Assembly (NCBI GenBank): GCA_017525015.1
Contig: JAFXUK010000022.1
Span: 102,682 to 166,681, forward strand
Direction of reading: 5' to 3'
Source: Bacilli bacterium
GTDB lineage: Bacteria; Bacillota; Bacilli; RF39; UBA660
Length of the DNA: 64,000 nucleotides
Shown: positions 1 through 64,000 of the stretch, piece by piece
How the letters are laid out: each line of letters opens with the position of its first letter
Position numbering within the stretch: position 1 is the first letter of the stretch
Position numbers and translations under genes: made by a program
Notes under the pieces: model-generated
Database searches by the model: none
The model's input: only the letters and a program-made list of their open reading frames with translations
What the model was told of the DNA's origin: nothing

Positions 1-23
1 GTACTCTTTTTCTTTTCTTCCAT
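1..23 (-). CDS. 5' end of a gene running off the left edge (partial)
   Basis: Only the first seven codons are in the window, reading Met-Glu-Glu-Lys-Lys-Lys-Ser. The ATG at 23 is preceded by GAGGAT with a short spacer, a usable ribosome binding site. It starts 16 bp after the stop of the upstream membrane protein on the same strand, so it is probably the next gene of the same operon. Function cannot be judged. Confidence 0.5.
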
Positions 24-38
24 GATTATCCTCACTTT

Positions 39-1406
39 CTACTTTTCTAATCTCAATTTTATTTTATCACGATTTTCTTTTAATTTGTTAGATTCTTCAT
101 TAGTTAATGTACTTCTAAGTATAGATTCACTTACATCTTCCATTATTTTAGCAGTAGAACTGATCTTAGATTCAGCAATTATTTCACCTTGAATCTTAAT
201 TACCATATCATCCATAATCTTAAAAGTTAAATTATCAGTTCTAGTATAAGAATTCTTCTTTATATCAGTATTTTTAGAATAATAAGTAATATCATATTTA
301 TCATTTTCTAATTCTAAAGTCATAGTAAACATAAAGTTTTTCTTATCTTTTTCTACTTTTATAGAACCAATTTCATTTCTAAATTTATCATATACAAGTA
401 TATTTATTTTTTTATTATCAAAAGAACATTTAGCTCTATATTCAATTTCATTATTTTCTGAATAATAGAATAATCCTTCACTTAAATTACCTTCATATGA
501 ATAAGTTTTCTTATAATCATCTTTTAAATAAACTACTTCATATTTAACTGGTTTAAAGAAAGGTTTAGATACATAAATACTAATAGTATAACTTTCATTT
601 TTCTTTAAGTATTTCTTCTTTTCACTTACTTTCCAATCTTCATAATCAGGATACATCAAAGATAATATTTGACTAGCTCTTTTATCATTCTTTAAATCTT
701 TTAAAAGTCCTTTTAATAAAGTTTTATAACTCTTATTAGTTATCTTATAAGATATTTGTCCAGCTTTAATAGTATTATCACCAACAAAAGTCTCTACATC
801 ATATCCATTAAGTTCTTCTTTACCAATATTTTTCTTTAAAGAATCTCTAATAAAATAATATAAATAGTCTATATTATCTGCAGTAGTAGTATCTTTCTTG
901 AAAGATTCAAAATAGTTATTGCCTCCATCATTAACATATTGTTTAACAACATTATTAATAAAAAAATACTCTGTAGAATTTTCTATATAATATTTACCAG
1001 AAAATATCTCTTCTTCACCTATTTTACTATCTAATGAATAAAATACTAATCCTTTATCTTTATTATGTTTAAATGAATAGTCTACATCCATTTTAGATAA
1101 ATTAATAAGTTTATTATTTTTCTTTTTATACTCTAGATCAGTTTTACTTTTATTTTGATACTCTTCACTAGATAAATTCATCTTAAGATTACCTTCTACA
1201 GTAAACTTATCTCCAACCATATAATCAGGATCAATACTTAATACCTTATCAGTCTTATCAAAAACCTGATCAATCATTTTATGAAATATATAATCTTCTC
1301 TACTAATTCTAGTATAATAAACTCCATAATAAATTAAAAATACTGCTATGGCAATTAAAATAACAAAAAATAAAATCTTTAAAAATAATTTCATTTTTCG
1401 ACTCAT
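39..1406 (-). CDS. membrane-anchored protein of unknown function, about 455 aa
   Basis: I do not recognise the family. The protein starts with basic residues and one strong hydrophobic segment (about residues 8-30), with no lipobox cysteine, so it is probably an N-terminally anchored protein with a large Lys/Tyr/Asn-rich extracytoplasmic domain rich in predicted beta strands. I chose the ATG at 1406 because GGTGA lies 5 bases before it; the in-frame ATG at 1418 has AGG touching the start codon. It is the distal part of the run that begins with the penicillin-binding protein and is separated from the next gene upstream by a terminator at 1436-1471, so it may have its own promoter. Confidence 0.75.
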   Translation of the reverse strand: MSRKMKLFLKILFFVILIAIAVFLIYYGVYYTRISREDYIFHKMIDQVFDKTDKVLSIDPDYMVGDKFTVEGNLKMNLSSEEYQNKSKTDLEYKKKNNKLINLSKMDVDYSFKHNKDKGLVFYSLDSKIGEEEIFSGKYYIENSTEYFFINNVVKQYVNDGGNNYFESFKKDTTTADNIDYLYYFIRDSLKKNIGKEELNGYDVETFVGDNTIKAGQISYKITNKSYKTLLKGLLKDLKNDKRASQILSLMYPDYEDWKVSEKKKYLKKNESYTISIYVSKPFFKPVKYEVVYLKDDYKKTYSYEGNLSEGLFYYSENNEIEYRAKCSFDNKKINILVYDKFRNEIGSIKVEKDKKNFMFTMTLELENDKYDITYYSKNTDIKKNSYTRTDNLTFKIMDDMVIKIQGEIIAESKISSTAKIMEDVSESILRSTLTNEESNKLKENRDKIKLRLEK

Positions 1407-1435
1407 TTTAGTCACCATCCTATCATATTAATTAT

Positions 1436-1471
1436 ATCAAAAAAGAGGTAGATGTCAAACTCTCCTCTTTT
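1436..1471 (-). terminator. terminator after the 180-aa membrane protein gene
   Basis: Reading the minus strand, AAAAGAGG and CCTCTTTT form an 8-bp stem around a 15-nt loop, followed by a run of U just after the stop codon of the gene at 1478. It separates this gene from the next one downstream. Confidence 0.75.
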
Positions 1472-1477
1472 ATTTTC

Positions 1478-2020
1478 TTAGTTTTTTGATTCAGAAATTA
1501 TTCCAAGTTTTCCAGTAACTTTCTTTTCTACATCTTTATTCTTAGTATTAGTAGCATCTTTATTATAGATTGCACTAATTTTAACAGTTGTTTCTTCTCC
1601 CGGTTCTAATAATTTACCACTTATATCTGAAATACTAATAGTAATTGGAGAAAGATTTTGAATAGTCTCTTTAGATCTAAAATCCGGACTAGAAAACAAA
1701 CTTACAATAGATGCAGGTACTGTTCCTCTATTCTTAACTATTACTTCATAATCTATCTGATCATGTTCATGAAATAATCTAAAGTCCATTTTTAATATCT
1801 TTCCATCTTTATCAATATTTAATTTAGATTTAGGATCTTTCTCTCCACCTTTAATAGAAGACATTAACTTTGTAGAAGTAAAACGTACATCAAATATTTC
1901 TTCCTCACTACGATATTTTTCAAGTCTCATAGATAAAACCATAAAACCAATACCCATCGCAATAATAGTAATACAAAGTATTACAATAATAACATTTTTT
2001 ATACTACCCTTTTTATTCAT
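1478..2020 (-). CDS. membrane-anchored protein with a camelysin/TasA-like ectodomain, 180 aa
   Basis: Residues 9-30 form one transmembrane segment; the rest is predicted extracytoplasmic. The stretch around residue 95, V-x-V-K-N-R-G-T-V-P-A-S-I, resembles the N-x-G-T-I-D-A-M-I stretch of the SipW-type surface proteins elsewhere in this window and suggests a similar small beta-sandwich, but here the anchor looks like a permanent membrane segment and not a cleaved signal. AGGAG lies about 10 bases before the ATG. The start overlaps the stop of the preceding gene by 8 bp, so the two are translationally coupled and probably work together. Exact function unknown. Confidence 0.75.
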   Translation of the reverse strand: MNKKGSIKNVIIVILCITIIAMGIGFMVLSMRLEKYRSEEEIFDVRFTSTKLMSSIKGGEKDPKSKLNIDKDGKILKMDFRLFHEHDQIDYEVIVKNRGTVPASIVSLFSSPDFRSKETIQNLSPITISISDISGKLLEPGEETTVKISAIYNKDATNTKNKDVEKKVTGKLGIISESKN

Positions 2021-2861
2021 TTATACATTCTCCTTCCATAGGATCATTAGTACCTTTATAACAATAACTATAACTCTTTCCATCTCTTAAGAACTCAATA
2101 TAAGCATATACTTTTCCATTTTCTATGTAATACCAACTCTCAGGAGTAGGATAAATAGTTAACTCTTCATTTGCAGGAATAAGACTAATATTAATCTCTA
2201 CATTTTCTTTTTTCATAGTAGTAATATTCTTCTTATCTCTTATATTTATTAATTTATTATAAACATAATCAGCATATTTTCTTGCTTTACTATTATCAAA
2301 ATCAGAATCTTTTGAAATCTTAGAATTATTAATTATCTCTTTAGAGTAAAAATCTAAATTCCAAAGAATAGAAGAATTAGAATCTTCATATATTTCAAAA
2401 TTTTTTGCTATATCACTAAGACTAATTTTTTTCTCTATATTATTACAAGATACTAAGCTCTTCCAAACAATCATAAAACTTGAATAATATTCATCATTGT
2501 TTCTTAATATTTCACAACTAGATTCATCACTTAATAAAGAATTATCAGTAAGTATTTGAATTATTTTTTTCAAACCCTTATCTAGTTTCATATTCTCTAT
2601 ATTCTTATTATAGAGAAAAGTAGAAGAACTGTCAAAGAAGAATAAACGATTTATTTTACCTTCTTTATCAATCATAATTCCAAAATCAGTTTTCTGATCA
2701 ATAACAATTTCTATCATATTATAGTAATTCTTACTATTAATAAATCCATCACTAGATCCTAAACTAGCTTTATATTCAGGTATACCTATCTTAATTACAT
2801 AATATAATAATCCAATTATAATTAAAAGAATTTCAAATAATATAACCAGTTTCTTTTTCAT
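2013..2861 (-). CDS. membrane-anchored protein of unknown function, 282 aa
   Basis: No family recognised. A hydrophobic segment at about residues 4-25 follows three lysines, then a soluble domain of about 255 residues predicted outside the cell. It begins 3 bp after the stop of the penicillin-binding protein gene, with GGAG supplied by the end of that gene, and overlaps the next gene by 8 bp. Position directly behind a division transpeptidase hints at a wall or divisome role; that is inference only. Confidence 0.75.
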   Translation of the reverse strand: MKKKLVILFEILLIIIGLLYYVIKIGIPEYKASLGSSDGFINSKNYYNMIEIVIDQKTDFGIMIDKEGKINRLFFFDSSSTFLYNKNIENMKLDKGLKKIIQILTDNSLLSDESSCEILRNNDEYYSSFMIVWKSLVSCNNIEKKISLSDIAKNFEIYEDSNSSILWNLDFYSKEIINNSKISKDSDFDNSKARKYADYVYNKLINIRDKKNITTMKKENVEINISLIPANEELTIYPTPESWYYIENGKVYAYIEFLRDGKSYSYCYKGTNDPMEGECINE

Positions 2862-2864
2862 AGG

Positions 2865-5012
2865 CTACTCCACTACATATTTAGGAGAAAGTGTAAGAGT
2901 AATTGCTAAACCATCAGTTATATCAGTATCAGGTGCAACTGACTGACTAGTTACATAACCTACCCCATCTAAAGTAACTGATATACCTAACTTAGTAAGT
3001 AAGTCTTTTGCTACTTTAGAAGAATAACCAACAACATTTGGTACTTTAATATTACTATCATTAGTAATTAAGAATATAGTATCATTTGTAGTAATTACAT
3101 CATCTTTACTAGGAGTTTGTTTCATAACTTTAACTCCATTTCCAAGAACTACATATTTAATACCATTAGCATCTAACATAGTCTTAGCAGTATCTAATTT
3201 CTTATTAACTAAACTAGGAACTTTATAATCAGCTATAGCAATAGAAGCAGTTTGTGTATCACTATTACCATAATATTTAGATACATTTTTAACTATTTCT
3301 TTAATAGCATTACTTAATGCTTTTTGACTACCACCAGAAGGTCTCTTAACAGATGCATAAATAATTATTTGAGGATTACTCTTAGGATATATTCCTGAGA
3401 AAGACGAAATAATATCTTCTTGTCCTTGTAAGTATCCCCTACCATTTTCTGATGCAATCTGAGCAGTACCAGTTTTACCAATTAATTCTCCACCATCAAT
3501 TCTAAAACCACTACCAGTATTACCATATCCATTAACAGTATCATCCATTAATGAAATCATCTTTTGTACTGTACCAGTAGATGCTACTCTCTCTATCTCA
3601 GTTCTTTTATTTTCAAGTGTTACTTCTCCAGTATCAGAATCAACAATTTTCTCTACTAAATATGGTTCAAGTAAAATACCATCATTAGTTAAAACAGTCA
3701 TAGCTTTAGCATTTTGAATTGGTGTAGTAAGTATTCCTTGTCCAAATCCAGCATTATATATTTCAGTTTCATATTTAAAGTCAAGCTTTCCTTTATTTTC
3801 ATTAGGAAGTTCAATACCAGTCTTTTTACCAAAACCTAATCTTCTAAAATATTGTCTTAACATCGTACTATTCATATGACGATTAATAATATTAATAACT
3901 CCAACATTACTACTATAAGCATATCCCTTATCAAAAGTAATAGTACCCCAACCATTACGATTCCAGTCACCTATTACAGTTCCATCAGATGTTTCATATG
4001 TTCCAGATCTATAAGTTTCAGATCCATTATATACTCCATTTTCCATTGCAGCCATATAAGTAAATGTCTTCATTGTAGATCCAGGCTCATAAGGAGTCTG
4101 ACAAAATATATCCATATAATTTGTAATATCCCTATAATTTGGATTAAATCCAGGATCACTAGCAGTCGCAAGTACTGCTCCAGTCTTTGCATCTAAAATA
4201 GTAACAGTATACCATTCCCAATCATATGTCTTATCAGAATTTGATATAGCTTGTTCTACAAAGAATTGAATACTAGAATTAATTGTTAAATAAATATCTT
4301 TTCCTTGTACAGCATCTTCAGTATATACTGGAGTATCAGGTATACGATATCCTTTTAAATCTTTTTGATAAGTACGAGATCCATCTTGTCCTTTTAATAC
4401 TTTATCGTATTGTTTCTCAATACCCATCTCACCTTTAATAGTACCAGTATCTTCTGACTCTTTAGCATAACCAATTACATAAGATGCAAATTTACCTTTA
4501 GGATAATATCTCTTAAAACTTTCAATAAAATCTATTCCAGGTAACTCTAAATCTTCTATTTGATTCTTAGTAATTTCATTAAGTCCTTTACCTTTAGTAC
4601 CAAACTCAGTTTGATATACATTTTCTTTATTTAAGAATTTAAGGATTTCATCTCTTTCCATACCTAAAATAGGTGCAAGCGCATCAGCTGTAGCCTCTTT
4701 ATCAATTACATGTTGAGGCCTTTTAGGATTAGTAGTTCTCTTAGGATCTAAATATGCAATTAGTTTGTATGATGCAACATTCTGAGCTAAAGCATCTCCA
4801 TCAGCAGAGTATATAGTTCCTCTTTGAGCACTAATTGTATCAGTTCTAGTAGTACGTTTACTAGCTAAATCCTTTAAATTAACCCCATCTATTTCACTAG
4901 AAGTACCTAATTGTATAACTCTCCATATCATTACGCAAAATAAAAGAAGAGCTACAAAAATAAATACTCTTGAATACTGAATACTATTTTTTCTCTTCTT
5001 TTTCTTTTTCAA
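2865..5012 (-). CDS. division transpeptidase, PBP2B/SpoVD type, with C-terminal PASTA domains
   Basis: Class B penicillin-binding protein that cross-links septal peptidoglycan outside the membrane. An N-terminal transmembrane segment (about 15-32) is followed by the dimerisation domain (RGTIYSADGDALA near residue 64) and the transpeptidase domain with the active-site serine in PGSTMKTF (near residue 312), an SSN triad motif and KTGTA. Two PASTA-like repeats fill the last 120 residues, as in PBP2B, SpoVD and PBP2x; 715 aa is normal. The start codon is TTG at 5012, since an in-frame TAA lies directly before it and AGGACGTGAT upstream serves as ribosome binding site. It follows ftsL, the usual dcw order. 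Which of pbpB or spoVD it equals cannot be settled here. Confidence 0.93.
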   Translation of the reverse strand: MKKKKKRKNSIQYSRVFIFVALLLFCVMIWRVIQLGTSSEIDGVNLKDLASKRTTRTDTISAQRGTIYSADGDALAQNVASYKLIAYLDPKRTTNPKRPQHVIDKEATADALAPILGMERDEILKFLNKENVYQTEFGTKGKGLNEITKNQIEDLELPGIDFIESFKRYYPKGKFASYVIGYAKESEDTGTIKGEMGIEKQYDKVLKGQDGSRTYQKDLKGYRIPDTPVYTEDAVQGKDIYLTINSSIQFFVEQAISNSDKTYDWEWYTVTILDAKTGAVLATASDPGFNPNYRDITNYMDIFCQTPYEPGSTMKTFTYMAAMENGVYNGSETYRSGTYETSDGTVIGDWNRNGWGTITFDKGYAYSSNVGVINIINRHMNSTMLRQYFRRLGFGKKTGIELPNENKGKLDFKYETEIYNAGFGQGILTTPIQNAKAMTVLTNDGILLEPYLVEKIVDSDTGEVTLENKRTEIERVASTGTVQKMISLMDDTVNGYGNTGSGFRIDGGELIGKTGTAQIASENGRGYLQGQEDIISSFSGIYPKSNPQIIIYASVKRPSGGSQKALSNAIKEIVKNVSKYYGNSDTQTASIAIADYKVPSLVNKKLDTAKTMLDANGIKYVVLGNGVKVMKQTPSKDDVITTNDTIFLITNDSNIKVPNVVGYSSKVAKDLLTKLGISVTLDGVGYVTSQSVAPDTDITDGLAITLTLSPKYVVE

Positions 5013-5033
5013 TTAAATCACGTCCTAATACGT

Positions 5034-5336
5034 CTAACTATCTTCGACTACTGTTTTAATATTACTATTATTATAACTCAAACCTTGTTCTTCCGCAACA
5101 GCCTGAATCTTAGTTAGAGAAGCAAGTTCATCTATAGCCATTGCTAAAGATTCATTTGTTTTTTTCTGAACTTCAATCTCTTTCTTTTGCTTTTCAACTT
5201 CAAAGTTTACTTTAGCTAAAGTTGCCTTAGAAAAAACGATAGAAACAGGCGCAATAACTAGTAATAAAACTGCTAACGTATATAATAATTTTTCAAATTT
5301 AGATGTCTTTACAACCTTTTTCTTCTTTTTTCCCAT
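5034..5336 (-). CDS. ftsL: cell division protein FtsL
   Basis: Small bitopic divisome protein that pairs with DivIC/FtsB and DivIB at the septum. It is 100 aa with a very basic N-terminus, one transmembrane segment (about residues 18-36) and an extracytoplasmic heptad-rich coiled coil (about 38-80). Sequence identity in this family is low, so the call rests on size, topology and position between rsmH and the transpeptidase gene, which is the conserved dcw order. Confidence 0.85.
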   Translation of the reverse strand: MGKKKKKVVKTSKFEKLLYTLAVLLLVIAPVSIVFSKATLAKVNFEVEKQKKEIEVQKKTNESLAMAIDELASLTKIQAVAEEQGLSYNNSNIKTVVEDS

Positions 5337-5348
5337 GTTGTAGTCCTC

Positions 5349-6278
5349 CTATTTTATTCTTTCAATGACTCTTAGTTTTGAGCTTCTAGCTCTCGGATTC
5401 CTTTCTAGTTCCTCATCACTAGGAACTATTGCTTTATTAGTAACTAATTTAAAATCCGGTAAATATTCATCTGGAATGTTAGGCATTCCTTTAACTCTAT
5501 CATCAATTTCACATTTATCTTTAAAATAATTCTTTACAATTCTATCTTCCAATGAATGGAAAGTAATAACTGCAACTCTTCCACCTACTTTAATTAATTC
5601 AAGGGCTTGTTCTAAAGCAGGTTCTATTACATCAAGTTCATGATTAACTTCAATTCTAATTGCTTGAAATATTTGTCTAGCAGGATGTTTATCCATACGA
5701 AACTTCATTGGCACTGCACTCTTAATTATTTCAACTAATTCAAGAGTTGTCTCAATTGGCTTAGTTGTTCTATACTCGACAATTTTCTTTGCAATGTTAT
5801 TAGAGAATTTATCTTCTCCATATTTATAAAATATTCGAGCTAAATCTTCTTTCGAATATTGATTTACTACTTCATAAGCTGATAGCTTTTGGGATCTATC
5901 CATTCTCATATCAAGCTTTGCATCAGTATGATAAGAAAAACCTCTTTCACCATCATCTAATTGAGGCGAAGAAACTCCTAAGTCGAATAACACTCCATCA
6001 ACTTCGGAAACTCCTAATTTTTCTAATTCCTCTTTCATATGAACAAAGTTGCTTTTGATGATAGTGAAGTTAGCACCGATTTTTGATAATCGATCGGTGC
6101 TATGCCGAATTGCTTCACTATCCTGGTCAAAGGCGAATAAATACCCCTTATCTATTCTCTCCAAGATGTTACTACTATGTCCACCATAGCCTAAAGTTGC
6201 ATCCACAATTATACTATTTTCGTTTAAATTTAGGGAGGAAATAGTTTCATTTAGTAGAACGCTAATATGCTTTTCCAT
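5349..6278 (-). CDS. rsmH: 16S rRNA (cytosine1402-N4)-methyltransferase RsmH
   Basis: Methylates N4 of C1402 in the 16S rRNA P site using S-adenosylmethionine. The sequence has the family start (HISVLLNE), the SAM motif VDATLGYGGHS, DGVLFDLGVSS, and the late motifs HPARQIFQAIRIEVN and TFHSLEDRIVK; about 309 aa is typical. The ATG at 6278 overlaps the TGA of mraZ (TGATG), giving coupled translation; a GTG one codon earlier is possible. Confidence 0.97.
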   Translation of the reverse strand: MEKHISVLLNETISSLNLNENSIIVDATLGYGGHSSNILERIDKGYLFAFDQDSEAIRHSTDRLSKIGANFTIIKSNFVHMKEELEKLGVSEVDGVLFDLGVSSPQLDDGERGFSYHTDAKLDMRMDRSQKLSAYEVVNQYSKEDLARIFYKYGEDKFSNNIAKKIVEYRTTKPIETTLELVEIIKSAVPMKFRMDKHPARQIFQAIRIEVNHELDVIEPALEQALELIKVGGRVAVITFHSLEDRIVKNYFKDKCEIDDRVKGMPNIPDEYLPDFKLVTNKAIVPSDEELERNPRARSSKLRVIERIK

Positions 6279-6715
6279 CACAGATTCACACTTTCGTTAA
6301 ATAAATTTTCGGCTATGTCTGACATATTGTCCTGTGTAGAATCAAAGAATTTGGTCCAGTCCTCTAAAGACCATATTTCTAGTCGATCACCAGTACCGAT
6401 AACTACACACTCTTTGGATAAATGTGCATATTCGATTAATGGTGTAGAAATATTAATACGACCCTGTTTATCAAATTCTACACTGGTAGCACCTGACATA
6501 AAGAAACGATTAAATACTCTCGCATCTTTTTTAGTGAAAGGTAATGAGTTTAGTTTGTCACAGATATCATTCCAATTTTTATTAGGGTACACGAAAAGAC
6601 AGTTTTCAATACCTCTAGTAACAATGAAAGAATCTCCTAGTTCCTCACGAAACTTAGCAGGAATAATGATTCTTCCCTTTTCGTCAATTGAATGATGATA
6701 TTCTCCAATAAACAT
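6278..6715 (-). CDS. mraZ: transcriptional regulator MraZ
   Basis: Conserved first gene of the dcw cluster; a ring-forming DNA-binding protein that regulates its own operon. Two SpoVT/AbrB-like halves are seen: FIGEYHHSIDEKGRIIIPAKFRE at the start and a second D-K-Q-G-R-I repeat near residue 90. I start it at the ATG at 6715 (Met-Phe-Ile-Gly-Glu-Tyr), the family norm, with a GGGGG ribosome binding site 6 bases upstream; upstream in-frame starts at 6748 would run through its own operator repeats. Length is about 145 aa. Confidence 0.96.
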   Translation of the reverse strand: MFIGEYHHSIDEKGRIIIPAKFREELGDSFIVTRGIENCLFVYPNKNWNDICDKLNSLPFTKKDARVFNRFFMSGATSVEFDKQGRINISTPLIEYAHLSKECVVIGTGDRLEIWSLEDWTKFFDSTQDNMSDIAENLFNESVNL

Positions 6716-6721
6716 ATTCAT

Positions 6722-6748
6722 CCCCCACTTTTCACCACAATCAACCAC
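6722..6748 (-). promoter_or_regulatory. MraZ operator: three GTGG repeats at exact 10-bp spacing
   Basis: On the minus strand GTGG occurs three times with starts exactly 10 bp apart (plus-strand CCAC at 6725-6728, 6735-6738 and 6745-6748), ending at the mraZ ribosome binding site. MraZ proteins are known to bind short G-rich direct repeats with one-helical-turn spacing just upstream of mraZ, so this is almost certainly the autoregulatory site. The third repeat doubles as the ribosome binding region. Confidence 0.85.
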
Positions 6749-6835
6749 TACTTAATAATATACTACCCTAATCCCCCAAAAAAGTAAAGTTCAAAAAATA
6801 AATTTACTTAATTTTTACATCACTTTACAGCAAAC

Positions 6836-6870
6836 AAAAAAACTGTGGAAATTTATTTTTTCCACAGTTT
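6836..6870 (-). terminator. terminator after the tandem surface-protein genes
   Basis: AAAACTGTGGAAA pairs with a matching TTTCCACAGTTTT arm and is followed by seven U on the minus strand. It closes the transcript of the two surface-protein genes and insulates mraZ, which lies downstream on the same strand. Confidence 0.85.
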
Positions 6871-6886
6871 TAATTTTTTTATACTA

Positions 6887-7930
6887 TTAATCTATAGCTC
6901 CACAACAACTTCCACTTCCAGAAGCAGAACATCCCCAATTCCCATCAGAAATAGCAACAAATCCATCAAAACAAACATCAGCATAATACTCTCCATCGCC
7001 AGTATCACATCTATAACAATCATTATCTATAAAATGATGAATATAACTACAATGTGAAGCTCCACCATATGCTTCTTCTAATATAGCTTTATTAGCTTCA
7101 AAATAAATACTATCTAGATAAAACTCATAAGAGTTCTTACGTGTCGCCCCACCAGCTTTTAAATAATATAAATTATCATTTAATAAAAATCCAACATAAC
7201 TATTAATAACAATATTGTTTTTTAATTCACTTTTTAAGAAAAATGTACTGTCATAAAACGCAGCCATCGCATCTTGATATGTTGTGTATGTTGGAATAGA
7301 TGGCATAGCACTTCCAATATAGATTTCAGGGCTAAAATTGACTGTATATAAAACATTATCAGGCTTAATTATTCCATTACTATTTGCTTGAACATAATTA
7401 ACTGTAAAAGACAAAGTAAGCGATTGTGCCGTTGATGGTAAATCACTTGGATTAATATCATTTCTATATTCTACTCTTACACTATAAGTCTCAAGATCTT
7501 CATGCAAAAGCATATGATTATTCTCAATCTCCATACCATCAGAATAAGTAACAGTATAATTTAAATATGCAGGTAATGTCGTTATTTCTACTCCATTTAA
7601 CTTTTTCGAAATACTATCAATCATCGCATCAATAGTTCCATCATTCTTTGCATCAATAGTAAATTCATAGAATTCTCCAGGCTCTTTTAAATTAACATGA
7701 AAACTTACTGATACATCATCATTACCTATTTCAGGAGCATCTATTACTTGAGTTCCTGTAACAGACCCAGAAGTTACCTGAATATTATCAAAATATACAT
7801 CCCATACATTTCTATCTACATCAGTTACTCCATTTATACTTAAAGTTGTAGTTAGATATGCATAACCAATACCTAAGAATAACAAAACCAAAGCAATCAT
7901 AAATGCTAAAGATTTTTTCTTTTTTCTCAT
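6887..7930 (-). CDS. SipW-type signal-peptide surface protein, paralogue 1 (347 aa)
   Basis: Secreted or surface protein. It starts with Met-Arg-Lys-Lys-Lys-Lys, a hydrophobic core and G-I-G-Y-A-Y-L-T-T-T-L, which resembles the signal peptides handled by SipW-type signal peptidases in TasA and camelysin. A conserved module of about 180 residues follows (W-D-V-Y-F-D-N, GSVTG, F-H-V-N-L-K-E-P-G, N-D-G-T-I-D-A-M-I, D-L-P-S-T-A-Q-S-L), then a C-terminal module with V-G-F-L-L-N-x-x-L-Y-Y-L-K-A-G-G-A-T and a cysteine-rich tail. I start it at 7930 because GGAGAG sits 8 bases upstream; an earlier ATG at 7945 overlaps that site. It follows paralogue 2 closely and shares its terminator. Confidence 0.85.
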   Translation of the reverse strand: MRKKKKSLAFMIALVLLFLGIGYAYLTTTLSINGVTDVDRNVWDVYFDNIQVTSGSVTGTQVIDAPEIGNDDVSVSFHVNLKEPGEFYEFTIDAKNDGTIDAMIDSISKKLNGVEITTLPAYLNYTVTYSDGMEIENNHMLLHEDLETYSVRVEYRNDINPSDLPSTAQSLTLSFTVNYVQANSNGIIKPDNVLYTVNFSPEIYIGSAMPSIPTYTTYQDAMAAFYDSTFFLKSELKNNIVINSYVGFLLNDNLYYLKAGGATRKNSYEFYLDSIYFEANKAILEEAYGGASHCSYIHHFIDNDCYRCDTGDGEYYADVCFDGFVAISDGNWGCSASGSGSCCGAID

Positions 7931-7947
7931 ATAAACACTCTCCATTA

Positions 7948-8979
7948 TTAGCCTAAATTATCAAAATAACAATCAGCTTTACCCAACTGCGATACATTAC
8001 ATACATAACTGTCCTGTTCTTTCCAAACATTTCCACGAGGGGATGCGCCAACAAAATATGGACTTCCACAATAGTATATTAATGAAGAATCTGTACCCCT
8101 CTCTTCACAAGTCGGCTCACCAATTAAGCTTCTTAACAGTTGTTTATTTGCTTCATAATAAATACTATCATTATTATAATTTCCAGTAGAAGAATTATAT
8201 GTTGCCCCACCACCTCTTAGATAGTATATCTGACTATTTAGCTCGAAACCAACATATGACTCAGTAACAATCCCATTTTGTATTACATGTCTTAAAAACA
8301 TAGATTTGCCAAAAATATTCATTGCATCAGAAGGGCTTCTATAAATAGTTAAATTAGATGGTAGAGATTGATTCAAATAAACACTTATATCACTTATAAC
8401 ATAAATAGAATGTTCAACTGCAACAGCACTGCCAGTAGCTTGAATATAATTAATACCAAATCCTAAAGATAAAGATTGTGCAGAAGATGGTAAATCCCCT
8501 GGATCTATATCAGTTCTATATTCTATTTTTATTCTATATGTTTCAATTGTATTTGCTGCAAGCAAATGATTACTTTGAACATCTACACCATCTGAATACT
8601 TAACAGTATAGTTTAAATATGATGGTAATGTCGTTATTTCAACTGCATTTAAAGTCGAATGAATCTCTCCTATCATCGCATCTATTGTTCCTGCATTAAC
8701 CGCATCAACAGTAAATTCATAATAATCTCCAGGTTCAGCTAATCTTATATGATAACTAATAGATGTATCATTAGAAATAGTTGGAGCTTGTGTAACAAGA
8801 CTTCCACTAACAGAGCCAGTTGTTACTTGAACATTTGCAAAATGCACATCCCAGCTATTACTATCTACATCAGTTACTCCATTTATACTTAAAGTTGTAG
8901 TTAGATATGCATAACCAATGCCTAAGCATAACAAAACTAAAACAATTATAAATGTAATATTTTTCTTTTTTCGTATCAT
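7948..8979 (-). CDS. SipW-type signal-peptide surface protein, paralogue 2 (343 aa)
   Basis: Same layout as its downstream neighbour: basic start, hydrophobic core with G-I-G-Y-A-Y-L-T-T-T-L-S-I-N-G-V-T-D-V-D, the shared 180-residue beta-rich module (W-D-V-H-F-A-N, GSVSG, E-P-G-D-Y-Y-E-F-T-V-D), and the Y-V-G-F-E-L-N / Y-Y-L-R-G-G-G-A-T C-terminal module with several cysteines. The ATG at 8979 is 8 bases from AGGAG; the ATG at 8985 is too close. It is first in a two-gene transcript with a strong promoter at 9001-9029. Clearly a tandem duplication that has since diverged, mostly in the C-terminal half. Confidence 0.85.
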   Translation of the reverse strand: MIRKKKNITFIIVLVLLCLGIGYAYLTTTLSINGVTDVDSNSWDVHFANVQVTTGSVSGSLVTQAPTISNDTSISYHIRLAEPGDYYEFTVDAVNAGTIDAMIGEIHSTLNAVEITTLPSYLNYTVKYSDGVDVQSNHLLAANTIETYRIKIEYRTDIDPGDLPSSAQSLSLGFGINYIQATGSAVAVEHSIYVISDISVYLNQSLPSNLTIYRSPSDAMNIFGKSMFLRHVIQNGIVTESYVGFELNSQIYYLRGGGATYNSSTGNYNNDSIYYEANKQLLRSLIGEPTCEERGTDSSLIYYCGSPYFVGASPRGNVWKEQDSYVCNVSQLGKADCYFDNLG

Positions 8980-9000
8980 ATGCATATTCTCCTACCATAA

Positions 9001-9029
9001 ATTTTACTATTGTAGATAGTTTTAGTCAA
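9001..9029 (-). promoter_or_regulatory. promoter of the tandem surface-protein genes
   Basis: TTGACT (minus strand, 9029-9024), a 17-bp spacer and TAAAAT (9006-9001), about 20 bases before the start of paralogue 2. Matches the housekeeping sigma consensus in ten of twelve positions. Confidence 0.75.
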
Positions 9030-9031
9030 AT

Positions 9032-9061
9032 AAAAAAAGAAGTCTAAATTAGACTTCTTCT
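9032..9061 (-). terminator. terminator of yqeG-yqeH
   Basis: AGAAGTCTAATTTAGACTTCT is an inverted repeat followed by a U-run on the minus strand. The stop codon of yqeH lies inside the stem. Confidence 0.85.
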
Positions 9062-10054
9062 TGTAAATGTATCTACATCTTTATCGATATAAACATCGAT
9101 AACACCTTTATCTACAATCTTAACAAATCCTAAACCACTTATAACTAAATCTTCATCATATTTCATATTATAAGTAATCTTATTTTTATCTTTAATAGAA
9201 TTATTATGAAATATATTTAATAATCTTTTTACTTTTAAATCATTAGATACAAATAAAGTAAAACTATTCTTTTCTCCTTCAACATAATCAATTCTAATTA
9301 AATCTTCAATTACAATAGATTGATTTTTCTTTAATTGATATGTTCTAGGTTTAATCTCAGTCTTAGCAGAAATCTTCTTTACCATTTTAGGATCTACATG
9401 ATTAAGTATAGATCCAGTATCTACTAATCCAGGAGTATCAATCAAAGTTAAATGATCATTAATATCAATATTAATTGTACTTAATGTTGTAGAAGGTAAT
9501 GGACTCATAGTTAACTCTTGCGTATTTTCAGAATAATTTTTAATTAACTTATTAATTAAACTACTCTTACCAGCATTAGTATGACCTACTACATAAACAT
9601 TCTTACTAGTTTGAAAATATTTAATTCTTTTTAATAAATAATCAATGTTATAGTTTTTAGCAGTACTAATAACAATAATCTCTTCAAAATGAATATTCAT
9701 ACTTTCTAAGTATGCTTTTATTTTATCTTCTTTTACTGATTTAGGTAAAACATCAATTTTATTAAGTACTAATATCATTTTATTTGGAATAATAGTACGA
9801 ATTTGTTCAATATTCTTCTCTAAATTTAATAAATCAGTAATATATAAAACTAAATCTTTAGTTTTACCAACATCTTTTAATATATCTACATATTCATCAT
9901 TTGATTTAACTACTACTTGATATTCTCCATAGTTTTTCATTCTAAAACATCTTTGACAAATATCATTCTCTAAATTAGTGGTATATCCTTCTTGAAGGAC
10001 ATTCTCATCTTGTAGAAGAACTCCACATCCCTGACATCGTTTCTCATTATTCAT
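9044..10054 (-). CDS. yqeH: ribosome biogenesis GTPase YqeH
   Basis: Circularly permuted GTPase that assists 30S subunit assembly. An N-terminal zinc finger (C-x2-C near residue 8 and C-x2-C near residue 33) precedes the permuted G domain, with NKID (G4) before the P-loop GHTNAGKSS (G1) and DTPG (G3), which is the permuted order. I start at 10054 (Met-Asn-Asn-Glu-Lys-Arg-Cys), with GAGG 8 bases upstream; the start overlaps the yqeG stop by 8 bp. About 336 aa, a little shorter than the Bacillus protein. Confidence 0.95.
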   Translation of the reverse strand: MNNEKRCQGCGVLLQDENVLQEGYTTNLENDICQRCFRMKNYGEYQVVVKSNDEYVDILKDVGKTKDLVLYITDLLNLEKNIEQIRTIIPNKMILVLNKIDVLPKSVKEDKIKAYLESMNIHFEEIIVISTAKNYNIDYLLKRIKYFQTSKNVYVVGHTNAGKSSLINKLIKNYSENTQELTMSPLPSTTLSTINIDINDHLTLIDTPGLVDTGSILNHVDPKMVKKISAKTEIKPRTYQLKKNQSIVIEDLIRIDYVEGEKNSFTLFVSNDLKVKRLLNIFHNNSIKDKNKITYNMKYDEDLVISGLGFVKIVDKGVIDVYIDKDVDTFTRRSLI

Positions 10055-10562
10055 AATATTTACCTCTTTCAAATATCCCTCTTTTTTGATATTTTCTCAT
10101 AATTATATTTTCTATAAATCGATTTACTCCAGTTATTTTTAATTCTTTCTCACCCATTGGATCAACAAGTACTGTAGTAATATGAAATCTATTACCTGCT
10201 AAAACATCAGTAAGTAATTGATCTCCTATTAAACACATTTCACTCTTGCTTAAATGATATTTGTTTTTTATTTTATTTAAACCTATAGTAGTAGGTTTTA
10301 AACTAAAACAAACACCATCTATATCCAAATCTTTTAAATAAGGTTTTATTCTTCTATTAAAATTATTAGTACATATAACAACTAAGAAATCTCTCTTTAA
10401 TTCATAAATCAATTCTTTTACTTCATCTGGACATTTCTTTTGTTCCATTAGACCTAAAGTATTATCCAAGTCAAAAACAAGGCATTTAATACCTCCGTTT
10501 TTTAATAGATCATAATCAATCTCAAAAATATTTTTCTTATAAATATCCGGTCTAAATCCCAT
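10047..10562 (-). CDS. yqeG: YqeG family HAD-type phosphatase
   Basis: HAD-superfamily phosphatase of the YqeG (subfamily IIIA) group, 171 aa. Motif I is V-F-D-L-D-N-T-L (near residue 30), motif II is C-T-N-N, and G-D-Q-L-L-T-D is the acidic motif. The start G-F-R-P-D is typical of the family. It is coupled by overlap to yqeH, as in other Bacilli. GGAGG lies 5 bases before the ATG. Substrate is not known. Confidence 0.93.
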   Translation of the reverse strand: MGFRPDIYKKNIFEIDYDLLKNGGIKCLVFDLDNTLGLMEQKKCPDEVKELIYELKRDFLVVICTNNFNRRIKPYLKDLDIDGVCFSLKPTTIGLNKIKNKYHLSKSEMCLIGDQLLTDVLAGNRFHITTVLVDPMGEKELKITGVNRFIENIIMRKYQKRGIFERGKYYE

Positions 10563-10578
10563 AAAACCTCCGAGAAAT

Positions 10579-10607
10579 ATTATATATCATAATACTTTTT
10601 TTGTCTA
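10579..10607 (-). promoter_or_regulatory. promoter of yqeG-yqeH
   Basis: TAGACA (10607-10602), 17-bp spacer, perfect TATAAT (10584-10579). Transcription would begin near 10572, only about 10 bases before the yqeG ATG, so the message would start right at its ribosome binding site. The -35 overlaps the stop codon of the gene upstream. Confidence 0.75.
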
Positions 10608-11507
10608 TTTCATGATACTCTTTTTATTTAATACAAAATGTTCCTTTTTAGGATTTACTGTACTATGACAAAATTCACATACCTTACTAGTAATCTTAGC
10701 CCCACAATTAGGACAATATGCACTACTCTTACTATTATCTAAATCCATTACAAATTCTAAATCATATTTAAGATTAACTGTTTGTAGACTATTACCTCTA
10801 ATAACTTTACCATTATCAGTTTTAATTACATAGTCTTTAAAAGAAACAGCTAAATAAGCATCAATTACAACTCTACCATCTATCTCTTCTATATTTCTAA
10901 TATTAGATGAAATAAAAGTAAAATCACTCATAATATTTTTTTGACCTTTATTCTTTAATTCTTCTAAATCTGCTTCATAAGAGTCATATAATTCTAAAGA
11001 ACAAAAGTTTTCTAGTTTTTTATAATCAAAATCCATCCAAGCAATTTGTACTTTAACAAAAATATCATAAAAATCATCTAATAATTTCTTCTCTGTATAT
11101 TTTGGTAAATATTTCTGAATCACTTCATCATAATTAGTTTCTATTTCACTAGTACTAGTATGACGATGAGTATTTTTAAGAATTGCTTCTTCTGTCTCAT
11201 TTTTCTCAGGAATAGCCATACTTCTTCCATCTTTTCTCTTAGGAACAAGTAATGTACCAAGCAGACACATTAGTATTGAAAACAATGAATATGGAACTCT
11301 TCTCCCACTACTATAAGTGCCACTATCATAATCACCATAACTACTACCATAGTCACTATCATATGAATCATACCCACCATAGCTGCTTCCATAGTCTCCG
11401 CTATATCCTCCACCATAGTCATAATCCCATCCAGAGTCAGCATAAACAGGAACAGTATATAAAAGAAAAATAGATGTTATTAATATAAACAAACTACTCT
11501 TCTTCAT
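10605..11507 (-). CDS. Tim44-like domain protein with Gly/Tyr/Ser-rich linker and zinc ribbon, 300 aa
   Basis: N-terminal signal peptide or anchor (about 1-23, ending Val-Tyr-Ala), then a low-complexity Gly-Tyr-Asp-Ser segment (about 25-68), a second hydrophobic segment (about 72-88), a Tim44-like domain (about 120-255; K-Y-x-x-x-K-L-L-D-D-F-Y, A-W-M-D-F-D-Y) and a C-terminal zinc ribbon with C-P-N-C and C-E-F-C. The zinc ribbon should face the cytoplasm if both hydrophobic segments span the membrane. It begins 2 bp after the next gene, which carries the same Tim44-plus-zinc-ribbon pair, so they likely act together. Biochemical role unknown. Confidence 0.8.
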   Translation of the reverse strand: MKKSSLFILITSIFLLYTVPVYADSGWDYDYGGGYSGDYGSSYGGYDSYDSDYGSSYGDYDSGTYSSGRRVPYSLFSILMCLLGTLLVPKRKDGRSMAIPEKNETEEAILKNTHRHTSTSEIETNYDEVIQKYLPKYTEKKLLDDFYDIFVKVQIAWMDFDYKKLENFCSLELYDSYEADLEELKNKGQKNIMSDFTFISSNIRNIEEIDGRVVIDAYLAVSFKDYVIKTDNGKVIRGNSLQTVNLKYDLEFVMDLDNSKSSAYCPNCGAKITSKVCEFCHSTVNPKKEHFVLNKKSIMK

Positions 11508-11509
11508 AA

Positions 11510-12013
11510 CTATATTTCCATTTCTTTAATTACATAATCATATTTTTCATATTTATACTTTTTTCCACAAGTTGGACAATAACCTGTAGTTTTTAAATCA
11601 AATGATGTTCCGCATCCTTCACATGTAATAAATGTTCTCTCAGGAGCATCTTTATCTTTTACAAGTAATACTTTAGTAGAATAAAGACTTCTCTTCTCAT
11701 TAGATCCACCAATTACTTTATTGTCTTTTAAAACATATTTTAAATTCTTACAATTACAAATTGTTTCAATATAATGTTTATCAGAATCATCAAATTCACG
11801 ATTAACTTGTAATTCTACATGAACTTCTTCAATACATACCTTTTGTCCTAATTTACGATCATTTTCTATATCACGAATTAATTTCTTATATAAATCATCA
11901 GTCATAAAATGACGAACTGTATGTAATTCATTATTACTATATGCATATAATATTTTTTTGATTATATGTGCTTCTCTCATTAATAACATATCTTGATTAT
12001 TCATACTCATCAC
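11510..12013 (-). CDS. Tim44-like protein with C-terminal zinc ribbon, soluble, 167 aa
   Basis: A cytoplasmic-looking protein with an alpha/beta domain resembling the Tim44-like domain of its neighbour (A-Y-S-N-N-E-L-H-T-V-R-H-F near residue 25) and a zinc ribbon near residues 131-151 (C-E-G-C and C-P-T-C). No signal peptide. It reads like a soluble half of the neighbour, perhaps from duplication. The true start may be one of the internal Met codons near the N-terminus; the first is kept because it lies at the stop of the deacetylase gene. Confidence 0.7.
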   Translation of the reverse strand: MMSMNNQDMLLMREAHIIKKILYAYSNNELHTVRHFMTDDLYKKLIRDIENDRKLGQKVCIEEVHVELQVNREFDDSDKHYIETICNCKNLKYVLKDNKVIGGSNEKRSLYSTKVLLVKDKDAPERTFITCEGCGTSFDLKTTGYCPTCGKKYKYEKYDYVIKEMEI

Positions 12014-12014
12014 C

Positions 12015-13430
12015 CTAATTATTAACTCTTTGTGTAACCATTGTTGTACAATTATCTATTTTCTTTATTTGATATCCATTCTCTTTACAATAATGAATAA
12101 TATCACGAATTGCATCTCTAGTATAAGGTTTAATATCATGCATTAAAACCATATTAACACGATCTTTTCTAAGACTATAAACAACATTTCTATATACTTG
12201 TTTAGGATCAGTTGTATTACCTGCGTCTCCAGAAGAAACATTCCAGTCATAATACTTATATCCTCTATTTAATACTTCTTTAGAAAGTCTAGACATAATT
12301 CCAAATGAATATCTTCTACTTACTGTATTACTTGCTCCTCCAGGGAATCTTATAAATTTAGAGTCATATCCAGTAATTCTTTGTACTCTATCATGTATTG
12401 CTTGTAAATCATTGAAAAAAGCCTGATCAGATGAATATATCTTTGCATAATCATGTGTTTGTGAATGAAGTGCTACAGTATGTCCTTCATCAAACTCTCT
12501 CTTAATTAATTCATCAGGTCCATATCCAGTTACAAAGAAAGTTGCTTTAACTCCCTCTTCTTTTAAGATATCAAGGATTACATTAGTAGTGCCTTCATTT
12601 GGGCCATCATCAAATGTTAAATAAACAGTCCCAACAACATCCCCACTACTTACTTTAACAGTACGATTAGCTTCTCCTTCATTTCCTGCTTCATCTTTAA
12701 CTTTATAAGTAATTTTATAGTCTCCTGCTAAACTATTATCAACAGTTCCTTCTACTACTACTTTACTAGTTAAATCTTTATCACAATTATCTTCTGCTTT
12801 ATATCCAGGATCTTTATATACATCATTAGTACAAATATAAACAGTTTCAGTACCAGTTAATGTAATTACTGGTTTTTCTTTATCTTCATATAATATCTTT
12901 TTAGTAATACTCTTTTTATTACCATTACTATCTTTTACAGAGTAAGTAACCATATCTTCTTTTTTAGATATTTCTCCCTTTACTTTATCTGTTAAATCTC
13001 CATCATAATTATCAGTAGCTTCTACTTTTTCAATTTCATACTTAGTTCCAGGACAAACATAAATATCATCTTTATTAATCTTTAATTTAGGTTTAGTAGT
13101 ATCACTTACTTCTACAGTTCTCACTACTTTTCTTTTAAATATTCCAGAACCAACTGTATAAGTAACTTGATATTCTCCTAACTTATCAGTATTTACTTTT
13201 CCTTTTACTTTAACTTCTTTTGTAAGATTCTTTCCAAGATGATTTGCTTTATATCCTGCTTCAGAATACTTTTCTTTGTATTCAACTACTATTTTTTTAC
13301 CACCTTTTAATTCAATTTGTGGAAGTAAAACTAGATGTATAAAAAATGCAATCACAAAAAAGGCAATAACAAAAATGCCTCCTATTAAAAGTGGTTTAGT
13401 AATACCTATCTTACGAAAAAACTTTCTCAT
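12015..13430 (-). CDS. membrane-anchored polysaccharide deacetylase with three Ig-like repeats
   Basis: Likely peptidoglycan or polysaccharide N-deacetylase outside the membrane. One N-terminal transmembrane segment (about 12-35) is followed by three DUF5011-type Ig-like repeats (about 37-108, 110-185, 186-262; note the repeated D-N-x-D-x-D-L-T motif) and a NodB domain (about 266-460) with T-F-D-D-G-P, H-S-Q-T-H-D and R-F-P-G-G, the metal and catalytic motifs of the family. All expected motifs are present, so it should be active. The repeats probably act as a spacer or wall-binding stalk. It has a strong promoter at 13456-13484. Confidence 0.9.
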   Translation of the reverse strand: MRKFFRKIGITKPLLIGGIFVIAFFVIAFFIHLVLLPQIELKGGKKIVVEYKEKYSEAGYKANHLGKNLTKEVKVKGKVNTDKLGEYQVTYTVGSGIFKRKVVRTVEVSDTTKPKLKINKDDIYVCPGTKYEIEKVEATDNYDGDLTDKVKGEISKKEDMVTYSVKDSNGNKKSITKKILYEDKEKPVITLTGTETVYICTNDVYKDPGYKAEDNCDKDLTSKVVVEGTVDNSLAGDYKITYKVKDEAGNEGEANRTVKVSSGDVVGTVYLTFDDGPNEGTTNVILDILKEEGVKATFFVTGYGPDELIKREFDEGHTVALHSQTHDYAKIYSSDQAFFNDLQAIHDRVQRITGYDSKFIRFPGGASNTVSRRYSFGIMSRLSKEVLNRGYKYYDWNVSSGDAGNTTDPKQVYRNVVYSLRKDRVNMVLMHDIKPYTRDAIRDIIHYCKENGYQIKKIDNCTTMVTQRVNN

Positions 13431-13455
13431 ACGACCATCTCACTACTCTTCTTAT

Positions 13456-13484
13456 ATTATATATGAGAAATCATTTTTTGTAAA
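13456..13484 (-). promoter_or_regulatory. promoter of the polysaccharide deacetylase gene
   Basis: TTTACA (13484-13479), 17-bp spacer, TATAAT (13461-13456), 26 bp before the ATG. It lies just after the sigma-factor stop, so the deacetylase and the Tim44-like genes can be made independently of the sigma gene. Confidence 0.75.
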
Positions 13485-13487
13485 TTC

Positions 13488-14171
13488 TTATAACTGATTA
13501 TTTTTAAGGAACTCTCTTAAGAGTTTTGTAAGAGCTCTCTTCTCTATTCTAGATACATAACTTCTACTAATTCCTAGTCTTTTAGATATATGTTTTTGAG
13601 TATATTCTTCTCTATCACCCAAACCATATCTAGCATTTATTATTTCTCTTTCTCTGGAAGTTAGTACATGCATATATTCTTTTAATAATTTTAAATGATC
13701 TTTCAATTGAAGATCATCAGAAAAATCAACATCATCTACTTTTAATACATCTAGTATCTCTATTGGATTACCATCTTTATCATACCCTACCGCATCATGA
13801 ATAGATACATCATTCAAATACTTATTATTCTTCCGAAAGTACATTAGTATTTCATTTTCTATACATCTAGCACAATATGTAGTAATACGAACATTATGAT
13901 TAGGTTTATAAGTATCTACTCCTTTTATTAAACCAATAGTCCCAATACTTATTAAATCATCCATATCTCCTTCTTTTTTATCATACTTTTTAACTATATG
14001 TGCAACTAGTCTTAAGTTATGTTCAATTAACTTACTACGACTCAAAGGATTAGTATCTTTATCATAAATACAAGCCTCTTCTTCCTCTTTTGATAAAGGT
14101 TCTAAAAATGCATCTACTGAGTAACTCCCAGTAAAAGAAAATAAACTTCTAATTAATTCTAAAAAAAACAT
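13488..14171 (-). CDS. RNA polymerase sigma factor, SigE/SigK type
   Basis: Sigma-70 family factor of 227 aa. Region 2 has L-I-E-H-N-L-R-L-V-A-H-I-V-K-K-Y and D-D-L-I-S-I-G-T-I-G-L-I-K-G, and region 4 has L-T-S-R-E-R-E-I-I and G-I-S-R-S-Y-V-S-R-I-E-K-R-A, all very close to the sporulation factors SigE and SigK. The first 20 residues are hydrophobic, as in the inhibitory pro-sequences of those two proteins. No other sporulation gene is visible here, so whether it drives sporulation or has been put to another use is open. Its start codon lies inside the terminator hairpin of the gene upstream. Confidence 0.9.
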   Translation of the reverse strand: MFFLELIRSLFSFTGSYSVDAFLEPLSKEEEEACIYDKDTNPLSRSKLIEHNLRLVAHIVKKYDKKEGDMDDLISIGTIGLIKGVDTYKPNHNVRITTYCARCIENEILMYFRKNNKYLNDVSIHDAVGYDKDGNPIEILDVLKVDDVDFSDDLQLKDHLKLLKEYMHVLTSREREIINARYGLGDREEYTQKHISKRLGISRSYVSRIEKRALTKLLREFLKNNQL

Positions 14172-14197
14172 ATAATCACCATTAGATTATATGTTTT
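14168..14197 (-). terminator. hairpin after the flippase gene that also contains the sigma-factor start
   Basis: On the minus strand AACATATAATC and GATTATATGTT form a long stem with a 7-nt loop and a U-run. The loop and downstream arm hold the GGTGAT ribosome binding site and the ATG of the sigma gene, so the same hairpin can end transcription and hide the start codon. Confidence 0.75.
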
Positions 14198-14200
14198 TAA

Positions 14201-15607
14201 TTAATGTTTTATTTTGTTTTTTATTGTAAGAAAACTATCTCTTAAAAAAGTCTTATTAGATACTACTGCATAAATACATACAATTACTAAACTAATAATA
14301 TTTGTATATAAATGATTGTAATAGTATAAAACAATTGCAAAAGTAAATATTAAGAAACTCTTTATAAAGAATCCATTTTCATATTTAATTTTTACATATT
14401 TCTTTAAATCAATATGTCTATATAAAACCATTGCAAAATAAGATATTGTAGTTGATATTGCTGCTGCATATAAACCAATATATTTAATGAAAATAATATT
14501 AATTAAAATATTGATTATTGCACCCATTATTGTAGTACTAGCAACTTGTTTACTCATTTTCTTTGCTAAATATATTTGACTATATAAACATATTGCTACA
14601 TTAAATACAGTAGCTAGTACTAAAGGTGGAATATAATCATATGCACCATTATATTTAGAATTAATCATAAGTGGAAATACAAAAGGCATACAAGCAATCA
14701 TTCCTACTCCTAAAGCAACAAATAACTTCATAATAGTATTTGCTATATCAGAGAAGAATTCATCTCTATCTGGACTATTAATATGAAGAGATGCACTCTC
14801 ACTCCAACTTAAATTAAATATTCCAGTTAAACTAGATATAATTGTTGGGAACTTATTACTAATTGCATAAATACCATTTAAACCGGCTCCTAAGATCCAT
14901 GAAATAATAGTTCTATCACTAACATTAACAATCCACCAACTAATTCCATTTGGAACTAAAGGTATAGAGTATTTATACATTTCTTTAAGTAATTTTTTAT
15001 CAACTAATTTAAAGTCAATTTTAGGTAATAGTTTTAATCTAATAAATAAGTATAATGCACAAATAAAATTAGCTAAAGCCATTGATATAATCATACCTTC
15101 AGCTTGCATACCACAAAATACTATTAAGAAAATATTACTACATACAGTTGTAAGTCCTGTTAAAATACAACTAATTGAAAAGTCTAATGTTTGACCAAAA
15201 CCTCTCGCAATTTGTAAGAAATTTCCAGATAAAACACAAACTATTACATCTATCCAAATAATAAATCTAAATGGAATAGATACAAAACTTGTAATTATAA
15301 AATACAAAATAGTAAATAAAGTTAAACTAATCGATAATACATAAAAATTATTACTAACTAAAGTCTTAATATCATTATCTTTTCCTCTAGAATCAATGAT
15401 AAATCTAAATATACTCATCTCTAACTCTAAAGTAATAATTGGTACAAATAATGTTACATAAGTCTGAATTAAATCAACAATACCATACTCTTCAGTTGCT
15501 AAATAAGCAGTATATAAAGGTAATAAGAAAAATGATATTAATTGAGTACAAACTTTACCAAAGAAAATAATAATAGTTGTTTTAGCAAACTGTTTTTTCT
15601 TGTTCAT
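14201..15607 (-). CDS. polysaccharide flippase (MATE/MOP superfamily, Wzx-like)
   Basis: Multispanning membrane protein of 468 aa with about 12-14 predicted helices. The N-terminus (K-T-T-I-I-F-F-G-K-V-C-T-Q-L-I-S-F-F-L-L-P-L-Y-T) matches polysaccharide-export flippases that move lipid-linked sugars across the membrane. It overlaps the end of the VanZ gene by 26 bp. No glycosyltransferase cluster sits beside it, so the cargo is unknown; a lipid II flippase role is possible but not shown. Confidence 0.85.
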   Translation of the reverse strand: MNKKKQFAKTTIIIFFGKVCTQLISFFLLPLYTAYLATEEYGIVDLIQTYVTLFVPIITLELEMSIFRFIIDSRGKDNDIKTLVSNNFYVLSISLTLFTILYFIITSFVSIPFRFIIWIDVIVCVLSGNFLQIARGFGQTLDFSISCILTGLTTVCSNIFLIVFCGMQAEGMIISMALANFICALYLFIRLKLLPKIDFKLVDKKLLKEMYKYSIPLVPNGISWWIVNVSDRTIISWILGAGLNGIYAISNKFPTIISSLTGIFNLSWSESASLHINSPDRDEFFSDIANTIMKLFVALGVGMIACMPFVFPLMINSKYNGAYDYIPPLVLATVFNVAICLYSQIYLAKKMSKQVASTTIMGAIINILINIIFIKYIGLYAAAISTTISYFAMVLYRHIDLKKYVKIKYENGFFIKSFLIFTFAIVLYYYNHLYTNIISLVIVCIYAVVSNKTFLRDSFLTIKNKIKH

Positions 15608-16058
15608 ATTTCCTCCTTATAAGGTAAATAAAGTAATAGAAATAAGTACCAAATAAAGCACCTAAACTATCAATTCCTACATCTATTATACTACCACTTC
15701 TTCCAACTACAAACAATTGATGTATTTCATCACTACAAGCATATAATATTGAAAGAAGTAGCGATATTAGAATAATCTTAGTATTTAAATCTTTATATTC
15801 TTTAAATAAACTAAGTACTAAAAATCCTAAAACAAAATATATAAAGAAATGTGCTCCTTTTCTAACTAGTACTACATATTCATCTATTTTTTTCTGTCTC
15901 TCTACTCCACTTAAACTTCTACCTGCAAGTACTTCTGCAATAGATACAATTATAAAATTACTTTTCTTATCTGATTCATCTGCAGGATCATTAGAAAACA
16001 TAAATATTTGTACCATACAAAGAATTACAAGTATCCATTTTATAATTTTAAGGATCAT
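15582..16058 (-). CDS. VanZ family membrane protein
   Basis: A 158-aa protein with four predicted transmembrane helices and the VanZ signature: F-S-N-D-P-A-D-E-S near the start, R-K-G-A-H-F-F-I-Y-F-V-L-G-F near residue 68, and S-D-E-I-H-Q-L-F-V-V-G-R-S-G-S-I-I-D-V near residue 110. VanZ proteins are small membrane proteins, one of which gives low teicoplanin resistance; the usual role is unknown. It sits between murE and the flippase, in keeping with envelope function. Confidence 0.88.
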   Translation of the reverse strand: MILKIIKWILVILCMVQIFMFSNDPADESDKKSNFIIVSIAEVLAGRSLSGVERQKKIDEYVVLVRKGAHFFIYFVLGFLVLSLFKEYKDLNTKIILISLLLSILYACSDEIHQLFVVGRSGSIIDVGIDSLGALFGTYFYYFIYLIRRKYEQEKTVC

Positions 16059-16071
16059 AACTTCACCTCTT

Positions 16072-16097
16072 AAAAATAGTCACCAAAGTGACTATTT
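16072..16097 (-). terminator. terminator after murE
   Basis: AAATAGTCAC and GTGACTATTT form a 10-bp stem with a 4-nt loop and a short U-run on the minus strand; the murE stop codon is in the left arm. The U-run is short, so some read-through into the VanZ gene is likely. Confidence 0.6.
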
Positions 16098-17525
16098 CTC
16101 TTCTCTATTTTTAACCGCATTATATGCTTCTTCAATATCATTAAAGTAAATCGTCTCAGTCTTTAACTTTTCATAAGTTTCATTACCCTTACCTAATATT
16201 AAAACCATATCTCCATCATTTGCCATATCAATAGCTTTTTGAATTGCTTCTCTACGATCAATTACTATTTCATAATTATCATGAGTATCTTTAAGTTCTG
16301 CAATAATATCTTCACAAATTTTCATTGGGTCCTCACTTCTCGGATCTTCATAACAGAATATTGCATAACTAGCATTTTCAACTACTACGTTACCAACTTT
16401 AGGTCTTTTTAAATAATCTCTTTCTCCTGCTTGTCCAATAACTACAATACTTCTATTAATATCTAAAGTATGAACAAAGTTTAATAGTTTTGTAATACCA
16501 TTAGGAGTATGAGCATAATCAACCATTACATAGTATGGAGTATTTGTCTTTAATAATTCTAATCTTCCACTAACTTTTACTTCAGGTAAACGATTAATTA
16601 AATCATCCCAAGAAAAGTCTAAAGCTAAACAGCAAAGTAAAGCACAAGCAAGATTATATACATTAAAGTCTCCCATTAAAGGACTAGTAACATGTTTTTC
16701 TTCTCCTAAATAATTAAATACTATATCAGTATGATCAGGATATAATTTAAATGATTTAATTTGAAGAGTATTATCTTCTCCTACTCCATAAGTAACAATT
16801 TTTCCATTACATGCTTCCTTACATTGTTCAAAATATGGATCATCATGATTAAGTACACAAGTACCTTCTTTTTTAGTTTGTCTAAATAAATTTAATTTAG
16901 AATCTAAATAATTTTCAAAAGATCCATGAATATTTAAATGTTCAGAAGTAATATTAGTAATTGCACTAACATCAAATTCCATTGCTGTAAGTCTTCCTCT
17001 AAAGAAAGCTTCACTTGATGTTTCAATTGCAGCATATCTACATTCATAATCTACAAACTCTGATAAATATCTATATAAGTTATGAGCATCAGGAGTAGTA
17101 TTTGGATTATCTCCCTGAAACTTCAAACAACTTCTACCATTAGTTCCAATATATCCACAAATATCACTACCTAACATAGTCTGAATAATTGTAGTAGTAC
17201 TAGTTTTACCATCAGTACCAGTAACTCCAATCATTGTAAGTTCACGATCTGGATAATCATAGAATCTTTGACATAGAAAAGGTAATTCTTTATTTGTATC
17301 TTCAATTTTAATAATAGGAACACTCTTTTCACCTACATCTTTTGATACTACACAAGCTACTGCTCCTCTTGCTATCGCATCATCTATAAAATCATGTCTA
17401 TCTGCAGTAACTCCTTTAGTACAAACAAAAAGATCTCCCTCTTCACATTCTTTTGAATTAATTTTTATATTTTTAATTTCAGTGTCATAAGAACACTCTG
17501 GAAATAACTCATTAAGTTTTTTCAC
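16092..17525 (-). CDS. murE: UDP-N-acetylmuramyl-tripeptide synthetase MurE
   Basis: ATP-dependent ligase adding the third amino acid to the UDP-MurNAc-dipeptide. The Mur ligase ATP site is G-T-D-G-K-T-S-T (near residue 106), with T-P-D-A-H, E-T-S-S-E-A and the C-terminal D-Y-A-H-T-P-N-G. The motif that reads the third residue is E-D-P-R-S-E-D-P, closer to the D-N-P-R of meso-diaminopimelate enzymes than to lysine enzymes, so DAP-type wall is favoured but not certain. I start at GTG 17525, preceded by AGGTGAT with a 4-base gap; an ATG two codons earlier lacks a spaced site. It stands apart from the two division clusters. Confidence 0.93.
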   Translation of the reverse strand: MKKLNELFPECSYDTEIKNIKINSKECEEGDLFVCTKGVTADRHDFIDDAIARGAVACVVSKDVGEKSVPIIKIEDTNKELPFLCQRFYDYPDRELTMIGVTGTDGKTSTTTIIQTMLGSDICGYIGTNGRSCLKFQGDNPNTTPDAHNLYRYLSEFVDYECRYAAIETSSEAFFRGRLTAMEFDVSAITNITSEHLNIHGSFENYLDSKLNLFRQTKKEGTCVLNHDDPYFEQCKEACNGKIVTYGVGEDNTLQIKSFKLYPDHTDIVFNYLGEEKHVTSPLMGDFNVYNLACALLCCLALDFSWDDLINRLPEVKVSGRLELLKTNTPYYVMVDYAHTPNGITKLLNFVHTLDINRSIVVIGQAGERDYLKRPKVGNVVVENASYAIFCYEDPRSEDPMKICEDIIAELKDTHDNYEIVIDRREAIQKAIDMANDGDMVLILGKGNETYEKLKTETIYFNDIEEAYNAVKNREEK

Positions 17526-17581
17526 ATACATCACCTATGCTTTATTATACAGTAAATATAAGACAAATTAAAGGTTTTTTC

Positions 17582-17610
17582 TTGAAGCAAAAGGATATTT
17601 ACGTTAAAAT
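17582..17610 (+). promoter_or_regulatory. promoter of the arginase-family gene
   Basis: TTGAAG (17582-17587), 17-bp spacer, TAAAAT (17605-17610). The predicted start site near 17617 gives a leader of under ten bases beginning at the GGTG ribosome binding site, the same short-leader pattern as yqeG. Confidence 0.7.
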
Positions 17611-17625
17611 GATTATGGTGATTAT

Positions 17626-18531
17626 ATGAGAACAATGATATTTGGAGCAGGATCTGATTTAGGTGTTCATATTGATGGAGCAAGTTTAGGTCCTAAACAA
17701 TTAATGAACGATATAAGTACTTTCTATAAAGGAGAAAGTATGTTATTCCAACAAGATGCCAATATTATTAAAAGTAGAAATTTTGGTGATCGTCGTAAAA
17801 ATGAATATGAAGTAGAAAAATTTAATACTGAGTTATATAAAAATATTGTTAGTAAAATAAAAGAAGAATACTTCCCAATATTAATTGGAGGAGATCATTC
17901 AGTCGCAATCGCATCTGCTCTTGCATCATGCAAAGTAAATATTGATGTAGGAATAATTTGGATAGATGCTCATACTGATTACAATACTTTTGAAACAACA
18001 ATAACAGGAAATATTCATGGATTACCTTTAGCTGCTATTACAGGATATAAATGTAATGAATTAAGATATTATCATGATGGTAAAGTAATTCAACCATCTC
18101 GTACAGTAATAGTTGGTGCTAGAAGTATAGATGATGCAGAAAAAGATAATTTAAGATATGCTGGTGTTACAGTATTCTCAACTCAAGATATAAAAGAAAA
18201 AGGAATAGATGCTGTAATGGATGAAGCCTTTAAAATAGCTGGATATAAAACTAAAGGTGTACATGTAAGTTATGATATTGACGTAATTGATCCATATACT
18301 GCTCCAGGAGTTTCAATTCCTGAGTATGATGGAATATCTGAAGAAGAAGCAATGAAGATTAATGAATACTTAGTAAAACATATAAATGAAATCTTATCAT
18401 TTGATCTTGTTGAATTTAATCCATTAAGAGATCAAGATAGAAGAACTGAACAAATTGCCCTAAACATTTTAACTCAAATTATTAATGCAGCTGAGAAGAA
18501 AAAGAAATGGGAACAAAAAACTTATTATTAA
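17626..18531 (+). CDS. arginase/agmatinase (ureohydrolase) family protein
   Basis: Binuclear manganese hydrolase of guanidino compounds. The three signatures are present: G-G-D-H-S-V near residue 89, D-A-H-T-D-Y-N (normally DAHxDxN) near residue 118, and S-Y-D-I-D-V-I-D-P near residue 224. At 301 aa, with A-R-S-I-D-D-A-E and A-P-G-V-S-I-P, it is more like arginase (RocF) than agmatinase, but substrate cannot be read from sequence. It is a single-gene plus-strand unit between two minus-strand envelope operons, with its own promoter and terminator. Confidence 0.9.
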   Translation: MRTMIFGAGSDLGVHIDGASLGPKQLMNDISTFYKGESMLFQQDANIIKSRNFGDRRKNEYEVEKFNTELYKNIVSKIKEEYFPILIGGDHSVAIASALASCKVNIDVGIIWIDAHTDYNTFETTITGNIHGLPLAAITGYKCNELRYYHDGKVIQPSRTVIVGARSIDDAEKDNLRYAGVTVFSTQDIKEKGIDAVMDEAFKIAGYKTKGVHVSYDIDVIDPYTAPGVSIPEYDGISEEEAMKINEYLVKHINEILSFDLVEFNPLRDQDRRTEQIALNILTQIINAAEKKKKWEQKTYY

Positions 18532-18532
18532 A

Positions 18533-18557
18533 GAAAAACAACACTTGTTGTTTTTTT
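18533..18557 (+). terminator. terminator of the arginase-family gene
   Basis: AAAAACAAC, loop ACTT, GTTGTTTTT followed by more U on the plus strand, directly after the stop codon. Confidence 0.8.
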
Positions 18558-18565
18558 ATTTTGCA

Positions 18566-18594
18566 ATAAAAAAAGTAAGCATTTGCTTACTTTT
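18566..18594 (-). terminator. terminator of ftsA-ftsZ
   Basis: AAAGTAAGCAAATGCTTACTTT hairpin with a seven-U tail on the minus strand, just after the ftsZ stop. It faces the arginase terminator, so the two convergent units are separated by back-to-back terminators. Confidence 0.85.
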
Positions 18595-19756
18595 AATAAT
18601 TTCTATTTCTTAAGAATGAAGGAACTTCATAATCTGCTCCACCAGCAGTATCTCCTTCAGGTTCTTCAGTTAATGTTTCAGGTTGGTAAGAAGTATATTC
18701 TTCTCTAGGAATAGATCTTCTTTGTCCTTGAACTGGATTAGGTTGTGGAATTGGTTGATTAGCTCCATTATTGTATACAGCAGCTTGTTTTTCTTCTTCT
18801 TTTTTCTTTTTATCAAAACCTGTAGCAATAACAGTAACAATAACCTCATCACTTAAGTTCTCATTAATAACAGAACCAAAGATTGTATTAATATCAGTAT
18901 TAGCAGCTTGTCTAACAACTTCTGCAGCTTGTTCAGCTTCGAATAATGTTAAGTTAACTCCACCAGTAATATTGATAATTGCATCAGTAGCACCTTCAAT
19001 TGATTGTTCAAGAAGTGGTGATGAAACAGCTTGTCTAGCAGCTTCTAATGCTCTATCCTCACCCATTCCAATACCGATACCGATAATAGCACGACCAGAG
19101 TCTTCCATAATTGCTTTAACATCTGCAAAGTCCAAGTTAACAAGTCCAACTACAGCAATTAAGTCTGAGATAGATTGAACTCCTCGACGAAGTACATTAT
19201 CAACTTCTTTAAATGCTTCAAGCATTGGAGTTGATTTATCAATAATCTCTCTTAATCTATCATTTGGAATAACGATTAAAGTATCAACATGTTTCTTTAA
19301 TTCTTCAATTCCAGCAAGTGCATTATCCATTCTTCTCTTTCCTTCGAATGAGAATGGTTTAGTTACAATAGCAACTGTTAATGCTCCTAAACCTTGTGCA
19401 ATCTCAGCTACAACAGCAGCAGCACCAGTTCCAGTACCTCCACCCATTCCAGCTGTGATGAATACCATATCTGCACCACTTAAAGCATCTTCAATTTCCT
19501 TTTTAGATTCAACAGCAGATTCTCTACCAACTTCAGGTTTACCACCTGCTCCAAGTCCATCTGTTAAAGTTGCTCCAATTTGAATCTTAACATCTGCTTT
19601 AGATGAATTTAATACTTGTAAATCGGTGTTAGCAGCAATAAACTCTACTCCTTTAACACCTGACTCTATCATACGATTAACAGCGTTTCCACCACCGCCA
19701 CCTAAACCGATGACTTTGATCTTCGCTAATTGATCCATTTCTAGTCCGCCTATCAT
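18593..19756 (-). CDS. ftsZ: cell division GTPase FtsZ
   Basis: Tubulin homologue that forms the Z ring. The nucleotide-binding loop [10 protein letters not shown] near residue 19, the tubulin signature G-G-G-T-G-T-G near residue 106 and the T7 loop N-L-D-F-A-D are intact. After a short variable linker it ends in the conserved peptide V-P-S-F-L-R that binds FtsA and other partners. The start at 19756 is set by a strong AAGGAGG seven bases upstream. It follows ftsA by 12 bp. Confidence 0.98.
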
Positions 19757-19768
19757 ACTTTTTCCTCC

Positions 19769-21004
19769 TTAATCACCGAAAAAGTGTCCTAACACTTTAT
19801 TATTAATAATATCTGTTATTTCAGAAGCATCAACTTTCTGTATTTTTTCAACATCCTCATCAGAGAACATATTATAAGTTTTACCTCTCAAATCTAGTTT
19901 ATCATGAAAATACTGAATAACACCATAACAACTACTAAATCTATTATGACGAATACCCATTTCGTTTAAGTTACATATTTTAGCAATGAATCCAAATTCT
20001 TGTTCTACAAGATATTGGAACCCTGCCATTTCACTCAAACCACCTGTTATAATTATATAACGTATTTCCCTATTTGTTAAGTTTTTTATTTCATTTTTAG
20101 CAACTTCTAATAACTCTCTAACTCTAGCTTCTACAACCTTAGAAACACTCAATTGATTAACTTCTTTAGAAGCCTCTGAATCAACTTTTAAAGTCCACTC
20201 TTCAGATACATCTGCATAACTTGCAACCGCTACTGCAAACTTCTCTTTCATAATTCTTGAGTCACTTAATTTGCATTTATATACATAAGTTAAATCTTTA
20301 TCTACATTCTTACTACCCATTGGAATAAATCCATTCTTAATTTGAATTCCTCTATTAAATATTGAAATATTAGTAGACTCTTCTCCAATATTAATAACAG
20401 CTCCAACAAGTTCGTCATATTTAGAATCTTTTATGGAATAATAATCTCCATAAGAACTATAACAAATATCAATAGTTTCTAATCCAGCTAATTTTAATAC
20501 TTCAAGCATCTTATATAAAGGCTCTTTAGGAGTAGTACTAACAACTACTCTAGCATTCATATGTTTACCCTTCATTCCCTTAGGGTCAGATACACTAGAC
20601 TCATCATCTATATTAAAATTAATTGGCATAGCCGTAACTAACTCTTCACTATCAAAATCAACATTTTTAAGTGCACTAGCAATAACATTACTAACATCTG
20701 CTCCAGTAATATTCTCACTGTCCTCAACATCAGCTTCTCCAATAACAATATCCATAGTACAGTTCTCTGGAGGTACACAAGCAATAACCTTAGTAATCTT
20801 CATTCCAAGCATTTCACTAGCTTCTTTAATTGCACTTTTACAAGAAGATACAGCAGATTTCATATCAGAAATAAAACCATTCTTTATTCCAGAAGAAGGT
20901 TTACTAGTACATGCTAAAACATGATATTTCTGATCTATCTTTTCACAAACGATAATTTTAACACTATCTGAACCTAAATCTATTCCAGCATAAATATCAC
21001 TCAT
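19769..21004 (-). CDS. ftsA: cell division protein FtsA
   Basis: Actin-like protein tethering FtsZ to the membrane. Motifs are Y-A-G-I-D-L-G-S-D-S-V-K at the start (phosphate 1), I-N-I-G-E-E-S-T near residue 206 (phosphate 2) and I-I-I-T-G-G-L-S-E-M near residue 338 (adenosine site). Start placed at the ATG at 21004, 9 bases after AGGAG; an in-frame TTG three codons earlier is too close to that site. The last residues (V-L-G-H-F-F-G-D) could be a weak membrane-targeting helix. About 411 aa, normal. Confidence 0.96.
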   Translation of the reverse strand: MSDIYAGIDLGSDSVKIIVCEKIDQKYHVLACTSKPSSGIKNGFISDMKSAVSSCKSAIKEASEMLGMKITKVIACVPPENCTMDIVIGEADVEDSENITGADVSNVIASALKNVDFDSEELVTAMPINFNIDDESSVSDPKGMKGKHMNARVVVSTTPKEPLYKMLEVLKLAGLETIDICYSSYGDYYSIKDSKYDELVGAVINIGEESTNISIFNRGIQIKNGFIPMGSKNVDKDLTYVYKCKLSDSRIMKEKFAVAVASYADVSEEWTLKVDSEASKEVNQLSVSKVVEARVRELLEVAKNEIKNLTNREIRYIIITGGLSEMAGFQYLVEQEFGFIAKICNLNEMGIRHNRFSSCYGVIQYFHDKLDLRGKTYNMFSDEDVEKIQKVDASEITDIINNKVLGHFFGD

Positions 21005-21031
21005 GAAATTCAACTCCTATCTTCAAACTTT

Positions 21032-21059
21032 ATTATACTATAATTTCCTTCTTTTGCAA
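21032..21059 (-). promoter_or_regulatory. promoter of ftsA-ftsZ
   Basis: TTGCAA (21059-21054), 16-bp spacer, TATAAT (21037-21032), directly after the stop of the upstream membrane protein and 28 bp before the ftsA ATG. It lets ftsAZ be expressed separately from murG-murB-divIB. Confidence 0.7.
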
Positions 21060-21066
21060 AGAATTA

Positions 21067-22371
21067 TTATTCTTTATAATAAACTTCAAAAGAAGAAATC
21101 TGGTATTTTAATTCACTATTTTCTCTAATATAATCATATATCTCATGACAATACTGTATATTAGGATGATATTCTACATAAAAATATACATCATGCATAT
21201 CTTTAACTTTATTTATCATAGTATCTATTCCCTTATATCCAAAATTACCATATAAAGGAATATCAAAATAAGTAATATCATGGTCACTAGCTATATCATA
21301 AAACATATTAGTAAATGCAAACATATAAGCATTATCTTTCTCTTTATAATCTCTATATACACTCTTAATCTCACTCAAAAACTCTTTATCATGTAAGTAC
21401 CCAGTAAAGTGAGGTAAATTACTAAAAGAACTATTCTTATATATTGGATAATTAATATAAATATTAAATCCAATAAAGAAAACACTTAAAAGTATACAAG
21501 CTAAATAAAACTGTTTATTAACATCTTTTATTTTTAATAAAATATATATCAAAAATATAACCCATAAATAATGAAAATGAAAGAAATCTACTATTGGATA
21601 TACAAAGAATATACTTCCAAGTAAATAATAAGTTAAAGGGTTTTTATAATCTTTCTTAATATTCCATAAAGTATAGATTAAAATTAAAACACTTAAAACT
21701 ATTATAAAAATACTTTTATAGTTATTATGACCACCAAAATCAAATAATCCCATTACTGATAAATTAATAAAACTATTAAATGAACCAGTAATTAATAAAT
21801 AAAGTAAAAATAATAATCCAGGTCCAATCATCCCAACTATTCTTTTACCCATTCTCTTAAATTTAAAAGTAGAAATTAATGAGCATAAAACAATAACTGC
21901 TCCCATAGTATGTTTAGTTAAAACAAGTAATCCAAGAACTAATCCAATTAAATAATCATTCTTATTCTCTTTTTCTAAATACATTAATAAAAGAATAAAT
22001 AACATAACTAAAAAATTATAGTTAGGAAAGAATAAATAAAATAATCCAAATCCTGCAAAAGGAATAATCATAATACTCTTATTCCCTACCATCTTATCAA
22101 TCAAGTAATAACAAATTACTCCTATTAAACTCTGAGCAATTAAAAACATAATATATTGATCCCATATAAGTAAAAACAAACTCATAATGAATGGATATAA
22201 TGGAGTCGTAATAATATTAAAATCTTTATAAGGAATTTCCCCTATCCTAATCGCATGAGCCATTCCATAGTTCCATATATTATCTGTATTGTTATAACCA
22301 AATAATAATATACATAGAAAAAAGAATATAAAAACTAAAATGTATTTATAATTCTTTTTAATAAAACTCAT
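21067..22371 (-). CDS. GT-C-like polytopic membrane protein, copy B (434 aa)
   Basis: About ten or more transmembrane helices with an early extracytoplasmic loop reading Y-G-M-A-H-A-I-R-I-G-E-I-P-Y-K-D-F-N and T-P-L-Y-P-F. This resembles GT-C fold glycosyltransferases of the PMT/GT39 type, which use lipid-phosphate sugars. The acidic residue before the H in the first loop, usual for catalysis, is not obvious, so activity is uncertain. It is a diverged duplicate of the gene just upstream and lies inside a division operon, 4 bp from its twin. Confidence 0.7.
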   Translation of the reverse strand: MSFIKKNYKYILVFIFFFLCILLFGYNNTDNIWNYGMAHAIRIGEIPYKDFNIITTPLYPFIMSLFLLIWDQYIMFLIAQSLIGVICYYLIDKMVGNKSIMIIPFAGFGLFYLFFPNYNFLVMLFILLLMYLEKENKNDYLIGLVLGLLVLTKHTMGAVIVLCSLISTFKFKRMGKRIVGMIGPGLLFLLYLLITGSFNSFINLSVMGLFDFGGHNNYKSIFIIVLSVLILIYTLWNIKKDYKNPLTYYLLGSIFFVYPIVDFFHFHYLWVIFLIYILLKIKDVNKQFYLACILLSVFFIGFNIYINYPIYKNSSFSNLPHFTGYLHDKEFLSEIKSVYRDYKEKDNAYMFAFTNMFYDIASDHDITYFDIPLYGNFGYKGIDTMINKVKDMHDVYFYVEYHPNIQYCHEIYDYIRENSELKYQISSFEVYYKE

Positions 22372-22375
22372 ATTA

Positions 22376-23683
22376 TCACTTCCTATAATAATAAATATTA
22401 AATGTTGAAACAGAATCTACTAAGTGACTATTTTCTATTATATAATCACATAGTTTAGTATCAAATTGACTCACAGAAGAATTAGAATACTTCTTAGAAA
22501 TAAAATAATAAGTATCATCTTCTAATTTATTAATCATATTATCAGTACCTAAATGTCCATAATTACCAGTTAAAGGTACATCAAAATATGTTATTTTCTT
22601 ATCTAATACAATATCATAAAATACTCCATTAGGATCAATCATAATAGAATTAGGATATTTTTTATAACTATCTAATACTTTAGAAAAACGATTATGTCCA
22701 CTAATAAACATTGGAAAATGATTAAAGTTTTGAATATAAAAAGGAGTATAAGATATTTTTACAAACAAATACGTAAATACACAAAGTAAACAAACTAAAA
22801 ATGTATTAAATAAATAATAATTTAAACGTATATTTTTTCTTACAAATATAATAAGTAAGAAAAATAATAATGCGCAAGCACTATGATTAAAATCAAAGAT
22901 AGGAATCATAAAAGCAAGAGTACCAATTCCATAAAATGATAAGTATTTATCACGACTCTTACCTTTAAAAATATCATAAATATAATAAACAAACATTAAT
23001 ATAAATATGATAATAAATAACATAGATGACTCTTTATTTTTAGAACCAAAATCAAATAAACCTAAAAAAGTTAAATCAATAAATGCATATAAAGATTTAG
23101 TAATTACTAAGTATATAGCAAAAATAATAGTAGGAATAATTACTCCAGTAATTCTTTTTAAACAAGCTTTAATGTCTCTTCTATATAACAAACTACAAAG
23201 TATTATAGGTACTCCTATAGAATGTTTAGTTAGTAATAATAATCCTAAAAATAATCCTATTAAATAATCATTCTTTTTATTCTTTTCTAAATATAAAATA
23301 ATCATTATTAATAATTTACAAAATAAATTATATGAAGGACATACTACATCAAATAAAGGTAATAAACAAATTAAAAAATAAGTAAAAAAATGTTTTTCAA
23401 TAATTTTATCTGCAAAGAAAAAAATCATAGTAAATATTAAACTATTTACTATTGTAAAAGTTAAATAACTATCATAAAAGAGTAAAAAAAAGGAATGCAC
23501 AAAAGGATATAAAGGAGTAGATACCATATTAAAATCTATATATGGTATTTCTCCCATAATAATTGCATGTGCCATTCCATATTGAGTTGGTCCATCATAA
23601 AAACGATCAATAAACAAAAAATTAATGATCAAACTAAGAATAAAAATTAATAAATATTTGTAATTCTTCTTGATAAACTTCAT
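22376..23683 (-). CDS. GT-C-like polytopic membrane protein, copy A (435 aa)
   Basis: Paralogue of the next gene along nearly the whole length: both begin Met-x-Phe-Ile-Lys-Lys-Asn-Tyr-Lys-Tyr and share Y-G-M-A-H-A-I, G-E-I-P-Y, T-P-L-Y-P-F, K-N-D-Y-L-I-G-L and L-L-T-K-H. Predicted glycosyltransferase-like or polyprenyl-sugar-dependent membrane enzyme. It starts 2 bp after the divIB stop, with GGAG from the end of that gene as ribosome binding site. Substrate unknown. Confidence 0.7.
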   Translation of the reverse strand: MKFIKKNYKYLLIFILSLIINFLFIDRFYDGPTQYGMAHAIIMGEIPYIDFNMVSTPLYPFVHSFFLLFYDSYLTFTIVNSLIFTMIFFFADKIIEKHFFTYFLICLLPLFDVVCPSYNLFCKLLIMIILYLEKNKKNDYLIGLFLGLLLLTKHSIGVPIILCSLLYRRDIKACLKRITGVIIPTIIFAIYLVITKSLYAFIDLTFLGLFDFGSKNKESSMLFIIIFILMFVYYIYDIFKGKSRDKYLSFYGIGTLAFMIPIFDFNHSACALLFFLLIIFVRKNIRLNYYLFNTFLVCLLCVFTYLFVKISYTPFYIQNFNHFPMFISGHNRFSKVLDSYKKYPNSIMIDPNGVFYDIVLDKKITYFDVPLTGNYGHLGTDNMINKLEDDTYYFISKKYSNSSVSQFDTKLCDYIIENSHLVDSVSTFNIYYYRK

Positions 23684-23685
23684 TT

Positions 23686-24375
23686 CTACTCCATAATTTT
23701 AAAGTGATTTCCAGAATCTAAATATAATATTCCTTTATGTCCTTCTAATTGAGCTAATACTTCATTATAATGATTAATCATCTTAAACTTAGTTAAAGTT
23801 AAATAAACCATATTACCATCATCCATATATAGTAAGAATCTATCTTTATCATAATCATTAGGTTTATATTCAATATCACTAATTTTAGATAATGTATCTT
23901 CTTTAACCTTACTCATACCTGTAATAAATTTATTATATTTTGTATCAGGTACATAATTAAGAAGTCTAGGGACTCTAAACTCATGACTAATTTCTTCATC
24001 TACTACTCCCTGACTATTTTCAAATATATATTTATTTTGATTAATATCATAGAATAAAGGTTTTTCTTCAAGAACATCAACTTCTAAAACAAATCCCCAT
24101 TTCTTATGCATCTTACAACTATGAACATAATTTGATTTTAATAATTTCTTACAAGCTTTACTTTTACTAAGTAATATAAATGATGGATAATCTTTTATAC
24201 CAGCTCTTTCTAGAATATAATCATCTTTTAAATAAGAAGTACCTTTAATAATAATATTATTAATAGGTTCTTCTAAAATTAATTTCACACCAAAAAATAG
24301 TCCAGCTAAAACGAGAAGAACTAATAATAAATTAATAAATTTAATTTTCGTTTTCTTGACTATTTTTGTCCCCAT
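23686..24375 (-). CDS. cell division protein DivIB/FtsQ
   Basis: Bitopic divisome protein: a short basic cytoplasmic tail, one transmembrane segment (about residues 12-32) and an extracytoplasmic POTRA domain (about 37-105; I-I-I-K-G-T-S-Y-L-K-D-D-Y-I is the usual N-G-x-x-x-x-S motif in altered form), then the beta domain (to about 225). It binds FtsL and DivIC. The ATG at 24375 follows GGGAG by 5 bases and the murB stop by 2; an upstream TTG is not needed. Confidence 0.9.
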   Translation of the reverse strand: MGTKIVKKTKIKFINLLLVLLVLAGLFFGVKLILEEPINNIIIKGTSYLKDDYILERAGIKDYPSFILLSKSKACKKLLKSNYVHSCKMHKKWGFVLEVDVLEEKPLFYDINQNKYIFENSQGVVDEEISHEFRVPRLLNYVPDTKYNKFITGMSKVKEDTLSKISDIEYKPNDYDKDRFLLYMDDGNMVYLTLTKFKMINHYNEVLAQLEGHKGILYLDSGNHFKIME

Positions 24376-24377
24376 AT

Positions 24378-25286
24378 TTACTCCCAATTAACAAATTCTT
24401 GTTCGCACTTCATATCTATTCCATATTCTTTTAATACTTTATCATGACAAGTATCAATTAAATATTTAATATCACTAGCCTTAGCATCTTTATAATTAAC
24501 AATGAAATTAGCATGCTTATCACTAACCATTGCTCCACCCTTATGAGTACCTTTAAGTCCTACATCTTCAATTAACTTACCAGCAAAATTATCAGGAGGA
24601 TTTCTAAATACAGATCCTGCTGAAGGATACTCTAAAGGTTGAGATTCTAGTCTTCTTTGTCTACGATCTCTTATAACTTCTTCAATTGCATCTTTCTTAC
24701 CATGCTTTAATTCAATAACTACTTCTAAACAAACATATCCAGGATGAGTCTGTAAGAAAGAACTACGATAATGGAATTGTAATTCTTTATTAACAAGAGT
24801 TACTACCTTCATATCAGGCGTTAATACTTTAACAGATTCTACAACATAACCCATATCAGACTTATAAGCACCAGCATTCATATAGATTGCTCCACCTACA
24901 GTTCCAGGAATACCAGCAGCAAATTCAAGTCCTGTAAGACCCTTTTTAGCAGCTAATAAACTAAGTTTAATTAATGAGTAACCCGCTCCTACTCTAATCT
25001 TTCTCTTATTAATAAATTTAATTTTATCAAATTCATTAAGTCGAATTAAGACTCCTTCATAAGTATTATCACTAAATAATAAATTAGATCCATTTCCTAA
25101 TATCTTATGAGGTACTCTTCTTTCTTTAAGAAAAGAAAGCAAATTAATTAAAGACTTAACATTTTTAGGATAAATTATACATCTAGCAGTACCACCACAA
25201 CGATAAGTAGTATATTTCTTTAAAGAAACATCTTCTTCCATTTTACCTACATCAAGTAATTTAATCTCCTCTATTATTTCTTTCAT
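24378..25286 (-). CDS. murB: UDP-N-acetylenolpyruvoylglucosamine reductase MurB
   Basis: FAD enzyme that reduces UDP-GlcNAc-enolpyruvate to UDP-MurNAc. FAD-binding residues are seen in L-G-N-G-S-N-L-L and A-A-G-I-P-G-T-V-G-G-A-I-Y-M-N-A-G-A-Y, the active-site serine region in Y-P-S-A-G-S-V-F-R-N-P, and the C-terminal glutamate in C-E-Q-E-F-V. 302 aa and the Y-R-S-S-F-L motif fit the shorter type found in Firmicutes. It lies between murG and divIB, as in Bacillus. Confidence 0.97.
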   Translation of the reverse strand: MKEIIEEIKLLDVGKMEEDVSLKKYTTYRCGGTARCIIYPKNVKSLINLLSFLKERRVPHKILGNGSNLLFSDNTYEGVLIRLNEFDKIKFINKRKIRVGAGYSLIKLSLLAAKKGLTGLEFAAGIPGTVGGAIYMNAGAYKSDMGYVVESVKVLTPDMKVVTLVNKELQFHYRSSFLQTHPGYVCLEVVIELKHGKKDAIEEVIRDRRQRRLESQPLEYPSAGSVFRNPPDNFAGKLIEDVGLKGTHKGGAMVSDKHANFIVNYKDAKASDIKYLIDTCHDKVLKEYGIDMKCEQEFVNWE

Positions 25287-25290
25287 AAAA

Positions 25291-26367
25291 TCACCTTACT
25301 AATTTTTTAATTTCTTCATAAATTCTAGTTGCTGAATCATCTATTCCAAGTTCTCTACTGCTCTTAGACATTTTATCATAGTACTCACTATCATCAAGTA
25401 ATTTTTCAATTTCTGTAATAATTGTTTTACTAGAAAACTCTTCTTCAGTAACAATTACACAAGCTCCTCTATCTTCAAGTTCCTTAGCATTCTTATATTG
25501 ATGATTATTTGTAACATAAGGACTAGGAACAAGTATTGCAGGTAGTCCAATAGCAGTAATCTCCGCAATAGTACTAGCTCCAGCTCTAGACACCATTAAA
25601 TCAGTATCTTTCATTAAATTAATTAAATTATCCATAAAAGGAACAATTTTAACATTATCAGAAACATTAATATCTTTATAATTATCATAGTAATTTTTAC
25701 CAGTAATAATTAAAGCTTGATAATCTTTATTATTAAAACTAGGAATTAATTCTTTAATCTTTTCAGTCATTGTAGTACTTCCTAAAGATCCCATAACTAC
25801 AATAACAAGTTTTTTATCTTTACTAAATCCAATAGTTTCTCGAGATAATACATCTACTTTCATAATCTCTTCACTTCTAGGATTTCCTGTATAATGAACT
25901 TTATCTTTAGGAAATAACTCTAAACTATTAGGAAGTGATACACATATAGAATCACTAAATCTACTAATAAATTTATTAGATAATCCCGGAATAGAATTTT
26001 GTTCATGTATTAAAGTTGGTACATGTAATTTATGAGCTGCATATAAAACAGGTGCTGTAATATATCCTCCAGCTCCAATAACTATATCAGGTTGAAATTC
26101 TTTAATTAATTCTTTACTTCTTTTAATCGCATTTAAAAATTTACGACAAACAGAAAAATTAGAAAAAATATTCTTTCTATTTAATCCACTCATAGGAATA
26201 CCTTCAAATCTAATTCCTAGTTTTGGAATAATATCTTTTTCCATTCTGTCTGTTGTACCTATATATAAGAATTCAGCGTCTACGCAATTCTCTTTAATTT
26301 TATTAATAATCGCAATTGCTGGATAAATATGTCCACCAGTACCTCCAGCCGCAACAACAACTTTCAT
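25291..26367 (-). CDS. murG: UDP-GlcNAc:lipid I N-acetylglucosaminyltransferase MurG
   Basis: Membrane-associated GT-B glycosyltransferase that makes lipid II. The N-terminal loop A-A-G-G-T-G-G-H-I-Y-P-A, the H-E-Q-N-S-I-P-G motif near residue 128 and the donor-site region S-R-A-G-A-S-T-I-A-E near residue 260 are intact; 358 aa is usual. GGAG lies 9 bases before the ATG. First gene of the murG-murB-divIB-GT-C-GT-C(-ftsA-ftsZ) run. Confidence 0.97.
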   Translation of the reverse strand: MKVVVAAGGTGGHIYPAIAIINKIKENCVDAEFLYIGTTDRMEKDIIPKLGIRFEGIPMSGLNRKNIFSNFSVCRKFLNAIKRSKELIKEFQPDIVIGAGGYITAPVLYAAHKLHVPTLIHEQNSIPGLSNKFISRFSDSICVSLPNSLELFPKDKVHYTGNPRSEEIMKVDVLSRETIGFSKDKKLVIVVMGSLGSTTMTEKIKELIPSFNNKDYQALIITGKNYYDNYKDINVSDNVKIVPFMDNLINLMKDTDLMVSRAGASTIAEITAIGLPAILVPSPYVTNNHQYKNAKELEDRGACVIVTEEEFSSKTIITEIEKLLDDSEYYDKMSKSSRELGIDDSATRIYEEIKKLVR

Positions 26368-26388
26368 AGAATCCTCTCCATTAACAAA

Positions 26389-26445
26389 ATTATACCATAT
26401 TTTAAAGTGAAATATGGCTATTTATATTGATAAAATTTCACTTTA
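26389..26445 (-). promoter_or_regulatory. murG promoter region with an 11-bp inverted repeat
   Basis: A TATAAT (26394-26389) stands 21 bp before murG with no good -35 hexamer. Overlapping the spacer and upstream region is a perfect 11-bp inverted repeat, TAAAGTGAAAT (26403-26413) and ATTTCACTTTA (26435-26445), with a 21-bp gap. The weak -35 together with the symmetrical sequence suggests a binding site for a regulator, which could also act on the divergent tmcAL gene. Confidence 0.5.
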
Positions 26446-26523
26446 CATTATATTAAAAAATAAAAAGATTAGAACTATATAAAGTTTTATGTTAAAATAT
26501 ACTCAAAAGAAAAGAGGAATACT

Positions 26524-27642
26524 ATGAAGTCTATTGGAATAATTGCTGAATATAATCCATTTACTAATGGTCACTTATATCATTTAAATACAATTAAAGA
26601 TATGTATCCAGAACATACAATTATCTTAGTAATGAATGGTCACTTCACAGAACGAGGAGATGTCTCAGTAATTAACAAATGGAAAAGAACAGAAATTGCT
26701 CTTCGTCTAGGAGTAGACTTAGTAGTAGAATTACCATTCCCCTTCGCAACCCAATCAGCAGATTTCTTTGCTTATGGTGCAATAACTCTTTTAGAAAAAT
26801 TAAAAGTAGAAAAAGTAATCTTTGGATCAGAATCAAATAATATAAAAGATTTAGAAGAAATTGCAAAAATACAAGTAGATAATGATGAACTAGAAAAACT
26901 AGTAAAAGTATATTCTAAGTTAGGAGCTAATTATCCAACTGCCCTATCTAATGCAATATATGATTTAACAGGTAAAAGAATAGATACTCCTAATGATTTA
27001 TTAGGAATAAGTTATATAAAAACAATAATAAAAAATAATTATAATATTATTCCAGAGTCTATTGAAAGAACAAATAGTTATCATGATTCAATAGAATCTG
27101 CAACCAACATAAGACGTTTATTAAAAGAAGATTATAACGTTGATAAATATATTCCTAAAGAAGTAAAATTTCATCTTCAAGACCTACACTTCTTAGATGA
27201 TTATTTTGATCTATTAAAATATAAAATAATTACAGAAAAAGATTTAACTATTTATCAAACAGTAGAAGAAGGAATAGAAAATCTTTTAAAGAAAGAAATA
27301 ACAAATTCATACTCACTAGAAGAATTCATAAGTAAAATCAAAAGTAAAAGATATACCCATAATAAAATTAAAAGAATGTTAATACATATTCTATGTAATT
27401 TCACAAAAGAAAAAGCAAAAAATATGAAAGAAATAACATATATCAGATTATTAGGATTTAATTCTAAAGGTAAAGAATATCTAAATCAAATAAAAAAAGA
27501 TATAGATATCCCAATTATTAGTAAGATTACTAGAGAAAAAGATCCAATGTTAGAATATGAAATAGAGACTACAAAAATCTATGATATTCCAACAAAAGAA
27601 AATTGTACAAAACAAGAATTTGATAAAATAATAAATATTTAG
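26524..27642 (+). CDS. tmcAL: tRNA(Met) cytidine acetate ligase TmcAL
   Basis: Makes N4-acetylcytidine at the wobble base of elongator tRNA-Met from acetate and ATP. The nucleotidyltransferase start I-I-A-E-Y-N-P-F-T-N-G-H (HxGH-like motif), V-M-N-G-H-F-T-E-R-G-D and the L-P-F-P-F-A-T-Q-S-A-D-F-F-A motif are characteristic of this family (formerly YlbM). 372 aa, slightly shorter than in Bacillus. A promoter with TAAAAT lies about 25 bp upstream. Gmk follows 9 bp later. Confidence 0.95.
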   Translation: MKSIGIIAEYNPFTNGHLYHLNTIKDMYPEHTIILVMNGHFTERGDVSVINKWKRTEIALRLGVDLVVELPFPFATQSADFFAYGAITLLEKLKVEKVIFGSESNNIKDLEEIAKIQVDNDELEKLVKVYSKLGANYPTALSNAIYDLTGKRIDTPNDLLGISYIKTIIKNNYNIIPESIERTNSYHDSIESATNIRRLLKEDYNVDKYIPKEVKFHLQDLHFLDDYFDLLKYKIITEKDLTIYQTVEEGIENLLKKEITNSYSLEEFISKIKSKRYTHNKIKRMLIHILCNFTKEKAKNMKEITYIRLLGFNSKGKEYLNQIKKDIDIPIISKITREKDPMLEYEIETTKIYDIPTKENCTKQEFDKIINI

Positions 27643-27651
27643 GAGGGTTTT

Positions 27652-28356
27652 ATGATTAAACAAAAGAAACAAGGACAATTAATTGTCATCTCTGGACCAT
27701 CAGGTTCTGGAAAAGATACTATAGTAGGAAAAGTATTAGAAAACAATGATAAAATCTGGCTATCAGTATCTGCTACATCTCGTGCTCCAAGAAAAGGAGA
27801 AGAAGAAGGAGTAAATTATTTCTATCTTACAAGAGAAGAATTTGAAGAAAAAATAGAAAATAATTATTTCTTAGAATATGCTGAATATGCTGGTAATTAT
27901 TATGGTACTCCAAAAGAAAAAATAGTAGAAAAACTAGATAAAGGTTATGATGTAATTTTAGTAATTGAAATTCAAGGAGCAAGAAAAATAAAAGAACTAA
28001 TTCCAGAAGCATTATTTATCTTTATAATGCCACCATCTGAAAAAGAGTTACTAAAACGTCTAGCAAATAGAAAAACAGAAGATACTGAAAAGATTCTAGA
28101 ACGTTTTAATGTTGCTTATAAAGAAATGAATGAAGTAACAAAATATAACTATGTCGTTGTTAATGATAAATTAGAAGATGCTGTAGAAAAAGTAGAATCT
28201 ATTATCAAAGCAGAAAAATGCAGAGTTGATCGTATTGAAGAAGTTCTTGTTGCTAATAAAGAGGAAATAATCCATGAGTTCTTAATGAATGAAGAATTCG
28301 ATAATACAAGAACAAAAGATAAATTAGAGGAAGATAATGAAACAAAAACTAAATGA
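27652..28356 (+). CDS. gmk: guanylate kinase with a C-terminal extension
   Basis: Phosphorylates GMP to GDP. P-loop G-P-S-G-S-G-K-D-T-I near residue 14, GMP-binding S-V-S-A-T-S-R-A-P-R and E-Y-A-E-Y-A-G-N-Y-Y-G-T, and lid region R-L-A-N-R-K-T-E-D are present. At 234 aa it is about 30 residues longer than typical; the extra charged C-terminal tail (from about residue 205) has no known motif. AGGAGG lies just before the start. Confidence 0.95.
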   Translation: MIKQKKQGQLIVISGPSGSGKDTIVGKVLENNDKIWLSVSATSRAPRKGEEEGVNYFYLTREEFEEKIENNYFLEYAEYAGNYYGTPKEKIVEKLDKGYDVILVIEIQGARKIKELIPEALFIFIMPPSEKELLKRLANRKTEDTEKILERFNVAYKEMNEVTKYNYVVVNDKLEDAVEKVESIIKAEKCRVDRIEEVLVANKEEIIHEFLMNEEFDNTRTKDKLEEDNETKTK

Positions 28357-28663
28357 TTATATTAAAGAATTAGAAGAAAAAATTGAAAAGAAAGATATAA
28401 AAAAAGGACTATCAAAAGATGTCCTAACAAGAATAGAATTCTATCAACATGAAAGATTAGTACATTTAATAGTAACAGTATTCACTGGAATATCATGTAT
28501 ATTATTTCTATTAGGATTCCTATCTTTTGAATTAATCCCTCTCCTACTCTTATTTCTTATTACACTATGTTTATTCATACCATATATTTTCTATTATTAC
28601 ACCTTAGAAAATGGTACACAAAAACTATATGATATTTATTTTAAAATAAAAGATACAGAATAA
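28337..28663 (+). CDS. small membrane protein with N-terminal coiled coil, 108 aa
   Basis: Family not recognised. A charged helical N-terminus (about 1-40) precedes two adjacent transmembrane segments (about 44-64 and 68-90) and a short charged tail. It overlaps the end of gmk by 20 bp, with GAGGAAG inside gmk as ribosome binding site, so it is coupled to gmk. A terminator holding its stop codon ends the operon. Confidence 0.7.
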   Translation: MKQKLNDYIKELEEKIEKKDIKKGLSKDVLTRIEFYQHERLVHLIVTVFTGISCILFLLGFLSFELIPLLLLFLITLCLFIPYIFYYYTLENGTQKLYDIYFKIKDTE

Positions 28664-28677
28664 TCTGTATCTTTTTT
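28648..28677 (+). terminator. terminator of tmcAL-gmk operon
   Basis: AAAGATACAGA, loop ATAA, TCTGTATCTTT plus U-run on the plus strand. It also marks the boundary with the convergent surface-protein remnant, whose stop codon touches it. Confidence 0.85.
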
Positions 28678-29256
28678 AATGTTGAACAAATAGTCCGCAA
28701 GAATACGCATCTGAATCAATGTGACAAGAATATGTGTCTTCACCAATATCATAATATGCATAAACAGCACCATAACTACGTGCACAAAGAGTATAATTGT
28801 CGGCACTACAACAATACTCACCATCTACTGAAAAACAGTCCGAAGTTCCTAAAACGGAACTTATTAGTGAAACATTATCATCATAATAAATACTTTCAGA
28901 ATAATCATATGTAATTGGATCATAAGTTGAACCACCCGGTGTTAAATAATATACATTCCCATTCTTTACAAATCCTAAAGTCATATCTTCAAATAAATTA
29001 TCATTTTTATTAACTCTAGCTTTAAGAAATAATGGAGCACCATTCATTGTATTAATTGCTTCCTGATATGTAGAACTTAACGAAGCATGCTCAGGTATAA
29101 TCACATCAAGTTCACCATGTAGATTAGATAAATAACATGTTTCACACATTTTACCCTGTTTATATGTAACATCTAATTCTATAGGTATAGATTGATTTTC
29201 AGCAGGTAAATCTTCTGGATTAACACCAGAATAATATTCAACATGTATTAAATAAA
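28676..29256 (-). pseudogene. 5'-truncated SipW-type surface protein (paralogue remnant)
   Basis: The reading frame is open from the terminator of the upstream gene to 28676, but the signal peptide and the first two thirds of the shared N-terminal module are missing. The first recognisable residues are H-V-E-Y-Y-S-G-V-N-P-E-D-L-P-A-E-N-Q-S, matching the end of that module in the intact copies, followed by the V-x-Y-Y-L-T-P-G-G-S-T / S-I-Y-Y-D-D-N C-terminal module and a cysteine-rich tail. A start at the ATG at 29149 would give 157 aa with no signal. I read this as a deletion remnant, possibly a source of C-terminal variation by recombination. Confidence 0.75.
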
Positions 29257-29284
29257 CAAAAAAAGAGCTTAAATCTCTTTTTTT
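29257..29284 (-). terminator. terminator after the 676-aa surface protein gene
   Basis: AAAAAGAG, 7-nt loop, CTCTTTTT then more U on the minus strand, starting a few bases after the stop codon at 29290. It falls exactly at the truncation point of the pseudogene downstream. Confidence 0.75.
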
Positions 29285-29289
29285 ATCAT

Positions 29290-31320
29290 CTATTCAGTTT
29301 TAATATAATATGGATTGAGTCTTGACCCATCACCAGATTCAAATAGTGTTCCAGGTTTTAAAGATACAACTGGACGAACACCTTGAGGTAAAGCAAGTTT
29401 ACTACCTGAAATAACACCATTTCCAAAGATAGTTGAGACACTTCCAGCAGGACTTGTAGAAATTACAGTACTAGAAATAAAACTATTTGGAGTCATAGTC
29501 CAATATTGTCCACTCTCAGATCTTAAACTATTATTATTAAATGCAAGCATTTCCTCTTGAGTCAGCAACCCAACTGGATATTTTAGTTTTGCATAATTAT
29601 TTTTTGTACTAAAACGATCATAGATATTGTCACATAATAACGATGAATCATAATTACTTCCATTAAAAAGTAGTAAGCATGATGAATTTGTACATCCATT
29701 AGATTTCCAACCACCATAATTTGCAATACTTCTATTATTACAGAAAATAGTATCTTCTAAATAATTAGAATATGAATAAAGATATCTTTTGTACCACATA
29801 TCAACACCATATTTTATAGGTGATTCATTGACATTATTCATGAACATCCCATCATTTGTTTCCTCTATAGAAGTAACACCATTTCTTAACCTAGTATATG
29901 AAATAATATCATCACCCTTATAAAATATAAATCCTAAAGTTGAACACTCTGATTCATTACTTAATAATGAACAAAAATAATGATGTGAATTAAAATCAGA
30001 TGACGAAAAACTTGATAATATATATTTTTGTCCATCCCAAACAACTCTAGATGCAGCACTAAAGTTACTTATATATCCTTGAATAACTTTATGCTCATCA
30101 CCATACATATATCCTACATTAGAAGGAGATGACTCTTCTTTATTATATGGTAGAGTTCCAAATGCTGAATAAGAAGTATAGGCTTTTATAATTAGTGCTT
30201 TTTTATATCTAGGATCTATCATAGGTCCAATAACATAATATAAATTAGAACATGTATCATCAGGATTAGTAGAGCGACATGTATACTTGCCATATATATC
30301 GTCTAAAGAACTAACACCATTCCAGTTATCTTGAATAATATCTCCAGATAAAGAAAACAACTTTGTTCCAGAATTAAAACTAAAATCAGAACTATAATAA
30401 TAATTATCAGAAAGATTTGCTAAATCAGTGTAATCAGAAAAGCCAATATTATTTCTATTATTCTTACGAGTAGTACTGCAACTATTGCCTTGAGCTAATC
30501 CATTATAAACAAGTTTTACTCCTCCAGTATCTGTTGTCCTAATAATAATCCAACAATGTCCAGCAAATAAAACGTTAAATTTGTTTTTAATAGTTTCTCC
30601 ATCAGTATCACTACTTCCATACCAATGATAAATGTTTCTAGTAGACTTAGACACATCCATACTATCTTGATGATCACCAGTATATAATTTTGCTAAACCA
30701 CTACCACTTTCTGTTTCTTTCTTTAAAACATAATATAAAGAATTAGTTTCAGCTTTTCTCTCAATTGATGTATCATCTTTTTGAACATATTCAACAGTAA
30801 ACTCTAAATCTAACTCATCTGGAGAATCAGGTAAATCATCTGCAGATAAATCTTTTTTAAATGACACAACTATTTTATATACTGCAAAGTCTCCTGCAAG
30901 TAATTGTTGCTTCTCAGCTATTTCTTCTCCATCTTCATATGTAACACTAGTATCTAAGTATTTCAATTGATCTGCAGTAAGATCAAACTCAGTATAAGTA
31001 TTTATCATCGCATCAATAGTTCCAGCATTAACCGCATCTACAGTAAATTCATAATAGTCTCCAGGCTTCTTTAAATTAACATGAAAACTAACAGTAGTTT
31101 TATTAGTATCAATAAGAGGTTCTTGAGTAACTTGTTCTCCAGTAACAGAGCCCTCATTAACTTGTACATTTTCAAAATGAACATCCCATACAGGAGTACC
31201 AATTAAAGTAGAACCGTTAATATTTAATGAAGCTGTTAAATAAGCATAACCAATAGTTAAAAATACAAAAATCATAATAATAATACTTGGTCTTATATAT
31301 GTTTTAGATTTTTGTTCCAT
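29290..31320 (-). CDS. SipW-type signal-peptide surface protein, large paralogue (676 aa)
   Basis: The first 180 residues carry the SipW-type signal (I-G-Y-A-Y-L-T-A-S-L-N-I-N-G) and the shared module (W-D-V-H-F-E-N-V-Q-V, GSVTG, F-H-V-N-L-K-K-P-G-D-Y-Y-E-F, N-A-G-T-I-D-A-M-I). The remaining 480 residues are different from paralogues 1 and 2: they contain C-W-I-I-I-R-T-T-D-T-G-G-V-K-L-V-Y-N-G near residue 290 and Y-W-T-M-T-P-N-S-F near the end, resembling DUF6273-type domains of gut bacterial surface proteins. Cysteine pairs are frequent. The ATG at 31320 lies 10 bases after AGGAG; a GTG three codons earlier is too close. Confidence 0.85.
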   Translation of the reverse strand: MEQKSKTYIRPSIIIMIFVFLTIGYAYLTASLNINGSTLIGTPVWDVHFENVQVNEGSVTGEQVTQEPLIDTNKTTVSFHVNLKKPGDYYEFTVDAVNAGTIDAMINTYTEFDLTADQLKYLDTSVTYEDGEEIAEKQQLLAGDFAVYKIVVSFKKDLSADDLPDSPDELDLEFTVEYVQKDDTSIERKAETNSLYYVLKKETESGSGLAKLYTGDHQDSMDVSKSTRNIYHWYGSSDTDGETIKNKFNVLFAGHCWIIIRTTDTGGVKLVYNGLAQGNSCSTTRKNNRNNIGFSDYTDLANLSDNYYYSSDFSFNSGTKLFSLSGDIIQDNWNGVSSLDDIYGKYTCRSTNPDDTCSNLYYVIGPMIDPRYKKALIIKAYTSYSAFGTLPYNKEESSPSNVGYMYGDEHKVIQGYISNFSAASRVVWDGQKYILSSFSSSDFNSHHYFCSLLSNESECSTLGFIFYKGDDIISYTRLRNGVTSIEETNDGMFMNNVNESPIKYGVDMWYKRYLYSYSNYLEDTIFCNNRSIANYGGWKSNGCTNSSCLLLFNGSNYDSSLLCDNIYDRFSTKNNYAKLKYPVGLLTQEEMLAFNNNSLRSESGQYWTMTPNSFISSTVISTSPAGSVSTIFGNGVISGSKLALPQGVRPVVSLKPGTLFESGDGSRLNPYYIKTE

Positions 31321-31357
31321 ATTAGTCACACTCCTACTATTAAAATTATATCACAAA

Positions 31358-31384
31358 AAAAGCTACTTACTAGTAGCTTTTTAT
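31358..31384 (-). terminator. terminator of pyk
   Basis: AAAAGCTAC, loop TAGTAA, GTAGCTTTT with a seven-U tail on the minus strand, overlapping the end of pyk. Confidence 0.85.
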
Positions 31385-32787
31385 ATTTCTGCAATTCTTA
31401 AGAAATTTGTGTTTCTAGTTTCTCCTAGAGGGAATCCTCCAGTAACTACAATTAAATCTCCTTTTTGAAGATTAAATTCTTTTTTCGCAACCTCTTTTGC
31501 TTTTTCAATTAAGTCAGATGGATCATCAAATACTTCTTTTTGAACAATAGGTTTAACTCCAAAGTTTAATGCAAGTTTTTCAGCAATATGACTTGTTGGA
31601 CAACATGCAAGTATTGGAGTATTAGGTCTTAGATTACTTACCTTTCTAGTAGTAAATCCAGACATTGTAGTAGTAACAATTAACTTAATATCATCATACT
31701 CTACTGCATCAACAACAAGTTTTGCAATAGTGTCTGAAACACTAATTTGTCTTTTATAAGCAGTATGTTTTGTATAGTCAATTGTAGACTCTACTTGTCT
31801 ACATATCTTTGCCATATAATCAACTGCTTGAATAGGATATTTTCCAACAGTAGTTTCACCTGATAACATAACACAATCAGTTCCATCAAGTACTGCATTA
31901 GCAATATCAGATACTTCTGCTCTTGTAGGTCTAGGATTTGTATACATTGATGCTAACATCTCAGTCGCAACAATCGCAAACTTACCTTGTTCACGACATT
32001 TATGAATAATCTCTTTTTGATAAATTGGAAGCATTTCCATTGGAACTTCTACTCCAAGATCTCCTCTTGCCACCATAATGCCATCACTAACTGCAATAAT
32101 TTCATCAATATTATCAATTCCTCTTTGACTTTCAATTTTAGAAATAACTCTAGCATCTCCACCAGCTTTTTCAATTATTTCTAAAACTTCTAAAACATCT
32201 TGTCTTGAATTAACAAAAGATAAAGCTAAATAGTCACAAGAGTGTTTTGCTGCAAAAGCAATATCTTCTCTATCTACATCACTAACGAATTTTAAGTTTA
32301 ATTGTACTCCAGGAACATTAATAGTCTTATGATTTTTAATTTCTCCATCATTTAATGCTTTAGTCTTAATAAAGTCTTTTCCTTTTTCAATTACTTCTAA
32401 ATCAAGTAATGCATTATCAATTAATACATGATCTCCTACTTGAATAGCATCAATTGCTTCAGGATGATTAACTGAAAATTGTCCTTTATTACCTAAAACT
32501 TGACTCTTAATTATTTTTATTTCTTGACCAGTTTTAACAGTAACTCCACCATTTGCAAACTCTAATGTTCTAAATTCTGGTCCTTTTGTATCATACATAA
32601 TTGCAATAGGTAAACCTGTTTTACGACGCACCTTACGAATTACATCAATTGATTCTAATATACTTTCTTGATTAGCATGACTTAAATTAATTCTTGCACA
32701 ATCCATTCCATTACGAACCATTTGTTCCATAACTTCTACATTATTACAAGCAGGTCCCACACTACATATTATTTTTGTTTTCTTCAT
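31381..32787 (-). CDS. pyk: pyruvate kinase
   Basis: Last step of glycolysis, phosphoenolpyruvate plus ADP to pyruvate plus ATP. Start M-K-K-T-K-I-I-C-S-V-G-P-A, R-I-N-L-S-H, the catalytic D-T-K-G-P-E, the pyruvate kinase signature around S-K-I-E-S-Q-R-G and M-V-A-R-G-D-L-G-V-E, and the C-terminal allosteric domain are all present. The ATG at 32787 follows AGGAGG by 6 bases. About 468 aa; it lacks the extra PEP-utiliser-like C-terminal domain found in Bacillus. Confidence 0.97.
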   Translation of the reverse strand: MKKTKIICSVGPACNNVEVMEQMVRNGMDCARINLSHANQESILESIDVIRKVRRKTGLPIAIMYDTKGPEFRTLEFANGGVTVKTGQEIKIIKSQVLGNKGQFSVNHPEAIDAIQVGDHVLIDNALLDLEVIEKGKDFIKTKALNDGEIKNHKTINVPGVQLNLKFVSDVDREDIAFAAKHSCDYLALSFVNSRQDVLEVLEIIEKAGGDARVISKIESQRGIDNIDEIIAVSDGIMVARGDLGVEVPMEMLPIYQKEIIHKCREQGKFAIVATEMLASMYTNPRPTRAEVSDIANAVLDGTDCVMLSGETTVGKYPIQAVDYMAKICRQVESTIDYTKHTAYKRQISVSDTIAKLVVDAVEYDDIKLIVTTTMSGFTTRKVSNLRPNTPILACCPTSHIAEKLALNFGVKPIVQKEVFDDPSDLIEKAKEVAKKEFNLQKGDLIVVTGGFPLGETRNTNFLRIAEI

Positions 32788-32831
32788 AAGAATCCTCCTA
32801 ACCAACCCTAACATACAATTCTATTATATAA

Positions 32832-32861
32832 TAAAAAATAATAGTTTTACCTATTATTTTT
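32832..32861 (-). terminator. terminator of polA-mutM
   Basis: AAATAATAG, loop GTAAAA, CTATTATTT with a U-run on the minus strand, directly after the mutM stop. Confidence 0.75.
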
Positions 32862-33678
32862 TTATTTTCTGACAATTTTTACAGTAATAAGTTCCTCTAC
32901 CATTAACTCTTATTTTAGTTATTTCACTACCACAATTAGGACATACCTTTTGTCCATGTACAAGTAACTCATTTTGGAATAATCCATGAACTCCTTCACT
33001 AGATGTAAAACTCTTAATTGTAGTACCACCTAATTCTACTGCATGATCAAGTACTTCTTTAGTATAAGTAATAATATTATTACAATCTTTCTTCTTTAAA
33101 GCACTAGCTTTTTCAAGTGGATTTAAATGACTTAAATAAAGTATTTCATCATCATATATATTACCAATTCCTGTAATAATACTTTGATCAAGTAAAACTG
33201 TTTTAATTGGTAAAGATTTATTTTTGAATCTATCAAGTAAATACTCTTCACTTAAATCTTTATCGTAATATTCATATCCTAAATCAGATAAAGGTTTTGT
33301 AGTAAATGCATCACTCTTTTTCTTCAAATACATTTTTCCAAATTTACGAACATCATGATATCTAAATGAAATATTATCATCAAGAATTAATTCTACATGT
33401 TCATGTTTATTAATCTCATCTCCTTTATTTCTAAAGAAGAATTTACCTTCCATTCTAAGATGAACAAGTAAATAATAATTTGTAAGTTCTATAACAATAA
33501 ACTTACCTCTTGTTGTTACAGTTCCTATTTTTTCACCAATAATATTCTTTTTAAATTCTTTTACAGAAGGTTCAGCAATAATATTATCCCAATATATATT
33601 ACATCCAGTAATTTCTTTATGAATAATTTTTGGTTCTAAACTTCTAGCAACTGTAATTACCTCTGGTTTTTCAGGCAT
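32854..33678 (-). CDS. mutM: formamidopyrimidine-DNA glycosylase MutM (Fpg)
   Basis: Removes 8-oxoguanine and opened purines and cuts the DNA. The N-terminal catalytic proline and glutamate are in P-E-K-P-E-V (usually PELPEV), the lysine in the V-T-T-R-G-K-F loop, the helix-two-turn-helix N-I-Y-D-D-E-I-L near residue 173, and the zinc finger C-P-N-C...C-K-N-C at the end. 274 aa is standard. It sits 9 bp after polA, the usual Firmicutes arrangement. Confidence 0.96.
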   Translation of the reverse strand: MPEKPEVITVARSLEPKIIHKEITGCNIYWDNIIAEPSVKEFKKNIIGEKIGTVTTRGKFIVIELTNYYLLVHLRMEGKFFFRNKGDEINKHEHVELILDDNISFRYHDVRKFGKMYLKKKSDAFTTKPLSDLGYEYYDKDLSEEYLLDRFKNKSLPIKTVLLDQSIITGIGNIYDDEILYLSHLNPLEKASALKKKDCNNIITYTKEVLDHAVELGGTTIKSFTSSEGVHGLFQNELLVHGQKVCPNCGSEITKIRVNGRGTYYCKNCQKIKK

Positions 33679-33686
33679 AACTTCAC

Positions 33687-36290
33687 CTACTTTGCTTCAT
33701 ACCAGTTGTTACCAGTTTCAATATCTACTTTTAATGGTACATCTAATTTAAATGTATTCTCCATTATATTTCTAACAACTTCTTTTACTTCATCTAATTC
33801 TGAATTTAATACATTAAATACAAGTTCATCGTGTACTTGAATTAACATTTTACTTTTTAATCCACGCTTATTAAATTCATCATATATTTCAACCATTGCT
33901 TTTTTAAGTATATCAGCAGCAGTTCCTTGAATAGGAGTATTAAGAGCCATTCTCTCTCCACTACTTCTAATCATATAATTTTTATTATTTAATTCTTCAA
34001 TAACTCTCTTACGATTCATTAAAGTTTTAACATATCCATATTTATATGCATTAGCTTTAGCTTCTTCCATATAATCTTGTATTCCAGGATAAGTCTCTAA
34101 ATAATTATCAATAAAGTCTTTAGCAGTAGTAATATCAATTCCTAAGTCTTCAGATAATCCAAATCCACTAATTCCATATAAAATACCAAAATTAACTGCT
34201 TTAGCATTTCTTCTCATATCTTTAGTAACTTCTTCCATTGGTACATGGAATATATCACTAGCAGTCTTAGCATGAATATCTTTTCCATCAATAAATGCTT
34301 GTATTAAATTATGTTCATGACTCATATGAGCAAATATTCTAAGCTCAACTTGTGAATAATCACTAGATAATAACACTGATTGAGGATCAGGTAAAAATGC
34401 TTTTCTAATTAATTTAGAATAATCACTTCTAGCAGGTATATTTTGAAGATTTGGCTCAATACTAGAAAGTCTTCCAGTACGAGTTAATGTTTGAGTAAAT
34501 ATTGTATGTATTCTACCATCATCACGTATTTCATTTTGTAATCCTACAGCATAATTAGTATAAAGTTTAGCTAAAGTTCTATACTCTAATACTTTCTCTA
34601 CAATAGGATGTAAATGTACTATCTTATCAAGAATATCTTTGCTAGTAGAATATTTATCATCTTTTACTCTCTTAGGATATTTAATACCTAAATCTACAAA
34701 CAATACTTTAGCAAGTTGTGCAGGAGACATAATATTAAATTCTTCCCCAGCAAGAGTATAAATCTCTTTTTCAATATCTTTCATTTGTCCTTCAAGTTCT
34801 AACTCAATACCCTTTAAGTATTCCCTATCTACTCTAATACCAGTATTTTCCATATCAGCTAAAACTCTTACTAAAGGCATTTCTATATTATTAAATAAAT
34901 CAGTCATTTCATTATCTTCTAATTCTTTTAATAATCTCTCTCTTGTATCATAAATAAATTTAGCTTTTAATACACAAATATTTTTTAATTCTTCTTCAGT
35001 TATTTCTTTAGGTCTCTTATCAGTACCAAATAATGTTTCATAGTCTGGTATTTCTACATCAAAACTTCTAGCAACAAAACTAATATCATCTTTTACTACA
35101 TAATCAAGTAAATATGTAGCAATCATTGTATCAAAAGATACATTTTTAAATTCTAAATCTTTACATACAACCATACATTTCTTTAAATCATATGTATATT
35201 TAGATAACTCGGTATTAAATAAATCTTTATGATTATTAATTTCATCACTATTAATAAAGTAACCATTCTCCCCATCATATAATCCAATTCCAAGAACAGT
35301 ACTTTTACTATATACAGAACCTCTAGTTTCTATATAAAAGGAGAAATCTTTATCTTTAAAACTAGAGATATCCTGTATATTAATTTTTTCTTCTTCCTTC
35401 TTCTCTTCTTCTCCTCCACTTACTGTGGAAAAATCTAACTTCTTTAGTAGTGAGTAAAACTCTAACTCTTCAAGTTCCTTTTTAAACTCTTCTGGCTTGT
35501 ACCCTAAATATTTACAATCTTCTAACTCAAAATCAATAGGAACTTCTCTATATATTGTTGCTAAATCAAAACTCTTATATGCACTATCTTTATCATTTTC
35601 TAGTTTTTCTTTTGTCTTACCAGAAATCTCATCAATATGTTCATAGACTCCATCTAATGATCCATATTTAGAAAGTAAACTAATTGCAGTCTTTTCACCT
35701 ATTCCTTTTACTCCAGGAATATTATCACTAGAATCACCCATCAAAGCTTTTAAATCAATCATATGAATTGGATCTACTTGATAAGTATTTCTAAATTCAT
35801 TTTTATCCATCATTATATGATCATTTTGTTTTAATAATTTAACAACTACTTCATCACTAATTAATTGTAATAAGTCTTTATCACTACTTACGATTGTGGC
35901 TATAAATTCATCTTCTTCATCTACTCTTTTTGCAAGCGTACCAATTATGTCATCGGCCTCATAATTATCAATCTCAAAATGTTTAATTCCCATTGTATCT
36001 AGTACTTTCTTTGCTTCAGGAAATTGCATTTTAAGTTCATCTGGCATTGCTTGTCTTCCCGCTTTATAATCTTCATATTTATCATGTCTGAAGGTCTTTC
36101 CTTTATCAAAAGCCACCACTATATAACTTGGAGACTCTTCTTTGATAATTTTATTCATCATATTAATAAAACCATACAAAGCATTCGTAGGAAAGCCCTT
36201 CGAATTCTTCATGATAACTCCTTGATATGCAGTTGCATAAAAACTACGAAATAGTAAATTGTTACCATCAACCAATATTATTTTTTTCAT
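33687..36290 (-). CDS. polA: DNA polymerase I
   Basis: Repair and Okazaki-fragment polymerase of about 867 aa. The 5' nuclease domain (1 to about 290) has I-L-V-D-G-N-N-L-L-F-R-S and the helix-hairpin-helix P-G-V-K-G-I-G-E-K-T-A. The middle 3'-5' exonuclease-like domain (about 310-465) reads F-Y-I-E-T-R-G where active enzymes have D-x-E, so proofreading is probably lost, as in Bacillus PolI. The polymerase domain has S-D-Y-S-Q-V-E-L-R, R-R-N-A-K-A-V-N-F-G-I-L-Y-G and Q-V-H-D-E-L-V. Start at 36290 follows AGGTGAT. Confidence 0.97.
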   Translation of the reverse strand: MKKIILVDGNNLLFRSFYATAYQGVIMKNSKGFPTNALYGFINMMNKIIKEESPSYIVVAFDKGKTFRHDKYEDYKAGRQAMPDELKMQFPEAKKVLDTMGIKHFEIDNYEADDIIGTLAKRVDEEDEFIATIVSSDKDLLQLISDEVVVKLLKQNDHIMMDKNEFRNTYQVDPIHMIDLKALMGDSSDNIPGVKGIGEKTAISLLSKYGSLDGVYEHIDEISGKTKEKLENDKDSAYKSFDLATIYREVPIDFELEDCKYLGYKPEEFKKELEELEFYSLLKKLDFSTVSGGEEEKKEEEKINIQDISSFKDKDFSFYIETRGSVYSKSTVLGIGLYDGENGYFINSDEINNHKDLFNTELSKYTYDLKKCMVVCKDLEFKNVSFDTMIATYLLDYVVKDDISFVARSFDVEIPDYETLFGTDKRPKEITEEELKNICVLKAKFIYDTRERLLKELEDNEMTDLFNNIEMPLVRVLADMENTGIRVDREYLKGIELELEGQMKDIEKEIYTLAGEEFNIMSPAQLAKVLFVDLGIKYPKRVKDDKYSTSKDILDKIVHLHPIVEKVLEYRTLAKLYTNYAVGLQNEIRDDGRIHTIFTQTLTRTGRLSSIEPNLQNIPARSDYSKLIRKAFLPDPQSVLLSSDYSQVELRIFAHMSHEHNLIQAFIDGKDIHAKTASDIFHVPMEEVTKDMRRNAKAVNFGILYGISGFGLSEDLGIDITTAKDFIDNYLETYPGIQDYMEEAKANAYKYGYVKTLMNRKRVIEELNNKNYMIRSSGERMALNTPIQGTAADILKKAMVEIYDEFNKRGLKSKMLIQVHDELVFNVLNSELDEVKEVVRNIMENTFKLDVPLKVDIETGNNWYEAK

Positions 36291-36319
36291 TTTTATCACC
36301 TGCATTTAGTATAACATAT

Positions 36320-36481
36320 TTATTTGCCAATTTTTAAGGTAATTTGTGTTTGTTCTTCACTAGAACGTGCATCTAACTTTTCAACACGATCACTAACAAA
36401 CAAAAGATAAAGAACAAATAATATATAAATTGCTAAAATTACAAGTCCTGTCTTTAATCCCTCTTTCATTGCTCTTGCCAT
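36320..36481 (-). CDS. 53-aa SOS-controlled membrane protein, YneA/SosA-like
   Basis: Small bitopic protein: basic N-terminus (M-A-R-A-M-K-E-G-L-K), one transmembrane segment (about residues 12-29) and a short charged extracytoplasmic tail (S-D-R-V-E-K-L-D-A). GGAGAG precedes the ATG by about 7 bases. It is divergent from lexA and its promoter has a LexA box in the spacer, the same setting as the division inhibitors YneA in Bacillus and SosA in Staphylococcus, which are also small single-pass proteins. No LysM domain is present. Division inhibition is inferred from topology and context. Confidence 0.8.
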   Translation of the reverse strand: MARAMKEGLKTGLVILAIYILFVLYLLFVSDRVEKLDARSSEEQTQITLKIGK

Positions 36482-36512
36482 TTTACATCTCTCCTTTCTT
36501 AATTACAAAACT

Positions 36513-36541
36513 AGTATAAATCGAACAATTGTTCTTGTCAA
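36513..36541 (-). promoter_or_regulatory. SOS promoter of the 53-aa membrane protein with LexA box
   Basis: Consensus TTGACA (36541-36536), 17-bp spacer and TATACT (36518-36513). The spacer holds the palindrome CGAAC-AATT-GTTCT on the plus strand (36522-36535), one base from the Gram-positive LexA box CGAACNNNNGTTCG. A bound repressor would block the promoter completely. Confidence 0.9.
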
Positions 36542-36549
36542 TAAAAATT

Positions 36550-36589
36550 AAAACATTTGTTTGACATTTACATCAAGTCATGCTAAACT
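36550..36589 (+). promoter_or_regulatory. lexA promoter with second LexA box
   Basis: TTGACA (36561-36566), 17-bp spacer, TAAACT (36584-36589). A weaker LexA box, AAAAC-ATTT-GTTTG (36550-36563), keeps the AAC-N4-GTT core and overlaps the -35, fitting autoregulation with lower affinity than the box on the other side. Confidence 0.85.
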
Positions 36590-36611
36590 TAATACATAAG
36601 GAAGTGATTAA

Positions 36612-37229
36612 ATGGAAAAACTAACTGGAAAGCAAAAGGTAATACTAGATATCTTAAAGAAGTTAATTGCTAAAAATGGATATCCACCTACTGTAAGAGA
36701 AATAGGAAAAGAAGCAAATCTTTCTTCTCCAGCCACAATCCACTTTCATCTAAAACAATTAGAAGAAAAAGGGTATATCAAAAAAGATGATAATAAAAAT
36801 AGAACATTAGAAATATTAGTACCAAACGAGTATTTAGAAAAAGATGAAAAAATAATTGATGTTCCACTACTTGGAAAAGTAACTGCAGGTTCACCTATTG
36901 AGGCAATTGAAATGCCAGATGAATTATTCTCATTACCTGCTAACCTACTTACTAATCATGATGAAGTTTTTACTTTAAGAGTAAGCGGTGAATCAATGAT
37001 CAATGTTGGTATTTATGATGGAGATATCTTAATTGTAGAAAGAAGAAATACAGCTCGTAATGGTGAAACAGTTGTTGCTATGAACGATAATAATGAAGTA
37101 ACAGTAAAAACTTTCTATAAAGAAGATGGATATTTTAGACTACAACCTGAAAACGATACTATGGAACCAATTATTTTAAAAGAATGTACAATTCTTGGAA
37201 AAGCAATTGGACTATACAGAAAGTTATAA
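36612..37229 (+). CDS. lexA: SOS repressor LexA
   Basis: Self-cleaving repressor of the DNA damage response. Winged-helix DNA-binding domain (about 1-70; P-P-T-V-R-E-I-G and L-S-S-P-A-T-I-H-F-H), the cleavage site Ala-Gly in G-K-V-T-A-G-S-P near residue 94, catalytic serine in S-G-E-S-M near residue 128, and lysine/peptidase region R-N-G-E-T-V-V-A-M. 205 aa is typical. GGAAGTGAT precedes the ATG. Confidence 0.97.
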   Translation: MEKLTGKQKVILDILKKLIAKNGYPPTVREIGKEANLSSPATIHFHLKQLEEKGYIKKDDNKNRTLEILVPNEYLEKDEKIIDVPLLGKVTAGSPIEAIEMPDELFSLPANLLTNHDEVFTLRVSGESMINVGIYDGDILIVERRNTARNGETVVAMNDNNEVTVKTFYKEDGYFRLQPENDTMEPIILKECTILGKAIGLYRKL

Positions 37230-37258
37230 TAAAAGCACTCAAAAAAGAGTGCTTTTTT
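37229..37258 (+). terminator. terminator of lexA
   Basis: AAAAGCACTC, loop of A, GAGTGCTTTTTT on the plus strand, directly after the lexA stop. Confidence 0.85.
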
Positions 37259-37304
37259 AATTTATTTAATGATATACTATACATAGAATAAGTAAGGTGG
37301 AAAT

Positions 37305-38657
37305 ATGTTAGAAAAAATATTTAAATTAAAAGAAAATAAGACCAATGTCTATACAGAGTTTATCGCAGGACTTACAACATTTATGGCAATGTCCTATATT
37401 ATATTTGTAAATCCAACAGTTCTATCTCAAACAGGAATGGATTATAATGCCGTTTATGGAGCAACGATTCTCGCATCAATTATAGGTACATTAATATTAT
37501 CTTTATATGCCAATGTTCCATATGCACAAAGTGCTGGTATCGGTTTAGGTAGTTTATTTACTTATACTCTCTGTGGAAGTATGGGTTATAGTTGGCAACA
37601 ATCTCTAGCTATGGTCTTTATTTGTGCCGTAATAAATTTAATAGTAACCTTAACTTCATTTAGAAAGAAAATAATTACTGCTATACCAAATGTATTACAA
37701 GAAGCAATTACAATTGGTATTGGTCTATTTATTACATATATAGGTTTAATGAATGCCGGCTTTATAGTATTTAAAGCAGATAATGTAACAAATGGATTCG
37801 CAAGTAATGTAATACCTACTATCGCAACATTTAATACACCTACAGTATTACTATCAATCTTAGGTATATTACTATTAATAATATTAGTAGTCTTAAAAGT
37901 TAAAGGCGCATATCTAATAAGTATTATATTAACAACTATCATGGGAATACCTCTAGGAGTTACACAATTACCAGACTTTTCAAATTATACAATATTCCCA
38001 TCACTTGCCCCTACTTTTATGCAATTAGATTTTGCTGGATTATTAACTGCTAAAGCATCACTAACAGTAGTATTTATGACAATATTCACTTTATGTATAT
38101 CAGATTTATTTGATACTATCGGAATATTTATTGGTACTGGAAAAAAATCAGGAATATTTAAAATATCTAATAATAACAAATTACCTAAAAAACTAGAAAG
38201 AGCATTAGTTGCTGACTCTACAGGATCTCTATTTGGATCAATGTTAGGTACAAGTAATGTTACTACATATCTAGAAAGTACTGCAGGAATTGAAGCCGGA
38301 GGAAGAACTGGTCTTACATCTCTATTTGTATCATTATTCTTCTTTCTAGCATTATTTATTTCACCATTAATTAAAATGGTACCTACTGCTGCAGTTGCTC
38401 CAGTATTAATAATGATAGGTTTAACAATGATTGAAGGAATTGGTAATATTAATTGGAAAGATATGGTAATTGCTATACCAGCATTTTTCACAATAGTATT
38501 AATGCCTTTGGCTTACTCAATCACAACAGGTATAGAAATAGGATTTATTCTATATACTTTAATTAATTATATTGCTGGTAATAAAAAAGAAGTATCACCA
38601 ATTATGGTAATACTCTCAATTCTATTTATAATTAATTTTGTATTCACAGCTCTATAG
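37305..38657 (+). CDS. NCS2/AzgA-type purine permease
   Basis: Polytopic membrane protein of 450 aa with about 13 predicted helices. The start (K-T-N-V-Y-T-E-F-I-A-G-L-T-T-F-M-A-M-S-Y-I), the D-L-F-D-T-I-G-I-F-I-G-T motif and A-D-S-T-G-S-L-F-G-S...T-T-Y-L-E-S-T-A-G identify the AzgA-like branch that carries guanine, hypoxanthine or adenine. I see no purine riboswitch in the short leader. AAGGTGG lies 5 bases before the ATG. Its last 6 bp overlap the convergent tcdA. Confidence 0.93.
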   Translation: MLEKIFKLKENKTNVYTEFIAGLTTFMAMSYIIFVNPTVLSQTGMDYNAVYGATILASIIGTLILSLYANVPYAQSAGIGLGSLFTYTLCGSMGYSWQQSLAMVFICAVINLIVTLTSFRKKIITAIPNVLQEAITIGIGLFITYIGLMNAGFIVFKADNVTNGFASNVIPTIATFNTPTVLLSILGILLLIILVVLKVKGAYLISIILTTIMGIPLGVTQLPDFSNYTIFPSLAPTFMQLDFAGLLTAKASLTVVFMTIFTLCISDLFDTIGIFIGTGKKSGIFKISNNNKLPKKLERALVADSTGSLFGSMLGTSNVTTYLESTAGIEAGGRTGLTSLFVSLFFFLALFISPLIKMVPTAAVAPVLIMIGLTMIEGIGNINWKDMVIAIPAFFTIVLMPLAYSITTGIEIGFILYTLINYIAGNKKEVSPIMVILSILFIINFVFTAL

Positions 38658-38668
38658 CTGTTTTTTTA
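38645..38668 (+). terminator. terminator of the purine permease gene
   Basis: CACAGCT, loop CTAT, AGCTGTTTTTTT on the plus strand. It lies inside the last codons of tcdA on the opposite strand. Confidence 0.75.
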
Positions 38669-39344
38669 TGAATTCACGAACTATGTAACTAGCAATTAAT
38701 AATCCTGCTGCGGGAGGTACAAATGCACTACTTCCAGGAGTTCTATCATGAGTCTTTATAGGTAATTCTTCAGAACATAGTACCATTACCTTTTTATTAA
38801 TTCTTTCATCTTTTACAAACTTTCGAATGATTCTTGCTAAAGGATCATTTTTTGTTTTTAATACATCAATTATTTCTAACTTGCTAGGATCTAATTTATT
38901 ACCAGTTCCCATACTACTAATAAAAGGTATTCCTCGTTTTATGCATTCTCTTATTACACCCTTTTTAGTAGTCATAGTGTCACATGCATCTACAAAATAA
39001 TCTATATCATTATTAAATAATAAATCTAAATTATTACTATCAATAAACTCACTAATCTTAATAACTTCACAATTAGGATTAATATCTTTAATTCTATTTT
39101 CTAAAACATCTACTTTTAGTTTTCCAATAGTAGAGTCTAAAGCAATAATTTGTCGATTAATATTAGTAATATCAATCTTATCAAAATCACAAATGATTAA
39201 TTTACCAATACCACTTCTTACAAGTGACTCGACAACATATCCTCCTACTCCACCACAGCCCAATACTAAAACTGTTTTTTTATTTAATAAAGTAAGATTT
39301 TCATTGCCAACAATTTTTTCTAATCTTGAAAATCTCTCATTCAT
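38652..39344 (-). CDS. tcdA: tRNA threonylcarbamoyladenosine dehydratase TcdA
   Basis: E1-like enzyme that cyclises t6A to ct6A at position 37 of tRNAs. The ATP-binding G-C-G-G-V-G-G-Y-V near residue 30, D-F-D-K-I-D-I-T-N-I-N-R-Q near residue 53 and the R-T-P-G-S-S-A-F-V-P-P-A-A-G-L motif near the end mark the TcdA (YgdL/CsdL) branch and not ThiF or MoeB. 230 aa is normal. It starts immediately after the unknown gene upstream, with GGGGAA as ribosome binding site. Confidence 0.93.
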   Translation of the reverse strand: MNERFSRLEKIVGNENLTLLNKKTVLVLGCGGVGGYVVESLVRSGIGKLIICDFDKIDITNINRQIIALDSTIGKLKVDVLENRIKDINPNCEVIKISEFIDSNNLDLLFNNDIDYFVDACDTMTTKKGVIRECIKRGIPFISSMGTGNKLDPSKLEIIDVLKTKNDPLARIIRKFVKDERINKKVMVLCSEELPIKTHDRTPGSSAFVPPAAGLLIASYIVREFIKKQL

Positions 39345-39346
39345 TT

Positions 39347-40150
39347 TTATTCCCCATCTTCCATTCTTTTAATATATTGTTTTTGCCTAGAATCATGTAC
39401 ATGTCTTAAAGACAATGGTCTATCATATACTATTTTACTAATATAAGAAATCTTAGTATATATATCCGCATTAGATTTAGCCATTCTATAATATTTCTTT
39501 AAATTGCGATAATCTCTTGTATTAATAGAACTCAAAGCTCTTAAAGTATCTTGTAAACTCTCTTCCGCAATAGTAGTATCAGAAAGTACTGTGCATTCAA
39601 AATGATTTAAAAAGTCTGCAGTCTCAGGTAAATCAGTAAGTCCAGCTTCTCTAAACTTTTCTCCCCATCTATCAGTATTTCTCTCTTCTTTAACTATTCT
39701 TTGTAACATACTAATTCTATCAGTATCAAGATTCTTATCAATACCTAAATCATGAAAAGAAACATATCTTCCTCTTCCAGGTTTATCAGGTATTTCACAT
39801 TGCATATCAGTAATAGTCTTACTATATAATGCATCAAGTTCATCATTTACCTTCTTAGGAGGTTGAGGTACTTTATATACATCAAAATATTTATTAGAAT
39901 CATTAAAACGAGTAGTAACTAAAAAGTTTCTAGGAAATAAAATAGACTTACTACGAATGAAGTCTATTGGGGCATTAATATCTCTAGATTGATGAAAACT
40001 TGAGTCAGAGAACTTTTCTCTATTAACAATTATTTCTCCTTCTTTTGCTTCATCTGCATAGACTCCTCTTCTAACCTTCTCCGCACCTTTTAATTTTATC
40101 TCAACATTCATAACACGTTTATTATTCACAATCGGTAATATTAACATCAT
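39347..40150 (-). CDS. soluble protein of unknown function, 267 aa
   Basis: No family recognised. Charged, mostly helical in its C-terminal half, with no signal or membrane segment and no clear catalytic motif. Start placed at ATG 40150, where GAGGTGATC gives a good ribosome binding site; a longer open frame to 40297 would run through the U-run and 3' half of the structured RNA and has no ribosome binding site. Its stop is 2 bp from the tcdA start, so the two form an operon. A link to tRNA modification is possible by context only. Confidence 0.75.
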   Translation of the reverse strand: MMLILPIVNNKRVMNVEIKLKGAEKVRRGVYADEAKEGEIIVNREKFSDSSFHQSRDINAPIDFIRSKSILFPRNFLVTTRFNDSNKYFDVYKVPQPPKKVNDELDALYSKTITDMQCEIPDKPGRGRYVSFHDLGIDKNLDTDRISMLQRIVKEERNTDRWGEKFREAGLTDLPETADFLNHFECTVLSDTTIAEESLQDTLRALSSINTRDYRNLKKYYRMAKSNADIYTKISYISKIVYDRPLSLRHVHDSRQKQYIKRMEDGE

Positions 40151-40200
40151 GATCACCTCATATAAAGCATATTTTAACATATAACCCTTTTTTAGACAAT

Positions 40201-40397
40201 AAAAAAAGTCAGAATTGAGATACGTCGTCGGCAACGATAAAACCTGTAGCGTATGTGCAGGTGGGTGTCCATACGTCATCATTAGGATCCTTAACAATGC
40301 ATTTTTTAATTAAGTATTCAACACCGATGACTTTGATCCGGACTCCCGTATCGTTATTATAGTCGGTTTTAATTGAGCCTGTTCGTATCTCTCTGAC
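40201..40397 (-). ncRNA. structured independently transcribed RNA, about 197 nt, family not identified
   Basis: The segment is clearly more GC-rich than its surroundings. Its ends pair as P1: GTCAGAGAGATAC (40397-40385) with GTATCTC-AAT-TCTGAC (40223-40208), 13 bp with one 3-nt bulge, followed directly by seven U. Inside are nested P2 (AACGATA at 40355-40349 with TATCGTT at 40239-40233), P3 (GTCATC/GATGAC at 40331-40326 and 40280-40275) and hairpin P4 (GTATG/CATAC at 40274-40270 and 40255-40251). A promoter with TATAAT places the start at the first paired base. I could not match tmRNA, RNase P, SRP or 6S RNA motifs. Size and closed ends fit a stand-alone RNA, not a riboswitch for the next gene, although it precedes that gene by about 50 nt. 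Confidence 0.8.
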
Positions 40398-40398
40398 A

Positions 40399-40433
40399 AT
40401 TATATTATATCACACTAAAATTGACCCCTACAA
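40399..40433 (-). promoter_or_regulatory. promoter of the structured RNA
   Basis: TTGTAG (40433-40428), 18-bp spacer, TATAAT (40409-40404), with a second overlapping TATAAT at 40404-40399. With the first, transcription starts at 40397, exactly the first base of the closing helix. Confidence 0.7.
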
Positions 40434-40438
40434 GTGTT

Positions 40439-40467
40439 TTAACAGTTTTTGACAATCATCATATATT
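40439..40467 (+). promoter_or_regulatory. promoter of the alpha/beta hydrolase gene
   Basis: TTAACA (40439-40444), 17-bp spacer, TATATT (40462-40467), 15 bp before the ATG. It is back to back with the promoter of the structured RNA. Confidence 0.65.
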
Positions 40468-40482
40468 ACTAAAGGTGATAAA

Positions 40483-41226
40483 ATGCTCTTTAAACACTTA
40501 GATATCAACATCTTTTATAAAAAATATGGTAATAAAAAAAATACTATTTTAATACTCCCAGGATGGGGTAATACCTCCCCTACTTTTACAAATATAATAG
40601 AAAACTTAAAAGATTATTTCACAATTTATATTATAGATTATCCAAATTTTGGTAATAGTCCAACTCCTGCAAAATCTCTCACAATATATGACTATGCAGA
40701 AATAATAAAAGAATTTATCAAAGAAAAGAATATAGAACCAATTATTATTGCTCATTCTTTTGGAGGTAGAATTACATCTATCTTAGAAGGTAAATATAAA
40801 GTAAAAATAAAAAAGAATATTTTAATAGATGTAGCCGGTATAAAAAGAAAAAGTATTAAACAATACATTAGAACAATTATTTATAAAATATTAATGAAAA
40901 TCTCAAGTAAAAAACAAAAAGAAAAAATAAGAAATAAATTCTCATCAAATGATTATAAAGAATTAAATAATACTATGAAACAAACATTTAAAAATATTAT
41001 TAAGAAAGATTTAACAAAGTATTATAAAAAAATAAATATAGATACTCTAATTATTTGGGGAGAAAAAGATAATGATACTCCTCTAAAAGATGCGAAAAAA
41101 TTAAATAGAATAATTAAGAATTCTGGATTAATAATCTTTAAAAAAACAAATCACTACTCATATTTAGAAAAACCATATGAAACAAATTTAATAATAAAAG
41201 AATTCATAAAAAAAGATATGGATTAG
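40483..41226 (+). CDS. alpha/beta hydrolase
   Basis: 247-aa alpha/beta hydrolase fold protein. The oxyanion region L-P-G-W-G near residue 27, the nucleophile elbow A-H-S-F-G-G near residue 89, a D in W-G-E-K-D-N-D near residue 193 and H in T-N-H-Y-S-Y near residue 226 form a plausible Ser-Asp-His triad. A lysine-rich cap region lies between. Substrate unknown. AAAGGTGAT precedes the ATG. Its 3' end is convergent with and overlaps the next gene by 4 bp. Confidence 0.85.
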   Translation: MLFKHLDINIFYKKYGNKKNTILILPGWGNTSPTFTNIIENLKDYFTIYIIDYPNFGNSPTPAKSLTIYDYAEIIKEFIKEKNIEPIIIAHSFGGRITSILEGKYKVKIKKNILIDVAGIKRKSIKQYIRTIIYKILMKISSKKQKEKIRNKFSSNDYKELNNTMKQTFKNIIKKDLTKYYKKINIDTLIIWGEKDNDTPLKDAKKLNRIIKNSGLIIFKKTNHYSYLEKPYETNLIIKEFIKKDMD

Positions 41227-41245
41227 GAATCCATATCTTCTAATT
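41214..41245 (-). terminator. terminator of the 202-aa membrane protein gene
   Basis: AAGATATGGATT, loop, AATCCATATCTT with a seven-U tail on the minus strand. The 12-bp stem covers the stop codons of both convergent genes, so it probably works for both. Confidence 0.8.
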
Positions 41246-41831
41246 CTTCCATTATAAACTTACCATAAAAGTAAGCTTCACCTTTAATACTATCATCTAT
41301 CCAAAATTTTATATTTAGATAATCATCTGATTTTTCTTTAATCATTCCTGCAGTAATAATCATAGTCTCATCAGTAAATGTTTGTACTGTTTTACCATCT
41401 AAAGAATATTTAATCATATGATAATCCACTACTTTGTCTTTACAATCACACTTTTCAAACATATCCTCATCTACTGCAAATCTAATTATATAATTTACTT
41501 TATGATTAGTATTATTAGAAAAATCTAATGTCTTTTGAGGAGATCTAAGTCCCTCTTCATCACTCATAATATTATTAGAAGTAAGAGTAACAGATTGTCC
41601 ACTTAAAGAAAAACTAGATAAGTAATAGCTAGGATCATATAATACATAACTATCAACTTTTAATCCTAAGAATACAGATACAGAAATAGTTACCATAAAA
41701 ACAATCACAAGAAGAAATGTATATAGTCTCTCATGTGCTTTTATTTTAGAAATAGTATGAGATATCTCTTTACCACTATTCTTATTGATATCTTCTTCTG
41801 CTAATTTAATTTGTCTAATTTTCTTAGCCAT
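41223..41831 (-). CDS. membrane-anchored protein with beta-rich ectodomain, 202 aa
   Basis: A charged cytoplasmic tail of about 35 residues, one transmembrane segment (about 36-58), and an extracytoplasmic domain of about 140 residues with C-D-C and alternating hydrophobic pattern, including L-D-F-S-N-N-T-N-H-K-V-N-Y-I-I, which looks like the strand-rich domains of camelysin-type proteins. No family assigned. The ATG at 41831 is 6 bases after AAGGTG; a GTG three codons earlier is part of that site. It lies just behind a palindrome that may be an operator. Confidence 0.75.
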   Translation of the reverse strand: MAKKIRQIKLAEEDINKNSGKEISHTISKIKAHERLYTFLLVIVFMVTISVSVFLGLKVDSYVLYDPSYYLSSFSLSGQSVTLTSNNIMSDEEGLRSPQKTLDFSNNTNHKVNYIIRFAVDEDMFEKCDCKDKVVDYHMIKYSLDGKTVQTFTDETMIITAGMIKEKSDDYLNIKFWIDDSIKGEAYFYGKFIMEELEDMDS

Positions 41832-41847
41832 ATCAAACACCTTACTC

Positions 41848-41859
41848 TACTCTAGAGTA
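41848..41859. promoter_or_regulatory. 12-bp palindrome downstream of a -10 box
   Basis: TACTCTAGAGTA is a perfect 12-bp palindrome placed just downstream of TATAAT (minus strand) and just upstream of the ribosome binding site of the gene starting at 41831. The placement is that of a repressor site near the transcription start. A further GAGTAA directly follows. No regulator is identified. Confidence 0.4.
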
Positions 41860-41888
41860 ATTATATCAAAATCTATATAATTTTAAAA

Positions 41889-41916
41889 GAAAAAAAGTTA
41901 CGAAAGTAACTTTTTC
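41889..41916 (-). terminator. terminator of the 413-aa surface protein gene
   Basis: AAAGTTAC, loop TTTC, GTAACTTT with a U-run on the minus strand, after the stop at 41932. Confidence 0.85.
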
Positions 41917-41931
41917 ATTAATTTCATCAAA

Positions 41932-43173
41932 CTATCCTAATCTAAAAGCAACATAAGCACTATATCCAGATGTGCAAAATTTAGTCTCCCCATCATAAGT
42001 ACCACTATCAAAAACAATATACATATTATTATTATATGGAGTTCTTGTTGCACCAGTTCTACGAATCAAAGCCTGATTAACACCGATTCTGATTCCCAAT
42101 GATTCAAAATAATCAAATTGTCTAGAATTATTAATAACCCCTGAATCAGTTAATGTCTCGCCAACTATTTCAACAAAATCTAACAAGAATAATTTATCAG
42201 TAGTGACAACACTTTCATTATGATCAGAATCAGAAGAAACAACATAAGTATCTAAAATGTTGTTTCTAATGATATCTGGTAACAAATTAATTACATCATT
42301 ATTTAAATATGATCTATATGGTGATACATCCCACCTATTATTACTAGCACCAAGAGCTGTACAAAAAGGAACTTGTGGATAAGCAATCTGAAACATTTCA
42401 ACAACAAATCCACAACCAGTTTGACTAAATCCTGTTTGTGAACATTCTGCTGGTGTAGATGTATTAATTATTCTTAAAGTATTATTAGAACCATCACTTA
42501 ATTTTATTGTCTTAGTATCACCAAGATGATAATCTTGAATATTACCAGATCTTATATTTAAAAGAATTGTTTCCATAGAATGTATTTGAAAAAGAGGAAC
42601 ATGATCTACCTCTATAGCATTCGAGTCCTTTTGAACATAACCTATAGAAAAAGAAAAACTTAATGACTGTGCAGAAGATGGAAGATCTTCTGGAGCAAGA
42701 TCATTATTGTATTCAATTCTAACTTTAATTGACTCAGTAACTCCGGCATTCAACTCTTGGAATTCTAATAACTCTGCTCCATCTGCATATGTAATATTAT
42801 AATTCAAATATGCTGGCAACTCTACAAGAGGATTATTATTCATTTTCGAATTAATAGATTCAATCATTGCGTCTATTGTTCCAGCATTTACCACATCAAC
42901 AGTAAATTCATAATACTCTCCAGGTTCTTTTAATCTAATATGGTAGCTTACTGTGGTTCCAATTGAATCTATAGATGGTGCTGTAGTGACCTGATCACCT
43001 GTAACTGACCCATCAGTTATTTGAACATTATCAAAATATACATTCCAGTTATTCGCATCAACATCAGTTACTCCATTAATAGAAAGTGTTGTTGTTAGAT
43101 AAGCATACCCTATTCCAAAACACATAATTAATATAGTAATTATAAATATTAGTGATTTTTTCTTTTTTCTCAT
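41932..43173 (-). CDS. SipW-type signal-peptide surface protein with DUF6273-like C-terminus (413 aa)
   Basis: N-terminal 180 residues match the other paralogues (M-R-K-K-K-K-S start, G-I-G-Y-A-Y-L-T-T-T-L, W-N-V-Y-F-D-N-V-Q, GSVTG, E-P-G-E-Y-Y-E-F-T-V-D, N-A-G-T-I-D-A-M-I, D-L-P-S-S-A-Q-S-L). The C-terminal half has L-R-I-I-N-T, W-D-V-S-P-Y-R-S-Y-L-N, L-F-L-L-D-F-V-E-I and a final Y-S-A-Y-V-A-F-R-L-G, which fits a DUF6273-like fold and differs from paralogues 1 and 2. TAGGTGAG precedes the ATG. A TATAAT at 43195-43200 is the likely -10. Confidence 0.85.
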   Translation of the reverse strand: MRKKKKSLIFIITILIMCFGIGYAYLTTTLSINGVTDVDANNWNVYFDNVQITDGSVTGDQVTTAPSIDSIGTTVSYHIRLKEPGEYYEFTVDVVNAGTIDAMIESINSKMNNNPLVELPAYLNYNITYADGAELLEFQELNAGVTESIKVRIEYNNDLAPEDLPSSAQSLSFSFSIGYVQKDSNAIEVDHVPLFQIHSMETILLNIRSGNIQDYHLGDTKTIKLSDGSNNTLRIINTSTPAECSQTGFSQTGCGFVVEMFQIAYPQVPFCTALGASNNRWDVSPYRSYLNNDVINLLPDIIRNNILDTYVVSSDSDHNESVVTTDKLFLLDFVEIVGETLTDSGVINNSRQFDYFESLGIRIGVNQALIRRTGATRTPYNNNMYIVFDSGTYDGETKFCTSGYSAYVAFRLG

Positions 43174-43241
43174 ATACTCACCTACTATATATAAATTATA
43201 TCATAGGAAAAATACTATTTTGATTAGATATATATCATCAA

Positions 43242-43269
43242 TTTACAAATTTGGACGTTTTACTATTAT
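43242..43269 (+). promoter_or_regulatory. promoter of the small toxin-like gene
   Basis: TTTACA (43242-43247), 16-bp spacer, TATTAT (43264-43269). The start near 43276 gives a 75-nt leader, long for this genome, in keeping with translation control. Confidence 0.65.
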
Positions 43270-43350
43270 TTTGTTATGTGCTATTCTACCAAAGACATTT
43301 GGAATACAAGTGCTTCTTTCTCAGGGGGTCAACTTTGAGGAGGTGATTTT

Positions 43351-43428
43351 ATGAAAAATAAAGAAATTTATCTTTTTATAATAATCATTTTATTGTTTAT
43401 AGTAATCTTTGGATTAATTTATAGATAA
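43351..43428 (+). CDS. 25-aa hydrophobic peptide, probable type I toxin
   Basis: M-K-N-K-E-I-Y-L then a run of Ile, Leu, Phe and Val and a C-terminal I-Y-R: a single membrane helix with charged ends, like the Fst/TxpA/BsrG-type peptides that damage the membrane. The ribosome binding site GAGGAGGTGAT is very strong. Two features fit a type I system: leader bases 43294-43302 (GACATTTGG) pair with 43489-43497, and the ribosome binding site (TGAGGA, 43336-43341) pairs with TCCTCA at 43496-43501, so full-length mRNA should hide its start. An antisense RNA overlaps its 3' end. Confidence 0.7.
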   Translation: MKNKEIYLFIIIILLFIVIFGLIYR

Positions 43429-43505
43429 TAAAAAAGCACTTAGTCAAATGACTCAGTGCTCATGAAAACCATGAAGCATTTGGTATTACCAAATGTCCTC
43501 ATATT
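43429..43505 (-). ncRNA. antisense RNA overlapping the 3' end of the toxin-like mRNA (candidate antitoxin)
   Basis: On the minus strand a hairpin CATTTGGT-AAT-ACCAAATG (43495-43477) is followed by a strong terminator, AGCACTGAGTCA...TGACTAAGTGCT and six U, ending next to the toxin stop codon. A TATGAT about 10-15 bases upstream is a possible -10. The RNA is fully complementary to the 3' part of the toxin message, the arrangement of txpA/RatA and bsrG/SR4. The 5' end is an estimate. Confidence 0.55.
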
Positions 43506-43516
43506 TAATTTATCAT

Positions 43517-43547
43517 ATAAATTGTATTATTACAATTTATTTTTTAT
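43517..43547 (+). terminator. terminator of the toxin-like mRNA
   Basis: ATAAATTGTA, loop TTAT, TACAATTTAT then six U on the plus strand. It runs up to the stop codon of aspS on the other strand. The mRNA would be about 270 nt for a 25-codon gene. Confidence 0.75.
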
Positions 43548-44857
43548 TATGGAGCTAATCTATTAGGTCCTCTGAATAAGAATTGAGTCTCTTTAATAGA
43601 AAGTCCTGTTAGTAACATTGTAAGTCTATCTACTCCAATTGCAAATCCACCGTGTGGAGGACATCCATATTTGAAGAATTGAAGATAGAACTCAACGTCT
43701 TTTCCTAATCCTTTTTCATCTGCATTCTTCTTTAATTCTTCATATCTATGCTCTCTTTGTGCTCCTGAAGTAATCTCAGTACCTCTCCAAATTAAGTCAT
43801 ATCCTTGAAGTTTTCCATTCTCATCTCTCATATGATAGAAAGGACGTTTAGTTGCAGCATAATCAACTACAAACATAAACTCAGAATCAAATTTTTCTTT
43901 AGCAAGTTGATAAGTTAATTTTTCAGCTTCAGCATTCATATCTCCTACATCTTCTTTTGGAATATCAAATCCATATCTATCATGTAGCTCTTGATATAAA
44001 TCCATAAGTCTCATTCTAGGGAAAGGTTTCTTTGGAATAATAACTTCATTTCCAAATACTTCTTTAATTTTTTCTCCATATCTTTCCTTAACCTTAGTAA
44101 GTCCAGCAATTAATAAATCCTCTTCTAAACTCATAACATCTTCATAAGAATCAATATAAGAAAACTCTAAGTCGAAAGAAGTAAATTCTGTTGCATGTCT
44201 ATTTGTATTAGAATTTTCTGCTCTAAAACAAGGTGCAACTTCAAATATTCTATTCATTCCTGCAGCCATTGCCATTTGTTTATAGAATTGTGGGCTTTGA
44301 GCTAAATATGCAGCACGATCAAAATATTTAACTTCAAATACACTACTTCCAGATTCACTAGCAGCTCCAATTAATTTTGGAGTATGAATCTCAGTAAATC
44401 TATTTTCATATAAGAACTCTCTCATAGCTTCAACAAAACAAGATTCAACTTGTCTAACAAGCATATTCTTCTCATTTCTTAAGTCTATCCAACGATAGTC
44501 CATTCTAGTATCAATATTAACACCTTCAAGATTATTAAAATCAAAAGGTAAATTTTCTGCTAAACTAGTAACTTCAATATTAGTTGGAATAATTTCCATT
44601 CCACCTAATTTAACAGCTTCATTTGCTTGTAGAAGTCCTGTTACTTTAACAGTTGATTCTACTGTTGTATTAGCCATAATTTCTAATAAAGGTTGATTCT
44701 TTTCTTCACTCTTTTCAAGAGTCATTTGTACTTTACCAGTATTATCTCTAAGTACAACAAACATAACCCATTTTAAATTACGTATTTCATCTACAAATCC
44801 AGAAAAAGAAATCTCTTCTCCTAAATGTTCTTTTAATTCATCTACATGTATTTTCAT
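43547..44857 (-). CDS. aspS: aspartyl-tRNA synthetase, archaeal-type (AspRS2)
   Basis: Class IIb synthetase of 436 aa. It has the N-terminal OB-fold anticodon domain (S-F-S-G-F-V-D-E-I-R-N-L), motif 2 F-R-A-E-N-S-N-T-N-R-H-A-T-E-F and motif 3 G-F-A-I-G-V-D-R-L, plus G-T-E-I-T-S-G-A-Q-R-E-H-R typical of AspRS and not AsnRS. The bacterial-type enzyme is about 590 aa with a GAD insertion; that insertion is absent, so this is the short archaeal type that occurs in some Firmicutes. Such enzymes may charge both tRNA-Asp and tRNA-Asn. It follows hisS by 2 bp. Confidence 0.9.
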   Translation of the reverse strand: MKIHVDELKEHLGEEISFSGFVDEIRNLKWVMFVVLRDNTGKVQMTLEKSEEKNQPLLEIMANTTVESTVKVTGLLQANEAVKLGGMEIIPTNIEVTSLAENLPFDFNNLEGVNIDTRMDYRWIDLRNEKNMLVRQVESCFVEAMREFLYENRFTEIHTPKLIGAASESGSSVFEVKYFDRAAYLAQSPQFYKQMAMAAGMNRIFEVAPCFRAENSNTNRHATEFTSFDLEFSYIDSYEDVMSLEEDLLIAGLTKVKERYGEKIKEVFGNEVIIPKKPFPRMRLMDLYQELHDRYGFDIPKEDVGDMNAEAEKLTYQLAKEKFDSEFMFVVDYAATKRPFYHMRDENGKLQGYDLIWRGTEITSGAQREHRYEELKKNADEKGLGKDVEFYLQFFKYGCPPHGGFAIGVDRLTMLLTGLSIKETQFLFRGPNRLAP

Positions 44858-44859
44858 AA

Positions 44860-46236
44860 TTACTCCTCCTCATGATGATGTCCACAGCCACATTCTCCAT
44901 GTCCACCACAACATTTATGTCCTTCTTCATGATTATCACATTCACACTCATCATCTAATTCTTCAAAATCTCTTAATTTTTCATCTAAATAATAGATTAA
45001 AGCATCAAGTGAAATAACCTCTTCTTCTTTAGTAATATTATTCTTAATATGAACTTCATTATTATTTAAATCTTCACTATTTAAGATACAAATAAATTTA
45101 GCATTTAATCTATCTGCTTGCTTAAATTGTGCTTTTAAACTTCTACCAGTATATTCAGTCTCAACAATGAAATCATTCATTCTTAATTCTTGTGCTAAGT
45201 ATGCAGCATATTTCTTCTCATCTTCATTAACATACATTAAGAATAAATCTACATCTTCAATAATTGGAAGTTTAACTTTTTCAAGTTCAATTGCCATTGC
45301 AAGTCTACCAATACCAGTTGCAAAACCTACACATGGAGTTTCAGGTCCATCTAATTGATTAACTAATCCATTATAACGACCTCCACCACCTAATACATTA
45401 TTTGCTCCAAAGCCTTCAACTTTAGCTTCAATTTCAAATACTGTGTGGTTATAGTAATCAAGTCCTCTAACAATATTAGGATCAATTACATATTCTATTT
45501 GCATAACATCAAGTAAATCTTGTACAGCTTCAAATCTGTCTCTACTTGCTTCATTTAAATAATCTAATGTCTTTGGTGCATTCACAATAATTTCATTTCC
45601 TGCATCAAATTTACAATCTAAGATTCTTAAAGGATTCTTCTCTAATCTTTCTTGACAATCCTCACATAAATCTTTAATTTTTGGTCTAAAGTATTCAACT
45701 AAAGCTTTACGATAATTATCTCTAGATTCACTATCTCCTAAACTATTAATATTAACTTTAATTTCTTTTAATCCTAATGCTTTATAAAGATTAACTGCTG
45801 CACTGATGATTTCTGCATCTGCAAGTGGATCATCACTACCTAATATTTCCATACCAAATTGAGTTAATTCTCTATCTCTTCCAGATTGAGGTCTCTCATA
45901 ACGATACATTGTACCATTATAATAAACCTTTACTGGTTGATTAGGATCTCCATACATTTTATTTTCAATATATGCACGAACAACTCCAGCAGTACCTTCA
46001 GGTCTAAGTGTAATATTTCTTCCACCTTTATCTACAAAATCATAACTCTCTTTAGTAACAATATCAGTTGTTTCTCCTACGCCTCGATGGAATAATTCAG
46101 TAGCCTCAAAAATTGGTGTACGAATATAGTTATAGTTATACTTTTCCATTAATGCATCAACTACATGATCAATGTACTTCCAAACTTTTGCGTTCCTTCC
46201 GAAAATATCATTACATCCTTTTTGTCTTTGTATCAT
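44860..46236 (-). CDS. hisS: histidyl-tRNA synthetase with Cys/His-rich C-terminal tail
   Basis: Class IIa synthetase. Motif 1 region, motif 2 Y-R-Y-E-R-P-Q-S-G-R-D-R-E-L-T-Q-F, the histidine loops G-L-D-Y-Y-N-H-T-V-F-E and G-G-G-R-Y-N-G-L-V, and the C-terminal anticodon-binding domain are complete by about residue 420. The last 38 residues are an added tail with alternating Cys, His, Asp and Glu (C-E-C-D-N-H, K-C-C-G-G-H, C-G-C-G-H-H-H), which looks metal-binding. AAGGAGGAG precedes the ATG. First gene after a T-box leader. Confidence 0.95.
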   Translation of the reverse strand: MIQRQKGCNDIFGRNAKVWKYIDHVVDALMEKYNYNYIRTPIFEATELFHRGVGETTDIVTKESYDFVDKGGRNITLRPEGTAGVVRAYIENKMYGDPNQPVKVYYNGTMYRYERPQSGRDRELTQFGMEILGSDDPLADAEIISAAVNLYKALGLKEIKVNINSLGDSESRDNYRKALVEYFRPKIKDLCEDCQERLEKNPLRILDCKFDAGNEIIVNAPKTLDYLNEASRDRFEAVQDLLDVMQIEYVIDPNIVRGLDYYNHTVFEIEAKVEGFGANNVLGGGGRYNGLVNQLDGPETPCVGFATGIGRLAMAIELEKVKLPIIEDVDLFLMYVNEDEKKYAAYLAQELRMNDFIVETEYTGRSLKAQFKQADRLNAKFICILNSEDLNNNEVHIKNNITKEEEVISLDALIYYLDEKLRDFEELDDECECDNHEEGHKCCGGHGECGCGHHHEEE

Positions 46237-46249
46237 ATATGATCTCCTC

Positions 46250-46442
46250 CTTAAAATAAAAAAGGTGACAACCCAAAGGACGTAATAATACGCGGTGCCA
46301 CCTTATTTTCTACTCTTAAAACCTCTATCGCAGTTATGCGCTTCGCACTTTTTCGGTTGTCTTCTCTTTTATCGTAATAAGTATTTTCACCAACCATACT
46401 CTCTCTACAATTCGTATAAAAGGTACTCTTTCCCACGAAGAT
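46250..46442 (-). promoter_or_regulatory. T-box leader of hisS-aspS
   Basis: tRNA-sensing riboswitch. The antiterminator T-box element AAGGTGGCACCGCG is at about 46304-46291, followed by the competing terminator whose 3' arm GGTTGTCACCTT ends in a U-run at about 46266-46260. Stem I has the distal loop GGTTGGTGAAAAT. In the specifier region the order GAA-GAC-A puts GAC (Asp) at 46361-46359; I see no CAC (His) in a comparable position. Uncharged tRNA-Asp is therefore the likely signal for an operon whose first gene makes His-tRNA. Confidence 0.9.
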
Positions 46443-46448
46443 ACCTAG

Positions 46449-46477
46449 ATTATAAACCAAAACTTATTATTTTTCAA
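46449..46477 (-). promoter_or_regulatory. promoter of the hisS-aspS T-box transcript
   Basis: TTGAAA (46477-46472), 17-bp spacer, TATAAT (46454-46449). Start near 46442 gives a leader of about 205 nt, right for a T-box. Confidence 0.8.
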
Positions 46478-46491
46478 TATATTTTAATAAA

Positions 46492-46514
46492 AAAGATTTA
46501 GAATCCTAAATCTC
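46492..46514 (-). terminator. terminator of the sortase operon
   Basis: AGATTTAG, loop GATT, CTAAATCT and a six-U tail on the minus strand, overlapping the sortase stop. Confidence 0.85.
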
Positions 46515-47498
46515 TTCTTCTTTTATTAATTTCGCATGTACTACTTTTCTACCACTATTATCATCAGTACAAGTAGATAAAGTTATTATCTTATCATCAA
46601 TATCTACTTTATTATTTACTCCTATAATATTTCTACTAGAAATAGTATCTAAGAATTGTTTATAACTATCATCACTATAGAAATTAGTTTGTAAATAATA
46701 TACTTCTGGATCAATTTCATAAGCAGAAAATACTTTATAAGTATATTTTTTTTGTTCTGCAGTAATAACCATAATTTTAATATTAGTTTGTCCAGATTTA
46801 AATAAATTACTTAAACTACCAAAACCAGTACCATTATATAAATTATGTCCATAGAAAATAGTATTTTGATCATTCATAAATTCATCATTTCTATAATCCA
46901 TAAATGTCCAACCATTATGAGTATAAGAATGATCATATGAATGAGTTAAATAATAATCATTTGTAACTGATTGTACAATAGGATAATTAATATTAGTACC
47001 CTCTACTATTATCCATGCAACAGTATCAACATTAGCTTCTCTAAGTTTCTTAATATTAATATCCTTTAATTTATATTTATTATATATTCTATAAAGATTT
47101 AATTCTTTACTAAGTAATGGATTATCATCTTTTTTATTATCTGATACAGTTTCTTTCTCTTCAGTAGTATTATCCTCTATTGGTAAGCTCTCTACTAAAG
47201 TAGATTGATCAACATAAAAAGTATCAAATAGATATACAAACATCAAAAACCATACTATTACTAAAACAATATGGCTTGGTTGTTCTTGTCTCTTTTTAAA
47301 ATAATTAGCTGCATTTTGAAAAAAAGACAAGTTAGTTATCTTTTTTAATAAAGCAAATAATTTTTCAAAATAGAAATAAAGTCCTCTAGATAAGAATAAT
47401 GATAATGTTTTAAATCCCTTTATAAATACATTAATTACTTGATATGGAATTAAAAACACAAATAAAAGTATATAACCAATTTTCTTTAGTATTTTCAT
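46506..47498 (-). CDS. class B sortase
   Basis: Membrane cysteine transpeptidase that attaches proteins to the wall. After a hydrophobic segment near residues 78-92, the domain shows the class B pattern: V-A-W-I-I-V-E-G-T-N-I-N-Y-P-I-V-Q near residue 168, F-Y-G-H-N with the catalytic His near residue 218, and T-L-S-T-C-T-D with the catalytic Cys near residue 312, followed by R-K-V-V-H-A for the arginine. 330 aa with a long N-terminal part that may contain a second membrane-associated helix. No classic LPxTG-type substrate is recognised in this window. It overlaps the repeat protein upstream by 4 bp. Confidence 0.92.
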   Translation of the reverse strand: MKILKKIGYILLFVFLIPYQVINVFIKGFKTLSLFLSRGLYFYFEKLFALLKKITNLSFFQNAANYFKKRQEQPSHIVLVIVWFLMFVYLFDTFYVDQSTLVESLPIEDNTTEEKETVSDNKKDDNPLLSKELNLYRIYNKYKLKDINIKKLREANVDTVAWIIVEGTNINYPIVQSVTNDYYLTHSYDHSYTHNGWTFMDYRNDEFMNDQNTIFYGHNLYNGTGFGSLSNLFKSGQTNIKIMVITAEQKKYTYKVFSAYEIDPEVYYLQTNFYSDDSYKQFLDTISSRNIIGVNNKVDIDDKIITLSTCTDDNSGRKVVHAKLIKEEEI

Positions 47499-48208
47499 AC
47501 TAATCCCTCAGTCATATTAGTATTTTGAATTGTATTATTATCCTTTACTTCTATTTTTTGAATATTATCAATAACATCAGATAAATCAACTGTATAAGAT
47601 GATATCATGACAGGTACATCATAATTATCTTCAACTTCTACAGTCTCAACATTAACAGGTTGCATATTAATCATAGTAACTGCATCCATCACAACAGGAT
47701 CAGTTTTAGGCATTGGAGAAGTTTCTACAAATCCAACAGTTGTAACTTGATCAATTGATACAGGTTCTACATAAGATGGATCAACATAAACTTGTTCTTG
47801 ATACTCAGGTTCAGCATATTGTTGTACAACAGGTCCTTGATATTGTTGATATACTGGCTCTTGATATTGAACTTCAGTATATTGAGGTTCAACATATTGT
47901 TGTTGATAAACAGGTTCTGTATATTGAGGTTCAACATATTGTTGTTGATATACAGGTTCTTGATATTGAACATACTCTGGTTGAGTATATGTATAAACAG
48001 GTTGTTCATAGTAAATAGGTTCTTGTACAGCTTGAGGAATAACTGCTGGTGCTTGTTCTACTACAGGTTGTGCCTCTAAAGCTTTCTCTTCTTTAGCCTT
48101 ACGTTTAGAAGGAAGTGGATAGAATCCTTTTCTTTCCATAATAGTGACAATAATTCCCGTAATGATGGAAATAACGATTAAAATGAATAAGTACATATAA
48201 ATTACCAT
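47495..48208 (-). CDS. membrane-anchored Pro/Tyr/Gln repeat protein, 237 aa
   Basis: One N-terminal membrane segment (about 4-24) is followed by a basic stretch (E-R-K-G-F-Y-P-L-P-S-K-R-K-A-K), which by the positive-inside rule puts the rest in the cytoplasm. Residues about 60-150 are tandem repeats built on Y-Q-E-P-V-Y-Q-Q-Q-Y-V-E-P-Q-Y-T-E, intrinsically disordered in character, and the DNA repeats with them. The ATG at 48208 has GGGAG 9 bases upstream; the first ATG abuts that site. It is coupled to the sortase by an ATGA overlap. Function unknown. Confidence 0.8.
   Translation of the reverse strand: MVIYMYLFILIVISIITGIIVTIMERKGFYPLPSKRKAKEEKALEAQPVVEQAPAVIPQAVQEPIYYEQPVYTYTQPEYVQYQEPVYQQQYVEPQYTEPVYQQQYVEPQYTEVQYQEPVYQQYQGPVVQQYAEPEYQEQVYVDPSYVEPVSIDQVTTVGFVETSPMPKTDPVVMDAVTMINMQPVNVETVEVEDNYDVPVMISSYTVDLSDVIDNIQKIEVKDNNTIQNTNMTEGLV
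47800..48000 (-). repeat. in-gene tandem repeats coding for Tyr-Gln-Glu-Pro-Val units
   Basis: Repeated units of about 27-48 bp, such as the block that reads ACATATTGTTGTTGATA on the plus strand, occur at least twice almost unchanged and several more times in diverged form. Such repeats commonly change copy number by slippage. Confidence 0.75.
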
Positions 48209-48247
48209 CACTATCATCTCCCTTTATTATTATAGTGTTCTAATTAT

Positions 48248-48275
48248 ATTATAAGCCATAATTATGATTTGTCAT
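48248..48275 (-). promoter_or_regulatory. promoter of the repeat protein-sortase operon
   Basis: ATGACA (48275-48270), 16-bp spacer, TATAAT (48253-48248), about 40 bp before the start codon. A second TATAAT overlaps at 48248-48243. Confidence 0.65.
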
Positions 48276-48330
48276 CGATTTTACACGAAACTTGATGTCA
48301 AAAATTGTTAATTTGTGGAAAAAAGTGTAA

Positions 48331-48357
48331 AGAAAAAGGACTATATAGTCCTTTTTA
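48331..48357 (-). terminator. terminator of the secDF-rel-dtd-transporter run
   Basis: The self-complementary AAAAAGGACTATATAGTCCTTTTT, including the stop codon region of the AI-2E family gene, on the minus strand. Confidence 0.8.
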
Positions 48358-49396
48358 AATTTCCCATTCCTTTTTTCAAATCTTTCTCAAAGAAATAATA
48401 TGTAGTTCTAATTAATAGATAAACAGGAAGTGCAGCAATAATTCCTACCATACCTGCCATTGATCCACCAATAGATACTGCCATAATAACAATTAAAGGA
48501 TTAACATTAGTTGTTCTTCCATAAACCTTTGGTGAAATAAGATAACCATCAACCTGTGGAAAGATTAAACAAATAATAATTGTTAAAATAACTAATTTCG
48601 TTGATACAACAGAAGCTAGTACTATCGCAATAATATTAGTAATTAATCCTCCAAAATAAGGAATTACTGTTGTAATACATGCAAGTATTCCAAGTACTAA
48701 CCAGTTAGGATGTCCTGTAACTAAGAATAAGAAACTATATTCAAAGAATTGAATAACCATAAATATTTCTAATCCTTTTAAGTAATTTGTAATTTCTCCA
48801 TCCATTAATTGAATATATTCAAAACCTCTCTTACTAAATGATTGTAACCAAATTTTAAGAGTAGATCTAATCTTATCCATATCAATTAAGAAATAAACAA
48901 ATGCTACAAAGCCAACTATTGCTTTACCAGTAAATCCTAAGGATTTATTAATAAAATCAATTCCACTAGCAGATACTAAACTACCAACATCTCCTAGAAT
49001 TGTATTTAAATAATCAGTAATCTTTAATTCATAATTTCCAAGATTAAAGTCATATTTAATATCTAAATTCTTCAATACTTCTACAATCATCTTAACAAAT
49101 AATGATAATTGATCATAAAGCATTGGAAGAGTTATTATTAATAATCCTCCAAGAAATAATACAAGTCCAAGTACTACAATAGTAATAGAAAGTCCTTTTC
49201 TAATACCTTTACCCTCTAACCATTTAACTAAAGGTGTAAATGCATATGCAAATGCAAAACCAACTATAAAAGGTGCAAGTAGTTGAAGAGCACTTCCTAT
49301 AATACCCCAACAAACACCTATAGTATGAACAAGTAAATAGATAAGTGCAATTATCGCAACTAAATTAATAATACGATAATTTAATTTTTTATCCAT
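48341..49396 (-). CDS. AI-2E family transporter (PerM/YtvI-like)
   Basis: Polytopic membrane protein of 351 aa with about eight helices. L-L-A-P-F-I-V-G-F-A-F-A-Y near residue 36, the large loop between helices 3 and 4, and the late P-Y-F-G-G and G-Y-L-I-S-P-K-V-Y-G-R motifs mark the family. Members have been linked to export of autoinducer-2 or to ion antiport; the substrate here is unknown. AGGTGAT lies 4 bases before the ATG; it starts 4 bp after dtd. Confidence 0.9.
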   Translation of the reverse strand: MDKKLNYRIINLVAIIALIYLLVHTIGVCWGIIGSALQLLAPFIVGFAFAYAFTPLVKWLEGKGIRKGLSITIVVLGLVLFLGGLLIITLPMLYDQLSLFVKMIVEVLKNLDIKYDFNLGNYELKITDYLNTILGDVGSLVSASGIDFINKSLGFTGKAIVGFVAFVYFLIDMDKIRSTLKIWLQSFSKRGFEYIQLMDGEITNYLKGLEIFMVIQFFEYSFLFLVTGHPNWLVLGILACITTVIPYFGGLITNIIAIVLASVVSTKLVILTIIICLIFPQVDGYLISPKVYGRTTNVNPLIVIMAVSIGGSMAGMVGIIAALPVYLLIRTTYYFFEKDLKKGMGNLKRTI

Positions 49397-49400
49397 TCTA

Positions 49401-49835
49401 TCACCTCTCTAACATTATAGTTGTAGGTCCAATATTAGTAATAGCAACAGTCATATCAGCTCCAAAAATACCAGTTTCTACATGTACATATTTTCTTAAT
49501 TCTTCATTAAATAAATCATATAACTTAGTAGACTCTTCTCCTCTTAAAGCATTAATATAGCTAGGTCTATTACCTTTTTTAGTATCAGCATATAAAGTAA
49601 ATTGTGAAATAGATAAAACATCTCCACCATACTCTAATATACTTTTATTCATTACATCATTTTCATCTGGAAAAATACGAAGATTAACTACTCTTCTAGC
49701 AAGGTATTCTATTTCATTAATAGAATCCCCTTCAGTAAAACCAACAAGTATTACTAAACCACTATCAATCTTACCATTAACTTTTCCATCAATTGTAACA
49801 GAAGCTTCTCCACTTCTTTGTACTAAAACTCTCAT
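49401..49835 (-). CDS. dtd: D-aminoacyl-tRNA deacylase
   Basis: Hydrolyses D-amino acids from tRNA. M-R-V-L-V-Q-R-S at the start, the S-Q-F-T-L-Y-A-D motif near residue 77 (SQFTL) and a C-terminal N-I-G-P-T-T that stands for the conserved NxGPVT (here G-P followed by T-T). 144 aa is normal. It overlaps the rel stop by 4 bp (ATGA), the common rel-dtd pair in Firmicutes. Confidence 0.95.
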   Translation of the reverse strand: MRVLVQRSGEASVTIDGKVNGKIDSGLVILVGFTEGDSINEIEYLARRVVNLRIFPDENDVMNKSILEYGGDVLSISQFTLYADTKKGNRPSYINALRGEESTKLYDLFNEELRKYVHVETGIFGADMTVAITNIGPTTIMLER

Positions 49836-51991
49836 CGCATCGCCCTCTCTACTTTTTCAACATAACGATGTTTTTCTATATTAACAATTAGTTTTTCTAA
49901 TTGATCAAGTCCTGTTACATAACAAGTAAGTTCATAAGTAGATTTATCTCCCCTACCTAACACTTGAATACCATCAACACTAACATTCATCATGGAAATA
50001 GATTGAACTATATCTAACATATGATTTTCGCTATCATTAATATAAATTAATAAACAAGTTAAGTAACGTTTATTAGTATTAGTATTCCATAAAACATCAA
50101 CTGTACGTTCATCTACATTTTCTAGATTATGACAATTAATTCTATGTACAGAAATACCATTACCTTTAGTAATATAACCAATTATTTCATCTCCATAAAC
50201 AGGATTACAACAATTAGCTAGATTAACTTTAACTTTATCAATACCACTAACTATAATATCTGCATCAATTGATTTAGGACTAAATTTAACAATTTTTGGA
50301 GTAGTATCTTCTTCTCTATGAATTACATTAATAACTCCATTAACAGTAGCTTTACCATTACCTATTGATAAATATATTTCATCTAAATCATCTGCATGAA
50401 TTTCATCACATATTTTCTTAATATTTTCATCAGTTAAGAATTCAGAGAATACTAATTTTCTCTTTCTTAATTCTTTTTCTAATGTATATTTTCCTCTTTC
50501 AATATAGATATCTCTTTCATTCTTAGTAAAGAATGCCTTTATCTTATTCTTTGTAGTACTACACTTAGCCATATTGATCCATTCTTTAGATGGTGTAGAA
50601 CTCTTATTAGTATTAATCTTTACAATATCATTATCTTGTAATTCATAATCCAAAGGAACAATATTATTATTAACAATTGCTCCAACTGTAGTTTCTCCAA
50701 CTTTAGTATGAATCTTATAAGCAAAGTCTAAAGGAGTTGCTCCTCTAGGAAGTTCAATAACATCTCCTTTAGGAGTAAAACAATAAATATTATTATTTAA
50801 TACTTCATCTTTTACACTATTAACAAAGTCTTCGTTACTCATCTTTTCTTGACTTAAATCAATAATAGATTTAAAGAATTGTAATTTTTGTTCTGTAGTA
50901 CTTGTAAGATTTGCATTAGAATTACTACCCTTATTCTCTTTATAAGACCAGTGAGCAGCAATACCATTTTCTGCAACTTCATCCATATCATAAGTACGAA
51001 TTTGTATTTCAAATAAATATCCTTCAATACCAAAAACAGTAGTATGTAAAGACTGATACATATTAGGTTTTGGCATTGCAACATAATCTTTAAATCTCTT
51101 AGGTAAAGGTCTAAATACACTATGTATTAAACCTAAAGCTAAGTAACATTCTTGTTCAGTATTAACAAGAACTCTTAATGCTAATAAATCGTATATATCA
51201 CTAAATTTCTTACCTTTATCAAGTTTATTATAAATACTATAAATAGATTTACTACGTCCTTTAATCTCATGAGGAATATGATGTTCATTAAGTAACTCAG
51301 TAATCTCATTTTGCATATCATAAACAATTCTATCTCTTTCAATCTTTGTCTTATTTAATTTCTCTGCAATATCATAAAATACTTCAGGTTTTAAATAACG
51401 TAAAGATAAATCCTCTAACTCACTCTTTATTTTATGAATACCTAAATGGTGAGCAATAGGAGCAAAAATATCTAGAGATTCATGAGCTTTAATCTTTTGT
51501 CTATCTTCAGGTATAGCCCATAAAGTTCTCATATTATGAAGTCTATCACATAATTTAATTATAATTACACGAACATCTTCACTCATTCCTACTATTATTT
51601 TTTTATAATAATCAATTAAATATTCATTCTCAGTAGAGAAATTAATATTAGTTAATTTAGTAACACCTTTAACAAGTTTCGTAATTGTTGGTCCAAACTC
51701 TTCTTCCATTTCTTCTGGAGTACAATCACAATCCTCTAATACATCATGCATTAGTCCAGCAGAAATAGTTTCATAATCTGCATAGATTGTAGTTAAGATT
51801 AATGCAACATTTAAAGGGTGGCATATAAATGCCTCCCCACTTTTACGAAACTGTCCTTTATGTTTTAAATTAGCAAACTCATACGCTTTCTCAATCACTT
51901 TGATTTGTTCTTCATCCTCAACATAAGTGCGTACCTTTTCTAAGACATCTTCAATTTTAATATCATCTAAACTTTTTGACAAAGAACTCAT
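49832..51991 (-). CDS. rel: bifunctional (p)ppGpp synthetase/hydrolase Rel
   Basis: Stringent-response enzyme of 719 aa. The N-terminal HD hydrolase domain has H-D-V-L-E-D near residue 80; the synthetase domain has G-R-S-K-S-I-Y-S-I-Y-N-K near residue 247 and the Y-Q-S-L-H-T-T motif near residue 318. A TGS domain (about 395-455), a helical and zinc-finger-like region with N-C-C-N-P, and a C-terminal ACT domain (about 645-719) follow. Both catalytic halves look intact. It lies between secDF and dtd, a conserved Bacilli order. Confidence 0.96.
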   Translation of the reverse strand: MSSLSKSLDDIKIEDVLEKVRTYVEDEEQIKVIEKAYEFANLKHKGQFRKSGEAFICHPLNVALILTTIYADYETISAGLMHDVLEDCDCTPEEMEEEFGPTITKLVKGVTKLTNINFSTENEYLIDYYKKIIVGMSEDVRVIIIKLCDRLHNMRTLWAIPEDRQKIKAHESLDIFAPIAHHLGIHKIKSELEDLSLRYLKPEVFYDIAEKLNKTKIERDRIVYDMQNEITELLNEHHIPHEIKGRSKSIYSIYNKLDKGKKFSDIYDLLALRVLVNTEQECYLALGLIHSVFRPLPKRFKDYVAMPKPNMYQSLHTTVFGIEGYLFEIQIRTYDMDEVAENGIAAHWSYKENKGSNSNANLTSTTEQKLQFFKSIIDLSQEKMSNEDFVNSVKDEVLNNNIYCFTPKGDVIELPRGATPLDFAYKIHTKVGETTVGAIVNNNIVPLDYELQDNDIVKINTNKSSTPSKEWINMAKCSTTKNKIKAFFTKNERDIYIERGKYTLEKELRKRKLVFSEFLTDENIKKICDEIHADDLDEIYLSIGNGKATVNGVINVIHREEDTTPKIVKFSPKSIDADIIVSGIDKVKVNLANCCNPVYGDEIIGYITKGNGISVHRINCHNLENVDERTVDVLWNTNTNKRYLTCLLIYINDSENHMLDIVQSISMMNVSVDGIQVLGRGDKSTYELTCYVTGLDQLEKLIVNIEKHRYVEKVERAMR

Positions 51992-52004
51992 CTCCCCTCA
52001 AAAA

Positions 52005-54287
52005 CTAACAATTTATTCCTTTTATTTTCTTCTCCTCTAAATCATCTTTATAAACTTTTTTAGGTTTTTCTACTTTACCAATATTTTTCTTTTCAATAAT
52101 TAAGAAGAATACTGTTGCGATAAAGATAGAAGAATAAGTACCTGCTACTAAACCAACAAGCATAGCAACATTAAATGTAAATATTCCAGAAGATCCTAAA
52201 ATCATTAAGATTACAACAGGAAGTAAAGTTGTAATAGTTGTATAAATTGTTCTTGTAAATGTCTCTTGAATACTTCTATTAGCAATTTCTTCTAACTTAG
52301 AAGCATCCATTTTCTTTTTATCATAATTATTAATATTTTCACGAATACGATCGAATGAAACGATTGTATCATTAATTGAATAACCAATTATTGCAAGTAC
52401 TGCTGCAATAAACATTGAACTTACTTGGAATCTACAAATAGCAAATACACTAAACATAATTAATACATCGTGTAGTAAAGCTAAAACTCCACCTACTGCA
52501 TAACTAAATTTAAATCTAATTCCTACATAAATAATAATTCCTAATAAAGCAATAAGTACAGAGAATATAGCATTTTTAACAAGTTCTTTTTGTACCATAT
52601 TAGTAACAACACCAATATTTACTTTTGCATCATATTTTTCTTCAAAATATCTATTAATCTCTTTTACTTTATTACCATCAACAGCAGCATCAATACGAAT
52701 ACTAGCTTCATCATCAGAAATAGTTATTTCACTAGCTTCTAATTCAAGATATTTAATATCACTCTTTAATTCTTTCTTAGTCATCTTTTCAGAACTAACA
52801 ACAGTAATATCAGTACCAGTTTTATAATCAATACTTAAATTAAATCCCTTAGTACCTAAGAATACACATCCAACAATAATGATTAAACAAGATGCTGCTA
52901 AGCAAATCCATTTATGTTTTAAGAAATTAACATTATGGAATTTATTAGGTTTAACTGCTTCATTCTTACTTACATTTGGAATATCTTTAGGATTAACATT
53001 TAAGAATGCTTTAATCTTATCATCAAAGAAACCAGTATTAACAAATACCTTTAATAATGTTCTTGTTAAGAATACCATTGTAAACATAGTTACAAGTACA
53101 GTAATAATTAACATAGTAGCAAATCCTTTAATACTAGATTCACCAAATATAAACATAATAATTGCAACTATTAAAGTAGTAACATTTGAGTCAATTATTG
53201 CACTAAAGCTTGATTTAGATCCTTCTCTAAATGCTAAAGGTAGACTCTTACCTTTTAATAATTCTTCACGAATTCTTGCATAAGTAATAACATTTGAATC
53301 TACTGCCATACCAATACCTAGTACTAAAGCAGCAATTCCAGGTAAAGTAAGTACTCCACCAACTACCCAGAAAATACCAAATACTAAGAAAGTATAAATA
53401 GCCATACTTGCTGCAGAAACAACTCCAGCAAAATGATAGATTAAAATTAAGATTAAGATGATTGCAGCAATTGCAATAATTCCAGCAACTAATGTAGTTT
53501 GTAATGTTTGATCTCCAAAACTTGCTCCAACTGTATTAGAACTAATCTCTTCAAGTTTACAAGGAAGAGATCCACTATTAATTAAATTAACTAAGTTACT
53601 TACTTCTTCATAAGTAAAGTTTCCTTGAATAATAACATCTTTATTAAATGCTTCACCAACTGTCGCAGCACTTAAACAGTTAGAACTACTAGTTCCACAT
53701 AGATTTCCTTCTTTAGAAAAACTATCAGTTAAATCATTATAATCTAACCAAATAACAATTAAGTTCTTTCCTTTTTCACGACTACTAATATCTTTTGTTA
53801 CATCATAGAACTTATCAGTATCTTTAATAGATAAAGCTACTGCAGGATTACCTTTATCATCTTGACCAATTTTTGCTTTACCAGCATTTAATACATCACT
53901 AGTCATTAAAAGATTATCATCCATATCTCTAAATGTTAATGATGCTACAGCAGATAATTGTGTTCTTGCAGTTTCTGGATCACTAACTCCAGCTAACTTA
54001 ACACGAATCTTATCACTACCCTCAGTAATAATTTCAGGTTCACTAACTCCTAAACCATTAATTCTTTTATCTAGAGTTTCAAAAGTAGCTTTTAGTTTAG
54101 AAGAATTCATTTTTGAATTATCTGATGGACTTACTTTATAAAGAATTTCAAATCCTCCTTGTAAATCTAATCCAAATTTTAAATTCTTAAATAATGGTAC
54201 AAATAAAAATCCAATGGCTACCATTAAAACCATTAAAAATAATGTTGTCTTTACAACTTTACCCTTTCCACTTTTTTTCTTCTTCAT
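52005..54287 (-). CDS. secDF: protein translocase subunit SecDF (fused)
   Basis: Proton-driven accessory to SecYEG, with SecD and SecF joined in one chain of about 760 aa, as in Bacillus. The SecD half has G-L-D-L-Q-G-G near residue 39, the P1 domain, and A-L-V-L-G-I-G-M-A-V-D-S-N-V near residue 325; the SecF half has L-S-I-D-Y-K-T-G-T near residue 492 and G-Y-S-I-N-D-T-I-V-S-F-D-R-I-R near residue 655. Twelve helices expected. Start placed at the ATG at 54287, 8 bases after GGGAG; a GTG three codons earlier abuts that site. Confidence 0.95.
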   Translation of the reverse strand: MKKKKSGKGKVVKTTLFLMVLMVAIGFLFVPLFKNLKFGLDLQGGFEILYKVSPSDNSKMNSSKLKATFETLDKRINGLGVSEPEIITEGSDKIRVKLAGVSDPETARTQLSAVASLTFRDMDDNLLMTSDVLNAGKAKIGQDDKGNPAVALSIKDTDKFYDVTKDISSREKGKNLIVIWLDYNDLTDSFSKEGNLCGTSSSNCLSAATVGEAFNKDVIIQGNFTYEEVSNLVNLINSGSLPCKLEEISSNTVGASFGDQTLQTTLVAGIIAIAAIILILILIYHFAGVVSAASMAIYTFLVFGIFWVVGGVLTLPGIAALVLGIGMAVDSNVITYARIREELLKGKSLPLAFREGSKSSFSAIIDSNVTTLIVAIIMFIFGESSIKGFATMLIITVLVTMFTMVFLTRTLLKVFVNTGFFDDKIKAFLNVNPKDIPNVSKNEAVKPNKFHNVNFLKHKWICLAASCLIIIVGCVFLGTKGFNLSIDYKTGTDITVVSSEKMTKKELKSDIKYLELEASEITISDDEASIRIDAAVDGNKVKEINRYFEEKYDAKVNIGVVTNMVQKELVKNAIFSVLIALLGIIIYVGIRFKFSYAVGGVLALLHDVLIMFSVFAICRFQVSSMFIAAVLAIIGYSINDTIVSFDRIRENINNYDKKKMDASKLEEIANRSIQETFTRTIYTTITTLLPVVILMILGSSGIFTFNVAMLVGLVAGTYSSIFIATVFFLIIEKKNIGKVEKPKKVYKDDLEEKKIKGINC

Positions 54288-54305
54288 TTTTTTCACTCCC
54301 TATGT

Positions 54306-54548
54306 CTAATCCTTATTAGGATGCTTTTCCAGAATCATATTTTCATCAAGTTTTAAGATATCATCAACAATATCAAAAAGAGTTAATCCTCTTCCTTTTT
54401 TCCACTTATCCATTAATAGATTCCATATCTCTTCTTCTGTAATAGAATATATTCCCTTTTTCTCTAGCTTATGTACTTTCGTACGTAATGCTGGCAAAAC
54501 CCTCTGATATAGTTCTCTAATGGATTGAAATTCATCATTCATAGACAA
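54306..54548 (-). CDS. ComN-like post-transcriptional regulator, 80 aa
   Basis: Small acidic/helical protein matching the ComN (YrzD) family: an L-Y-x-R-V-L-P-A-L-R-T-K region near residue 15, W-N-L-L-M-D-K-W-K-K-G-R-G-L-T-L-F-D-I-V-D-D-I-L near the middle. In Bacillus comN lies next to secDF, as here, and affects the comE message. The start is either the TTG at 54548, 7 bases after AAAGG, or the ATG two codons later. It is 9 bp from secDF. Confidence 0.8.
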   Translation of the reverse strand: MSMNDEFQSIRELYQRVLPALRTKVHKLEKKGIYSITEEEIWNLLMDKWKKGRGLTLFDIVDDILKLDENMILEKHPNKD

Positions 54549-54613
54549 ATCACACCCTTTACAGGAACTAATAATATTATAACGAATTAGCCCCTAAAAA
54601 GAAAGTAAATAAA

Positions 54614-54642
54614 CAAAAAAAGATGAATTAATCATCTTTTTT
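54614..54642 (-). terminator. terminator after the tyrosine recombinase gene
   Basis: AAAGATGA, loop TTAA, TTCATCTTT with a U-run on the minus strand; the stop codon region is inside the hairpin. Confidence 0.8.
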
Positions 54643-55548
54643 AGCTCTCGGAAAACTTTGATAATATACTTCTTTTAATCTATCGGTTGTAACATGAGTA
54701 TAAATTTGAGTTGCTTTTATACTCTCATGTCCTAATAATTTTTGAACTGTAAGCAAATCACACCCTTCATTTAATAAGTGTGTCGCAAAAGAATGTCTTA
54801 TCATATGAGGACTAATATTTTTATTAATACCAGTCTGTTTTATAATCTTTTCTAATATAAAACGAACTCCTCTCTCAGTAAGAACTCCCCCATTATTATT
54901 TAAAAATAAATAATCAATATTATTTTTATTTAAAGTTTTATATCCATCATTTAAATACTTTTTTAAAGCATCTTCACAATACTCTCCATAAGTAACATAT
55001 CTTTCTTTATTACCCTTTCCAAGTATTAATATATTACGTCTTCCAAAATCAATATCAGATACTTTCATTGAAACAAGTTCTCCTACACGACATCCTGTTG
55101 CATATAACATTTCAAGTAATAATAAATCTCTCTGCCCTAAAGGAGTATCATCAGGTACATTAAACATTTCTTCTAGTTCATTATATTCAAAATATCTAGG
55201 TAATTTTTTACTCTTTTTAGGTCCACTAACTAATGAAAATACATTACTCTTAACAATACCTTCATTAGCCATGTATTTATAAAAGCCTCTTAATGCACTA
55301 AGTTTTCTATCTATTGAAGAATTATTATCTTTTTTAGTCTCTTTTAAATACATTAAAAAGAAACGAATATCACTATACTCAATATCTTTAAAAGCTAACC
55401 CTTCACTATTAATATAATCAAGATATTCACAAATATCATTTAAATAGCTTTCAATTGTATAATCAGAATAATTCTTTTGGTACTTTAAGAAATCTAAATA
55501 ATCATTTAATTCCTTAACATTCCCTTCTCTTTTTATATTCTCTTCCAT
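54628..55548 (-). CDS. XerC/XerD-type tyrosine recombinase
   Basis: Site-specific recombinase that resolves chromosome dimers at dif. It has an N-terminal SAM-like core-binding domain (about 10-100) and a catalytic domain with R in A-T-G-C-R-V-G-E-L near residue 155, K in L-G-K-G-N-K-E-R, H-M-I-R-H-S-F-A-T-H near residue 247, H in L-L-G-H-E-S-I near residue 270 and the nucleophile Y in I-Y-T-H-V near residue 282. About 306 aa. Downstream of topA it occupies the place of Bacillus CodV/XerC, but motif reading does not separate XerC from XerD. ATG at 55548 follows AGGTGAT. Confidence 0.93.
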   Translation of the reverse strand: MEENIKREGNVKELNDYLDFLKYQKNYSDYTIESYLNDICEYLDYINSEGLAFKDIEYSDIRFFLMYLKETKKDNNSSIDRKLSALRGFYKYMANEGIVKSNVFSLVSGPKKSKKLPRYFEYNELEEMFNVPDDTPLGQRDLLLLEMLYATGCRVGELVSMKVSDIDFGRRNILILGKGNKERYVTYGEYCEDALKKYLNDGYKTLNKNNIDYLFLNNNGGVLTERGVRFILEKIIKQTGINKNISPHMIRHSFATHLLNEGCDLLTVQKLLGHESIKATQIYTHVTTDRLKEVYYQSFPRAKKDD

Positions 55549-56569
55549 AAACATCACCTAAAACTTTTTCTTCATAAGAGTGATATAAGTCGCACCATAA
55601 ACTTGCTTTATCAAGTATTTCTGGATGATTAATAAATAATTTAGTAAGATCTTTTTGTCCCTTTTCAATAGGACGATAATATTTATCACTATAAGGTAAA
55701 AATGCATTTTCCATACAATCTCTTTGTATTAATAATAAACGTATTCTAAGTAATAAATCATTAGGTAATAAATTTTCTAACTTATCTAAATCACCATCTG
55801 CATAATTACTAAAAGTACTCTTATTAAAATATGCATGTGTGTCATCAATTAATATTGTTGCTGCAGGTAATTTAATAAAAGTTCCAAGTACATTTAAAAG
55901 TTTAGTATCATCTAATTTATTAGGATCAAATAAATAATTATCAAATAAAGATAATTGATCAGGATTATATTTAGAATCAGTCTTAATTTTTAAATCTTCA
56001 TCTAATAAATCACGATACATCTTATCACATATTAATGAATAATTATATGTCTTTCTAGATGTAGCTTCTACTATATTTCTAATTAAAGGATAAGACTCTC
56101 TTGCCCATCCACCATCTCTATATTTAATTGTTGAAGGCTTACTACGATTAGAAATAAAGTATTTAACATACTTACTATATATACCAGTTCTACCAGTTAC
56201 CACCTGTTCATATAAAAGAGGTTTCTTAGTCATATCCCAAGCAAAAGAATCTAGTATTGCATCAATCATTTCTGAATTATTATCAAAGTCATCAGCAATC
56301 TTTCTAATTCTATCATTATCTTCATATAATACTTCATACTTTTGAAGCTTTTTATTATTTTGATGGACTATAAAAAAATCTACCCCATGAAGAGAAATAG
56401 TATGTATCTTATTAAGTCCTTTTTCAAGTACTACTTCATTTTTAAAATGTGTTGTATAAGAATCAATTTCTTCTAAAGAAAGTTCTCTTTTACCATTAAT
56501 AGATACAAATTCATAATCATTTGTAAGTCTATCTCTTGCAACTAAAAAATAAGCATTTCCCTTTCTCAT
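55514..56569 (-). CDS. soluble protein of unknown function, 351 aa
   Basis: No family recognised. A charged protein without signal or membrane segments. Features include an N-terminal beta-rich part, Y-S-K-Y-V-K-Y-F-I near residue 134, R-D-G-G-W-A-R-E-S-Y near residue 156 and a helical C-terminal third. Start set at ATG 56569; an ATG three codons earlier abuts the GGGGG ribosome binding site. It overlaps the recombinase gene by 35 bp, so the two are coupled. Confidence 0.7.
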   Translation of the reverse strand: MRKGNAYFLVARDRLTNDYEFVSINGKRELSLEEIDSYTTHFKNEVVLEKGLNKIHTISLHGVDFFIVHQNNKKLQKYEVLYEDNDRIRKIADDFDNNSEMIDAILDSFAWDMTKKPLLYEQVVTGRTGIYSKYVKYFISNRSKPSTIKYRDGGWARESYPLIRNIVEATSRKTYNYSLICDKMYRDLLDEDLKIKTDSKYNPDQLSLFDNYLFDPNKLDDTKLLNVLGTFIKLPAATILIDDTHAYFNKSTFSNYADGDLDKLENLLPNDLLLRIRLLLIQRDCMENAFLPYSDKYYRPIEKGQKDLTKLFINHPEILDKASLWCDLYHSYEEKVLGDVYGREYKKRREC

Positions 56570-56620
56570 ATAATCCATCCCCCTACAGGCATATTATACC
56601 ATATTTTGCCCTAAATTACA

Positions 56621-56644
56621 AAAAAAGAGGACTAATCCTCTTTA
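56621..56644 (-). terminator. terminator of topA
   Basis: AAAGAGGA, loop TTAG, TCCTCTTT with seven U on the minus strand. Confidence 0.85.
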
Positions 56645-58662
56645 TAATCACAACTAGAACACTTAATAGTTCCATTCTTTTCTGTTAACATTTCACCACA
56701 CTCTGGGCATTTCTTATCAATAGGTTTATCCCAGTATGCAGTCTTACATTTAGGATAGTGATTACATCCATAGAATACTTTACCTTTACGGCTTTTCTTC
56801 TCAACAATCTTTCCATCACAATTAGGACAATCACAAATTTCTACTATTTCAGCTTCTTCTTTTTGAATATACTTACAAGTTGGATAATTACTACAAGCTA
56901 CAAATTCTCCGTATTTACCTTTACGTTTAACTAAAGGACTACCACACTCTGGGCAAGTCTCTCCAGTTTCTTCTGCAGCTTTCTTTTCCATATCACTAAA
57001 AGCACTTTTAATTCTAGGTTCAAATAATTTATAGAAATCATCTAATACCTTATTCCAAACCATTTTACCTTCAGCAATCTCATCCAAATCAGTTTCCATT
57101 TCACTTGTATAATTTGTATTAATAATATCACTAAAGAACTCTTGTAATTTATCAGTAGATTCAATACCAACACTAGTAGGTTTAAATTTCTTATCTTCTA
57201 ATGTAACAAAATCATGACTCTTAATAGTATCAATTATTGTTGCATAAGTAGAAGGTCTACCAATACCTAATTCTTCTAATTCTTTAATAAGTCTAGCTTC
57301 AGTATATCTTGCAGGAGGTTGAGTAAAATGTTGTTCTTTTTCTACATCATTAGTAGTTTTAATCTCATCAACCACAAACTTTGGTAATACATTATCATCA
57401 CTAGATTCATAATCACCATATACTTTTAAATAACCTAAGAAAGTAATAATACTTCCTGTAGTTTTAAACTTATAATTATTATTATTTAAAATAACAGTAG
57501 TTTGATCAAGTAAAGCATCAGCCATTAAACTAGCAATAGTTCTCTTATAAATTAAACTATATAATTTAAATTCATCATTACTTAAATGACTCTTAATCTT
57601 AGTTGGTTCTCTTAATACACTAGTAGGTCTAATACCTTCATGTGCATCTTGTACATTATCATTTTTCTTAGCTTGTTTAACATGTCCTACATATTCTTTA
57701 CCATATTCTTCTTCAATATATTTCAATGCAGGTCTAACAAAATCATCTGATAAACGAATAGAATCTGTTCTCATATAAGTAATAAGTCCGACAGTCTCAT
57801 CACCTAAATCAATACCTTCATATAATTTTTGAGCAACACTCATAGTCTTACGAGCAGGAAAACCTAACTTAGTAGATGCCTCTTGTTGTAGAGTTGAAGT
57901 AGTAAATGGATATTTAGCACTTCTTCTAGTCTTCTTAGTATCAATATTTTCTACTCTATATTTATCACTAATATTATTTAAAACATCATCTGCTTCTTCT
58001 TCAGTATCTAACTTAGTTTCATCTTTATTATCAACTGTTTTAAAGTAGTTAGCATCAAATTTATCAAAATGTGCAGTAACAGTCCAATATTCTACAGGAT
58101 TAAAATTCTCTATTTCACGTTCTCTATCAACAATTAATTTTAATGCTACAGATTGAACTCTTCCAGCACTCTTCGCACCAATCTTACTTTGTAATAATTT
58201 ACTAAGTCTAAAACCAATAATACGATCAAGTATTCTTCTAGTTTCTTGACTCTTAACTAAATTATCATCAATTACAGTAGGATTTTCCATTGCTTCTAAT
58301 ACTTTATCATGAGTAATTTCATTAAATAATACTCTCTTATAATTCTTATCTTTTATACCTAAAGTATCTTTTAAATGCCAAGCAATTGCTTCTCCTTCAC
58401 GGTCAGGGTCTGATGCAAGATAAACCATTTCACTATCTTTAACATCCTTCTTTAAGTCTTTAATAACTTTCTCTTTACCCTTTATAGGAACATAATTAGG
58501 TTTAAATCCATTCTCTATATCTACACCTAATCCTAAGTGTCCAGAAGTTGCTAAATCACGAATATGTCCCTTAGAAGAAACAACCTTATAATCTCCTCCT
58601 AGATACTTTTCAATAGTCTTACTTTTACTAGGACTTTCTACTATTACTAAATTCTTTGTCAT
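56632..58662 (-). CDS. topA: DNA topoisomerase I
   Basis: Type IA enzyme that relaxes negative supercoils. TOPRIM start L-V-I-V-E-S-P-S-K-S-K-T-I with D-P-D-R-E-G near residue 82, the active-site tyrosine in G-L-I-T-Y-M-R-T-D-S near residue 300, and G-R-P-S-T-Y-A near residue 475. The C-terminus has three zinc-ribbon modules (C-P-E-C...C, C-P-N-C...C, C-P-E-C...C-S-S-C). 676 aa is usual for Firmicutes. GGAGG lies about 7 bases upstream and there is a strong promoter. Confidence 0.97.
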   Translation of the reverse strand: MTKNLVIVESPSKSKTIEKYLGGDYKVVSSKGHIRDLATSGHLGLGVDIENGFKPNYVPIKGKEKVIKDLKKDVKDSEMVYLASDPDREGEAIAWHLKDTLGIKDKNYKRVLFNEITHDKVLEAMENPTVIDDNLVKSQETRRILDRIIGFRLSKLLQSKIGAKSAGRVQSVALKLIVDREREIENFNPVEYWTVTAHFDKFDANYFKTVDNKDETKLDTEEEADDVLNNISDKYRVENIDTKKTRRSAKYPFTTSTLQQEASTKLGFPARKTMSVAQKLYEGIDLGDETVGLITYMRTDSIRLSDDFVRPALKYIEEEYGKEYVGHVKQAKKNDNVQDAHEGIRPTSVLREPTKIKSHLSNDEFKLYSLIYKRTIASLMADALLDQTTVILNNNNYKFKTTGSIITFLGYLKVYGDYESSDDNVLPKFVVDEIKTTNDVEKEQHFTQPPARYTEARLIKELEELGIGRPSTYATIIDTIKSHDFVTLEDKKFKPTSVGIESTDKLQEFFSDIINTNYTSEMETDLDEIAEGKMVWNKVLDDFYKLFEPRIKSAFSDMEKKAAEETGETCPECGSPLVKRKGKYGEFVACSNYPTCKYIQKEEAEIVEICDCPNCDGKIVEKKSRKGKVFYGCNHYPKCKTAYWDKPIDKKCPECGEMLTEKNGTIKCSSCDYKED

Positions 58663-58685
58663 AGAATTCCTCCAGTCATTTATAA

Positions 58686-58714
58686 TTTATAACCATAAAA
58701 AATCTTTTTGTCAA
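58686..58714 (-). promoter_or_regulatory. promoter of topA
   Basis: Consensus TTGACA (58714-58709), 17-bp spacer, TATAAA (58691-58686), about 24 bp before the ATG. Among the best promoter matches in the window. Confidence 0.8.
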
Positions 58715-58745
58715 CAACTATCTATTTATATTATATTGTTTTTTT

Positions 58746-59654
58746 CTATTGTTTTACACTTTTCTCTAAATATTCTTTAACCGGTCCATAACTTTTTCTA
58801 TGTTCTGGAATAATACCATATTTATCAATTGCTTCTAAATGTTTTTTAGTAGGATAACCCACATTATTTTTAAAATCATACATCGGATATTTCTTATCTA
58901 ATTCATATAACATTTTATCTCTAGTAACTTTCGCAATAACTGAAGCAGCACTAATAGTAATACTTCTTAAATCACCTTTAATAATAGGTTTAACAGGAAC
59001 ATCAAGATCTAACTTCATCGCATCAGTTAAAACATATTCTGGTTTAGGATTACAATTATTAATTGCCATAATCATAGCTTCTTTAGTAGCTTCATAAATA
59101 TTAATCTCATCAATTCGCTTTTCAGATACAATACCTACTCCATAAGCAATTGCTTGTTTTTTTATCTCTTCAAAGAAATAATCTCTTTTTGCTTCACTTA
59201 ACTTTTTACTATCAGTTAATCCCTCTAAAGAAAATTTTTCAGGTAGCACTACACAAGCAGCTACTACAGGTCCAACTAAAGGTCCTCTTCCAACTTCATC
59301 TACTCCACCAATTAATGTATAACCTTCTTTTCTTAATTCTCTTTCATTTTTATATGTATCCTCTAAATCTAATTTTAATTCTATTTTTTTAATTATTTTT
59401 TTATCACTAATATCTAAATAATTATCTAATCTTAAAAAATGATATCCCTTTAATTCTATATAATTAGAACTATAATTAGAAGATACTCTAAAAGAATCAT
59501 CTAATTCAAAAGAATCATCTTTAAATGCAATATCAATAATATCACACTCTTTTATAATTCCTTGACATACTAAACTGGCATCTCCAACTACTATATAATT
59601 ATTCTTATCAATCTCTAATTTATTTAATTTTTCAAATATTTCTTTTTTATTCAT
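58746..59654 (-). CDS. rnhB: ribonuclease HII with an N-terminal nucleotidyltransferase-like extension
   Basis: Removes ribonucleotides from DNA. The catalytic domain (about 108-300) has [15 protein letters not shown] near residue 115, D-S-K-K-L near residue 148, a D in L-T-D-A-M-K-L and S-V-I-A-K-V-T-R-D near residue 240, all intact. About 105 residues precede it, reading [15 protein letters not shown] and D-I-I-D-I-A-F-K-D, which resembles a degenerate MNT-type nucleotidyltransferase start (GSxxxxG and DxD). A shorter extension is seen in Bacillus RNase HII, but this one looks different. Confidence 0.93.
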
Positions 59655-59702
59655 AATGATACACCTATATTAATTGTTGCAAGAAAATATATTTTATGCA
59701 AG

Positions 59703-59733
59703 AAAAAAATAGAAAGAATCTTTCTATTTTTGA
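59703..59733 (-). terminator. terminator of rbgA and the HipA-like gene
   Basis: AAAAATAGAAAGA and TCTTTCTATTTTT form a long stem with almost no loop, then a U-run, on the minus strand. The arms touch the stop codon of the HipA-like gene. Confidence 0.75.
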
Positions 59734-60548
59734 TTAACGTTCTCTTCTCCAGTAACTCTTCTAATTAAATCTTTTCTTTCTTTTTCAAATTTTTCATAGA
59801 ATGGAATTACATGTTCAGGTACCTTTAAACCTTTAGCTCTATAGCTTCTTTCAATTACATCAACTAAATCTATATCTAAATAGAATTTAAGTTTTTCAGC
59901 AAACTCAGGTCTCTTCTCAATATAATCTTTATAGTCTTGTTCACTCTTAAAAGTATGAAGTACATTATCATATAAACAATTAGGATTAATATAAGAAGAA
60001 TTTAATGAGTATTCAAAGTCATATAAAGGAGCTAAATGTATTTCTTTAGTTTCTTTATCTCTTTCAAATATAACATTATTCCAGTATCTATCAGTTTGTC
60101 CCATAAAAGTATCTAAGGCAAACATCTCTTCTATCTCATCTAATAATTGATATCTATTTTCTGTAGTAGGAGCAAACTCTAATATTTCTTCTAAATATTC
60201 ACTGCCTAATATACTATCTGCTATTTGAAAATAATCATATTTAACAGGATCTCTAAAATCATAAGAACCTAGTCTAATATTATATCCTTTATCTTCAATA
60301 TCTTCATAAAACTCAGTACGATTCAAATGATAATATCCCTCTCCTATTAAAAAGAAATGAGAACATCTTAAATTACGTACATTACAAAGTTCTTCTCCAA
60401 CAAGTTCAGCATGATTAAAATCTTTTCTAAATATTCTTCTTTCATTTTTCTTAGATTTAAATAAAGTAAATCTCTTCTTTTTCTTATCTTCTTCTCTAAT
60501 TAAATATATTCTAGTGCCATCTTGTAGACACTCATTAACTCCCATCAT
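59724..60548 (-). CDS. HipA-like kinase-fold protein, 274 aa
   Basis: The stretch A-L-D-T-F-M-G-Q-T-D-R-Y-W-N-N-V-I-F near residue 145 followed by L-A-P-L-Y-D-F-E-Y-S-L resembles the catalytic loop and metal-binding Asp of HipA C-terminal kinases (T-D-R-H-x-x-N and the D-N/D-F motif). The N-terminal part with D-G-T-R-I-Y-L-I-R-E-E-D-K-K looks like a short beta lobe. It is a single gene without a HipB partner, tied to rbgA by a TGA/ATG overlap, so it may be a housekeeping Ser/Thr kinase and not a toxin. Assignment is by motif only. Confidence 0.6.
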   Translation of the reverse strand: MMGVNECLQDGTRIYLIREEDKKKKRFTLFKSKKNERRIFRKDFNHAELVGEELCNVRNLRCSHFFLIGEGYYHLNRTEFYEDIEDKGYNIRLGSYDFRDPVKYDYFQIADSILGSEYLEEILEFAPTTENRYQLLDEIEEMFALDTFMGQTDRYWNNVIFERDKETKEIHLAPLYDFEYSLNSSYINPNCLYDNVLHTFKSEQDYKDYIEKRPEFAEKLKFYLDIDLVDVIERSYRAKGLKVPEHVIPFYEKFEKERKDLIRRVTGEENVNQK

Positions 60549-61399
60549 TTTAATCTATCAAAAGTTATAGGATCAAAATAACCATTCTTTAAATCTCTAA
60601 CAATAATATTAGAAACCTTTTCATAGTCAACTACTCCTCCTCTTGATAAGGCACCTCTCTTTCGTCCGATAGTTTCATATGCTTCAATCATATCATCATC
60701 TAATTCTATTATACCATATCTATCATTTAACTTTTCAGGATATAATTCAAATAATTTTTTTAAGATAAAGCATGCAATCTCATCAAGATTAATAACTTCT
60801 TCTTTAATAGAAGATAAAGCTGCAAGTATATGAGCAGATTCTTGATCTTCTAATTTAGGCCAAAGTATTCCAGGAGAATCAAGTAACTCTATATCTTTAT
60901 TAACTCTAATCCAAGATAAATTCTTAGTAAATCCAGGAGTATTACCAACTCCAGCACTTTTTCTTCCAACTAATCTATTTATTAAAGTACTTTTGCCAAC
61001 ATTAGGAGCACCAATTATAAGTACTCTAGCACTTCTCTCCTTTAGTCCTTTATTAACTCTATCAGAATTAATCTTTTTCATTAAATCATTAGTTACATTT
61101 ATTAATGTATTACAATTACCATTCATTAAATCAAGAGGTACTACATTATAACCAATTTCTTTATAATGATCTAATATTTTATTAGTCTCATTCTTATCAC
61201 ATAAATCATACTTAGTAACAACAAGTATTTTAGGCTTATCTTTAATTAAATCATCTATATCAACAATCTTAGATGATATTGGCATTCTAGCATCAACAAC
61301 TTCATAAACAATATCAATTAAATTTAATTGTTCTGATATCTCTCTTCTAGTTTTAGCCATATGTCCAGGAAACCAGTTTATATTAGTTTTATTATTCAT
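60545..61399 (-). CDS. rbgA: ribosome biogenesis GTPase RbgA (YlqF)
   Basis: Circularly permuted GTPase needed for late 50S assembly. W-F-P-G-H-M-A-K-T-R-R-E-I at the start, V-V-D-A-R-M-P, T-K-Y-D-L (G4) near residue 63, then G-A-P-N-V-G-K-S-T (G1) near residue 128 and D-S-P-G (G3), followed by the C-terminal RNA-binding domain. ATG at 61399 with GGAAGTGAT 5 bases before it; a GTG three codons earlier is part of that site. About 284 aa. Its first ten codons and leader are duplicated at 63.7 kb. Confidence 0.96.
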   Translation of the reverse strand: MNNKTNINWFPGHMAKTRREISEQLNLIDIVYEVVDARMPISSKIVDIDDLIKDKPKILVVTKYDLCDKNETNKILDHYKEIGYNVVPLDLMNGNCNTLINVTNDLMKKINSDRVNKGLKERSARVLIIGAPNVGKSTLINRLVGRKSAGVGNTPGFTKNLSWIRVNKDIELLDSPGILWPKLEDQESAHILAALSSIKEEVINLDEIACFILKKLFELYPEKLNDRYGIIELDDDMIEAYETIGRKRGALSRGGVVDYEKVSNIIVRDLKNGYFDPITFDRLK

Positions 61400-61440
61400 A
61401 GAAATCACTTCCTAACTGCACTAATTATAACATAAAAGAG
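61373..61440 (-). repeat. direct repeat, copy A (rbgA promoter, ribosome binding site and first codons)
   Basis: About 68 bp, roughly 80% identical to 63695-63764 in the same orientation. It includes TATAAT, the ribosome binding site and the first ten codons of rbgA (N-K-T-N-I-N-W). Confidence 0.75.
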
Positions 61441-61457
61441 TAGATTCCTCTACTCTA
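61433..61457 (-). terminator. terminator after the XRE-type membrane regulator
   Basis: AGAGTAGA, loop GGAA, TCTACTCT then TTTT on the minus strand, just before the rbgA -10 box. Confidence 0.75.
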
Positions 61458-62516
61458 TCTTCTTGAAATACTACTAATTATTTCAAAAGTATTATCATGA
61501 TTAAAATACTCTTCTTTATTGTTATGAAAAGAAATGCCATAACTATTTTCACTATACATTCCATCTTTATAACTTAATACAGTTTGTTGAAATAATTTAT
61601 CTTTTTCTCTTTCATATTCAATTGCATAACCTCTTAAATCCTTTTCTAAATAATAGAAAGAATCATAAGAAGGAATTGTAAAATTAGAATATGTTCTTGC
61701 TATATAATTGATTTTAATATCATCACTACTAGTAAAAATATTTTGTCTAAATTGATAATGATTTTCATAATATTTTATTAAATCTATCGAATCATGAATA
61801 TTATATTTTTCAAATAATCTATAAATATTCATCCAAGGAAATATTGTATTATTAATCCCATGATAATCTAAATTACCGATATCAAATGCTCTTCTATTAT
61901 TGCAAATAAGAATCATTGCATCAAAATTATTATTATCCTGAAGACCTTTTATATAAGGCTCACAATTATCCATTACAAAATTACTTTTTGCTTTATCAGT
62001 AATTAACTCAAATCCATCAGGAATATAAATATTTAATTCATTATGTGAAACTTTTGTATTTGCTTTTTTATTATTATGAATTTCAATCGTTTTAATGCTT
62101 TTATTATAAGGAAAAGAATTACTCTCATGATTTGTATAGTCCTTATAATAAAAGTACACAATAAATACTTTATATAATAAATAAATAATCAGTAAAATTA
62201 TTATAAGTATAGTACATTTCTTTATTCTTTGATTCCTTTTCTTATTATTATAATCGATTGTATTAACAATATTTTCTTCTAATTTTTTTTGATAATTTTC
62301 TTCTGTTAATTTTTCTCCAGATAATAATTCATTAATAGAAATATCTAACTCATTACACAAATCTTGAAACATAGAATAATCTGGCAAACTATTTCCATTT
62401 TCCCAACTAGAAATAGTACGATTACTAACACCTAACTTCTCAGCCAATTCTACTTGAGTTAATTCTTTTATTTTTCTTCTTTCTTGTATAAATTTACCTA
62501 TCTTTTTCTGATCCAT
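61455..62516 (-). CDS. XRE-family regulator with a membrane anchor and extracytoplasmic domain
   Basis: The first 65 residues are a helix-turn-helix of the Cro/C1 type (I-G-K-F-I-Q-E-R-R-K...L-T-Q-V-E-L-A-E-K-L-G-V-S-N-R-T-I-S-S-W-E-N-G). A transmembrane segment follows near residues 100-118 and then about 235 residues predicted outside, rich in Tyr, Asn and Phe. Such proteins can pass an outside signal directly to DNA. ATG at 62516 with GGAGG 5 bases upstream. It lies in the repeat-bounded islet, next to the Bro-N gene. Target genes unknown. Confidence 0.85.
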   Translation of the reverse strand: MDQKKIGKFIQERRKIKELTQVELAEKLGVSNRTISSWENGNSLPDYSMFQDLCNELDISINELLSGEKLTEENYQKKLEENIVNTIDYNNKKRNQRIKKCTILIIILLIIYLLYKVFIVYFYYKDYTNHESNSFPYNKSIKTIEIHNNKKANTKVSHNELNIYIPDGFELITDKAKSNFVMDNCEPYIKGLQDNNNFDAMILICNNRRAFDIGNLDYHGINNTIFPWMNIYRLFEKYNIHDSIDLIKYYENHYQFRQNIFTSSDDIKINYIARTYSNFTIPSYDSFYYLEKDLRGYAIEYEREKDKLFQQTVLSYKDGMYSENSYGISFHNNKEEYFNHDNTFEIISSISRR

Positions 62517-62584
62517 AACAACCTCCGTATAATTGTAGTTTAGCAAAAAACAGCATAAAAAAACAGGAAGTATCCTTGGAATCC

Positions 62585-63436
62585 CTATTTTTCTATTAAT
62601 TTATTATCTTCCGTATATTGAAAATTTAAAGAGTTTGATTTTGACACTACTTTACTACCAGTTTCTTCTTCAAAAAAATCTTTTGTTCTTTTTGCAACTC
62701 CTCCGCCACGCTTAGCAACTTTTCTATTATCTGAAAGTCCAAATGGTTTTTCATTTTTAGCAATCTCTCTAGTAGCAAGTTCACCAATATTTGTTATAGC
62801 AACTTCTAAGTCTGTCATATTATCTCTTAGATTTTCTTTTCTAATACCTTTATATGATTTGTATTCCTGTGCACTCATTCCAGACCATTCTTTGTAAATA
62901 TCGTTAGTTAGTATTGCAAATTCAACACCTTCAGTAACTCCATTTTCTTTCCATGTATTTGTAAGCTTTTTTCTATCAATAATTGCTTTAATTCTTGCCT
63001 CAATCCATTCTAATGAATATCCTTTTTTCAAATAAAAGTCTATCATTTGATCAATCCCCTTCGAAGGATCAAATGCCTCATCAATTTTATCACTACCTAG
63101 TTTTGCTAACCACATCTTAAATGGCTCTGCTTTTGGAGATGGAACAGATTCAATTAATCTAAATATACCCTTTGTATCTAGTGCATCAGTTGATCTAAAC
63201 TTTCCATCCTGTGCTTTCATTTTCAACTGTCGACATTTTGTCGACACTTCAGATTTTTCTTCTTCTGTCATTCTAGTTTTTAATCTATACCAATAATCTC
63301 TAGGATTAGGACTATCAGTTAAAACAAGAATAACATCTACAACACTAAAGTAGTAATCTTCTTTTTCAGCATCCCAAATACTTCTAATTTCCTTTCCATC
63401 AAATAATTGTGTTATAGTTGCTAATTTATCATTCAT
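62585..63436 (-). CDS. Bro-N domain protein (antirepressor-like), 283 aa
   Basis: The N-terminus (I-R-S-I-W-D-A-E-K-E-D-Y-Y-F-S-V-V-D-V-I-L-V-L-T-D-S-P-N-P-R-D-Y-W, then L-D-T-K-G-I-F-R-L-I-E-S near residue 88) is the Bro-N DNA-binding domain found in phage antirepressors and in DNA-damage-inducible-D-like chromosomal proteins. The C-terminal half (W-I-E-A-R-I-K-A-I-I-D-R-K near residue 140; A-K-R-G-G-G-V-A-K near residue 240) is shared by the cellular members. No phage genes are nearby. GGGGG precedes the ATG. Part of the islet. Confidence 0.8.
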   Translation of the reverse strand: MNDKLATITQLFDGKEIRSIWDAEKEDYYFSVVDVILVLTDSPNPRDYWYRLKTRMTEEEKSEVSTKCRQLKMKAQDGKFRSTDALDTKGIFRLIESVPSPKAEPFKMWLAKLGSDKIDEAFDPSKGIDQMIDFYLKKGYSLEWIEARIKAIIDRKKLTNTWKENGVTEGVEFAILTNDIYKEWSGMSAQEYKSYKGIRKENLRDNMTDLEVAITNIGELATREIAKNEKPFGLSDNRKVAKRGGGVAKRTKDFFEEETGSKVVSKSNSLNFQYTEDNKLIEK

Positions 63437-63631
63437 AGTATTCCCCCTTTACAATGATTTATCAACTACTTATATTATACTACTATTTTTAGAAAAACAC
63501 GAACATATTTTCTATATATTTTAACTAAGTGTTGGCTGGAAATGCCACCCTTCATTTGATATAAGATTTTTGATCGTTTATTATTATTTTTACATAATAC
63601 TATTATTCTTTTAAATAAAAAATGCAAGATC
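63437..63631. other. gene-free stretch upstream of the Bro-N gene
   Basis: Holds a TATAAT on the minus strand about 35 bp before the Bro-N start and one imperfect inverted repeat near 63530-63555. The open frame on the minus strand here (63475-63663) has no ribosome binding site and runs through a terminator, so I do not count it as a gene. Confidence 0.5.
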
Positions 63632-63646
63632 TTAAATCTTGCATTT
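63618..63646 (-). terminator. terminator downstream of the rbgA-start remnant
   Basis: AAATGCAAGAT and ATCTTGCATTT pair around a 5-nt loop, with a six-U tail on the minus strand. The remnant's stop codon lies in the loop. Confidence 0.8.
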
Positions 63647-63721
63647 CCTTGTTTTATAAACATCTTTAGAAAGTGTTGGATAAATCGATACCAACCAATT
63701 TATGTTAGTTTTATTATCCAT
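63632..63721 (-). pseudogene. rbgA start remnant, 29 codons
   Basis: Starts M-D-N-K-T-N-I-N-W, against M-N-N-K-T-N-I-N-W in intact rbgA, with a conserved ribosome binding site (GGAGTGATTCCT) and -10 box. After residue 9 the sequence departs (L-V-S-I-Y-P) and ends at a stop within a terminator hairpin. It is best read as the original or duplicated rbgA 5' end left when the XRE/Bro-N segment was added. It could still be translated into a short peptide. Confidence 0.7.
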
Positions 63722-63764
63722 AGGAATCACTCCACTTCTATTCAATTATAGCATAAAAAAGACG
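63695..63764 (-). repeat. direct repeat, copy B (rbgA 5' region)
   Basis: Partner of 61373-61440, same strand, about 2.3 kb away. The two copies bracket the XRE-type regulator and the Bro-N gene exactly. Confidence 0.75.
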
Positions 63765-63886
63765 AAATTTAGTATAATTCCGTCCATTTTTTAGTCAATT
63801 TTATGGTTACCATAAAACGGTATCAAATATTAATTAGAGTCTCCTGGCCATATGGCTAATCATAATATCAAAATCTTCCGAGCATT

Positions 63887-63910
63887 TTAAAAGCTCCAAA
63901 ACTGGAGCTT
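63887..63910 (-). terminator. terminator of the gene at the right edge
   Basis: AAGCTCCA, loop GTTT, TGGAGCTT then TTAAAA on the minus strand, just after the stop at 63916. Confidence 0.7.
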
Positions 63911-63915
63911 ATTTG

Positions 63916-64000
63916 TTATTCAGTTGGTTCTTTTGTTAAATTAATATTAATGAAATATGCTAACTTTCCTTTATAAGTAAATAGTATATCATATTTTCCT
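63916..64000 (-). CDS. C-terminal end of a gene entering from the right edge (partial)
   Basis: The last 27 codons read ...G-K-Y-D-I-L-F-T-Y-K-G-K-L-A-Y-F-I-N-I-N-L-T-K-E-P-T-E and stop at 63916-63918, followed by a terminator. The pattern of alternating hydrophobic residues suggests strands. Family not recognisable from this piece. Confidence 0.6.
   Translation of the reverse strand, partial: GKYDILFTYKGKLAYFININLTKEPTE

Follow-up and report, generated by a model that had tools for sequence, protein, structure and literature searches.

A divergent 6S RNA, probably orthologous to Bacillus subtilis 6S-1, in a gut-type Bacilli bacterium

Introduction

A locus on the minus strand of a 64,000-nt stretch of genomic DNA from a Bacilli bacterium, the whole of which is referred to here as the window, raises the question of what kind of RNA it encodes. 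A sequence-only reading had described a stand-alone structured RNA gene and had left the RNA unidentified, and 6S RNA was rejected because the fold was judged to be branched and unlike a rod. 6S RNA, found in a wide range of bacteria, resembles an open promoter and restrains RNA polymerase. The computational analysis reported here leads us to conclude, with high confidence, that the RNA is a divergent 6S RNA of a gut-type Bacilli bacterium and, from its genomic position, probably orthologous to the 6S-1 RNA (bsrA) of Bacillus subtilis, and that sequence drift, which has taken it below the database cut-off, accounts for its unfamiliar look. An apparent orphan RNA would thereby be reassigned to a known global regulator, and 6S RNA would be seen to persist, as a single detected copy at the 6S-1 place, in a small-genome, uncultured, gut-type Bacilli bacterium, where a search at the Rfam cut-off misses it.

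Results

A free-standing RNA gene

The putative 6S RNA gene (ssrS/bsrA type), defined by the RF00013 match, the conserved family and the covariance model R1 described below, occupies positions 40201..40397 on the minus strand and consists of a structure of ~190 nt and a U7 tail. Two overlapping TATAAT hexamers (40409-40404 and 40404-40399, minus strand) are situated just 5′ of the first base, G1 at 40397, with TATAAT at −12 relative to the RNA start and a TG one base 5′ of the first hexamer, as in an extended −10 element. The −35 element is weak (TTGTAG, 40428..40433, minus strand, three of six matches). The closing stem P1, seen in both the minimum free energy (MFE) fold and the alignment, pairs a 5′ strand at 40384..40397 with a 3′ strand at 40208..40224 (minus strand) that contains a 3-nt bulge. 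It joins the first and last bases of the RNA, as the sequence-only reading had said, and its length in the MFE fold is 14 bp rather than the 13 counted there. A U-run (T7, 40201..40207, minus strand), terminator-like together with P1, forms the 3′ end of the RNA.

Conservation of these features was examined in alignment A1, which contains the 30 BLASTN loci retrieved with their sequence, that of the window included, and leaves out matches listed without a locus. In all 30 oriented loci a −10 element with five or six of six matches lies directly 5′ of the RNA and a T6 run is found at its 3′ end, while a −35 element with at least four of six matches is present in only 15. The predicted folding energy of the 197-nt strand is −53.3 kcal/mol, compared with −38.6 ± 4.0 kcal/mol for shuffled sequences (z = −3.65; 0/200 shuffles as stable). 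On re-reading the window sequence, the TATAAT, the start at the first paired base, the closing stem and the U-run were found as described, and since the fold is also unusually stable and conserved, the earlier observation of a structured, independent RNA gene that has a promoter of its own and is closed at both ends holds. A free-standing RNA gene running from 40397 to 40201, with a conserved sigma-A-type −10 element and a terminator-like end, is therefore supported at the level of sequence and conservation.

Assignment to the 6S RNA family

An Rfam search, which the sequence-only reading had proposed, gave no match at the gathering score in the whole window. A search of 400 bases in E-value mode aligned RF00013 over its full length (1-187 of 187) at 40203-40401, with CACCCACCUG and the GGG:CCC stem included; the E-value of 4.3e-05 holds for 400 bases and scales to ~0.007 for 64 kb by our own arithmetic, and the score of 32.7 bits is below the RF00013 gathering score of 46.4, which is a curation threshold and not a biological trait of the 6S family. 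The six other matches in these 400 bases (E 1.2 to 9.7), to three snoRNA families, a miRNA family, algC and Pseudomonas P1, were taken as chance. A raiA-type RNA, which had been entertained as a candidate, gave no match up to E 10 in the same 400 bases, and the absence of a tmRNA noted earlier agrees with ARAGORN and Rfam, both of which were without a match.

By itself the RF00013 match is a lead, and it is the family-level, reciprocal and synteny tests that make the identity firm. A BLASTN search of 59 genomes, including that of the window (1.45 Mb, 98.4% complete, 7.2% contaminated), gave a match in 34 of the 36 members of the genus (G000-G035). Neither BLASTN nor RF00013 found one in G010 (84% complete) or G034 (71%), and the one match in G021 is to a second, diverged copy. 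The sole match beyond the genus, 21 bases in G057, was discounted. When the same 59 genomes were searched with RF00013, 45 gave matches with E no higher than 1, and in 27 a match exceeded the cut-off; 13 places that score over 46.4 bits, the best at 70.7, are BLASTN-orthologous places of the window RNA (G003:C6, G004:C10, G007:C6, G008:C10, G009:C7, G011:C29, G016:C3, G017:C55, G020:C1, G023:C33, G028:C20, G032:C50 and G033:C25). These orthologues exceed the cut-off that the window copy falls short of, and on this family-level sequence evidence the RNA belongs to RF00013; calling it unidentified is not supported. Over the window's own genome RF00013 gave no match in this search or, in a separate one, even at E up to 10, which is taken as loss in the first look or in the filters, as R1 finds the locus.

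R1 is a covariance model built from A1 alone, that is, from the window RNA and 29 relatives with no outside 6S RNA, and its E-values are rough. In its own genome it scores 189.4 bits at the locus, the one 6S place that it finds there (150 of 569 first-look candidates scored). On a 5-kb stretch of Escherichia coli K-12 the annotated ssrS ranks first at 25.7 bits (E = 5e-05, the next match being at 0.41), and the match spans 2488-2671 compared with 2484-2666 for the annotated gene. Other families of the class account for 16 of the listed RF00013 places, four of them without a locus, and R1 matches all 12 in the loci given to it, two of them partially. When R1 was run on 149 genomes of the class with an E threshold of 0.01, 68 gave a match and 81 did not; at this threshold R1's strict filters miss G039 and G040, both of which have RF00013 matches, and G040 is matched once its locus is given. 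A model from 30 sequences could help to re-annotate such genomes.

Gene neighborhood

In B. subtilis, bsrA, the gene for 6S-1, is flanked by aspS and yrvM (PMC11077062). The corresponding upstream markers in the window, hisS (44860-46236) and aspS (43547-44857), were identified with Pfam, and the downstream marker (38652..39344) is a ThiF-family gene (PF00899) for which a tcdA/yrvM-like name is inferred from family and synteny. All are on the minus strand, as is the RNA, in the order hisS-aspS-…-6S-…-ThiF gene, and the same order is seen in relatives. The place between aspS and a ThiF/yrvM-type gene is that of B. subtilis 6S-1, with the difference that protein genes intervene in the window between aspS and the RNA, and one precedes the ThiF gene. 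In lactic acid bacteria, by contrast, the usual flanks of 6S RNA are rarA and uspA, according to the extract of PMC8414754.

The synteny sample comprised 80 loci fetched through AspS relatives, in 16 of which R1 matched the plus strand with E-values of at most 5.4e-07. Six weaker minus-strand matches (E 0.013-0.46) were set aside as the antisense shadow of six of the 16. In all 16 loci the RNA is downstream of aspS on the same strand; proximity to aspS is built into such a search, while side and strand are independent of it. A relative of the ThiF gene follows the RNA in 14 of the 16 and was not found in L123 or L132. The remaining 64 loci had no R1 match in the available flank, and many of them end at contig ends. 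Rfam at the gathering score, run on eight of the 16, confirmed 6S RNA in five (L083, L095, L109, L120 and L123) and did not confirm the R1 place in L061, L085 or L121.

Several protein genes of this neighborhood were also noted. A 413-aa protein with a DUF6273 match and, by eye, a signal-like N-terminus is encoded between aspS and the 6S gene (41932-43173, minus strand), followed by a 205-aa protein without a Pfam match (41223-41840). Directly 3′ of the 6S gene is a gene for a ~267-aa protein (39347-40150, minus strand), also with no Pfam match, relatives of which are found downstream of the RNA in nine of the 16 aspS-linked loci, two of them at only 34-36% identity.

Rod and branched folds

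The branched fold of the sequence-only reading, including its P2 helix (AAAACC:GGUUUU), is indeed the MFE fold of the window RNA, but a rod is only 1.2 kcal/mol away, at −52.1 kcal/mol, and appears when the 13 bases of the predicted template are held unpaired. Across the family the P2 helix does not prevail: it is part of the free MFE fold in six of the 30 loci, compared with 22 for the rod helix AACGAUA:UAUCGUU and two for neither (L005 and L024). The two halves of the rod helix are at 40349..40355 (AACGAUA, minus strand), which RNAalifold pairs with 40239-40233, and at 40233..40239 (UAUCGUU, minus strand), a pairing that recurs in the blocked-template fold and in A1.

A search of relatives for compensatory changes had likewise been proposed; homologues were found, double changes are present, and these favor the rod. 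RNAalifold on A1 returns the rod, with double changes in 15 of 41 pairs. When both structures were scored on A1, the rod had 91.9% of cells paired and 20/52 pairs changed on both sides (0/500 shuffles reach either value), and the branched fold 87.9% (0/500) and 17/51 (2/500), counts in which the cells are not independent events, both structures are derived from the window's sequence, and shared stems carry much of the support for either fold. The folds separate where they differ. The rod stem above the bulge (columns 55-63 with 138-146) is 96.7% paired with double changes in four of eight pairs, whereas the two helices that replace it in the branched fold are 84.0% and 76.7% paired with double changes in 0/5 and 1/7. 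The central helices do not discriminate between the folds, with 99.0% of cells paired in the template helix (AAAACC:GGUUUU) versus 96.7% in AACGAUA:UAUCGUU and a double change in neither, and the count of further pair types is unremarkable (51/500 shuffles reach the rod, 106/500 the branched fold). The compensatory changes in the alignment thus favor a 6S-type rod over the branched fold, contrary to the earlier judgement that the RNA does not resemble rod-shaped 6S RNA.

The canonical 6S RNA layout, as the extract of PMC8414754 describes it for B. subtilis 6S-1 and lactic acid bacteria, is this same rod, and its features (closing stem, 5′ central bulge, 3′-bulge hairpin and apical stem) are present, with compensatory changes in the structure. 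The 3′-central-bulge hairpin, ACCUG...CAGGU at 40242..40262 (minus strand), has 98.7% of cells paired and no double change; a hairpin that faces the 5′ central bulge has been described for B. subtilis 6S-1 and for lactic acid bacteria 6S RNA in the same extract (PMC8414754). The latter RNAs are also similar in being monocistronic with a terminator and in having pRNAs with GG at 4/5 or 5/6 (PMC8414754).

Predicted pRNA template and proposed mechanism

The predicted pRNA template is in the 5′ central bulge at 40362..40374 (minus strand), where ACCG[A/C]C, within AAAACCG[A/C]C, is found in 30/30 loci. The pRNA predicted from it, on the plus strand, is GUCGGUUUUAAUU from 40362, or alternatively would start from the A at 40361, and has GG at positions 4/5. 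The same position has been described for pRNAs of lactic acid bacteria and of bacteria outside that group (extract of PMC8414754). In B. subtilis 6S-1, the pRNA of which begins GUUCGGUC, a CCGA-type template likewise specifies a pRNA with GG near its start; the two pRNAs differ in sequence (GUCGGUUUUAAUU vs. GUUCGGUCAAAACU), and the comparison with B. subtilis was made by locus and pRNA.

As published, 6S RNA works as an open-promoter mimic, its rod capturing the housekeeping holoenzyme, which is freed once a short pRNA has been made on the rod (PMC4227106, PMC12005410). By analogy, the expected function of the window RNA would be to sequester σA-RNA polymerase until pRNA synthesis, with both binding and expression inferred. 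The rod with its central bulge would imitate an open promoter, bind the sigma-A holoenzyme and titrate the enzyme from DNA promoters. Upon a rise in NTPs, the polymerase would start a short pRNA at C36 (5′-GUCGGUUUUAAUU) or at U37, the predicted starts being GUCGGUUUU or AGUCGGUUUU. As the pRNA lengthens, it would cover AAUUAAAACCGAC, set GGUUUU free and allow AACGAUA to close on UAUCGUU, collapsing the central bulge and releasing the polymerase.

A collapse of the central bulge through AACGAUA:UAUCGUU is plausible. A pRNA-induced collapse helix in the central bulge has been proposed for Aquifex aeolicus 6S RNA (extract of PMC4227106), the difference being that in the window this helix competes with AAAACC:GGUUUU within ~1 kcal/mol. 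In silico, blocking of the template leads AACGAUA to pair with UAUCGUU in 29/30 loci; the helix itself hardly varies, and it is broken in two of the three second copies (see below) for which R1 alignments were printed. Cofolding of the RNA with pRNAs of 8-14 nt gave no binding, and a 20-mer pRNA was bound with the closing stem broken; the program used is unable to model a partner bound within an internal loop. A further step would be to see the two helices as a nearly isoenergetic two-state switch, in which the template is either paired with GGUUUU or freed by AACGAUA closing on UAUCGUU. We regard this as a tentative and rather doubtful idea; across the 30 loci the two helices show almost no variation. 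If it were true, access to the template and escape of the polymerase could depend on RNA folding in addition to NTP supply.

Alternative explanations

Could the locus encode a new, unrelated structured RNA family that resembles 6S RNA only in its closed rod shape? Its score below the Rfam cut-off and the branched appearance of its MFE fold would suit such a family, but orthologous places exceed the RF00013 cut-off, the compensatory changes favor the rod, the gene has the synteny of 6S-1, and a model that had seen no outside 6S RNA matches both E. coli ssrS and the 6S places of other families, all of which make this explanation very improbable. Even less credible is a cis-regulatory, riboswitch-like leader of the gene for the 267-aa protein. 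The RNA is on the same strand ~50 nt upstream of that open reading frame, yet it has a conserved U-run end, after which new −10-like elements follow in most of the 30 loci (in the window a separate extended −10 for the protein gene, TGTTAAAAT, at 40171..40179 on the minus strand), and in seven of the 16 aspS-linked loci (L068, L095, L109, L120, L121, L123 and L132) the RNA is present and a relative of the open reading frame was not found.

A more subtle alternative accepts the relationship to 6S RNA and supposes a changed function, such as binding of core polymerase in the manner of Ms1, or the loss of pRNA templating. Function cannot be read off sequence, and Ms1, which is structurally related to 6S RNA, binds the core enzyme according to the extract of PMC9130861. 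The window RNA and its relatives nevertheless keep a pRNA template with GG at 4/5 in 30/30 loci as well as the 6S-1 locus, and a change of this kind is considered highly unlikely. A 6S RNA of the 6S-1 type is hence the preferred reading of the locus.

Second copies and tandem arrays

At least 11 genomes of the genus carry a second, diverged 6S RNA with 61-69% identity to that of the window (loci L143-L153, in G005, G009, G015, G016, G020, G021, G022, G025, G029, G032 and G035). None of the 11 stretches around these copies yielded a relative of aspS, and in one (L151) the template is changed. In the two relatives read (L145 and L150), the second copy is located between what we take, from their translations, to be ssb and gdpP, in an rpsF-ssb-…-gdpP-rplI-dnaB cluster. 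The rpsR-gdpP gap of the window's own genome, which adjoins the site of the second copy in these relatives, is 105 bases long and has no match better than E 0.096.

Two tandem 6S copies have been published for the B. cereus group (extract of PMC7726162), and a narrow search of the literature found no 6S arrays longer than two. In two further families (f8 and f11) of the class, R1 detected tandem arrays with copy numbers of six, four, four, three and three. The six-copy array is at L174 5948-7384 (G106:C113) and has six copies over the RF00013 cut-off, the four-copy arrays are at L175 4841-6419 (G082) and L176 4846-5759 (G097), with four and zero over the cut-off, and the three-copy arrays are at L177 5225-6003 (G088) and L178 3300-3894 (G066), with three and two. 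From a reading of translations, the six-gene array is presumably placed between aspS-like and rarA-like genes, and its copies are 75-95% identical and have the template CCGAA in common.
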